Positions 1 to 35,456 of a stretch of DNA of 35,456 nucleotides are shown one piece after another (within the stretch, counting starts at the first letter, position 1; every line of letters begins with the position of its first letter). The notes beneath the pieces are model-generated. The model was given only the letters and a program-made list of their open reading frames with translations, was not told the DNA's origin and searched no databases. Source of the DNA: a virus. The position numbers and the translations under genes are program-made. The DNA lies in IMG/VR virus record IMGVR_UViG_3300050821_002611, positions 1-35,456 of that record. The stretch is one strand, 5' to 3'.

Positions 1-59
1 AAGGCCGGTGTGTCGTTGGGGGTCATGGTTGGTGTGAGTTTATCAAATGGTGTGTTCAT
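1..59 (-). CDS. 5' end of pentapeptide-repeat protein gene (runs off left edge)
   Basis: An ATG at 59-57 overlaps the TGA of the upstream gene (ATGA), the coupling used throughout this operon. The readable N-terminus is MNTPFDKLTPTMTPNDTPA, then two bases (TT) of a codon cut by the window edge. The frame is open to the edge. If the window is circular, base 35456 completes the codon as TTC (Phe) and the frame enters the RDGYD/RAGYD repeat frame at 35455 without a break, giving a 97-residue protein. The N-terminus is Thr/Pro/Asp-rich with no recognised domain and no signal peptide. Function unknown. Confidence 0.7.
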   Translation of the reverse strand, partial: MNTPFDKLTPTMTPNDTPA

Positions 60-199
60 ACGAAAATTCCTTTCGCCCGGCGCCGAGCGCGATAATACAC
101 CCATGCGAATATCAACGGGTGATGCCACAGCAACGTCAGTGCATAAACAGCGGCGTTGATCTGCGCGTCGGACAGTTGGATGAAGTCGAGGGGGTTCAT
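56..199 (-). CDS. hypothetical small protein, 47 aa
   Basis: The product starts MNPLDFIQLSDAQINAA and ends in a basic tail (YYRARRRAKGIFV). The middle is hydrophobic (residues about 15-32, containing ALTLLWHHPLIFAWVYY) and may associate with the membrane. The ATG at 199 lies one base after the TAA of the upstream gene. A longer frame reaches back to 238 but would overlap that gene by 38 bases, so 199 is preferred. Its TGA overlaps the start of the repeat-protein gene at 59. No family recognised. It belongs to the leftward early operon of short unknown genes. Confidence 0.6.
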   Translation of the reverse strand: MNPLDFIQLSDAQINAAVYALTLLWHHPLIFAWVYYRARRRAKGIFV

Positions 200-200
200 G

Positions 201-404
201 TTAACACCAAGTTTTTGTTGCCAAGAATTTCTCCACAAAGCGAATTAGGCGCTCCGTGTAGCAATCAGGATGATTGCAGTTTATCGGAAGTTTGGGGTTG
301 TACCAAAATAAACGACGCTTTGGTTTCTTTGGTTTCTTGGTTTTCATCGCGTTAGCGGGTGCTACTTCCAATTTCGCCGCCGGCACTTTCGCGTGCGTGG
401 TCAC
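201..404 (-). CDS. hypothetical basic protein, 67 aa, GTG start
   Basis: The predicted start is a GTG at 404 that overlaps the upstream TGA (GTGA). An internal ATG at 347 would leave a 48-residue form beginning MKTKKPKKPKRR. The N-terminal third is Ala/Lys-rich and very basic (KTKKPKKPKRR). The rest contains a Cys/His pair (NCNHPDCY) and a C-terminal Cys that could bind a metal, but no known fold was identified. The basic stretch suggests nucleic-acid binding (inference only). Which start is used is uncertain because there is no Shine-Dalgarno sequence to decide. Confidence 0.55.
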   Translation of the reverse strand: MTTHAKVPAAKLEVAPANAMKTKKPKKPKRRLFWYNPKLPINCNHPDCYTERLIRFVEKFLATKTWC

Positions 405-652
405 GGCGATGATGGTTTGCAGTTTTTAAAGTTGGTATTGTGTCCGGCAATTGGACGTTTGTCGCGGAAATGAACCGGGCCTTCCGGCAGCGAATTGTCA
501 GGCGATGTACCGCCCTTCCTGTGGAAAGGTGCGCCGCTTTCGTTCACGAGAAAGCTGCCGCAGATTACGCAACGCTGCTGGCCGTCGCTGTACGGCCCGG
601 CAACGTGGTTAAGGCCGTGTCCGGCCCAGTGTATTACTGTTGGTTCTGGCAT
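401..652 (-). CDS. hypothetical Cys/His protein, possible zinc ribbon, 83 aa
   Basis: The N-terminal half holds HWAGHGLNH followed by RCVICGSFLV, an arrangement of His residues and a CxxC pair that resembles a small zinc knuckle. A second Cys pair for a complete ribbon is not obvious; one further Cys lies near the C-terminus. The ATG at 652 lies 19 bases inside the upstream gene, a larger overlap than the usual 4 bases here, and the stop overlaps the GTG of the next gene. No family assigned. In early phage operons such small proteins often bind host factors, but nothing here shows that directly. Confidence 0.55.
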   Translation of the reverse strand: MPEPTVIHWAGHGLNHVAGPYSDGQQRCVICGSFLVNESGAPFHRKGGTSPDNSLPEGPVHFRDKRPIAGHNTNFKNCKPSSP

Positions 653-867
653 GGTTGTGTACGGTTAATGACGTTGAATAGTTTAATGTCGTCGCCAAAG
701 TTCACCCACACGCGCCGGGTGTTGGTACGATCAGAAAGCATTTCCGCATGGACGCGTCCACAGTGGTCTGGCTTGACGAAGCGGAACGTGCCCAGCCGGC
801 AAATAAACTTGTCGCCGTCTTGCAGGTAAATGCGGTGCGTTGGGGTAGTGTGCAGGTCTGTAATCAT
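634..867 (-). CDS. hypothetical protein, 77 aa
   Basis: The protein begins MITDLHTTPTHRIYLQDGDK and alternates short hydrophobic and charged stretches, consistent with a small beta-rich fold. There is no signal peptide, membrane segment or recognised motif. The ATG at 867 overlaps the previous stop (ATGA), which fixes the start. It is one of a chain of at least nine translationally coupled short genes. Function unknown. Confidence 0.55.
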   Translation of the reverse strand: MITDLHTTPTHRIYLQDGDKFICRLGTFRFVKPDHCGRVHAEMLSDRTNTRRVWVNFGDDIKLFNVINRTQPCQNQQ

Positions 868-1067
868 GGTGTAGAGTTAAGCAAAGTAACGAAGCGCGCG
901 GCGTCACGGTTGGCTGTAGCGGCATCGCCAAAGTTTCGTGGCGTATCGCTTGTCCAGCTTATACCGCCAAAACGTACGATAGCGGGATAAGCGTTTAAGC
1001 GAGGATTACCGTAGACGTCACGGCCAAAAGTATCAAAGCGCGCATCCTGTATTACAACAGCGTTCAT
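864..1067 (-). CDS. hypothetical protein, 67 aa
   Basis: It starts MNAVVIQDARFDTFGRDVYG, with an ATG overlapping the upstream TGA at 1064-1067 and a stop overlapping the next start. The sequence is mixed, soluble and moderately basic, with a GGISWTSDTPRNFGDAATA centre. The repeated small polar residues give no family match that I recognise. Function unknown; early leftward operon. Confidence 0.55.
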   Translation of the reverse strand: MNAVVIQDARFDTFGRDVYGNPRLNAYPAIVRFGGISWTSDTPRNFGDAATANRDAARFVTLLNSTP

Positions 1068-1375
1068 GTAGTAAAAAATTGTGCGCTATCCCACCCGCTT
1101 TGCGTATGGCCGTAAACTACCCGGCCTTGCGGCTTATTACCTTTTAATTTGGGATCGTACGCAATATCTAACGTTAACGACGTGGCCAACGCTTTGCACG
1201 CGCCAACAAATGCGTCCTGTAGTTCACTGATTACACCTTGAAAGGCTGCGCCGTTTGACCAAGTAAAATACACACCGTACAGTGTACCGTGCTCGCGTTT
1301 ACGTGCAATACCGCGCACCTTCGCCTGTTCGCAGACGAAGTAGCAAAAGCTGTAAGCTGATCCGTAGTATATCAT
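1064..1375 (-). CDS. hypothetical protein, 103 aa
   Basis: The N-terminus (MIYYGSAYSFCYFVCEQAK) is aromatic-rich with two Cys residues but is not a convincing signal peptide. The remainder (YGVYFTWSNGAAFQGVISEL, then an Ala/Leu helix and a Lys/Gly-rich end) looks like a soluble alpha/beta protein. Starts and stops overlap both neighbours by ATGA. No family recognised. Confidence 0.55.
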   Translation of the reverse strand: MIYYGSAYSFCYFVCEQAKVRGIARKREHGTLYGVYFTWSNGAAFQGVISELQDAFVGACKALATSLTLDIAYDPKLKGNKPQGRVVYGHTQSGWDSAQFFTT

Positions 1376-1665
1376 GGCTTTAGTGGGTTGTGGAAAGTGT
1401 CGAACACCTTGCGCGTTTCGTCTATACGTTCAAGCTGCCCACCCAGCGTTTGATAGCACTTGTGCCCCAAGCTTTTGAAAGCTGTTTGGTACGTTGCGAC
1501 CTTTTGCATGTAGTACGTGCCGGATTTTAAAGCAGCTTCAAGCACCGGTTCCGGGCCGTAGCAGAATAGCGCCCACAGTACACGGGCTTCGTCTTCTGTC
1601 AGGCGCAGATTGACTTCAAACTCTTGCCGGGCGCAGGCAATGACGGGTACAGCGTTTGGTATCAC
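1372..1665 (-). CDS. hypothetical protein, 97 aa, GTG start
   Basis: The start is a GTG at 1665 overlapping the upstream TGA (GTGA). The protein reads MIPNAVPVIACARQEFEVNL, then LRLTEDEARVLWALFCYG, a predicted helix pair, and a mostly helical C-terminal half (about residues 45-97). The phrase LTEDEARVL followed by a helix is common in small phage regulatory proteins, but I cannot assign a family. No Shine-Dalgarno is present, so translation probably depends on coupling to the upstream gene. Confidence 0.55.
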   Translation of the reverse strand: MIPNAVPVIACARQEFEVNLRLTEDEARVLWALFCYGPEPVLEAALKSGTYYMQKVATYQTAFKSLGHKCYQTLGGQLERIDETRKVFDTFHNPLKP

Positions 1666-2057
1666 GGTTGACCCTTTCCGTACTTCAACTGGTCAATTCT
1701 TGCGCGTTCCTGCTGCATTATGTCAACGGCATCGGCGTGCATTGCGTGTTCACCGCGCGTAGTACCGTCAAGCGCACCCTCTGTCTTAATGATACAAACG
1801 TTAGGTGCGGGGCTAGCTACGGCTTTCTTTTCCAGCATGCAGGCCATCTTGCCGCCCGCAGGCATCATCACGACATTGTGGGTGTACAGGGCTTCAATGC
1901 GCAGCGCCTCTTCCGTGCGATTGGTCTTGTGGGTAATGCTGTCGAATTTCTTGCAGTACGCAAATTCCAGCGCGGGTATATCCGGTTTCCAACCCAGCTT
2001 GCGCAGCAGGCGGTGGGTTTTGTACTTTAGCCAGCGGGCTTTTAGTTTTTTAAGCAT
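1662..2057 (-). CDS. hypothetical protein with basic N-terminus, 131 aa
   Basis: The ATG at 2057 is preferred over an upstream TTG because it lies five bases after the stop of the 38-residue membrane ORF (2063-2179). The first 25 residues are strongly basic and helical (MLKKLKARWLKYKTHRLLRK). The middle is mixed, and the end (HADAVDIMQQERARIDQL) is helical. The basic amphipathic N-terminus could bind nucleic acid or membrane. Function unknown. Confidence 0.55.
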   Translation of the reverse strand: MLKKLKARWLKYKTHRLLRKLGWKPDIPALEFAYCKKFDSITHKTNRTEEALRIEALYTHNVVMMPAGGKMACMLEKKAVASPAPNVCIIKTEGALDGTTRGEHAMHADAVDIMQQERARIDQLKYGKGQP

Positions 2058-2062
2058 GGTGG

Positions 2063-2179
2063 TTATTTTGTATAGTACCAATGGGCAGTAAGAATGATTG
2101 CGTAAACGGTGATTAGTATTAGTACGCGCCAGCCGTCGTGCAGGGGTCGTTTAAAATTAGTACGGTTATGCCAATTCAT
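2063..2179 (-). CDS. small single-span membrane protein, 38 aa
   Basis: Translation of the otherwise empty gap between two early genes gives MNWHNRTNFKRPLHDGWRV, then a hydrophobic helix (VLILITVYAIILTAHWYY), then TK and a TAA at 2065-2063. The ATG at 2179 overlaps the TGA of the upstream gene (ATGA), and the stop lies five bases before the next start. Exact packing between neighbours supports a real gene. The charged N-terminus and single helix predict an inner-membrane miniprotein with the N-terminus inside. Candidate roles are lysis timing or superinfection exclusion, neither shown by the sequence. Confidence 0.6.
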   Translation of the reverse strand: MNWHNRTNFKRPLHDGWRVLILITVYAIILTAHWYYTK

Positions 2180-2595
2180 TTTACCGGCGTTATGTCAAGG
2201 GTTGGCGTTCCGGGCGTGAGGATCAAAGCTTGTTCAAAAACTTTGCGGTGCTGCTTCGTCAAAAGTTTGTATCCTTTGGTAACAAGTACCGGCTTCCAAT
2301 CAATCAACGCGCCCGCGCGCTGGAAATTGGTGGGCATTTCTTTCATCACCGCGTCAAGCGCAGCTTCGTCAATGCGCCGGTTTATTTTTCCCGTTGCCGT
2401 AAGCAAAACACCGCTTGTCAACAGCTCCTTTGTCTCTTCGCCAAGTGTACCAAAGAATGCCTTGACTACGGCTGCGCGGGCTTCGCTTTCCTGTTCTTTG
2501 TACAACGCGGAAACGCGTTTCAATTCGCACCAATTGGCAAGCAAAGTGCGCTGGGCTTTCGTCAGTTTTTTGACGGGCGGTTGTGACGTGGACAT
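2176..2595 (-). CDS. phage protein of the early replication/recombination neighbourhood (DUF7173-like), 139 aa
   Basis: This is the first gene of the leftward operon. It has a helical N-terminus (KLTKAQRTLLANWCELKRVS) and a C-terminal half ending LILTPGTPTLDITPVK. The final Thr-Pro-Gly-Thr-Pro motif with the preceding DWKPVLVTKGYKLL is, from memory, typical of short phage proteins found next to recombination or nuclease genes (DUF7173-like). That assignment is tentative. The start at 2595 follows the divergent control region and gives MSTSQ, like many other genes here. No Shine-Dalgarno is present. Confidence 0.6.
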   Translation of the reverse strand: MSTSQPPVKKLTKAQRTLLANWCELKRVSALYKEQESEARAAVVKAFFGTLGEETKELLTSGVLLTATGKINRRIDEAALDAVMKEMPTNFQRAGALIDWKPVLVTKGYKLLTKQHRKVFEQALILTPGTPTLDITPVK

Positions 2596-2711
2596 GCGCG
2601 CACCGTACAGGTGTACTAATCACGGTCAAGAAAAATCGTGACCCGTTAACGGGTCGTAACTTTTTGATTGGGCTTGACGGCAAGTAGGTCGTAACCCCAT
2701 ACGTGCAGCCC
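2596..2711. promoter_or_regulatory. divergent control region between early and late arms
   Basis: The 116 bases between the leftward operon start (2595) and the regulator gene (2712) should contain both divergent promoters. The region holds a perfect 16-bp palindrome at 2640-2655 and a direct repeat GGTCGTAAC at 2652-2660 and 2687-2695, whose starts are 35 bp apart. A rightward -35-like TTGACG is at 2674-2679, but no convincing -10 follows. A Bacteroidota-type TAnnTTTG box is only approximated by TAACTTTTTG at 2657-2666. Promoter positions are therefore not fixed. Confidence 0.5.
2640..2655. promoter_or_regulatory. candidate operator, 16-bp perfect palindrome
   Basis: GACCCGTTAACGGGTC is a perfect inverted repeat with no spacer. 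It sits in the divergent control region about 57 bp upstream of a small helix-turn-helix protein gene. The symmetry fits binding by a homodimeric regulator. Its right half overlaps the first GGTCGTAAC direct repeat. I noticed no second copy elsewhere. Confidence 0.5.
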
Positions 2712-2984
2712 ATGTCCACACCAAAGTACGACGCCATTTGTTCGCTGCTAGACCGCACGTTGCGGCTGCTGAAAGCGGACAGGCGAACGTTGGAAGATTT
2801 GCACGAACAGACCCGCATACCGCTGGCATGGCTGCGCAAATTTCATTCCGGGGAAATCAAAGTACCCAATATCAACCGCGTGCATTATTTGTACGAATTT
2901 CTAACCCGCAAAAAGCTGTTCCATGCTTCAAAACATTCCGCTAGAGCTGCAAAGCCTGCCCCAATGGGTGGTAGCAGGCGATAA
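2712..2984 (+). CDS. small helix-turn-helix DNA-binding regulator, 90 aa
   Basis: Residues about 5-65 form a compact helical domain resembling phage lambda-repressor-like/Cro-type regulators. The helix-turn-helix is around residues 26-48 (TLEDLHEQTRIPLAWLRKF), followed by HSGEIKVPNINRVHYLYEFL, the usual end of such a domain. The tail is short and basic. An upstream GTG at 2703 would add three residues; the ATG at 2712 (MSTPK) is preferred because MST is the commonest N-terminus here. The gene overlaps the next one by 62 bases. It probably acts on the palindrome just upstream and decides early versus late transcription (inference). Confidence 0.7.
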   Translation: MSTPKYDAICSLLDRTLRLLKADRRTLEDLHEQTRIPLAWLRKFHSGEIKVPNINRVHYLYEFLTRKKLFHASKHSARAAKPAPMGGSRR

Positions 2985-5142
2985 CAAACTGCCGCTTAAT
3001 CCGCGCACAGGCCAGGCCGCAGACGTGACCAATCCCACCACGTGGGGCACGTTCGCGGAAGCTGTGCATACAGGTTACAAGCACGTTGGTTTTGTACTGT
3101 CGCCAAACGATCCGTACACAATCATTGATTTGGATCAGCCGTTGACGGACGATCAGGCCAAGCGCCACACCAAGATACTGGACGCGCTGGCCAGCTATAC
3201 GGAGCTGTCGCAGTCAGGCAACGGCCTGCATATCATCGTGCGCGGTTCAATCCCTGCCGGCGTGCGCCGTGACAAGGTGGAAGTGTACAGTTCAGCGCGC
3301 TACATGATTTGTACGGGCCGTGTGTTCAAAGACCTACCTATAACAGACCAGCAAAACGTCATTACCGCGTTGTACAACGAAATGTCCCGGCCTGCCGATA
3401 TGGGGAATCCCATGACGGAACACGCAGAGACAGTCAGTGACGAAGACATTTACCGCATGGCGGAACGGGCGGCCAACGCGGACAAATTTGTACAGTTGTG
3501 GCAAGGTGATTGGAAAGACGGTTACGAAAGCCAGAGCGAGGCGGATTTCGCATTGCTGTCCATGCTCGCTTTCTATACCAAATCAAATGAACAGGTGCGC
3601 AGGCTGTTCCGTCTGTCTGCGCTGGGCCAAAGGAAGAAAGCAACCGCCAATGATAAGTATATTGACAGAGCTATTGGGAAGATTCGCGCGAATGAACCTC
3701 CGCAAGTGGATTACGCCGCTTTGTCGCAGGACAATGGGGCCGTGGTTCCTGACAATGGTACAAATGAGCTGCAAGGGGAAGACGAAGCCGCAGCAGGTGA
3801 GAGAGACGATACGGCTTACACGTACCCAATTGGCCTCGTTGGTGAAATCGCGGATTTTGTCGAAACGAGTTCGATTAGGCCGGTTAAGGAAATTGCGCTT
3901 GCAACAGCAATCGCGTTCTGCGCGGGCGTTATTGGTCGTTCGTATAACGTTAGCGGTGCTGGCCTTAATCAGTATCTCATTGTGCTGGCGAAAACCGGCA
4001 GCGGAAAAGAAGGCGCAGCTCGCGCCATTGACACCCTCGTTGCCTCCGTCCGGCAAGTAGTGCCAAGCGCAGACCACTTCATTGGGCCAGGCACGTTTGC
4101 GTCCGGCCAGGCGTTGGTGCGTGTGCTGGACGAACGGCCATGCTTTATCTCCGTGCTTGGTGAAATCGGCCTGACGCTGCAACAGCTATGCGACGTGCGC
4201 GCACCGGCCAACCTCGTGCAGCTTAAAAAGGTGCTGTTGGATTTGTATGGCAAGTCCGGGTGGTCAAGCGTGCTGCGTCCGTCCGTGTACAGCGACACGA
4301 ACAAGAATACCAAAGTAATTCAAGCGCCCAATGTCACGCTGCTGGGTGAATCAACGCCGGAAACGTTTTTCAACGGTCTTGGCCTTGAGCATATCCAAGA
4401 GGGTTTGATACCTCGCTTTACGATCCTTGAGTACACCGGCAAGCGTCCGGCGCGCAACCACAACGCGTTCACGCCACCCAGCGCCGCGTTAATGGACAAG
4501 GTTGCATCGCTCTTCACCGTGGCATTGACCACGCAGCAGAATAATACCGTTGCGCCTGTTCAGATAGACGCGCCGGCCTTGAAGCTGCTTAACGCCTTTG
4601 ACGTGTTCTGTACTGATACGATAAACGAGACAGGCAACGAAGTGGAACGCCAGCTTTGGAATCGCGCCCATTTAAAAGTACTAAAACTCTCCGCACTGGT
4701 GGCTGTCGGCTGCAACATGCACCAACCTGTTATTACCACAGAGTGCGTTCAGTGGGCGCAGGCGTTCGTTGAAAAAGAAGCGTACAACATGATCCGGCGT
4801 TTTAAGCAGGGTGAAACCGGCATCGGCGAATCACGGCAGGAAAGCGACGTGCGCAACGCCGTCAGTGACTACCTGAAAATGAACGGTGATACCAAGCGTT
4901 CGTACAAAGTGCCAGAGGCGCTGCTTAACAAACCAATTGTACCGTACCACTACCTGCGGCGCAGAACGCAGGCGCTTGCAGCCTTCAAAAATGACCGCCG
5001 TGGTGCCAACGTTGCGCTGAACACCATGCTTCAAGCAATGGTTGAGGCGGAGATTTTAACCGAAATTCCACCACGCGAGGCGGTCAACCTCTTTGGCCTG
5101 ACTTCAAGAATCTTCGCAAAAGGGCCGACTTTTGGCCGCTAA
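2923..5142 (+). CDS. replication protein: AEP prim-pol domain fused to DUF3987 ATPase, 739 aa
   Basis: The N-terminus (LPQWVVAGDNKLPLNPRTG, then TTWGTFAEA) matches phage prim-pol proteins of the NrS-1 type. AEP-like catalytic elements are visible: IIDLDQP with D69 and D71, SGNGLHI with H103, and KVEVYSS with E120. A helical bundle follows at about residues 174-255. A DUF3987-type P-loop ATPase/helicase-like domain runs from about residue 300, with a Walker A-like AKTGSGKE at 356-363 where the last residue is Glu rather than Ser/Thr. It likely primes and unwinds phage DNA together with the polymerase and clamp encoded on the other arm. The start fits the family and lies inside the regulator gene. 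Confidence 0.85.
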   Translation: MLQNIPLELQSLPQWVVAGDNKLPLNPRTGQAADVTNPTTWGTFAEAVHTGYKHVGFVLSPNDPYTIIDLDQPLTDDQAKRHTKILDALASYTELSQSGNGLHIIVRGSIPAGVRRDKVEVYSSARYMICTGRVFKDLPITDQQNVITALYNEMSRPADMGNPMTEHAETVSDEDIYRMAERAANADKFVQLWQGDWKDGYESQSEADFALLSMLAFYTKSNEQVRRLFRLSALGQRKKATANDKYIDRAIGKIRANEPPQVDYAALSQDNGAVVPDNGTNELQGEDEAAAGERDDTAYTYPIGLVGEIADFVETSSIRPVKEIALATAIAFCAGVIGRSYNVSGAGLNQYLIVLAKTGSGKEGAARAIDTLVASVRQVVPSADHFIGPGTFASGQALVRVLDERPCFISVLGEIGLTLQQLCDVRAPANLVQLKKVLLDLYGKSGWSSVLRPSVYSDTNKNTKVIQAPNVTLLGESTPETFFNGLGLEHIQEGLIPRFTILEYTGKRPARNHNAFTPPSAALMDKVASLFTVALTTQQNNTVAPVQIDAPALKLLNAFDVFCTDTINETGNEVERQLWNRAHLKVLKLSALVAVGCNMHQPVITTECVQWAQAFVEKEAYNMIRRFKQGETGIGESRQESDVRNAVSDYLKMNGDTKRSYKVPEALLNKPIVPYHYLRRRTQALAAFKNDRRGANVALNTMLQAMVEAEILTEIPPREAVNLFGLTSRIFAKGPTFGR

Positions 5143-5420
5143 CCTTTCCCCTTCCCCCATGTCGTTTCCCCCCACAAATTTCGTAAGTAGCACCACGTAC
5201 CCCACTTTACGTATTGGGGGTAAAGGGGAAAGGGGAAATCTGTATAAGAAAGGGAAAAGACTCGCCTCGCGCGCAAAATCTCACGTCCGCGTGCGATTAC
5301 TCTACCCCTATCTTACCCCCATACCCCTTACCCCCTTACCTATATAAACAGGGGGAAATACAGGGGGAATTATTTTCATTTTCATAGGATACCCACCAAA
5401 GTCCAAACAAAGCCAACAAA
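5143..5420. other. iteron-rich non-coding region, candidate replication origin
   Basis: This gap of about 278 bases follows the prim-pol gene and has striking strand asymmetry. A perfect 11-bp inverted repeat, CCTTTCCCCTT at 5143-5153 and AAGGGGAAAGG at 5223-5233, encloses a smaller TACCCC/GGGGGTA hairpin (5198-5203 and 5216-5222). Downstream are four TACCCC(C) iterons at 5303, 5314, 5322 and 5329, then the AT-rich ACCTATATAAACA, then two ACAGGGGGAA direct repeats at 5348-5357 and 5360-5369. The combination of iterons, a melting-prone stretch and an adjacent replication gene suggests an origin. A transcription attenuator is the alternative. No convincing gene is present. Confidence 0.5.
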
Positions 5421-5990
5421 ATGAGTACAACAAAGAAAAGCCGCAAAGGTCGTCACGCAATCAACAAGGGCAAACGATCAGAGCGCGAAGTCATAAAGCT
5501 CTTGCAGCCCATTGTGGACAAGCTGTACACGGAACTGTACGGCGAACCACCAGTACTGCAACGCAACACGATTCAGTCAGACCGTGGCGGATTCGACATT
5601 GTGGGCCTTGACTGGCTGGCGCTGGAAGTGAAGCACTGCGAAACGTTCAACCTCAATGCCTGGTGGAAGCAGGCGCTAGAGCAGGCCGGCACAAAGAAAG
5701 AACCAGTACTAATCTACAAGCGCAACAACGTGGAATGGCGCATCCGCATGTACTGCACGCTTTGCGTGCACAGCTCGCGCTTTACCGGCGTCAGCATTGG
5801 CGATATGAAAGCCTGCGCGGACATTGACCTGAAAACTTTTTTATTTTGGTTCAGCCAGCGTTTGGCGCATGAAATCAAACAAGCGATTGCAACGGGACGC
5901 TTGGTTGACAGTGCGCGCAAGGCTGTTGCGGATAGTATGCGCAATGATCCGCGCTTTCGGCCAAGCTACACACCCAGCGTAATGCGCTAA
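5421..5990 (+). CDS. PDDEXK-type nuclease, Holliday-junction-resolvase-like, 189 aa
   Basis: A basic N-terminus leads into KGKRSEREVIKLL, with Glu at 21 and 23. The catalytic core of the PDDEXK fold follows: GGFDIVG (D59) and LALEVKH (E69-x-K71). A conserved-looking WWKQALEQA helix and a strand VLIYKR complete the fold. Phage proteins with this layout are commonly annotated as Holliday-junction resolvases or related endonucleases; resolving branched DNA before packaging would suit its place ahead of the terminase genes. The C-terminal 60 residues are helical and unassigned. The start ATGAGTACA lies after an A-rich leader. Its TAA overlaps the next ATG by one base (TAATG). Confidence 0.75.
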   Translation: MSTTKKSRKGRHAINKGKRSEREVIKLLQPIVDKLYTELYGEPPVLQRNTIQSDRGGFDIVGLDWLALEVKHCETFNLNAWWKQALEQAGTKKEPVLIYKRNNVEWRIRMYCTLCVHSSRFTGVSIGDMKACADIDLKTFLFWFSQRLAHEIKQAIATGRLVDSARKAVADSMRNDPRFRPSYTPSVMR

Positions 5991-6631
5991 TGTCAACACG
6001 TCCACCACTGCACCAACCTGCCAAGCGGCCCAACCGTGTACACACAGACACGGCAGCCACGCCATTCCATCGCACGCACGCATGGAAGCAGGTTAGTTTG
6101 CTTGCGCGCAGCGAGCAGCCGATATGCCTTGACCCGTGGCACAGGCACGCAACACAGATACGCGCCACACAGGCAACGCACCATATACTAAGCGTACAAG
6201 ACTACCCTGAATTGAAGCTGTCCAAATCAAACCTGTTCTGTCTCTGCTGGTCGTGCCACAGCTACGTGGAAGCACTGCAACGCCGTGGTGTGCCTACTGT
6301 AGCTGTAATACAACGGGCCATGCAGCGTGGACTACAGCACGTGCTTGACGTTGCCAATGGTACGGTTTCTTTACAAAAGCCCTCCCCCACCCTGCCGTAC
6401 AAACAAGGTATCCACGACACAACTACACCCCGTATGGGGGTGCAAAACCAAACTCCTCCCCCGTCCGCGAACGCTTCGTGGGTCTTAAATAGTGCGGGCG
6501 ACATTAGTACCGTACCCCTAGTACACTGCACAAAGGTGCCTAATGGCGTCTATTGTACTAGAATGTCTAAAGTACAAAATAGTTTTTGCGGCTCTTGTAG
6601 TTTTCAACCCAACAATACTAAAAACCAATGA
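5990..6631 (+). CDS. HNH endonuclease with Cys-rich C-terminal extension, 213 aa
   Basis: The HNH core spans about residues 26-95: a Trp-containing helix, PICLDPWHRH, the HH pair at 64-65 (ATHHILSV), NLFCLCWSCH with N81, CxxC at 86-89 and H90. The first zinc Cys pair is reduced to a single Cys (C46) in a Cys-x-Asp-Pro context, seen in one subgroup of phage HNH proteins. HNH proteins next to terminases assist cohesive-end cleavage in several phages, so that role is likely. Residues from about 125 onward are low-complexity (Pro/Thr/Asn), ending in a Cys cluster (CGSCSF). This extension is encoded by ACCCC-rich DNA like the putative origin. Confidence 0.8.
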   Translation: MSTRPPLHQPAKRPNRVHTDTAATPFHRTHAWKQVSLLARSEQPICLDPWHRHATQIRATQATHHILSVQDYPELKLSKSNLFCLCWSCHSYVEALQRRGVPTVAVIQRAMQRGLQHVLDVANGTVSLQKPSPTLPYKQGIHDTTTPRMGVQNQTPPPSANASWVLNSAGDISTVPLVHCTKVPNGVYCTRMSKVQNSFCGSCSFQPNNTKNQ

Positions 6632-6999
6632 GTACTAAAATACAAAAACCGGCGTGGCTGGACTCTGCCAACGCCGTGCGCGAGTGGCAACGGATCGTGA
6701 AAGAGCTTGGCGACAAGCTGACGGCGGTTGACGCATCGTTGTTAGCTGATTACTGCCAAATGTACGCCGACTGCATAGACCTTCGCCACCGTGTGGAAAA
6801 GGAAGGTGAACTGGTTATGAGTTCAAAAGGCATCATGTACACCAATCCAACACTTAGCATACTAATGAATCGTGAGAACCGGCTATTTCTACTGCGTAGC
6901 CAATTGTACTTCACGCCTAAGTCACGCAATGAAAAGCAGCGCACACAGGGCAAGGCCCGCAGTGTGCTTGACGCACTGGACGGGAAGGGTGCGGAATGA
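6628..6999 (+). CDS. terS: terminase small subunit, P27 family, 123 aa
   Basis: The pattern WLDSANAVREWQRIVKELGD, then LTAVDASLLADYCQMYADC, then a GELVMSSKGIMYTNP segment is characteristic of the P27-type small terminase. Such proteins recognise the packaging site and regulate the large subunit. The length fits the family. The ATG overlaps the HNH stop (ATGA) and the gene lies upstream of the large terminase, separated by three small genes. The C-terminus is basic. Confidence 0.85.
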   Translation: MSTKIQKPAWLDSANAVREWQRIVKELGDKLTAVDASLLADYCQMYADCIDLRHRVEKEGELVMSSKGIMYTNPTLSILMNRENRLFLLRSQLYFTPKSRNEKQRTQGKARSVLDALDGKGAE

Positions 7000-7361
7000 A
7001 TACTAAACAACAATTTATACACAATAGGCTCTTGGACGATAAACCCAAACGGCCTAACGTGTTCACACTGCATTACGCACCTGACGGCGATTGCGAAGAT
7101 ATTGATTGCTGGCACGTCGTACGGTCAACGTGGTGTGATGGTACTGCTGGCAGGTACTTAGCTTGGTATTCAATTGGTACTTTTGACACGTACACAATGG
7201 CGCGTATCTTCCTGCGCGCTGTACGTCAGCGCAACAAAGGCAAGAAATGGGACAGGCAGTACAGGCGTTTGTACCCTAACGACTGCGTAGTACACACCAA
7301 CAACCCCGCATTGCTTAGCGGCGGCATTGATTTGCGCAGCCACGAGGGTGTTAAGCCATGA
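6996..7361 (+). CDS. hypothetical protein, 121 aa
   Basis: It begins MNTKQQFIHNRLLDDKPKRP and is coupled by ATGA to the small terminase. The middle is aromatic and Cys/His-containing (DGDCEDIDCWHVVRSTWCDG), followed by a basic segment (RQRNKGKKWDRQYRRL). The sequence suggests a small soluble alpha/beta protein, possibly metal-binding. No family recognised. Its place between terminase genes suggests an accessory role in packaging or simply a carried early gene. Confidence 0.6.
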   Translation: MNTKQQFIHNRLLDDKPKRPNVFTLHYAPDGDCEDIDCWHVVRSTWCDGTAGRYLAWYSIGTFDTYTMARIFLRAVRQRNKGKKWDRQYRRLYPNDCVVHTNNPALLSGGIDLRSHEGVKP

Positions 7362-7531
7362 GCCGGCGCGGACGAAACTACCGTTACCGCAGGCGGCGCC
7401 GTGCATTCTTGGCGTGCCTGCCGGCGATACTTAGTACAATTACGCCTTTTGGCGTCTTTCGTTGTATTGCACACCCGTACAGCGACTTTGAAATAAAACA
7501 CACCCGTACTAAAAATGAAAACACCCCTTGA
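7358..7531 (+). CDS. small Arg-rich protein with hydrophobic stretch, 57 aa
   Basis: An ATG overlapping the previous TGA (ATGA) opens a 57-codon frame ending in TGA at 7529-7531. The N-terminus is extremely Arg/Tyr-rich (MSRRGRNYRYRRRRRAF), followed by a hydrophobic segment (FLACLPAILSTITPFGVF) and a polar tail. This could be a small inner-membrane protein with a positive cytoplasmic N-terminus, or an RNA/DNA-binding peptide. It fills an otherwise empty gap and overlaps the start of the next frame by 17 bases. The coupling supports it, but no homologue is known to me. Confidence 0.5.
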   Translation: MSRRGRNYRYRRRRRAFLACLPAILSTITPFGVFRCIAHPYSDFEIKHTRTKNENTP

Positions 7532-7700
7532 ACAGTGCGCGGAGATACGCGGCCTAGGTGCGCCACTGGTCTTCTGTGCGGATAAGCAAAGCCTGCCGGG
7601 AAAGACCGTGCTGCATTTTGTACGGTTTGAGACAATCGCGCTGGATAATGACACGCTGGAAGCGGCGCCAATCAACGTTAAGCAGCTTGTGCCCCCTTAA
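7515..7700 (+). CDS. hypothetical protein, 61 aa
   Basis: The frame starts with ATG after an A-rich leader (TACTAAAAATG) and encodes MKTPLEQCAEIRGLGAPLVF, then a polar beta-rich remainder. It overlaps the end of the preceding 57-codon frame and stops 39 bases before the large terminase. No domain recognised. A competing frame at 7558-7743 is less likely because its product is Arg/Cys-rich and it lacks a coupled start. Confidence 0.5.
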   Translation: MKTPLEQCAEIRGLGAPLVFCADKQSLPGKTVLHFVRFETIALDNDTLEAAPINVKQLVPP

Positions 7701-7739
7701 CGACCTGCGCGTGTTGCTGCTGACGCACTATTTTGTACA

Positions 7740-9464
7740 ATGAAGCGAAAGACCAAAAAGCCGAAACGTACTAAACCTGTCTTGGACGCCACGACCGCGT
7801 ACGCGCAGGCGGTGTTGTCTGGCGACGTGCCGGCCTGCAAGTGGGTGCGTCTGGCCTGTCAGCGCCATATTGACGATCTAAAGCGGGAAGACGTGTGGTT
7901 TGATACCGCCGCCGCTGAACGGTTCTTCCGGTACTGTGGACAATTGCAGCACTACAAGGGGCCGGAACGCGGCAAGCCAATTGTACTGGAACCTTGGCAG
8001 AAATTTTTCTTTGGCTGCGTGTACGGTTGGAAAAGAGTACACAACGGCAAGCGCACTGACTTGTGGCGCTTCAACTACTTTTACTTGGAAGTGCCGCGCA
8101 AAAACGGCAAGACCACGCTCTGCGCTGCCGGCGCTTCGTACGATTGCGGTTTTCTGGAAAACACCGGGGCGGAAGTGTACTGCCTTGCCACAAAAGAGGA
8201 TCAGGCCAAGTTATTGTACAACGACGTGGCCGCGTTCATTTCGCAAAGCGAGGGGCTTTCAGAAACCTTTGAGATATTAAAAGGCAAGAATACTATCTTT
8301 GCGGTGGATTCAGCGCGTACGTCGTTCATTAAGCCGCTGGGGTCTGACTCACAGCGGCTTGACGGCCTGAATCCATTCAGCGCCTATTGCGACGAACTGC
8401 ACGCCTGGCCAAAGCGCGAGCTGTGGGACGTGATGGACGACGCCTTTGGCGCGCGTACCAACTGGCATATGGGGGCGATTACCACAGCCGGACATAACCG
8501 GCAGGGCATTTGCTACGAACAGCGCCAGCATTTGATTAGAGTGCTAAAAAAAGAAGATATTGCGGACAACGTGTTTGGTGTAATTTATACGGTAGAGCAC
8601 GAACAAGAGGACAATTGGGATCAGCCAAAAAATTGGTACATTGCCAACCCCAACCTTGGTACGGGAAAAGAACTGAGCTACATGCAGAGCAAGGCGACGG
8701 GTGCCAAGCAAATGCCGTCCAGCCTCAACACTTTCAAAAACAAGCAGCTCAATATCTGGACGGACGTAGCGGAAGCGTGGCTGCAAATGGATACGTGGGA
8801 CAAACGCCGCGTACCGTACACTTGGGAAAGCATGGCGCGCAAACGTTGCGTGGCCGGCATGGACTTGGCGCGCGTCAACGACTTGTCCGCCGTGGCGTAC
8901 GTTTTTCCAAAGCAGCCGGGCGTTGAAAAGGTACGGTACTTGGTGGACTTCTACCTGCCGGATCAGGACTTGCAGCTCAAGAGCGAGCGTGACGGCGTTG
9001 ATTACCGGCTCTGGAAACAGCAGGGCTGGCTGAAAACCACACCCGGCAACACCACGGACTTTTCTTTTATACACCACGACATTGTTAAGCGTTGTACACA
9101 AGTGGTGGTGGATGAAATTGCGTACGACAGGCACTTTGCCGGCGAGCTGGTGAACACCCTGCAAAATGAAGGGCTGCCCCTTGTGGAAATTGGCATGGGA
9201 TTTATTAGTATGGCAGCGCCAACGGCTGAGTTTGAACGCCTGGCCGTGTCCGGCGAGGTTGAGCACGACGGCAATCCCATACTAACTTGGAACTGTAGTA
9301 ATACGGTTATACGCCGTGACCCGGTGGGAAACATGAAGCCGGACAAGGAACTTTCGCAGAAACGTATTGACGGTGTGGTGGCGTGCATTATGGGGCTGGC
9401 CCGATTGTTTGAGAATACAAACAAGCCCAGTGTGTACGAATCTAGGGGCGCGCTTATTTTGTAA
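7740..9464 (+). CDS. terL: terminase large subunit, 574 aa
   Basis: The ATPase domain has the terminase-type Walker A EVPRKNGKTT at about residues 117-126 and a Walker B FSAYCDELHAW with Asp218-Glu219. A coupling motif region follows (TTAGHNRQGICYEQ). The C-terminal RNase H-like nuclease shows AGMDLARVNDLSA, VVVDEIAYDR and KRIDGVVA, which supply its acidic residues. Length and order match Terminase_1/YmfN-type (HK97-like) large subunits. It translocates DNA into proheads through the portal and cuts it to unit lengths. The start is preceded by TTTTGTACA, without a Shine-Dalgarno. Confidence 0.95.
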   Translation: MKRKTKKPKRTKPVLDATTAYAQAVLSGDVPACKWVRLACQRHIDDLKREDVWFDTAAAERFFRYCGQLQHYKGPERGKPIVLEPWQKFFFGCVYGWKRVHNGKRTDLWRFNYFYLEVPRKNGKTTLCAAGASYDCGFLENTGAEVYCLATKEDQAKLLYNDVAAFISQSEGLSETFEILKGKNTIFAVDSARTSFIKPLGSDSQRLDGLNPFSAYCDELHAWPKRELWDVMDDAFGARTNWHMGAITTAGHNRQGICYEQRQHLIRVLKKEDIADNVFGVIYTVEHEQEDNWDQPKNWYIANPNLGTGKELSYMQSKATGAKQMPSSLNTFKNKQLNIWTDVAEAWLQMDTWDKRRVPYTWESMARKRCVAGMDLARVNDLSAVAYVFPKQPGVEKVRYLVDFYLPDQDLQLKSERDGVDYRLWKQQGWLKTTPGNTTDFSFIHHDIVKRCTQVVVDEIAYDRHFAGELVNTLQNEGLPLVEIGMGFISMAAPTAEFERLAVSGEVEHDGNPILTWNCSNTVIRRDPVGNMKPDKELSQKRIDGVVACIMGLARLFENTNKPSVYESRGALIL

Positions 9465-9517
9465 ATATCTTGCTTGCATGGTAGGTTAGCACCCCATAAG
9501 CAAAGGATTAAGCAGAA

Positions 9518-11053
9518 ATGCGTATCCTTGGCTTCAATATAGAACGTAGTACAGTAAGAAATAGTACTATAGAGACACGGGACAGCGGCACGTCAAACCT
9601 GACGAACCCGGAAGAGTGGCTTCTACAAGCCATTTTAGGCCGCGTGGCGTCAGCCACGGGTATTACGGTAACGCCGCTGCGCATGATTGGTATTGCAACG
9701 GTGTTTGGTTGCGTACGGGTACGGGCGGAAGCAATGGCCTCACTGCCGCTGCTGTTGTGCCAAACCAAGCCGGACGGGTCGCGGATTGAGGCGCGCAACC
9801 TGCCGCTGTTTTCGTACATGCACGACGCGCCAAACAAGGAAATGTCCGCGTTTGATTTTGTTGGCACGATGGAAGGGCACCTGAGTCTTCGCCAGAACGC
9901 CTTTGCGGAAATCATGCGGGACAGCGACGGCGATGTTTGCGGTTTGTACCCCATTGATCCGATGGACATTTCCATGACGCGCGATAGCCGTACAAATGAT
10001 TTGGGCTTTCGATACATGCGGCGCGGTATTGATTTTAAGCTTGAGGATATGATACACCTTAAAGGGTATTCACGTAGTGGTATCATAGGCATTGACCACA
10101 GCGCCAGCTTGCAGGAAGTCTTCGCGCTGGCGATTGCCTTGCAGGACAACGCGGCAAAATTTTTCGGCAATGGTTCACGGCCCAACGGTGTACTGGAAGC
10201 ACCCAACGCCTTGAGCGCGGAAGCGCAGAAGCGCCTGAAAGAACAGTTTGAGCAATCGACAAGCGGGCGCAACGCGTACCGTACTGTTGTATTGGAAGAG
10301 GGGCTAAAGTACGCAGCTACGCGTTCTGAAAACAAGGATTCCCAATTTCAAGAGGCGCGCGAGTATCAGGACTTGCAGATTTGCCGGGTGTTTGGCGTAC
10401 CGCCGCACAAGGTGGGTATCATGGGCGCATCACCCCGTGCCAATGTTGAGCAGGAAAACCTTTCGTTTGTTGTCGATACGATCCGCCCCAATTGCGTACG
10501 GTGGGAAAAAAATATCAACATGCGCCTGTTGACGCAAGAGGAGCGGGATCAGGGGTACGGCTTCCGTTTCAGTTTGGACGAAATGATGCGCGGTGATTCA
10601 GCTTCGCGCTTTGCGTACTATCAATCCGGCAGGCAGAATGGCTGGTTGAGCGCAAACGACGTTCGCAGGCGCGAAGGCTTGAACCCCATAGACGGCGGTG
10701 ATGTGTATTGGCAGCCAATTAACATGATTGATGCCCGGTTTGCCACGGCGTACCTGCTGAAAGCTGGCAGCCAGTCGCAAGACCCCAACGCAGGCGCAGC
10801 CGCACCGGACGACGATGCGCAAGACGCGGTTGACCCAAAGACGGGCGAAAAGGTAAAGGGCAAAAAGAAGAAAAAGAAAGCAGCCGCCGCAGCGCCCGCA
10901 CCTGCCGGGCCAATGAAAGTGTACGCGCCTATTCTCGTGCAGGTGGACGCAGATACAGCGGAGCCTGGCACCAAACCTGTAGCACCTGATTTGAAACCCA
11001 AACCCAAAGAGCTGGCGATTGACGAAGACTCTACGATACAGAAAACGTATTAA
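9518..11053 (+). CDS. portal protein, HK97 family, 511 aa
   Basis: The protein shows the HK97-portal pattern: VTPLRMIGIATVFGCVRVRA near residue 50, LPLFSYMHDAPN, then a wing region with LYPIDPMDISMTRDS. Next come MIHLKGYSRSGIIGID and the C-terminal stem and crown around FGVPPHKVGIMG and NVEQENLSFVVDTIRPN. It forms the dodecameric vertex ring through which DNA enters and to which the tail is joined. The last 80 residues are Ala/Lys/Pro-rich (KGKKKKKKAAAAAPAPA) and probably disordered. It sits between the terminase and the prohead protease, as usual. Confidence 0.95.
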   Translation: MRILGFNIERSTVRNSTIETRDSGTSNLTNPEEWLLQAILGRVASATGITVTPLRMIGIATVFGCVRVRAEAMASLPLLLCQTKPDGSRIEARNLPLFSYMHDAPNKEMSAFDFVGTMEGHLSLRQNAFAEIMRDSDGDVCGLYPIDPMDISMTRDSRTNDLGFRYMRRGIDFKLEDMIHLKGYSRSGIIGIDHSASLQEVFALAIALQDNAAKFFGNGSRPNGVLEAPNALSAEAQKRLKEQFEQSTSGRNAYRTVVLEEGLKYAATRSENKDSQFQEAREYQDLQICRVFGVPPHKVGIMGASPRANVEQENLSFVVDTIRPNCVRWEKNINMRLLTQEERDQGYGFRFSLDEMMRGDSASRFAYYQSGRQNGWLSANDVRRREGLNPIDGGDVYWQPINMIDARFATAYLLKAGSQSQDPNAGAAAPDDDAQDAVDPKTGEKVKGKKKKKKAAAAAPAPAGPMKVYAPILVQVDADTAEPGTKPVAPDLKPKPKELAIDEDSTIQKTY

Positions 11054-11057
11054 TTTT

Positions 11058-11942
11058 ATGAATACTTCACTTGAAATTCGCGTTTGCAAAGGCATTGAGG
11101 TAAGGGACGCCGATACCAAACGTTTTCCGGGCAGCATCGGCCAGTTGGTTGGCTACGCCGCCAAGTTCAATTCCCACAGCAAGGAAATTCGCCAAGGTGG
11201 CGTGTCATTTATTGAACGCATACGGCCCGGCGCTTTCACCCGTTCGCTTGCCCTCAAGGATGATGACCACGACGTACGCATGCTAGTCGGCCATGACAAG
11301 ACGCGCATCCTTGGCCGGCAGAGCGCCGGGACGCTGGAAATTCGTGAGGATGCCACGGGCCTGGCAATCGTTAACCACGTGATTGATACTACGGACGGTA
11401 GGGACATGCTGGCCAATGTTCGCGCAGGCAACCTTGACGCCATGAGCTTTGGTTTCCTGCCAAAGAAAAGTGCCGTAACCAAGGAAGCCGGCCAAGTGTA
11501 CCGTGACCTTGTGGACGTTGACTTGCCGGAAGTTTCCGTTGTCACGTGGGCCGCGTATAAAGACACAGAGCTGGCCGCGCGTGATTTTGACGCCTTCAAG
11601 GGCGAACTGCTGCGCGTTAGCGGGGCGCACGTGCCGGCGATGCAGCGTCGTCGTCTTGAACTGCTTTCCCTTGAGCTGCGGTACGGTGAGCTGTCCGTTG
11701 AATCGCCGTCGCCTTCGTACAGTTCTGTGCAGGAACAGGCCCGCCAGGCCAGCTACGCGGCTGCGGAGGCCACCCGCAAGGCCCGCGCGGGTAACGCAGA
11801 GGATCAGGACAACGCGGCCAAGGCGCACAAAAAGGCCGCGCAGCTCAACGAGGCGGCAAGCAAGGCCGCGCCGGACTACTATTGCGCCTTGTGCAACGAG
11901 CACACGGCTCTGGCCAAGATGCACGCCAAACAGGCCGCTTAA
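11058..11942 (+). CDS. prohead protease (S78) with helical C-terminal extension, 294 aa
   Basis: Residues about 25-175 match the HK97 prohead protease family: VGYAAKFNSHS, RIRPGAFTRSL, MLVGHDKTRILG with His79, NLDAMSFGF with Ser130, and DLPEVSVV with Glu158, a plausible His-Ser-Glu triad. It cleaves the capsid protein delta domain during head maturation. The ATG at 11058, five bases after the portal stop, is chosen because an upstream frame to 11019 would lie inside the portal gene. Residues about 235-294 form an Ala/Lys-rich coiled segment (EATRKARAGNAEDQ, AAKAHKKAAQLNEAAS), perhaps scaffold-like. Confidence 0.9.
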   Translation: MNTSLEIRVCKGIEVRDADTKRFPGSIGQLVGYAAKFNSHSKEIRQGGVSFIERIRPGAFTRSLALKDDDHDVRMLVGHDKTRILGRQSAGTLEIREDATGLAIVNHVIDTTDGRDMLANVRAGNLDAMSFGFLPKKSAVTKEAGQVYRDLVDVDLPEVSVVTWAAYKDTELAARDFDAFKGELLRVSGAHVPAMQRRRLELLSLELRYGELSVESPSPSYSSVQEQARQASYAAAEATRKARAGNAEDQDNAAKAHKKAAQLNEAASKAAPDYYCALCNEHTALAKMHAKQAA

Positions 11943-11992
11943 CTTTCAGGGCGCTTTCCGCGCTAATCATACAAAACACAAAAACCAAATCC

Positions 11993-13441
11993 ATGAATAA
12001 AAAGTTGAAAGAATTGATTGAGCAGCGCGCCGCCGCCCTAGCAAAAGCGGAAGCTCTTGTTGCTCTTTCCGAAAAAGAAAACCGCGCCTTCACTGACGCG
12101 GAGCAGACTGCGTACACCGGCCATATTGGCGAGGTGCGCGGTTTCGATACCAAAATTACGCAGGCCAAGGAACAGGCTGAACTGCGCAAGACGCAGGACG
12201 CCCTTGCCCTTGAGCAGCGTAATGCCAATCCCACCGCCCGCGCCGCCGCACCTGTGGACATGAGCGTGCAGGGTGAGTACAGCGAAGAGCAGATTCGCGC
12301 AATCCAAGGATACAGCTACCTCAAGGGTATCCGCCAAATGCTGACACAGGAACGCTGTGACGGTGTTGAGCTGGAAATGCACCAAGAGGCCCAGCGCGAG
12401 GCCTGCGCAGCCGGTACGACCATTGAAGGTAACTTTGGTGTGCCGCTTGTTGTACTTCAACGTGCCGGCCTGCGCAGCATGGAAACTCGCGCCATTACGG
12501 CCACGGGTCAAACGTCTGCTGCTGGGGATCAGGGTGGTTTGGCCATTCAAACCAACGTTGGTTCAATCATCGAACGTTTTTACGCCAAACTTTTGGTCAA
12601 GAAAATGGGTACGCGTATTCTTGACGGCCTGGTTGGCAATTTGCTCTTTCCCCGGCATGTCACCGATGACGAAGCTGCGGTGAAGGGTGAAAACAACGCC
12701 GCGCCGGTCACTAGTTCGACCATGAACAGCATTACGTTGTCACCCCGGCGCGTGCCGGTTGTGCTGGAAATCAGCCGTCAGTTTTCCATGCAGACTTCCC
12801 CCTCTGTGGAAGCATACTTGCGCGATGATATTTCATTTCAGATTGCGAAGATTATCGACACGTATTGCATTAGCGGCACCGGCTCTTCCGGCCAGCCCTA
12901 CGGCATTCTGAACACTGCCGGCATCGCTACTTTGTACGCGGGTGCAACCGTTTCGATTGTCAACGGTGTGCCCACCATTACCGCCCCGGCTTCCGGCACC
13001 AACGCCAACGGCGCTGCCTTGAGCTACGCGGATATTGTGCTGTTGGAACGTGCCATTGCCATTGCTGACGCCGACATGGGTAAGCTTGGCTTTATCACCA
13101 ACCCGCAGGTGCGCGCAGCGCTGAAACTCACGCCGAAAATCGGCAGCACGTACCCCACCTTTGTTTGGCCGGATTCCGGCCAAGACCTGATTGGGTACAA
13201 TGCCGGCGTAACCACGCAAATGCCCGCCAACGGGGCCAAGGGCAGTTCCACGACTCTTTCTTCAATCATCTACGGTAATTGGGATGACGCGGTTATGGGC
13301 CAATGGGGCGGCTTGGATATGCTTATCAATCCATACAGTAAAGACGATCAGGGCATTATCCGTATCAATGCGTGGTCGTTCTTTGACTTCAACGTGCGCC
13401 GTCCGAAATCGTTCGCAGCCATTCTTGACGCTGCGGCCTGA
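11993..13441 (+). CDS. major capsid protein, HK97 fold, 482 aa
   Basis: The N-terminal 100 or so residues are helical and charged (KLKELIEQRAAALAKAEAL), the delta (scaffolding) domain expected for this family. The remainder is a typical HK97 subunit: GGLAIQTNVGSIIERFYAK, the spine and E-loop around VGNLLFPRHVTDDEA, VPVVLEISRQFSMQ, then GNWDDAVMGQWGGLDMLI near the C-terminus. It assembles the icosahedral head. The ATG at 11993 is chosen because it gives a normal N-terminus after an A-rich leader (ACAAAAACCAAATCC); a frame back to 11882 overlaps the protease gene. It ends in TGA directly followed by TAG. Confidence 0.95.
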   Translation: MNKKLKELIEQRAAALAKAEALVALSEKENRAFTDAEQTAYTGHIGEVRGFDTKITQAKEQAELRKTQDALALEQRNANPTARAAAPVDMSVQGEYSEEQIRAIQGYSYLKGIRQMLTQERCDGVELEMHQEAQREACAAGTTIEGNFGVPLVVLQRAGLRSMETRAITATGQTSAAGDQGGLAIQTNVGSIIERFYAKLLVKKMGTRILDGLVGNLLFPRHVTDDEAAVKGENNAAPVTSSTMNSITLSPRRVPVVLEISRQFSMQTSPSVEAYLRDDISFQIAKIIDTYCISGTGSSGQPYGILNTAGIATLYAGATVSIVNGVPTITAPASGTNANGAALSYADIVLLERAIAIADADMGKLGFITNPQVRAALKLTPKIGSTYPTFVWPDSGQDLIGYNAGVTTQMPANGAKGSSTTLSSIIYGNWDDAVMGQWGGLDMLINPYSKDDQGIIRINAWSFFDFNVRRPKSFAAILDAAA

Positions 13442-13467
13442 TAGTTTTCCGTACTAACGTTCACAAC

Positions 13468-13490
13468 CCTGCCGGACAGCAAACGGCAGG
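13468..13490 (+). terminator. hairpin after major capsid gene
   Basis: CCTGCCG and CGGCAGG form a perfect 7-bp stem with a 9-base loop in the 72-base gap behind the capsid gene. There is no T-run after it, so it is more likely a weak attenuator or an mRNA 3'-end stabiliser for the abundant capsid message than a strong intrinsic terminator. Confidence 0.4.
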
Positions 13491-13513
13491 AATAATCAAA
13501 CAATACTAATACA

Positions 13514-14350
13514 ATGCCTTTTACTCAATTACAGCCCGTGACAGCTATTTCCGCCACTGGCGGTGGTACTGACGCACCGTTTAGCGGTCTTACGGGTTTT
13601 GGACAGGTCAACCTGTCTTCGCTCAATACCGCAGGCACCACGCCCACGCTTGCTGCCAAGTTGCAGCATTCAGCGGCCCCCGTGCTTGGCTACAATCAAC
13701 TCGTGGTTGGCACCACGCAGAACAAAATCAAAGCCGGCGCTTCCACCACCGTGGAAGTCGGCGCGAAAATCACCAAGTCTGGTGCGTCGTCCATCAAAAG
13801 CGTTTCCTGCATGTTGCAGCAAAACGGTGCAGTGTCGCAGTCAGCTACGCTGGCAATGACGATCTATGCCGACAGCGCGGGTGCGCCTGGCACCTCGCTT
13901 GGAGTGTCCGCTAATGTACTCGTTTCCGCCATTCCCACGGCGTACGGTTACGTTACCTTCACGTTTGCCACGCCGATTGACTTGGCTGACGCCACGATTT
14001 ACCACTTCGTGCTTATTGCTTCGTACACGGCCAGCAGCACGGCCAACGTTACGTGGCAGTCCAACACGGTGGGCAGCGGCGGCACGCTTGAAACGTTCGA
14101 CGGCACAAGCACGTGGACGGCCACGGCGACGGAAGCCCTTGAAATGTTCACCTCTGATTACGTCTTTACGGACGTGACGGGCGGTGGATTCACCGGGGCC
14201 ACCACGGGTGCGGCCAACCAGAGCCTTGGCTTCTATCACAACATTACGTTCAAGGCGTTTGTCCGCCTGTACTTCACCATTGGCGGCACCGCCAGCCCTA
14301 ACTACTACGTGTCCGCGTTGTACGACGGCAAAAAAGTCACCACGCCATGA
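13514..14350 (+). CDS. putative head decoration or fibre protein with beta-sandwich domain, 278 aa
   Basis: This is a Ser/Thr/Gly-rich all-beta sequence. The central part (about residues 60-210) reads like a jelly-roll or carbohydrate-binding-type domain: TIYADSAGAPGTSLGVSANV, YGYVTFTFATPIDLADATIY, HFVLIASYTASS and VTWQSNTVGSGG. Its place right after the capsid gene suggests a capsid decoration protein, perhaps binding surface glycans (inference). The leader is CAATACTAATACA before the ATG, a recurring A/T-rich start context here. There is no signal peptide, unlike some downstream fibre-like genes. Confidence 0.65.
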   Translation: MPFTQLQPVTAISATGGGTDAPFSGLTGFGQVNLSSLNTAGTTPTLAAKLQHSAAPVLGYNQLVVGTTQNKIKAGASTTVEVGAKITKSGASSIKSVSCMLQQNGAVSQSATLAMTIYADSAGAPGTSLGVSANVLVSAIPTAYGYVTFTFATPIDLADATIYHFVLIASYTASSTANVTWQSNTVGSGGTLETFDGTSTWTATATEALEMFTSDYVFTDVTGGGFTGATTGAANQSLGFYHNITFKAFVRLYFTIGGTASPNYYVSALYDGKKVTTP

Positions 14351-14595
14351 TTACCATAACCCAACCTGCCCAGCGTACCAGCCCAACCAAGCTTGTGGCC
14401 GTCAAACTCAGGTACAGTACGCGCGTTGACGTGCGAACTGTACCTGATTCCCACAGCGACGTGCGTTCATTCGATGTGCACGCCGTTGTCAGCGTCCTGC
14501 CTGCTGTGGCTAATGATCTTTTGGCCAACAAGGTGGGTGATTTGTACAACGGGCCGCTGCCCGCTGAGCAGGTCGTCAAGAAACAGGCAAAGTAA
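14347..14595 (+). CDS. hypothetical protein, 82 aa
   Basis: Coupled by ATGA to the putative decoration gene. The sequence (ITITQPAQRTSPTKLVAVKL, then RVDVRTVPDSHSDVRSFDVH) suggests a short beta protein with a helical C-terminus (LLANKVGDLY) and a basic tail. No family recognised. A structural or assembly role is likely from location only. Confidence 0.6.
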   Translation: MITITQPAQRTSPTKLVAVKLRYSTRVDVRTVPDSHSDVRSFDVHAVVSVLPAVANDLLANKVGDLYNGPLPAEQVVKKQAK

Positions 14596-14621
14596 CCGCG
14601 CGCCACAACGCCACAACTTTT

Positions 14622-14855
14622 ATGCCCACACCAACCGCTTTGATCGTTGAGGTTTCAATTACGCCTGGCGCAACCGGCGTAGTACCTTTGTTCTACTCGC
14701 CCACGTTGTGCCAGCAGTCCGTAATAACTCCGTTGGCCACCAACACGGGCACTATCACCATTGGCGCGCTAGCCACGCCGATTAATCAGGCACCGTTGAC
14801 GCTGCCTTTCATTCCGGGCGGCAAGCCATACGATCTTTCAAAGCTGAACATTTAG
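14622..14855 (+). CDS. hypothetical head-region protein, 77 aa to an in-frame amber codon
   Basis: The product is beta-rich (VEVSITPGATGVVPLFYS, TGTITIGALATPINQAPLTL) and stops at a TAG after PGGKPYDLSKLNI. The same frame continues for 17 sense codons as ASDATTGVLVIYTNANL to a TAA at 14907-14909, one base before the next ATG. The continuation looks like the natural end of this small beta protein, where Asp-Leu-Ser is normally followed by further strands. The annotated end may thus be an amber mutation, a sequence error or a readthrough site. Function unknown, possibly a minor virion protein. Confidence 0.6.
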   Translation: MPTPTALIVEVSITPGATGVVPLFYSPTLCQQSVITPLATNTGTITIGALATPINQAPLTLPFIPGGKPYDLSKLNI

Positions 14856-14909
14856 GCGTCAGACGCGACAACCGGCGTGCTGGTTATCTATACCAACGCC
14901 AACCTGTAA
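14853..14909 (+). other. in-frame amber codon and coding-like extension
   Basis: TAG at 14853-14855 is followed in frame by codons for ASDATTGVLVIYTNANL and TAA, spaced exactly for the next gene at 14911. The window uses TAG as an ordinary stop elsewhere (gene ends at 21296 and 27868), so general recoding of TAG is not indicated. Confidence 0.55.
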
Positions 14910-14910
14910 C

Positions 14911-16197
14911 ATGAAAAGAATACTATTTGTAGTTTTGTGCTTACTGCCGGTGGCCGTGCAGGCGCAAAGCGTGGGCTATATTGAAGCGAGCGCAGCGCAG
15001 GCAACGGCCCGTACTGTGGGCTTGCCTTACGTGGTAACTCCCCGCCGTCTGCCTGCTGCTGGCAGCGGTACAGTAACAAGTGCGTCAGTTACTACGGCTA
15101 ACGGTGTATCTGGCACGGTTGCTACTTCAACTACTACGCCTGCTTTTACGTTTACCCTTGGTGCTATTACACCTACTACAGTTAACGGAAATACGTTTAC
15201 TACCGGCACCTATACTTTGACCGGAACGGCTGGAAAAACCTTTACGTTTAATAACTCTATAACTTTGGCAGGTACAGACGGTACGACTATAACGGCACCG
15301 GCTGCTTCTGATACGCTTGCTGGGCTTGGCACTGCGCAAACCTATGTGAAGTTGCAGACTTATCAAACAGGCGCAGCAGACGGAAACAATATTGCATCCA
15401 ACACAACCGCAATTCCGGCTAGTCCTCCGGCTAGCGTATTTACGCCGAACACCTTTTTTATCACCGCTCCTTTTGCGGCAAATGCTTCTAATTTTTGCGT
15501 TTACGGATATGCAAACGACACTGGAACAAACACTGGAAACGAAGGTGGGGGAGGAGTTTTTAGATATACTTGCTCAACGACATCAAATAGTGTGGGTCAT
15601 GGCGCAGAAGTTCGTAACGACGCCAAGGGGGTGGCCGGTCAGTATGACGGCCTATTTGTGTTCATGGATGCCAGTCAAGCGTCATTTACCAACAGCCAAT
15701 TTTTTAATGGAATCTTCATTCGTCCTGAAATATATCTGGCTAACGGTACTACGCCTTCGACAACAGGTATAAACGCTGCTATACACGTCAATGCTTGCGT
15801 AGGCGGGGCTTCGCAATACGCTTTGCTGGCTTCAAATGCAATAGCTGTTGGTAGCGTCAACGGTTCTTTTGGCTGGGCGGGCGGTACCGGAGCAGGTGCG
15901 TCCATTACGCAGATTACAAGCCGGTCAACAGGTGTTACGGCCAACACGCCAAACGGCATAATCCAGTTGGTCAGCGCAGCCGGTTCGATTCTTCCGACAA
16001 GTTTTATCGTTTCTGATTCAGTTGTCGGCGCGTTAGATTCCGTGCAAGTAATTCAGTTAACGGGTGCAGACGCATATGAAATTTTTACCACGGCGGTGAC
16101 TGCCGGGGCGTTTAAGGTAACGTTTTTCACCACGGGCGGCACGACAACAGAGCAGCCAGTTTTCAAATTCTTTGTTATCAAAGGATCGAACAATTGA
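14911..16197 (+). CDS. fibre-like protein with Sec signal peptide, 428 aa
   Basis: The N-terminus MKRILFVVLCLLPVAVQAQS is a textbook signal peptide with cleavage likely after VQA. Residues about 50-145 are Thr/Ser/Gly-rich with the spacing seen in phage tail-fibre shafts (GTVTSASVTTANGVSGTVAT, LTGTAGKTFTFNNSITLAGT). The C-terminal 250 residues are mixed beta (FLVF-type strands, GNEGGGGVFRYTC) and end VFKFFVIKGSNN, like receptor-binding heads. A virion fibre would not need secretion, so this protein may act outside the cell or in the periplasm, or the leader may serve in assembly. The start is one base after a TAA at 14907-14909. Confidence 0.65.
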   Translation: MKRILFVVLCLLPVAVQAQSVGYIEASAAQATARTVGLPYVVTPRRLPAAGSGTVTSASVTTANGVSGTVATSTTTPAFTFTLGAITPTTVNGNTFTTGTYTLTGTAGKTFTFNNSITLAGTDGTTITAPAASDTLAGLGTAQTYVKLQTYQTGAADGNNIASNTTAIPASPPASVFTPNTFFITAPFAANASNFCVYGYANDTGTNTGNEGGGGVFRYTCSTTSNSVGHGAEVRNDAKGVAGQYDGLFVFMDASQASFTNSQFFNGIFIRPEIYLANGTTPSTTGINAAIHVNACVGGASQYALLASNAIAVGSVNGSFGWAGGTGAGASITQITSRSTGVTANTPNGIIQLVSAAGSILPTSFIVSDSVVGALDSVQVIQLTGADAYEIFTTAVTAGAFKVTFFTTGGTTTEQPVFKFFVIKGSNN

Positions 16198-16201
16198 TAC
16201 T

Positions 16202-16399
16202 ATGAATAAAACCAAAGTTGTACATGGCCTCTCGGGGCTTGTTAAGGCGCTTTTTCTTGCCGGTTGGATATACAAGCAAGGGCTGCTTCGTGCGTTTGAC
16301 GGCGCATTTCAATTCAACCTATTTCAAACGATTATTGTTTTCTTCGCCATATCCACCGTCAAAGACTTTGCCCACTTTTTCGCCCACGAAACCAAATGA
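16202..16399 (+). CDS. small membrane protein, 65 aa
   Basis: The sequence MNKTKVVHGLSGLVKALFLAGWIYKQGLLRAF is represented by two hydrophobic segments: about residues 10-28 (LSGLVKALFLAGWIYKQG) and 38-58 (FNLFQTIIVFFAISTVKDF). Aromatic and His residues are frequent at the end (DFAHFFAHETK). The ATG at 16202 follows TTGATACT, five bases after the previous stop. Paired by ATGA with another membrane protein, it could be part of a holin/antiholin pair, but the sequence alone does not show this. Confidence 0.55.
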   Translation: MNKTKVVHGLSGLVKALFLAGWIYKQGLLRAFDGAFQFNLFQTIIVFFAISTVKDFAHFFAHETK

Positions 16400-16599
16400 A
16401 GAACTACCGCAAGCTTATTCTTGGCCTTGTGTACCTGCTTTGCATGACAGGTATTGCGTTGTATTCGATTGGCACCGGTCATCCGGTTGACTTGGGCATG
16501 GGTTCCTTTGCTGGCGGCGTTGCCGCAGGCGTGGGCACGTTGGTGTGGGGTTACAATAAAGAACACGAATTTGAGCAAAAGACCCCGCCCGCTTCCTGA
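16396..16599 (+). CDS. small two-helix membrane protein, holin candidate, 67 aa
   Basis: Two predicted membrane helices, about residues 6-27 (KLILGLVYLLCMTGIALYSI) and 34-53 (GMGSFAGGVAAGVGTLVWGY), are joined by a short loop. A charged C-terminal tail (NKEHEFEQKTPPAS) follows. Size and topology match class II holins, but small phage membrane proteins of other roles look the same. The ATG overlaps the previous gene's stop. No endolysin gene is adjacent. Confidence 0.55.
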   Translation: MKNYRKLILGLVYLLCMTGIALYSIGTGHPVDLGMGSFAGGVAAGVGTLVWGYNKEHEFEQKTPPAS

Positions 16600-16601
16600 C
16601 C

Positions 16602-17270
16602 ATGCCAATCCAACTTGTCACCAACGACGCGCCCGGCGTGCTACCCGTGGACATTGCCTTTGCGTTGCAGCACATGCGCGCGCCGGACGATGACACGGCG
16701 TTGGTACAGTTGTACCTACAGGCGGCGGTTAACCTGATTGAAGATTACACGGGCCGGGCATTGATCCGTAAAACGTACTGCCTGAATTTGGATTCATGGC
16801 CAAACTACCGTAGCTTTTGGCCCACTTTCCGCAGCTACGTGCCGTCAGAGATACACCCGCTTTGGACGAATGACAATTTGCGGTCAATAGAGCTGCGCCG
16901 CACGCCGCTTATTGCAATCAACACCGTCAAGTATTACGATCCGGCCACGCTGTCACTACTGACAATGGACGCATCCAACTATGCCGCCGATACAGTCAGT
17001 GTGCCTGGCCGGATCGTATTCGTTGAGAATGGGTACACCTTGCCTGATTTGGTCAAACGGCCTGACGCCGTGCAGATAAATTTCGATGCAGGATACAGTA
17101 CCAAAGGCAGTGGGGTGGACGCTTCGTTGCAGGTTGCCGTATTAATGCTGGCCACCGTGTTCTACAATGACCGCAGCGCCGTTACGGACATTAACGCCAA
17201 GGAAATGCCGCTGCACTTGCGCCATATCCTGCGCGCCATGCGGGTTGAATCCATGATGCAGGAAAAATAA
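16602..17270 (+). CDS. head-tail connector protein (phiE125 gp8-like), 222 aa
   Basis: The layout fits the gp8/gp6-like connector family: an N-terminal helical part (DDDTALVQLYLQAAVNLIED, YTGRALIRKTY) is followed by a beta segment (LRSIELRRTPLIAINTVKYY), RPDAVQINFDAGYST, and a C-terminal helix (VAVLMLATVFYNDRSA). Such proteins dock beneath the portal and close the DNA exit. It lies unusually far (4.5 kb) from the other connector gene at 21809. Confidence 0.8.
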   Translation: MPIQLVTNDAPGVLPVDIAFALQHMRAPDDDTALVQLYLQAAVNLIEDYTGRALIRKTYCLNLDSWPNYRSFWPTFRSYVPSEIHPLWTNDNLRSIELRRTPLIAINTVKYYDPATLSLLTMDASNYAADTVSVPGRIVFVENGYTLPDLVKRPDAVQINFDAGYSTKGSGVDASLQVAVLMLATVFYNDRSAVTDINAKEMPLHLRHILRAMRVESMMQEK

Positions 17271-17272
17271 AA

Positions 17273-17626
17273 ATGCCTTTCATCGTTGATACCGTACTAG
17301 ACGTGCCGCTGAACGAAGACAGCGTGCTAGAGTTCGACGTGACTCTGGACGGCAACGTTATGGACGTTACGGGCTGTTCGTTCCTGTTCCTCGCCAAGAT
17401 AAACCGGGACGATACGGACGGCAATGCGGTGATAACGAAAGTTAGCAGCGACAGTACACAACTGCGCATCATCAATGCCGGCGCTGGCGTCGTGTACGTT
17501 TACCTGACAGCAGGCGACCTGCCAAACCTGCTGCCAACACAGCCCCTTTACTTTCAGTTAAGAATTACTGCCACGGATGGACGCACGGGCGTAGTCCTTT
17601 CGGGGTATCTCCTAATTAAGCCCTAA
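17273..17626 (+). CDS. putative beta-sandwich virion protein, 117 aa
   Basis: The whole sequence is one small beta-domain: MPFIVDTVLDVPLNEDSVLE, FDVTLDGNVMDVTGCSFLFL, then QLRIINAGAGVVYVYLTAGD and LYFQLRITATDGRTGVV. The pattern resembles the immunoglobulin-like or upper-baseplate (BppU N-terminal type) domains that anchor appendages. The start follows an A-rich leader two bases after the connector stop. Confidence 0.6.
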   Translation: MPFIVDTVLDVPLNEDSVLEFDVTLDGNVMDVTGCSFLFLAKINRDDTDGNAVITKVSSDSTQLRIINAGAGVVYVYLTAGDLPNLLPTQPLYFQLRITATDGRTGVVLSGYLLIKP

Positions 17627-17640
17627 CAATACTAAACATC

Positions 17641-18051
17641 ATGGCCTCTGGAAAATCGAACTATCTGGCTCAAAAGCTACTCAACAACCTGTTTGGGTTG
17701 TCGTCCTATACCGTGCCCGCAAATTTCTACGCGGCGCTTTTCACTACCTCGCCCGGCGCGGGCAATACCGGCGTTGAATTGTCCGGCAACGGTTATGCCC
17801 GTGTGGCTATTCCCGGCAACGGTACGTACTGGTCATTGACCGCCCAAACGCTTAGCAATCTGCTTAGCATCGCCTTCCCGGTCTTCACTGGCGGCACTAC
17901 CGGCACCGTGCTTTCCGTGGGCCTGTACGACGCTTCCAGCTCAGGCAACCTGCTGTACTTCGCTGATCTAGCCAGCGCGTACCAAAAGACCTACACCACC
18001 AACGACCAGCCCATTATTCCGGCTGGTGGCCTGACGATTACCGAAAGCTGA
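17641..18051 (+). CDS. tail fibre-like protein, 136 aa
   Basis: The pattern NYLAQKLLNNLFGLSSYTVP, ANFYAALFTTSPGAGNTGVE, GNGYARVAI, FTGGTTGTVLSVGLYDASSS and GNLLYFADL is that of a widespread short phage protein often annotated as a tail fibre or minor structural protein, with a conserved ending (PIIPAGGLTIT). It probably forms a small beta-propeller- or jelly-roll-like module. Its start leader is CAATACTAAACATC. It immediately precedes the repeat-built protein (gap 3 bases). Confidence 0.7.
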   Translation: MASGKSNYLAQKLLNNLFGLSSYTVPANFYAALFTTSPGAGNTGVELSGNGYARVAIPGNGTYWSLTAQTLSNLLSIAFPVFTGGTTGTVLSVGLYDASSSGNLLYFADLASAYQKTYTTNDQPIIPAGGLTITES

Positions 18052-18054
18052 GTA

Positions 18055-19392
18055 ATGGCCCTTTCGGCAAACATTCGTCGCGTGCTGGTGTTCTCCGCAG
18101 TGTGTCGTCGCGTCTTCTTAGGCGTGTTCGACACACTGGCGGCGGCGCTTGGCCGCGCGTTGCTTGCCGCAGGGCTTGTCAGGGGCCGTACGCAGACGGC
18201 TACCACCGTGGGAAGTGCTTCTGCCGTGGCAACAGCCCGCAGAGGCCGCACAAACGCGCCCACAGTGGTGGCGGCTGCACAGGCCGTCAGTACGCAGTAT
18301 CGTATGCGGCTACCTATTGCGGCATTCACGGGCCTGTCTTCCGCCGCCTTTCCCACGATCCGTGCGCGGCTGAATGCCGCAACATTGCCGCTTGCTGCCG
18401 CTGTTGCCGCCGTTTTCAACAAGATTGGCCAGACCAGCGTAGCCGTTATCGGAAAAGCGACAACGGCGGTTGTGCCGCAGCGCCTGCGCTTATCGTCCGC
18501 CGTAGTGTCCGCAGCCGTTGTGGCCACTACCGCCATTTTACGGCAGCGTTTGGCATCCTTGGCCGCTAGCTGCGGCGCGGCTGTCGTGGCTGATCCTGTG
18601 CGCGCACGGGTTATTTCTGCGCTGTCGGCGGTCTGTCACGCTGCCGCCACCAGTACGGCGGTGCGCATTCGTTTTATTTACGCCACGATCTTGGGCGATG
18701 CCGCGCTAACCTGTCAGGTTATCACAGCCTACGTTGATATTGTCGGCCATGCCGTACTAAACGTTGTCATTGGTCAGGCCATACGCCTGATCGTGGCCGT
18801 GTCCGCAATGTGTACGCCAATCGTGCGGGTGGTGCGGTGGCGGTGGAATAACTCCGTAGTGACTGCTGCTGCTGCTGCTGCCGTGGTATTGCCGCGCAGC
18901 CGTGTTAATCTGGCCAGTATCGCGGCTGCCTGCACGAATGTCTGCCAAGCTATTCGTGGCAAGGTCAACGTACTGAGCGTGGCCGGTCTTTCTGTGCTGA
19001 CGCAGCAATTACTTCGCATAAAGCAAAACATGGCGGCGGTCGCAGCGATTGCCACGCCTGTTGTATTTGTAACGCGCACGCGGCTAATGTCAGCGGCCAC
19101 AACGGGCTTGGCTGCTGCTGTCGCCGTCTTCGCACGGGGCCGCACAATGGTATTATCTGCTACCGGCGTCAGTATGCTGGTTTCGCAGGCTGTTCGTGGC
19201 CGGCAGATACTTACCACAGTGCTTGGCACTGTAGCGTTGGTATCGACGCCCACGCGGGTTCGGCTGCTGCGTGCGACCTGCACCGGCACAGCGGCTATTA
19301 CCCCAATTGGTCAACGGTACACACCGTTCCAAGACGCCTACGGCGTACTATTCGCAGACAACAACGGCAATTTGCTAGCGTACCTAAATTGA
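18055..19392 (+). CDS. repeat-built Ala/Val/Arg-rich protein, 445 aa
   Basis: From about residue 42 to 425 the sequence breaks into about nineteen units of 18-22 residues. Each opens with an R-x-R pair followed by a hydrophobic, Ala-rich stretch; examples are RGRTMVLSATGVSMLVSQAV, RGRQILTTVLGTVALVSTP and RTRLMSAATTGLAAAVAVFA. The periodicity suits beta-hairpins stacked along a fibre or solenoid and resembles repeat minor tail proteins of some actinophages. The end (FQDAYGVLFADNNGNLLAYL) is distinct and may cap the structure. Codons for a run of Ala use a CTG-phased GCTGCT tract near 18862. Opposite-strand frames here are shadows. No domain recognised. Confidence 0.6.
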   Translation: MALSANIRRVLVFSAVCRRVFLGVFDTLAAALGRALLAAGLVRGRTQTATTVGSASAVATARRGRTNAPTVVAAAQAVSTQYRMRLPIAAFTGLSSAAFPTIRARLNAATLPLAAAVAAVFNKIGQTSVAVIGKATTAVVPQRLRLSSAVVSAAVVATTAILRQRLASLAASCGAAVVADPVRARVISALSAVCHAAATSTAVRIRFIYATILGDAALTCQVITAYVDIVGHAVLNVVIGQAIRLIVAVSAMCTPIVRVVRWRWNNSVVTAAAAAAVVLPRSRVNLASIAAACTNVCQAIRGKVNVLSVAGLSVLTQQLLRIKQNMAAVAAIATPVVFVTRTRLMSAATTGLAAAVAVFARGRTMVLSATGVSMLVSQAVRGRQILTTVLGTVALVSTPTRVRLLRATCTGTAAITPIGQRYTPFQDAYGVLFADNNGNLLAYLN

Positions 19393-19399
19393 TTTCAAC

Positions 19400-19924
19400 A
19401 TGAGCAAACGCTTTAACGATTCTTCTTACCCAACCTGCGCGTCAATCGCCGCTATCAATGCGGACGATTTTTTTGGCATGGACGGGGCAACAGCGGCAAC
19501 GCGCAATATAAAGCCAAGTATGTTTATTGGTTCGATGCCGTTTTTAATTAAGCTGGCCAACTTAACTGTACTAACGGCGGGTACGCCTGCTGATATTGGC
19601 AGCGTGACGCTGCCTGCATGGCTCACACGGTTTTGTTTGTACGGTGCTGCCGCAGGGCCAGCGCAGGCGTCAGGGCTTATCTGTATTGCTGAATCAGCTT
19701 CCGGCACGCTGGCCGGCGCAAGCTTTACGTTACGCGATACCGCGTCAGGTGCGGGCAACGCGCTAAGCAATGCGTTCACCGGGCCAATTGCCGCAAACGG
19801 TCTTTCGCAGACATCCGGTTCAAACGTGGCGTCTGCCGGTACAACTATTTTCGTCAATCAGACCGCCAACAGCGCCAACGCTGGCACAATCTCCGTTTAC
19901 GCTTTGGTCATCCCTCTTTTGTAA
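19400..19924 (+). CDS. fibre/head-fibre-like protein, non-secreted paralogue, 174 aa
   Basis: Residues about 1-45 (NDSSYPTCASIAAINADDFF, GMDGATAATRNIKPSMFIG) look like an attachment segment of phage structural proteins. The remainder is a beta domain that is clearly paralogous to the next gene: shared stretches include LTVLTAGTPADIGSVTLPAW, LTRFCLYG, ESASGTLAGASFTLRDTASG and a common end SANAGTISVYALVIPLL. It has no signal peptide, so it is likely the virion copy of the domain. Confidence 0.65.
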   Translation: MSKRFNDSSYPTCASIAAINADDFFGMDGATAATRNIKPSMFIGSMPFLIKLANLTVLTAGTPADIGSVTLPAWLTRFCLYGAAAGPAQASGLICIAESASGTLAGASFTLRDTASGAGNALSNAFTGPIAANGLSQTSGSNVASAGTTIFVNQTANSANAGTISVYALVIPLL

Positions 19925-19950
19925 GCACTAAAACAACCAACCCAACTAAC

Positions 19951-20439
19951 ATGTCCACGTTAATTAGAAAGTTCCGGGTGGCCTTTGCCGCCTTGTTTGT
20001 ATCATTCGCAGGCGTACTATGCGCCCAGCAGTCTCTTTCGCCAATTGTACTAAAGATTGCCAACGTATCCGTACTGACGGGCAGCACGGGCGATATTGGT
20101 ACCGTTGATATACCCGCGTGGGTAACGCGCTTTACTTTGGACGGCGGCGGCGCCGGCCCCATGTCGTCGCCGTCCGTGTTTATCGTAACTGAAACGGCAA
20201 CCGGCGATATTTCCGCGTCCAACTTCGTGCTGCGTGACGGCCCCGGTGGCACCGGGCAGGCCGTATCCGGCACAATCGTTGCCCGCGCGTTTGCCGGTCA
20301 GGTCAACTACGCGGCGTCGTATTGGGCCATGCCGGGCGGCGTAATTTCCACAGGTACGACGTTGTACCTTAACCAAACGGTGTGCAGTGCCAACGCCGGC
20401 ACGGTGTCTGTGTACGTTAAGATTTTACCCCTACCGTGA
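19951..20439 (+). CDS. secreted paralogue of the preceding fibre-like protein, 162 aa
   Basis: The N-terminus MSTLIRKFRVAFAALFVSFA with GVLCAQQS is a signal peptide: a basic start, a hydrophobic core and probable cleavage after LCA. The mature part is the same domain as in the preceding gene: VSVLTGSTGDIGTVDIPAWV, TRFTLDGG, ETATGDISASNFVLRDG and SANAGTVSVYVKILPL. Thus a domain present in a cytoplasm-made structural protein is duplicated in an exported form. Possible roles include a decoy, receptor masking (superinfection exclusion) or an outer-surface lectin; the sequence cannot choose among these. Confidence 0.65.
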   Translation: MSTLIRKFRVAFAALFVSFAGVLCAQQSLSPIVLKIANVSVLTGSTGDIGTVDIPAWVTRFTLDGGGAGPMSSPSVFIVTETATGDISASNFVLRDGPGGTGQAVSGTIVARAFAGQVNYAASYWAMPGGVISTGTTLYLNQTVCSANAGTVSVYVKILPLP

Positions 20440-21296
20440 ACACACGCTATGCCATTATTATTCTGGCCCTTTCTCTGTCCGGCTGTGCCAACCCAATTAC
20501 AAGCTGGCTTAACAAGCGCCATGCAGAGCAGCAGGCGCAGGCCGTGCAGGCAATTAGCGCGCAGGTGCAGCCGTTGCTTGAAGCCAGCCAGAAGCAGCAC
20601 GACGCAGACGTAGCCTTGGCTGCTAATCAGGCAGCTTTGGCTGCGCAGCAGAAAGTACGCTTGGACGTGCTGCACCAGTACGTGCTTGGCGCCGGTCAGG
20701 CGCTTTCACTCGTGCAAAACCCTTCTGACGAAGTGGTGGTTGCGCAGACGTTGACCAGCTACGCGGAGCAGGGATTCGACCCGCTGACGGATCAGCAGAA
20801 GCAGTGGATTACGCAGCTAGTCAAAGGACTGGTGGCAAAGAACGCCGCAGACCGCGCAGCCGCCGCCAAGCAGCTTGCCGACTCACAGGCGGCGCTACAG
20901 CAGACACGCGCCAAGGTCGATACCCTGACCACGGAAAATGCCGCACTGACTGTGGACAAAGCCGCAGCCGTGCAGCAGGAAACAGAACAGCGTCAGGCGC
21001 TGGGGTCGTTGTCTGATCGTGCCACGGCGGTTGCAGCCAAACTAACGGCTGCGCTGGCAAAGCAGTCGTGGTGGAAATCGCTTATCGTTTGTACGCTTTG
21101 GGCTGTTGGCCTGCCGTGGCTGTTCGTGTACGTGTTGCTGCCGCTTGCCGCCGCTGTGTATCCGCCGCTGCTGCCGTTGTCGCTGACTTTTGAAAAAGTC
21201 GGCCATGCCGTACTGCACGCAATTTTTCTCCCCATTCATTCCTTTCTACGGATGTTTGAGGCGAAAGTAACCGCTAAACTGTCAACCATTAAATAG
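20436..21296 (+). CDS. lipoprotein with long helical domain and C-terminal membrane segment, unimolecular-spanin-like, 286 aa
   Basis: A GTG overlapping the previous TGA (GTGA) starts NTRYAIIILALSLSGCANP, a lipoprotein signal with lipobox LSGC and Cys17. Residues about 28-210 are highly helical and Ala/Gln-rich (EQQAQAVQAISAQVQPLLEA, KQLADSQAALQQTRAKVDTL), so probably a periplasm-spanning coiled coil. A hydrophobic region spans about residues 215-250 (SLIVCTLWAVGLPWLFVYVL), followed by an amphipathic tail. A lipid anchor at one end and a membrane helix at the other is the architecture of unimolecular spanins, although those are usually shorter. An alternative is an envelope protein unrelated to lysis. 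Confidence 0.6.
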   Translation: MNTRYAIIILALSLSGCANPITSWLNKRHAEQQAQAVQAISAQVQPLLEASQKQHDADVALAANQAALAAQQKVRLDVLHQYVLGAGQALSLVQNPSDEVVVAQTLTSYAEQGFDPLTDQQKQWITQLVKGLVAKNAADRAAAAKQLADSQAALQQTRAKVDTLTTENAALTVDKAAAVQQETEQRQALGSLSDRATAVAAKLTAALAKQSWWKSLIVCTLWAVGLPWLFVYVLLPLAAAVYPPLLPLSLTFEKVGHAVLHAIFLPIHSFLRMFEAKVTAKLSTIK

Positions 21297-21303
21297 TACT
21301 AAT

Positions 21304-21528
21304 ATGTCCAACCAATTCTTACTTGGCGTGCTCTGCGGCATCGCAGTCACCGTTACGTTTATCGTACTTCACGTTCAGCTTCTGGCTTGGCTCAATAAAG
21401 AGTACCAAGCCCTTGCCTTGGAGTATCACAAGCTTAAAGCCGCGCTGGCGCAGAAGGAAGCTGAACTGCAAACACTGCGTCCAGCTGGCGCTTCGGGTAC
21501 GGCAAACGTTGGCGTCAAACTGAACTGA
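21304..21528 (+). CDS. small membrane-anchored coiled-coil protein, 74 aa
   Basis: A hydrophobic N-terminal helix (FLLGVLCGIAVTVTFIVLHV, about residues 5-27) is followed by a charged helix (EYQALALEYHKLKAALAQKE, AELQTLRP) and a polar tail. This is the layout of an inner-membrane spanin or a membrane anchor. It follows the lipoprotein with a short gap and has the leader AGTACTAAT before the ATG. It may work with that lipoprotein in lysis (inference). Confidence 0.55.
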   Translation: MSNQFLLGVLCGIAVTVTFIVLHVQLLAWLNKEYQALALEYHKLKAALAQKEAELQTLRPAGASGTANVGVKLN

Positions 21529-21530
21529 CA

Positions 21531-21809
21531 ATGCAGCCAAAACCTTCCAGCATGAACAAAGAGCGAAGAGAACACTTCAATTTAAATACGATACTAATTG
21601 GTGTACTTCTTGCGCTTGGCGGCTGGGGGTTAAGCAAGCTGTCTGATCTGCAAACCAACTTCGCAGGGGTCAACGCGCGAATGGACAATATCGAAAAAGT
21701 TGCCGACAAGCTGGATTCGCGCGTTGGCTACGTTGAAAACAAACTGCGTGACGACGAAGTTGCCAATGCCAACGGCCAGCCAATCGGAATGCACGGCGTA
21801 CACAACTAA
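21531..21809 (+). CDS. small membrane protein with helical domain, 92 aa
   Basis: The sequence MNKERREHFNLNTIL (from residue 8) with a membrane helix (ILIGVLLALGGWGLSKL) and a following coiled-coil region (LQTNFAGVNARMDNIEKVAD, KLDSRVGYVENKL) matches many short phage proteins of unknown role placed near lysis genes, similar in shape to haemolysin XhlA-like proteins. An alternative start at 21552 would give that shorter N-terminus. Its TAA overlaps the next start by one base (TAATG). Confidence 0.55.
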   Translation: MQPKPSSMNKERREHFNLNTILIGVLLALGGWGLSKLSDLQTNFAGVNARMDNIEKVADKLDSRVGYVENKLRDDEVANANGQPIGMHGVHN

Positions 21810-22177
21810 TGCCCAAGCTCAACAGATACCCGCGCCTTAACAGGTATATCACGATCCAAAGCCGTGACGCGGGGCGGGGCGTAGGCGGCAGTCTAGAGCC
21901 CGTTTGGGACGATCTGTTTACGAACGTACCGGCATGCCGTCAGGACGAACAGGGCTCGCGCTATGACACGTCAGTATCAGGCCAGCAGGTCAACAACACC
22001 CTGCGCACGTACTTTACGGTGCGCTGGACGGCAGCCTTAGCTGCCTTGGACGGGTCGCAGCGAATCGTACACGAAGGCCGGATATTTAAGCTGTGCGGCC
22101 AGCCGATTGAACCGGACGTAATGCCCGGCAGGACGTACCTGCAATTTTTCGCGGAGGCTGGTGCGGCCAAGCTATGA
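21809..22177 (+). CDS. head-tail adaptor/head closure protein, 122 aa
   Basis: A basic N-terminus (LNRYPRLNRYITIQSRDAGR) leads into a small beta-barrel pattern: GGSLEPVWDDLFTNVPACRQ, NTLRTYFTVRW, ALDGSQRIVHEGRIFKLC and a C-terminal strand. This is the usual shape of SPP1 gp16-like head-closure (Phage_H_T_join) proteins. It is followed directly by other neck and tail completion genes, as expected for that role, though far from its partner at 16602. Confidence 0.75.
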   Translation: MPKLNRYPRLNRYITIQSRDAGRGVGGSLEPVWDDLFTNVPACRQDEQGSRYDTSVSGQQVNNTLRTYFTVRWTAALAALDGSQRIVHEGRIFKLCGQPIEPDVMPGRTYLQFFAEAGAAKL

Positions 22178-22653
22178 GTACAGAAATGATAGAAATTAAA
22201 GTTACCGGCTTCAAAGAGGCCGTGGCGGAATTGTACCAACTACCGGACGCGGTTAAGGAAATCATTACCGTATCAATGAAGGACGCGATACAGGCTGTGC
22301 AGGAAGCGGCCAAGAACCGCGTGCCCGTGCTTCACGGGATACTAAAGGAAGGTATCATTACGTCAGTGCGCAGACTGTCCAACGGCGACTATCAGGGCAA
22401 GATTGGTATTGATACCGGGCTTAAAGTCAGCGTGGGCCTGCGCACGCGCGGCAAGCAGGTGGGGGAAGTCATTTACGAAAATCCCGTGCGCTACGCGGCG
22501 TTTGTCGAGTTTGGTTCGTCCCACGCCCAAGCTTTCCCTTTCCTTCGTCCAGCACTTGACGCGCAATGGCAGAATGCCGTTACGCGCTTCGCCAACAACA
22601 TGATTGAAGCTCTGGACAGCTTCTACGGCACGGGACGGGCCACGCTGGAATGA
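22174..22653 (+). CDS. HK97 gp10-like tail completion protein, 159 aa
   Basis: The pattern MIEIKVTGFKEAVAELYQLP, AAKNRVPVLHGILKEGI, and a C-terminal section with NPVRYAAFVEFGSSHAQAFP, FLRPALDAQ matches the HK97_gp10 family. These proteins connect the neck with the tail. The gene is coupled by ATGA to its upstream neighbour and to the next. Confidence 0.85.
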   Translation: MSTEMIEIKVTGFKEAVAELYQLPDAVKEIITVSMKDAIQAVQEAAKNRVPVLHGILKEGIITSVRRLSNGDYQGKIGIDTGLKVSVGLRTRGKQVGEVIYENPVRYAAFVEFGSSHAQAFPFLRPALDAQWQNAVTRFANNMIEALDSFYGTGRATLE

Positions 22654-23060
22654 GCGCCCTAGCAGACCTTCAACAGTTCATTATCGCCGCGCCGGCCTTG
22701 GCCGCAGTGGTCAAGGATCGTGTGTACCCGTTATTGGCAGAGCCCGGCGACGTGCTGCCGTTCATTGTGTACACAAAGGTTTCAGACACGAGTATTGAAA
22801 CCCACGACGGCGCCAGCGGGTTGGATTCGATCCATGTACAATTTTCTTGCTACGCCAAATCGTACGAAGCAGCGGACACGCTGCGCGGTTTGTTAAAAAC
22901 GCTGTTGCAAGGCTATACGGGCACGCTTACACCGGGTACGACCTTTGTGGGCAATATCAGTTACGTTACGGGGCGGGAAACGTTTGAGTCTACAACCCGT
23001 GTGTACTGTTCAATGATAGAGTTTACAGTTTGGCACAGTCTCTCAACCACTAATCCATAA
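22650..23060 (+). CDS. tail terminator/completion protein (DUF3168-like), 136 aa
   Basis: Helical start (ADLQQFIIAAPALAAVVKDR), then VYPLLAEPGDVLPFIVYTKV, SGLDSIHVQFSCYAKSYEAA and DTLRGLLKTLLQG. This is the characteristic order of DUF3168 proteins, which cap the tail tube next to the head. Location between the gp10-like gene and the tail tube gene supports this. Confidence 0.8.
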   Translation: MSALADLQQFIIAAPALAAVVKDRVYPLLAEPGDVLPFIVYTKVSDTSIETHDGASGLDSIHVQFSCYAKSYEAADTLRGLLKTLLQGYTGTLTPGTTFVGNISYVTGRETFESTTRVYCSMIEFTVWHSLSTTNP

Positions 23061-23066
23061 ACCAAC

Positions 23067-23498
23067 ATGAGTACAGCAGCACAAATCGCAAAAGGTACAG
23101 TTCTGAAAATCGGCAACGGCGCTTCGCCCGAAGTCTTTACCGCAATCGCGGAAGTACAAAACATTGTCGGCCCCGGCTATTCGCAGGCGTCCGTCGAAGT
23201 CACCAGCCACGATTCGCCCAGCTTCTTTGCTGAGTTCATCGCGGGCAAACGCGAGGCCGGGGAAGTCACCATTGACGGCAATTACCTGCCGGGCAATACG
23301 CAGCATACGCAACTGCGCACTGATCTGGAAAGCGGCAATCTGCGCAATTTCCAGCTTGTGCGTTCTGACACCGGATTGGAAACGGTCGCACTTTCCGGTT
23401 ACGTGACGAAGTACGAACCCACGCAGGACTTTTCAAAGCAGTTCACCTTCAAAGCCACGATCAAAATTACCGGCAAGCCCACGTACAGCGGTAACTAA
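23067..23498 (+). CDS. major tail tube protein, 143 aa
   Basis: The beta-rich sequence (TVLKIGNGASPEVFTAIAEV, QNIVGPGYSQASVEVTSHDS, EAGEVTIDGNYLPGN, and a final strand FTFKATIKITGKP) fits the lambda gpV-like/Phage_tail_3 family, whose hexamer rings stack into the tail tube. It lies between the tail terminator and the chaperone genes, the canonical place. The ATG follows ATAAACCAAC. Confidence 0.85.
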   Translation: MSTAAQIAKGTVLKIGNGASPEVFTAIAEVQNIVGPGYSQASVEVTSHDSPSFFAEFIAGKREAGEVTIDGNYLPGNTQHTQLRTDLESGNLRNFQLVRSDTGLETVALSGYVTKYEPTQDFSKQFTFKATIKITGKPTYSGN

Positions 23499-23524
23499 AC
23501 CCAACGTCAGCAACCTGTCCAACC

Positions 23525-23863
23525 ATGCAAAAACAAACAGTACCAATCGAACTAGGCGGCAAGACCCGTCAACTGCGCCTAGATTACAACGGCTTCTGTG
23601 CGCTTGAATCCGCACTGCCCGGCGCCAACGCGTTCGATCCAGCCTTTTGGGCTGACCTGACGCCCAACAAACTGCGCGTACTGCTGTGGGCAGCACTGCG
23701 GCATGAGGACAAGACCTTGGACGTAAACGCCGTGGGTGACTTAATCGAATTGGACAGGTTCCAAGAAATTGTTGACGCCGTGGCCAAGAGTTACGAACTG
23801 GCCATGCCGCCTGCGCCCAAAAAGAAAACAGCGGACGGAGCCCCGCCCGTTGAACAACGTTAA
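23525..23863 (+). CDS. tail assembly chaperone (gpG-like), 112 aa
   Basis: The N-terminal part (PIELGGKTRQLRLDYNGFCA, LESALPGANAF) and LRVLLWAALRHEDKTLDVNA resemble the tail assembly chaperones of GTA- and HK97-type siphophages. These proteins coat the tape measure before the tube polymerises. The C-terminus is Lys/Pro-rich and probably disordered. Position directly before the second chaperone part and the tape measure supports the call. Stop TAA at 23861-23863. Confidence 0.75.
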   Translation: MQKQTVPIELGGKTRQLRLDYNGFCALESALPGANAFDPAFWADLTPNKLRVLLWAALRHEDKTLDVNAVGDLIELDRFQEIVDAVAKSYELAMPPAPKKKTADGAPPVEQR

Positions 23864-23866
23864 TGC

Positions 23867-24196
23867 GTGTCAGAAACCTTACAGGCCGATTGGGCTTTCG
23901 CCGTGGTACGGTTGGGTTTGTCAGACGAAGAGTTTGGCACCCTGACCCGCCGAGAACTATTTGTACTAGGCCATGAGTACGAAAAGTTGCAGGAATGGAA
24001 AATAGAACTGGCCAGCAGACAGACCGCCCGCCTAATCGCAGCTTTTGCCAATATCCACCGTGACAAAAAACAGCATCCCAACCCGTATAGTGAAGACGAA
24101 TTTATGCCCAAGCCTAGGCAGACAGAACCCCAGCCGTGGGCAGAGCAGCTTTCGATCTTCGTAGCAATGGGCATGGAAATGCCCGGTAAAAACTAA
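23867..24196 (+). CDS. tail assembly chaperone C-terminal part (gpT-like), 109 aa
   Basis: It starts at GTG 23867 (VSETLQADWAFAVVRLGLSD); the sequence LGLSDEEFGTLTRRELFVLG followed by a helical half is typical of the second chaperone protein encoded before the tape measure. It is in the same frame as the preceding chaperone, separated by TAA and TGC, so no frameshift can join them; readthrough of TAA would. There is no ATG at the start of this frame. The TAA at 24194-24196 overlaps the tape measure ATG. Confidence 0.7.
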   Translation: MSETLQADWAFAVVRLGLSDEEFGTLTRRELFVLGHEYEKLQEWKIELASRQTARLIAAFANIHRDKKQHPNPYSEDEFMPKPRQTEPQPWAEQLSIFVAMGMEMPGKN

Positions 24197-26196
24197 TGGC
24201 GTCAATCGGCACAGTATTCGTTGATTTCATCGCCCGCACCGGGTCGCTGACTAGCGGAGCCAATCAGGCAGCCGGCAGCGTTGAATCTGCCGGCATGCGC
24301 ATGGAAGGGGCCGCAACGATGGCCCTTGGCCTTTCCCGGTCGCTTATCGCGCTGGCGGGCTCCGTGGCGGGTGTTATGTCAATTCGTGAGCTGGCCAGCG
24401 TCATTGAAGCCGCAGACGCCCGCATGTTGAAGCTGGGGGTGACTAGTCAGGCGCTGGGCATGAGTGTCACCAGTTTGCAGGCATGGGACATGGCGGCAGC
24501 CAAGGTTGGTGTCAGTACGGCCACGATTGACACGGCCATGCAGCGTTTTGAACAGCGGCTGGGGCAGGCTGGGGCCAACGGTGTTACTAAGGCCAACGCT
24601 GACTTGAAAAAGCTTGGTGTCACTATTCAGCAGTTGCAGGACATGCCGCAAGGCGAGGCGTTCACGATACTTGCGCAGAAGATTTCCACACTGCAAAACC
24701 CGGCTGAACGCGCGCGGGTGACGATGGAACTTTTTGGCCGAAGCGGTTTGCAGCTCTTGCCGCTGTTCGCACAGGGCGCCGCAGGCATTAGTCAGGCCAA
24801 GGATCAGATTGAAGGCATGGGGGCGGCGCTGTCGCGCATGGACGTGTCCAAAATCGCCGTGGCCAACGCGTCCTTGGTTGAGGCAAAGACCGCGTGGGAA
24901 GGCGTTGAGAACAGCCTTGCGCTGGCCGTGGCGCCTCTGTTGTCCGGGCTGGCTGACAAGTTCGTTGACCTTGTGGGCAAGCAGGACGGATTTCGCAGCG
25001 GCTTTCAGCGTCTGACGGACAACATTGTGCAGGGCGCGGCTTGGATAGCCGATGCCTTCCGCATGATAAAGGCGTTTGCTTTGGAAACGTGGGCTGGGTT
25101 TGAGCTTGGCGGCGCTATTGCATACAAATCGCTGCAAGGTTTGGTATTCATACTAAATCTAGTACTGCAAGGTCTGGACGGTTTGGCCAATGGCGCTATT
25201 TACGTTTGGAACGCCCTGACCAAAGGCGTTGAACTGTTCGCGGTAGGCGCGTCTGTCGCGTTTGATAAGCTGGTGTACTTGGCGCTGGCCGGGCTAAGCA
25301 AGCTGGCGCAGGCAGTCAGCAGCGTCTTTCACGTCAGCCTTGACGGCATCCAATCTTCACTGACGCAGTGGACGCACGCCGTTGTGGAAGATAGTACAAC
25401 GCAGCAGGCCAAGTTGAAGGCGATTTGGGAAGCGCCGATTAAGGCGGGCACGATCAGCGCCAACCTTGACGGTGTACAGAACGCTATGGGCGACATGGCG
25501 CAGCAGTCACTGGACAACGCCAAGAAGACGATGGAACAGGCCAACGCGCTACTGGCCACGCCGCCGCCAAGCGCAGGCATTAACCAGTGGTGGGATAACG
25601 TCAAAGCCAAGGTCAACGCGGCTTCGCAGGCCATGACTGATCTAGCCAACAAGTCCGTTGGCGTCACGTCACCCCAGCTTCAAAAAGCCGCCATTGATTT
25701 TTCAAAGGTCTGGACGAAGGCCGGCGACGGCATTGCGCAAAACCTAGCTGACTTAATGGTGACGGGCAAGGCCAACTTCAAAGAGCTGGCTGCGTCTATT
25801 ATTGAGGACATGATTAAGATGATGATTGAAGCCGAGATCATAAAACCGATCATGGCGTTCCTTGGCGGCACCAGTATGGGCGCTTCGCTGGGCTTTGGCG
25901 GTGCGATGGCCACGGGTGGCCCGGTCAGCGCCAACACGCCATACCTCGTGGGCGAGCAAGGGCCGGAAATGTTCACGCCAAGTTCAAGCGGTAGTATCAT
26001 TCCCAATACGGCCCTTGGCGGCATGGGTGGCGGCGGTACACAAAACAATTTCCATTTCGCACCTAGTTTCGCCAACGGCGTGACGAAGCAAGACCTTGCT
26101 TCCATGATGCCCAATTTTATGATGCAGGCCCGGCAGAGCGTGGTGGATGCAATCCGCCGTGGCGGGCCGTATCAACAAGCCGTATCAGGCGCTTAA
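24196..26196 (+). CDS. tail tape measure protein, 666 aa
   Basis: The N-terminus and long helical middle (residues about 20-280) are typical, with hydrophobic segments around residues 290-400 (GLVFILNLVLQGLDGLANGA, LVYLALAGLSKLAQAVSSVF). The C-terminal signature AMATGGPVSANTPYLVGEQG, followed by PEMFTPSSSGSIIPN, is shared by many tape measure proteins. It fixes tail length and is injected with the DNA. At about 1.5 Angstrom per residue, 666 residues predict a tail near 100 nm (inference). Confidence 0.95.
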   Translation: MASIGTVFVDFIARTGSLTSGANQAAGSVESAGMRMEGAATMALGLSRSLIALAGSVAGVMSIRELASVIEAADARMLKLGVTSQALGMSVTSLQAWDMAAAKVGVSTATIDTAMQRFEQRLGQAGANGVTKANADLKKLGVTIQQLQDMPQGEAFTILAQKISTLQNPAERARVTMELFGRSGLQLLPLFAQGAAGISQAKDQIEGMGAALSRMDVSKIAVANASLVEAKTAWEGVENSLALAVAPLLSGLADKFVDLVGKQDGFRSGFQRLTDNIVQGAAWIADAFRMIKAFALETWAGFELGGAIAYKSLQGLVFILNLVLQGLDGLANGAIYVWNALTKGVELFAVGASVAFDKLVYLALAGLSKLAQAVSSVFHVSLDGIQSSLTQWTHAVVEDSTTQQAKLKAIWEAPIKAGTISANLDGVQNAMGDMAQQSLDNAKKTMEQANALLATPPPSAGINQWWDNVKAKVNAASQAMTDLANKSVGVTSPQLQKAAIDFSKVWTKAGDGIAQNLADLMVTGKANFKELAASIIEDMIKMMIEAEIIKPIMAFLGGTSMGASLGFGGAMATGGPVSANTPYLVGEQGPEMFTPSSSGSIIPNTALGGMGGGGTQNNFHFAPSFANGVTKQDLASMMPNFMMQARQSVVDAIRRGGPYQQAVSGA

Positions 26197-26200
26197 CACC

Positions 26201-26824
26201 ATGCCCATTACCTACCCTATCACCCTGCCCACTGACTTTGTATCAATGGAAATCAGCTTCGTTGGTGAAAACGTCGTGGGCGTGTGGGTATCGCCACAGA
26301 GCTTACAAAGCCAGTTCTACGAATTTCCCGGCAAGCGTTGGCGCTGCAATATAAAAGTTCCGCCACTAAAGACGGTGGACGCGGCAGAACGCGTTGTGGG
26401 CGCGTTCCTGTCCCTCAACGGGCGGCTTGGATCGTTCTACCTCAACGACACGTCAAAGCGCGTGGCATCCGGCGTGGCGACGGGTGCGCCGCAGGTCAGC
26501 GGGATACAGACGGCTGGTTCAATGGACTTGAACACCAAGGGCTGGACGCCAGGCGTAAATCAGATACTCAAGGCCGGCGATTGGGTGCAGGTGGGTATAG
26601 GCGCGTCCATGCGGCTTCACAAGGTGCTGGCCGATGCCAACAGCAACGGCACGGGCAACGCCACGTTGAGTGTGTGGCCTCGCCTGCGCAGCGCCTACGC
26701 TGACGGCACCCTGATTATCACCACCAACGCCAGCGGCGTCTTCACAATGGACAATGACTTTACGTGGTCAATTGACCTTGCCCGCACGTACGGTATCGCC
26801 ATTGCGGCCACTGAACTAGTATAA
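26201..26824 (+). CDS. distal tail/minor tail protein, 207 aa
   Basis: The pattern MPITYPITLPTDFVSMEISF, VGVWVSPQSLQSQFYEFPGK, AFLSLNGRLGSFYLND, and TKGWTPGVNQILKAGDWVQV, ending GVFTMDNDFTWSIDLARTYG, belongs to a common siphophage protein encoded just after the tape measure. It is generally annotated as a distal or minor tail component. The ATG at 26201 is chosen over an upstream frame overlapping the tape measure gene. Confidence 0.8.
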   Translation: MPITYPITLPTDFVSMEISFVGENVVGVWVSPQSLQSQFYEFPGKRWRCNIKVPPLKTVDAAERVVGAFLSLNGRLGSFYLNDTSKRVASGVATGAPQVSGIQTAGSMDLNTKGWTPGVNQILKAGDWVQVGIGASMRLHKVLADANSNGTGNATLSVWPRLRSAYADGTLIITTNASGVFTMDNDFTWSIDLARTYGIAIAATELV

Positions 26825-26825
26825 C

Positions 26826-27443
26826 ATGGCACGGCCCCTAACATCGGCAATGTCGTCCGCGATAATGGCGCAGACCGTGCGTTTGGCCGTGCTATGCGAA
26901 ATGGATTTCCGGAGCGCCCCGCTGTTCGTGTGGACAGGCCCATACACGCTGACGTGGCAGGGCAACGATTTTCTTGGCACGGGTACGCTGGCCAACGTGA
27001 GCAAGATTGCCGAAATGTCAGACGGCAGCGCGCAGGGAATTTCCCTAAGCATGAGCAACGTGCCCGCCAGCATCCTTGCCGCTGCGTTGGATGAAAACTA
27101 CCAAGGCCAGGCGGTCAAGCTATGGCTGGCCTGCTTTGACGCCAACTGGTCGCTGCTGGACGATCCGTACATGATTTTTAAAGGGTTAATGGACGTTATG
27201 ACGGTGCAGGACGGCAACCCAACCGGCGCTGTGTCCATTACGGCAGAAAGCCGCATGATTGAACTTAACCGCCCGCGCATTCGCCGGTACACGGCCAATG
27301 ATCAGGCCATTGATTTTCCCAACGATCAGGGCTTTGACTTCGTGGACGGCATCCAATTGGTACAGGTTTATTGGGGCAACCCCAACGGGCCAAGCGCACA
27401 GTTGCCCGGCAGCGGCGCACAAATTCAAAACATAACATCGTGA
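26826..27443 (+). CDS. minor tail protein (DUF2163-like), 205 aa
   Basis: Start MARPLTSAMSSAIMAQTVRL, then FVWTGPYTLTWQGNDFLGTG, SLSMSNVPASIL and NRPRIRRYTANDQAIDFPND, QGFDFVDGIQ. This order is typical of tail-tip proteins that precede the NlpC-like and hub genes in lambda-like and gene-transfer-agent tails. The first frame residue ATG lies one base after the previous TAA. Its TGA overlaps the next GTG (GTGA). Confidence 0.75.
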   Translation: MARPLTSAMSSAIMAQTVRLAVLCEMDFRSAPLFVWTGPYTLTWQGNDFLGTGTLANVSKIAEMSDGSAQGISLSMSNVPASILAAALDENYQGQAVKLWLACFDANWSLLDDPYMIFKGLMDVMTVQDGNPTGAVSITAESRMIELNRPRIRRYTANDQAIDFPNDQGFDFVDGIQLVQVYWGNPNGPSAQLPGSGAQIQNITS

Positions 27444-27868
27444 AAAGGCACGCAGACTGGCAAAGCAGATTCAACCGCTTCATTGAAAGCCGGCGTTTCA
27501 CCCCATTCCAGTGGGGCGTCAATGACTGCTGCCTATTTGCCTGCGATGCCGCCAAGACTGTGCTGCTGTCTGATTACGACTTTGCGGAAGGCATCCGTGG
27601 CACGTACACCACCGCCGTGGGCGCAATGCGGGCCTTTCGCCGGCTGGGTGCGAATAACGTTGAAGAGCTGGCCGCATTGTACGAATGCACGTTGATGCGC
27701 CGCATTGATCCGGCTATTGCCTGCCGTGCGGACATTCTCGTTTGCAAAGAAACGGCCAACGGAATGCCAGCCCTTGGTGCCTGCATAGGCGAGGTGGGCG
27801 CGTTTGTCGGCCCGCAAGGGCTTGTATTTTATCCACGGCGAAACTGCATTGCCGCCTACCATATCTAG
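27440..27868 (+). CDS. NlpC/P60-like tail peptidase (DUF6950-like), GTG start, 142 aa
   Basis: GTG at 27440 overlaps the upstream stop; the product begins VKRHADWQSRFNRFIESRRF. The motif TPFQWGVNDCCLFACDA contains the catalytic-type Cys of NlpC/P60-like phage proteins, and a later ALGACIGEVGAFVGPQGLVF has the layout where a His is usual, although a clear His there is missing. It lies between minor tail and hub genes, so it is probably the tail-tip cell-wall peptidase, which can help penetration. It is the only candidate peptidoglycan enzyme seen. Stop is TAG. Confidence 0.75.
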   Translation: MKRHADWQSRFNRFIESRRFTPFQWGVNDCCLFACDAAKTVLLSDYDFAEGIRGTYTTAVGAMRAFRRLGANNVEELAALYECTLMRRIDPAIACRADILVCKETANGMPALGACIGEVGAFVGPQGLVFYPRRNCIAAYHI

Positions 27869-27870
27869 CC

Positions 27871-30375
27871 ATGCCTGTTGTACTGATACCCTACCTTGTC
27901 GCCATTGGCTTGACCGCCACGGAAGCCGCCATTGTGGCGGATATTATCGTTATGGCGGCGCTGGTCTGCGCGGAAAAGTTGCTAATGCCAAAGCAAAAGG
28001 CGGCGGCAGGATCAGCCAATTACCCCAGCCAGCAAATGGTTAAAAACTCCATTTCCACGCGGGCGATTGCGTACGGCAACACCGTTGTGCCAGGCGTCAT
28101 TGTGTACATGCAGACAACCGGAAATCAAAATCAATACTTTGACATTGTTACTGTACACACTCCGCACGAGATTGATTCGTATAGTGAGTTTGACGTTGAC
28201 AACTTCCGTCTGCAATTTCCTGCCGGTGGCAACACGGCCAACGGTGAGTTTGATCTTAACACTGGGGTATTCACTTCACGGTACAACGGTTTGGTTGCCG
28301 TGTACCCTCACCTTGGCGTACCAGATGATACAGCGGATGGAACGTTGATAAGTAACAGTGCGGGCGCGTGGAACGTCAACTGCACGCTTAGCGGGTGCGC
28401 CTACGTGTACTGGCGCTTGACTTACGAACAGAATGCCTTTTCCGGTGGCGTGCCCAACCTTGGTGTTGTGCTCAACGGCAAGCCCGTGTACGATCCGCGA
28501 AGCAATAGTGTTGGCTGGTCAGACAATGCAGGGCTGTGCGTGCTCGATTACATGATGGACACAACTTACGGGTTTCGTACGGCACTGGCAGAGTTTGACA
28601 GCGGGTACTTAATGACGGCAATCAACGATTGCGACGACGATATACTGTTGAACGGCGGCGGCTCAGAGAAGCGGTACACAATTAATGGCGTGATAGATTC
28701 AGCCAGCTCGCCGGGTCAGAACCTTGACGCTATGCTGGGTGCAATGGCCGGTCAGTGTCCGTGGGTGGGCGGCTTTTTTTACCTCCGCGCGGGTACGTGG
28801 CAAGTACCTGCCGGCACGCCATTGACGGAAGTTGACCTGCGCAAGATGCCCACTCTCAGTACAAAAATGTCAATGCGGGACACAATCAATTCAGGCAAGG
28901 GCACGTATCTTGATCCCAACTCACGCTGGCAGGCTACTGACTTCCCGGTGTACCAAAACAGCGCGTACATTTCAGACGATAACAACGTAATTTATTGGGG
29001 GGATTTGCAGTTTGCCTTGACCACAAGCCCGGCACGTGCGCAGCGTTTGGCTAAGATATTTGTTGAGCGGACGCGCGCAGGCCAGGTTACGTTGAAGATG
29101 CCCTGCAAACTAACGGCGCTTCGCTTCCAGTGCGGTGACAACATACTGGTTACGTTGGATCGTTTTGGGTACACCAACCAGTACTTTGAGGTGACGGGCT
29201 TTGAGTTCGTTTCAGAAAAGGACGAACAGCAGATACCGTGCATTGGCATTGACCTGACGTTGCGCGGCACTGCGCAAGAGGCGTTTGAATGGAACAGCGG
29301 AGAAGAGGTGCCCTACGAACCTTCGCCAGTGTCCACACTGCCTAATCCTTTTATCATACTGAACCCTACCAACCTTGTTTTAACCAGTAATAGTACAACA
29401 GTGGTGGTGGCGGCTGACGGTACGATTGTACCGCGTTTGCTGGTGTCGTGGACGCCTTCAACGGACGCCTTTGTGTTGTCCGGTGGCTTTTATCAGATAC
29501 AGTACCGTGTGCATGGGGTTTCCGCGTGGCTGGATTGGGACAGGGTGCCGGGTACGCAGTCTTTCGACTATATTACCAACGTTGTGTCAGGCGTGCAGTA
29601 CGACGTTAGAATACGCAGCGTAAATTCCCTGCCGCTGGCCAATCCCAACTGGCTGACTAATTCAGCCGGCACAAACATTGCAGGTGCGCCGGCAGCGCCC
29701 AGCGATGTTGTCAGCCTACAGGCAACCGCAATGCCTGTGGCCATTCGCGTTGATTGGGACAATCCCACAGACACCAACTTTGGCTACACCGTTGTGTATA
29801 TTAGTACGGTTAACGATTTCTCAACTGCAACGGTGTGGTTTATCGGCTTGTCCACTGAAACGACAATACCAAATCTTGTTAGCGGCACCACGTTGTACAT
29901 TTGGGCCAAGCCGTTTAACACGTCGGCCATTGGCGGCAACCTTGCCGGGCCGGTGGCTGCTACGGCCTTGGATGCCGTGCCGGGCGTCATTGGCGGCGGC
30001 ACGCCGGCATTACTACCGGGTACAGTTACCACTGCCGCAATTGTACCGTTTGGTGTTACCAACTCGGAAGCCGCGCAGATTGCAAGCATTAGCTTGACAC
30101 AATTCGCGCCAGTAAACTTTTGCACGGTTACTATACAAACAGTGGGTGGCGACGTTCTTGTCTTTGGACAAATTGGGGCAAGCCTACCGAACACGCCTTT
30201 GCAGCTTTTTAGAAACGGTGCGCTGATTTACTCTACGCAAGGTGCTAGTGTTGTATTTATAGACGACCCTGGGCCTGGTTTGATTACATATAATCTGCGC
30301 ATGACGCAGACTTTTTCTAATCACCCCGTAACCGTACCCGATGCGTCAATTGCATGTTTAGAGGTGCGCCGTTGA
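27871..30375 (+). CDS. tail-tip central hub protein (gpJ-like) with fibronectin-type domains, 834 aa
   Basis: The N-terminus has two hydrophobic stretches (VVLIPYLVAIGLTATEAAIV, ADIIVMAALVCAEKL). The next 500 residues match the tail hub: SIRAIAYG-like phrases such as ISTRAIAYGNTVVPGVIVYM, GVPNLGVVLNGKPVYDPRSN, ARAQRLAKIFVERTRAG and FRCGD-type elements. Two fibronectin type III-like units follow (about residues 540-715: LLVSWTPSTDAFVLSGGFYQ and IRVDWDNPTDTNFGYTVVYI), then a C-terminal head domain likely contacting receptors. It is the last gene of the rightward arm, as hub genes often are. The ATG at 27871 follows the TAG of the peptidase by two bases. Confidence 0.85.
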   Translation: MPVVLIPYLVAIGLTATEAAIVADIIVMAALVCAEKLLMPKQKAAAGSANYPSQQMVKNSISTRAIAYGNTVVPGVIVYMQTTGNQNQYFDIVTVHTPHEIDSYSEFDVDNFRLQFPAGGNTANGEFDLNTGVFTSRYNGLVAVYPHLGVPDDTADGTLISNSAGAWNVNCTLSGCAYVYWRLTYEQNAFSGGVPNLGVVLNGKPVYDPRSNSVGWSDNAGLCVLDYMMDTTYGFRTALAEFDSGYLMTAINDCDDDILLNGGGSEKRYTINGVIDSASSPGQNLDAMLGAMAGQCPWVGGFFYLRAGTWQVPAGTPLTEVDLRKMPTLSTKMSMRDTINSGKGTYLDPNSRWQATDFPVYQNSAYISDDNNVIYWGDLQFALTTSPARAQRLAKIFVERTRAGQVTLKMPCKLTALRFQCGDNILVTLDRFGYTNQYFEVTGFEFVSEKDEQQIPCIGIDLTLRGTAQEAFEWNSGEEVPYEPSPVSTLPNPFIILNPTNLVLTSNSTTVVVAADGTIVPRLLVSWTPSTDAFVLSGGFYQIQYRVHGVSAWLDWDRVPGTQSFDYITNVVSGVQYDVRIRSVNSLPLANPNWLTNSAGTNIAGAPAAPSDVVSLQATAMPVAIRVDWDNPTDTNFGYTVVYISTVNDFSTATVWFIGLSTETTIPNLVSGTTLYIWAKPFNTSAIGGNLAGPVAATALDAVPGVIGGGTPALLPGTVTTAAIVPFGVTNSEAAQIASISLTQFAPVNFCTVTIQTVGGDVLVFGQIGASLPNTPLQLFRNGALIYSTQGASVVFIDDPGPGLITYNLRMTQTFSNHPVTVPDASIACLEVRR

Positions 30376-30432
30376 AACTTTCCCTTCCGTTGTGCTGCTT
30401 GGACAGGCAGGGGTGGCGGGGGTAACGCATAG

Positions 30433-30473
30433 GGACGCCGTAGCCGGCCCCGCACAGCGGCGGTACGGCGTCC
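30433..30473. terminator. candidate bidirectional terminator hairpin
   Basis: GGACGCCGTA and TACGGCGTCC form a perfect 10-bp stem enclosing a 21-base GC-rich loop with an inner GCCG/CGGC pairing. There is no strong T-run on either side, so it would depend on factor-assisted or structure-based termination. The palindromic stem works for both strands. Confidence 0.45.
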
Positions 30474-30516
30474 ATCGTTAGGTACTTTAAGAACGCAACC
30501 TAGGGTATTGTACTGA

Positions 30517-30546
30517 TACCGTACTAACTCGGCCTTTGGTACGGTA
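30517..30546. other. inverted repeat TACCGTAC/GTACGGTA
   Basis: A perfect 8-bp inverted repeat with a 14-base loop in the convergent region, rich in GTAC. It could be a second terminator hairpin for the rightward arm or a binding site. Short flanking copies of GTACTGATACC and GATACCGC lie nearby. Confidence 0.35.
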
Positions 30547-30617
30547 GTGGTATGAAATTGATACCGCTTAAACCCGTGCTGCGCGATGGAACAATTTTTT
30601 ACCGTTTCAAGCACCAG

Positions 30618-32618
30618 TTACAGGCACTCGCCCCAATTCAGGCCGCTCTTGGTGTCAACGCGAATGGGCACGCTAATGGTCAAGGCTGTTTCCATGATCC
30701 GGTGAACCTCCGTAAAGGCGTCTTCGCAGTTGCCGGGGTCAGAGAAGTCTAACGAATCGTGGACGGTGTTGCGTGGTACGCCCGTCACGTCAAATACCCC
30801 AGCCTTCCAGCAGCGCAGCATGGCCGTTTTCATTAGGTCGCCTTCGCTACCCTGCAACTTGTAATTAAGCGCCTTGTGGGTATAGGCCCGGCGCACGTTG
30901 CCATAGCGCGCCACAGCCTCACTAAGCGGCAAGGCAGGCAATTCCACGCCGCGTTTGCGGTAAGCCGGTTCCCACAGGTCAAAACGGTTCATGCGGCCAA
31001 GGATCGTGCGCACGGTGCCAAATAACTGGGCTTCCTTGCTCACGGCGTCCATTGTGGATTTAACGTACGGTGCGCCTTCGTGGTAGGCTGCCAGCAGGGT
31101 TTTGGCTTCGTCCAGTGGCAGCGTCAGGATTTCGGCCAGGTGGTCAATGCCCATTCCGAAAATCAGGCCAAAGTTGACGTTCTTAACCGGCTTGCGTTCA
31201 ATCGCCATGCCGTTGACCCGCTTAATCAGGTCTTGTACTATTTTGTGGTAGTCTGCTTCTGGATCATTGCGAAAAACGCCGCGCACTTCTTCCGCCCCAT
31301 TACCAACCGCATAGTGCGCCAGAAATCTGTATTGTATTTGCGAGTAGTCGAACGACCGCCACGACGGGTGGCCAACGTCCGGCACAGTGATACTACGGAT
31401 AAGCGGGCCAATCCATTCGTCTTTGCTTGGTGCGTTTTCATAATTTGGGTTTGATGAAGAGAAGCGGCCAGTACGGGCACCGTTGCTGTCACCGCGTAGC
31501 GGGTGGAACTGGGGGTACACCTTGCCGTTAATATGCGCGTTTAGCGTGTACCCTTCAACAAAGGTGGTGCGCGTTTTGCTGACGCTGCGCACCTTTCGTA
31601 TCAGTGAGGCAACCGGGTGTTGTACTGTTTTTAAAAAGTCTTTGGTGAAGCTGGGCAAGCCTTCCGGGTTGCACGTGGTTGGATCAGTGTACGGGTACGC
31701 TATACCAAAGTTGTCAAAGACCTTTTTTAGCGAGTCCGCAGCGTCAACGTTGACTTCAAACCCGCAAAGGTTGCGCAGCTCTGCGGTGTGTTCGTTCTCT
31801 TTTTCAAGCAGCAAGTCCCGCACCTGTTCCGCACGTGGTATGTCAACCGTAATACCCTTCATTCGCATTTCAATCAGCAGGTAAATTAAATCGTTCTCCA
31901 TGAAAAACAGCTCTGTCAATCCAAGCTGTTCCAGCAGCGGCCACTGCTTGGCCATGATCCGGGGCGGCAGGTCTATATCGCCAAGAGCGTACGGCGCAGC
32001 CAGACAGGCCGGCGCCTTGTGGATATTGGCACGCTGCTTGGCATCGGCCTTGCCGCCGCAGTATGCGGCCAGCCAGCTAAACAATTCGCTGCCGGTCTTG
32101 CTTTCGCCAAGATATTTTTGCGCGAGTACTTCCAACGCCACCAGTGCGGAGTCGTCCAGCAGGGCTTCGGCAAACTGCACGTCCCACAGCGGGCCGCGCA
32201 CGTACACGCCTTCCTGCCGCAGCCAACCGCAATCGTACATTAGATTGGCGCCGCATTTGCTTTGATCCTCGCGGCCAAGTTCATGGCTAAGCCACGGTAG
32301 GATGCGCCCCGGATCGTAGTTTGTTTCCGGCAGCGTTTCGTGGCGCAGTGGAAAGTACCAACGTCCGTCATCGTCTGCGCCAATGGCAACACCAACCAAG
32401 TGACCTACGCCGCGAGCCCAGCCCGGCCCTTTAGTCAGCAGGTCAGGGTCAAAAGTTTCCGTGTCAATCGTCAGCACCTTGGCGCGGGACAGGTTGGGCA
32501 GGTCGCGCACGGGCTGCCACGTTGATGGCGGTACAGGCGGCTGAATGCGGACGTGCGTACGGTTGACGCGCTCCTTGCCCGTGTCCTGCCAGAACAAGCC
32601 TACGGCGTCGTGTCTCAT
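30618..32618 (-). CDS. family A DNA polymerase with 3'-5' exonuclease domain, 666 aa
   Basis: The proofreading domain has LTIDTETFDP (D52, E54), NLMYDCGWL (D129) and YALGDID (Y210, D214). The polymerase domain has TGRFSSSNPNYENAP, motif A FDYSQIQYR at 423-431, motif B RKPVKNVNFGLIFG at 475-488 and motif C VHDSLDF at 619-625. Catalytic Asp424 and Asp621 are present, but the usual Glu in DYSQIE is Gln429 and the usual HDE is HDS. The ATG at 32618 overlaps the upstream stop (ATGA); a frame back to 32660 would overlap further. It replicates the phage genome with the clamp and prim-pol. Confidence 0.95.
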   Translation of the reverse strand: MRHDAVGLFWQDTGKERVNRTHVRIQPPVPPSTWQPVRDLPNLSRAKVLTIDTETFDPDLLTKGPGWARGVGHLVGVAIGADDDGRWYFPLRHETLPETNYDPGRILPWLSHELGREDQSKCGANLMYDCGWLRQEGVYVRGPLWDVQFAEALLDDSALVALEVLAQKYLGESKTGSELFSWLAAYCGGKADAKQRANIHKAPACLAAPYALGDIDLPPRIMAKQWPLLEQLGLTELFFMENDLIYLLIEMRMKGITVDIPRAEQVRDLLLEKENEHTAELRNLCGFEVNVDAADSLKKVFDNFGIAYPYTDPTTCNPEGLPSFTKDFLKTVQHPVASLIRKVRSVSKTRTTFVEGYTLNAHINGKVYPQFHPLRGDSNGARTGRFSSSNPNYENAPSKDEWIGPLIRSITVPDVGHPSWRSFDYSQIQYRFLAHYAVGNGAEEVRGVFRNDPEADYHKIVQDLIKRVNGMAIERKPVKNVNFGLIFGMGIDHLAEILTLPLDEAKTLLAAYHEGAPYVKSTMDAVSKEAQLFGTVRTILGRMNRFDLWEPAYRKRGVELPALPLSEAVARYGNVRRAYTHKALNYKLQGSEGDLMKTAMLRCWKAGVFDVTGVPRNTVHDSLDFSDPGNCEDAFTEVHRIMETALTISVPIRVDTKSGLNWGECL

Positions 32619-32848
32619 TTGTCTAAGCGCAGATAGTGTTCGCAGTCGATTAAGTCCCACGCTACGTTTTCAGCCACGAACAGTAGCGGGTGGCTTTGGT
32701 GGTCAAGTAGAAAGTCGTTCAACGCCGTCTGTCCGTGAAAGTGTACTGGATTTTCTTTTAAGTAATCAGGGTTAGTACAATACGGGCCTTGCGCCACGTT
32801 GCGAAGTGTCCGGCAACTAGTACAAACAATAAAGTGCGCTTGGCTCAT
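32615..32848 (-). CDS. hypothetical Cys-containing protein, 77 aa
   Basis: It begins MSQAHFIVCTSCRTLRN and contains CxxC at residues 9-12, then YC, with a C-terminal acidic helix (NVAWDLIDCEHYLRLDK). The Cys arrangement suggests a possible small zinc-binding fold, though a complete four-ligand set is not clear. It is coupled by ATGA to both the clamp-like and polymerase genes, so it may be an accessory replication protein. No family recognised. Confidence 0.55.
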   Translation of the reverse strand: MSQAHFIVCTSCRTLRNVAQGPYCTNPDYLKENPVHFHGQTALNDFLLDHQSHPLLFVAENVAWDLIDCEHYLRLDK

Positions 32849-33846
32849 GGCTTTGTACCGCAGATTACGCCACGCGCCACTGATCCGGTGAACAGGGACG
32901 TAGCCGGGTAATTGTTAAACGCAATGAAGTCGGCCACGCCTTGCAAGTTCAGCAGGTGGTCAATGTTGAAGCAGCAGCCATTTGGCACGTTATCAATACT
33001 AATTGCCGTACCGCTAGATTGCGGCTGCGCGGTCGTGGCGATACAGCTACCGTGAAAGAACACCTGCCGGCGCTCATTGCAGAAAGGAGCCAAAACCGCC
33101 AAAGCGTCGAACAGTCCGGCAGGCACTGGAAACAGCGCAGGATGCGTTGTAGTGGCTTCCAGCATTTGTTCGACATTGGGCCATTTGCTTTCAAGCAACT
33201 GCGTCAGCAGCCGGCGCTGGCCGCTAAAATTAAACGTCAGGTTGTGCGTACCCATTTGTATTGATTCCGGCTCTTCGTCAATGCGCAGGATTTCGTCCAC
33301 GGCAGCGGCTGGAATGTTGACGCAGCCGTTGAAGGCTTGGCCCAGCCAATACTGTACAAGTACGATATTGTTGGTGGCACAGGCGCAGCCTTCGTTTAAC
33401 AGCACGCCGCAGCCCCACGGGCGGCTTTGGTCTGTGGAAATAAACGGGCGAAGCATGCGCAATGCCGGCAGTATCGGCATAGGCAGCGGCTGGACGTGGC
33501 CGCTGGGTTCCATTACCGGAAAGTCTGCAATACTAATGCAGTCAATCAACGTATGCAATTTGCCAGACAATACGGCCAGCTTGCCGGCGTCGTTGACGTA
33601 CATTTGTATTGTATCTTTGCAGGCGGCTATCGCCTTTAGGAACGGTTCGCCCTTTGGTACAACGGTCAAGTCAATGGGAATGCGGCAGCGCAAATGCACG
33701 ATCCCACTGTACCCGCCAATGAAGCCGTCTTTGACGTAGAAGTGAGACAATGCCGGTATATGGTCGTGCCGGGCTAACGATCCCTGTACAAAATTCAGGG
33801 CGTCAGCAATGCCGTGCAGCTCTTGCTTGGTTTTGGTCTTTTTCAC
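32845..33846 (-). CDS. sliding-clamp-like protein (DnaN-like), GTG start, 333 aa
   Basis: The order is that of phage beta-clamp proteins: ALNFVQGSLARHDHIPALSH near the start, GGYSGIVHL, then IQMYVNDAGKLAVLSGKLHT, ISIADFPVMEP, RPFISTDQSRPWGCGVLLNE, AATNN-like segment CACATNNIVLVQYWL and VNIPAAAVDEILRIDEEPES. A clamp would hold the adjacent polymerase on DNA. There is no ATG near the start; GTG at 33846 gives MKKTKTKQEL, while a TTG at 33852 would add two residues. A rho-independent terminator ends about 8 bases upstream of the start. The C-terminal quarter is less typical. Confidence 0.75.
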   Translation of the reverse strand: MKKTKTKQELHGIADALNFVQGSLARHDHIPALSHFYVKDGFIGGYSGIVHLRCRIPIDLTVVPKGEPFLKAIAACKDTIQMYVNDAGKLAVLSGKLHTLIDCISIADFPVMEPSGHVQPLPMPILPALRMLRPFISTDQSRPWGCGVLLNEGCACATNNIVLVQYWLGQAFNGCVNIPAAAVDEILRIDEEPESIQMGTHNLTFNFSGQRRLLTQLLESKWPNVEQMLEATTTHPALFPVPAGLFDALAVLAPFCNERRQVFFHGSCIATTAQPQSSGTAISIDNVPNGCCFNIDHLLNLQGVADFIAFNNYPATSLFTGSVARGVICGTKP

Positions 33847-33854
33847 GGGCAAGC

Positions 33855-33885
33855 AAAACCCGCTGCGCGAGTTGTGCGCAGCGGG
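33855..33885 (-). terminator. rho-independent terminator on the leftward strand
   Basis: On the minus strand CCCGCTGCGC, a 7-base loop, GCGCAGCGGG and then TTTT make a perfect 10-bp stem with a short U-run. It ends the transcript of the basic-protein gene, or attenuates before the clamp gene, because the clamp start lies only about 8 bases further. No separate promoter space is available. Confidence 0.7.
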
Positions 33886-33907
33886 TGGAACAGGTTGGGG
33901 TTATCAA

Positions 33908-34756
33908 TTATTTGCTAGCAACGCCGCTGTTGCCACGGCCTTTGAGGCCGTTAAAGCGCCGCCAGCGGGCGTAATGGACGGAAGCCGTCCACTGGTTGAC
34001 GTTGGCTGCTTTACAGGCATCCAAGACCGCCTGACGCAGCGCCGGGGCGCCGCTGTCTGCGCTGATCTTGTCTGCAATTTCCCACACCTTCACCGTTTTA
34101 AGGCTGGTGGGGCGCGGACGGGAAATGCCGTTTTGGGCGATGCAGCCGCGCGTGTTGGGCACTTTGACGCGAAGCTTGGCCAGTTCCTTGCGGTTGGTAA
34201 TCGGCTTGGCCGGCACGACCGGCTTGGCTTTGACGGGCGCTTTGGCCTTGACCTTTGCTTTGGGTGACGGCTTGGCCTTCGCCTTGGCCGTCTTTTTGAT
34301 CTTCTTTTTGGACATGGTTTTGTATGGTTTATCTTTTATGTACGGATTAGCCGTAAACGGTTTGACGGACGGTACAAATAGTACTCTTCCCAATTTCCGT
34401 ACACTTGTCGAGTACTGTTTTTGGTAGTCTTTCAAGTCGGGCGCAAGCGGCTTGGCAACGGCCTGTTGTTCACGTTTAGCCGCTGGGGTCTTGCTGGCTT
34501 TGAACGCGAGGCGACGGCCACGAGGCCAGCGCCGCAACGGGTGTACAACGGCGCCAAGAATGGGGTAATGCAGCCACGGTATGCGCCCGTAATCAGCATC
34601 GTACGACGCGTCCGGCTTTTCCGCCTGTTTGGTTATTTGTACACGATGCGTGGCATCGCTGCGGCGCTTGACGCCACGGAACACGATACCGTCAGCGGTC
34701 TTGACCTTGCGGGCGTACTCAAAGCCTTGTTCAGCTAGAGCAATAATAGTGTTCAT
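33908..34756 (-). CDS. basic histone-like DNA-binding protein with internal start, 282 aa
   Basis: Residues 1-147 are an unrecognised domain (begins MNTIIALAEQGFEYARKVKT), followed by a Lys/Ala/Pro-rich tract (KKKIKKTAKAKAKPSPKAKV) like histone H1 tails. Next comes a C-terminal domain (SLKTVKVWEIADKISADSGA, PALRQAVLDACKAANVNQWT, ASVHYARWRRFNGLK) found in phage DNA-binding proteins. An in-frame ATG at 34315 (MSKKKIKKTAK) would make the 135-residue C-terminal part alone, so two products are possible. The ATG overlaps the upstream stop (ATGA), and a terminator follows the stop. Confidence 0.65.
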   Translation of the reverse strand: MNTIIALAEQGFEYARKVKTADGIVFRGVKRRSDATHRVQITKQAEKPDASYDADYGRIPWLHYPILGAVVHPLRRWPRGRRLAFKASKTPAAKREQQAVAKPLAPDLKDYQKQYSTSVRKLGRVLFVPSVKPFTANPYIKDKPYKTMSKKKIKKTAKAKAKPSPKAKVKAKAPVKAKPVVPAKPITNRKELAKLRVKVPNTRGCIAQNGISRPRPTSLKTVKVWEIADKISADSGAPALRQAVLDACKAANVNQWTASVHYARWRRFNGLKGRGNSGVASK

Positions 34757-34974
34757 TGCGTGAGCTTGTTGCCCGTTAGTACGGTGGTTATGCGCCGGAT
34801 GTTTAGCGATGCACGTATGCTTTTATCAGCCGTGCTTTTTACGCTAACGAATGCGCCAAGCGCATCGGTTAATGAGTAGTAAATGCAGAGCTGTCCCGTT
34901 CCGGTTTGTTCAACAAAAGCCGTATCTGTACAAATGGCGTACACTACTGCGCGCCGTGGCTTACTTTTTGGCAT
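34753..34974 (-). CDS. hypothetical protein, 73 aa
   Basis: The product begins MPKSKPRRAVVYAICTDTAF and continues TGTGQLCIYYSLTDALGAFV, a short beta/alpha protein with a basic N-terminus. The ATG at 34974 lies 14 bases inside the end of the upstream gene. A longer reading back to 35178 would run through that gene and produces an Arg-rich non-biological N-terminus, so it is rejected. The stop overlaps the next start (ATGA). No family recognised. Confidence 0.55.
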   Translation of the reverse strand: MPKSKPRRAVVYAICTDTAFVEQTGTGQLCIYYSLTDALGAFVSVKSTADKSIRASLNIRRITTVLTGNKLTQ

Positions 34975-35209
34975 TGGCGTGCGCTTTCTTCTTTGGCGGC
35001 AGTGCCGCTTTCTGTGCAGCGATGATGCACGCTTCCGCAGCCTCTTGCGTGGGGAAGCGTGCAAGGTAGCCTTCACCTTTAACGTGGACGTGGCCTTGTA
35101 CGATAGTGACCTTTGTATTTGGGTACGACTTAAAGTAGTTGTCCCAAAGTGACTGGCTAGTGTTGTAGCAGCCGACATTGTTGCCGGCGAGTATGGTTAG
35201 TTGTGGCAT
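34961..35209 (-). CDS. hypothetical protein, 82 aa
   Basis: The ATG at 35209 gives MPQLTILAGNNVGCYNTSQS; a GTG at 35218 would add three residues. The middle (DNYFKSYPNTKVTIVQGHVH, VKGEGYLARFPTQEAAEACI) looks like a small alpha/beta domain and the end is Lys/Ala-rich (ALPPKKKAHANAKK). No known family. It follows the pentapeptide-repeat gene by a few bases in the leftward operon. Confidence 0.55.
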   Translation of the reverse strand: MPQLTILAGNNVGCYNTSQSLWDNYFKSYPNTKVTIVQGHVHVKGEGYLARFPTQEAAEACIIAAQKAALPPKKKAHANAKK

Positions 35210-35221
35210 GGTGGACACAGG

Positions 35222-35456
35222 TTACAAAACGAACGGTGCTAATTTTTCGCCGGCGCGGTCGTACCCGGCGCGGTCGTACCCGGCGCGGTTGTACCCGTCG
35301 CGGTCGTACCCGGCGCGGTCGTACCCGGCGCGGTCGTACCCGGCGCGGTTGTACCCGGCGCGGTTGTACCCGGCGCGGTCGTACCCGTCGCGGTCGTACC
35401 CGGCGCGGTCGTACCCGTCGCGGTCGTACCCGGCGCGGTCGTACCCGTCGCGGTCG
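35222..35456 (-). CDS. 3' part of pentapeptide-repeat (RAGYD/RDGYD) protein gene, open to right edge
   Basis: On the minus strand the frame is open from the window edge and reads D, then thirteen five-residue units of R-(A/D)-G-Y-(D/N), then RAGEKLAPFVL and TAA at 35224-35222. It has no start codon in this part. In a circular genome it continues the gene starting at base 59 in perfect phase, giving a 97-residue protein that is more than two-thirds repeat. Tyr-Asp-Arg repeats occur as low-complexity domains in some phage and eukaryotic proteins, and no enzyme is implied. The product is rich in Tyr and both charges, so multivalent binding is plausible (inference). Confidence 0.65.
   Translation of the reverse strand, partial: DRDGYDRAGYDRDGYDRAGYDRDGYDRAGYNRAGYNRAGYDRAGYDRAGYDRDGYNRAGYDRAGYDRAGEKLAPFVL
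35251..35456 (-). repeat. 15-bp tandem repeat, 13 full units plus a partial unit
   Basis: Units of 15 bases (plus strand CGGCGCGGTCGTACC) run to the window end without spacer. They differ at only two base positions, both of which change the encoded residue: Ala/Asp and Asp/Asn. Each unit contains GTAC. The end of the window inside the repeat is what an assembler does at a tandem array, so unit number is not certain. Confidence 0.9.

Follow-up and report, generated by a model that had tools for sequence, protein, structure and literature searches.

The window analysed here is the virus record IMGVR_UViG_3300050821_002611 in its entirety, exactly 35,456 bases, and it raises the question of whether its two ends are neighbours in a closed phage genome or whether other genes lie between positions 35456 and 1. 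The first-pass annotation had favoured closure because leftward reading frames at the two edges join into one. At the left edge, a leftward ORF with ATG at 59-57 (1..59, minus strand) reads MNTPFDKLTPTMTPNDTPA and reaches base 1 leaving TT. Because this ATG shares an ATGA with the stop codon of the gene upstream and is preceded by a good ribosome-binding site (GAAAGGAATTTTCGT-ATG), the start is, on sequence grounds, probably real. The right edge cuts a leftward gene whose C-terminal part is present (35222..35456, minus strand), with GAC at 35455 as the first whole codon inside the window, the tail GEKLAPFVL and TAA at 35224-35222. Within it, a 15-bp tandem array of 13.8 copies (35250..35456, minus strand), which encodes [D/N]-R-[A/D]-G-Y, leaves the right edge. 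Base 35456 contributes the missing C, which completes a TTC codon at the joint and yields a frame of 97 codons plus a stop, as had been described. The joint does place F-D in the repeat register, although it reads TPAFD rather than the quoted APAFD.

As a chance test, every gene of the window was cut at every position and joined to the array. In-frame joins accounted for 33% of all cut points within the window's genes, and contig ends that join in frame are thus weak evidence of closure. With F or Y also required at the repeat's aromatic position, 3.2% of cuts remained, and with D or N five residues further upstream 0.34%; the first two criteria were those of the earlier reader, whereas the third was chosen post hoc, with the data already seen. 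An F at the joint is natural because 104 of about 580 array units at related loci (~18%) have F in place of Y. The in-frame, in-register join is moderate evidence for a real junction. It is an argument for reading the record as a complete circular 35,456-bp map that was cut exactly at the array edge and that carries a real 97-aa gene. It is also compatible with a genome whose ends lie in one gene and which is otherwise closed, with n × 15 bp of array units missing at the junction, since each unit spans five whole codons and any n keeps both frame and register; the near-uniform units would also leave the exact array length uncertain. The idea that the left flank holds a decayed array unit was rejected, since the flank showed no similarity to the array at the DNA level (p 0.38 to 0.85).

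Between the window ends we detected no terminal redundancy of at least 8 bp, and a search of IMG/VR with the exact DNA of either edge gave no match, so no relative bridging the junction was found. We compared this with the ends of 18 other IMG/VR records, three of which repeat their terminal sequence exactly over 127, 127 and 99 bp, lengths typical of assembler k-mers. Because these three keep their overlaps, IMG/VR does not trim closed contigs as a rule, and we discarded the reading of the window as a trimmed circular contig. Long-read assemblers can give circles without an overlap. Two control contigs broken in arrays of this kind have array at both ends. In contig G001 (42,993 bp), both ends lie inside one DRDGY gene and share 118 bp of array, and their direct end-to-end join is out of frame. 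The SPAdes contig OR850760 (P22-like, Salmonella phage S.Inf 5-2) both begins and ends within a different 15-bp array, and its two ends overlap by 167 bp. In the window, by contrast, the array is found at one end only. The absent overlap and the array-free left end both count against exact closure; missing array units would explain the absent overlap more easily, but not a left end without any array bases. The ends of OR850760.1 (L064, L065) also show that a public record can be cut inside a pentapeptide-type repeat array.

A break at the array would be expected even in a closed genome, since the array is the sole long repeat of the artificial circle. Its longest internal exact repeat is 61 bp (35366-35426 = 35396-35456). 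We rejected the coincidence of this repeat with position 35456 as the fingerprint of a graph break, because any cut here ends in some repeated suffix. The array is about as long as a short sequencing read or longer and nearly uniform, and we infer that it hindered short-read assembly and caused the break. Coding arrays of 15-bp units are spots where phage contigs end. The array DNA had no match in cellular genomes. At the protein level, it probably forms a repetitive tail on a small early gene product.

The architecture of this protein was examined in its homologues. Only one IMG/VR contig (L107) was found to share the same 26-bp array DNA, and its 150-aa array protein, the closest homologue of that in the window, ends in GEKLKPFDI compared with GEKLAPFVL in the window. 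Both have a DRxGY array followed by a GEKLxPF tail, but in L107 a phrog_889 domain precedes the array; this domain is absent from the joined frame and was not found elsewhere in the window. Array proteins of the same type in L107, L042/G001, L025, L043 and L044 begin with a phrog_889-kind domain of ~95 aa, whereas the joined frame has 20 residues before the array. The family match was run on L107 and L042 only, and the N-terminal domain aligned in four further array proteins besides L107. Some array genes do have short N-termini (L028, L030, L040). A real 97-residue gene, as proposed by the first-pass annotation, is thus not supported, since the closest array homologue carries a different N-terminal domain of 95 aa, and this different N-terminus speaks against exact closure and against missing array units alike. 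The first-pass annotation had named homologues with the halves in separate genes as grounds for rejecting its reading, and the L107 protein provides such a case, although as one close homologue only.

Because an ERF recombinase and a YqaJ nuclease are encoded in the early region that contains the array gene of L107, this neighbourhood suggests, by analogy, that the array protein may act near recombination or host takeover. The fusion of a phrog_889-like domain (HCGTxHCxGGW) to a C-terminal DRxGY array was seen in five phage contigs, and the DRxGY array type also terminates or fills many other phage proteins. Two proteins of ~1700-2000 aa (L031:5682-10823 and L033:8786-14776) contain long runs of GY[DN]xDGY/GFN units. 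The 97-aa frame also matched Salmonella, Edwardsiella and EBPR phages, but these matches were not homologues; in three such records that we read, the annotated gene lies on the opposite strand and encodes an ordinary pentapeptide protein of the A(D/N)LxG type. The gene underlying a Bacteroides match has TEPEQ repeats instead of DRxGY, and a DotG match was weak and far under its cut-off.

The gene order agrees with a circular map. The first-pass annotation had united the two leftward blocks into one operon, and this holds; finished relatives share the order. The operon is bounded, as had been proposed, by a divergent control region (2596..2702), from which a phrog_2480 gene (2176..2595, minus strand) runs leftward as its first gene. 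It is followed by eight small, packed genes without clear database relatives (56..2081, minus strand). Beyond the junction, a small gene without assigned function (34961..35218, minus strand) adjoins the array gene downstream, followed by a homologue of NC_072504 gp51 (phrog_18634; 33908..34756, minus strand), a sliding clamp (phrog_947; 32845..33852, minus strand) and, as the final gene, a family A DNA polymerase (30618..32660, minus strand). Rightward from the control region lie a homologue of a small DNA-binding protein (2703..2984, plus strand; 51% over 59 aa to the gp08 region of NC_072504) and a primase/helicase (phrog_3022; 2923..5142, plus strand). At its other end, the operon is bounded by a convergent region whose layout is that of the relatives, but its description as a terminator region is weak, as 30376-30617 contains no terminator-like site.

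The early genes are nearest to those of Stenotrophomonas phage vB_SM_ytsc_ply2008005c (NC_072504) and its relatives, with identities of 58% for the primase, 55% for the polymerase, 41% for the clamp and 38% for the phrog_2480 protein. NC_072504 and its relatives PSASB_03, Bhz54 and VPv64 have the divergent and convergent layout of the window. In finished relatives, the primase runs rightward from the divergent region, a phrog_2480 or MazG-type gene runs leftward, and the operon ends with clamp and polymerase; the divergent pair of phrog_2480 and DNA-binding protein plus primase, and the leftward clamp and polymerase, are present in the window. Of these genomes, NC_072504 and PP408248 have circular records; Microcystis phage Me-ZS1 shows this gene order on the opposite strand, and PaMx25 departs in the orientation of its primase. 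This agreement in operon layout with finished circular relatives favours exact closure. Septimatrevirus (PAC1, PSV3) is more distant; there and in Burkholderia phage KL1 the order is polymerase, clamp, helicase, exonuclease, SSB, RecA/Sak4, divergent regulator and primase, in records of mostly 39-43 kb whose primases are only ~42-44% identical to that of the window and which have the replication/recombination cassette. The structural genes of the window had no match in NC_072504 or PSASB_03, and the primase and the gp51 homologue found no relatives when used as IMG/VR queries. The record can be catalogued as a nearly complete genome in which early genes of the ytsc_ply2008005c/Septimatrevirus lineage accompany a structural module of another kind.

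The cassette itself separates the window from these phages. Unlike the window, the NC_072504 group has a leftward operon with helicase, Cas4 exonuclease, SSB and Sak4, plus que genes. Helicase and exonuclease lie between the genes that flank the window ends in all ten relatives read, and SSB and a Sak4/RecA-type gene are also there in most of them; the ten represent about six independent lineages, four being near-identical. The same helicase/exonuclease/SSB/Sak4-type set has been described for Burkholderia phage KL1 (PMC3483164). Neither a PHROGs scan nor tblastn revealed a helicase, exonuclease, SSB or Sak4 gene in the window. In NC_072504, the helicase is situated three genes upstream of gp51. 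The cassette measures 6,965 bp (NC_072504) or 5,049 bp (PAC1), and adding 5-7 kb to the 35.5 kb of the window brings it to about the size of the nearest relatives, 41.9-43.4 kb.

The argument from these missing genes is tempered by the eight small genes that follow phrog_2480. In ytsc-type relatives and in Microcystis phage Me-ZS1, the Sak4-type ATPase comes 0-1 genes after phrog_2480; in the window, the eight small genes stand where it is usual. They show that the closeness of phrog_2480 and Sak4 is already broken, so that the cassette has been rearranged in the window's lineage and its loss there is conceivable. Because the window's primase is of the primase/helicase type, the phage may also manage without a second helicase. 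We nevertheless regard a closed 35,456-bp member that has lost helicase, exonuclease, SSB and Sak4 as unlikely. Replication of such a phage would depend on primase/helicase, family A polymerase, clamp and RusA alone, and small genes and an array-only protein would stand in the cassette's place. Conversely, if closure is taken at face value, a cassette that is merely missing from the record would pass as a biological loss.

With no overlap, an array at one end only, the relatives' genes missing and a phrog_889 domain in the homologue, the proposal of a closed genome whose ends abut with nothing missing is not supported. A gap with other genes between 35456 and 1, in a record that is nearly complete, is in our judgement the probable situation. 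Exact closure, which has the in-register join, the shared operon layout, the complete set of head and tail genes and the expected break at the array in its favour, is improbable given the missing overlap, the array-free left end, the absent cassette and the different N-terminus in L107. An otherwise closed genome lacking only array units meets the same objections and is very improbable. These gradings are judgements and not computed probabilities.

Most likely, the record represents ~85% of a siphovirus genome that was broken in the tandem array. According to the preferred reading of a gap, the contig would be that of a nearly complete siphovirus with early genes of the lineage of vB_SM_ytsc_ply2008005c, Variovorax phage VPv64 and Septimatrevirus, and its right end would have halted in the 15-bp array, where short-read assembly is hindered. 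The array would be a C-terminal tail, and the N-terminal part of its protein, probably a phrog_889 domain, would lie outside the window. Between 35456 and 1, ~5-7 kb of the leftward operon would be missing, including helicase, exonuclease and Sak4-type genes; we infer this size and content from the relatives. The left-edge ORF would then be the beginning of another gene, and the in-register join a coincidence of ~3%.

Because the window contains the terminase genes, its edges probably do not correspond to the natural ends of the virion DNA, given the usual position of packaging sites. In its structural genes, the phage looks ordinary, with an HNH gene, small and large terminase, an HK97-type head, a long tail, a tape measure and a J-like fibre. 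In the divergent control region, the palindrome GACCCGTTAACGGGTC at 2640-2655 forms the core of a longer palindrome, AAAAATCGTGACCCGTTAACGGGTCGTAACTTTT (2631-2664), between the divergent operons, which is a candidate operator or bidirectional terminator. A 445-aa alanine/valine-rich protein with imperfect repeats and without a family match is encoded at 18055-19392. No endolysin was recognisable by PHROGs or Pfam among the window ORFs scanned; small spanin- and holin-like proteins seem to be present at 20436-21809.
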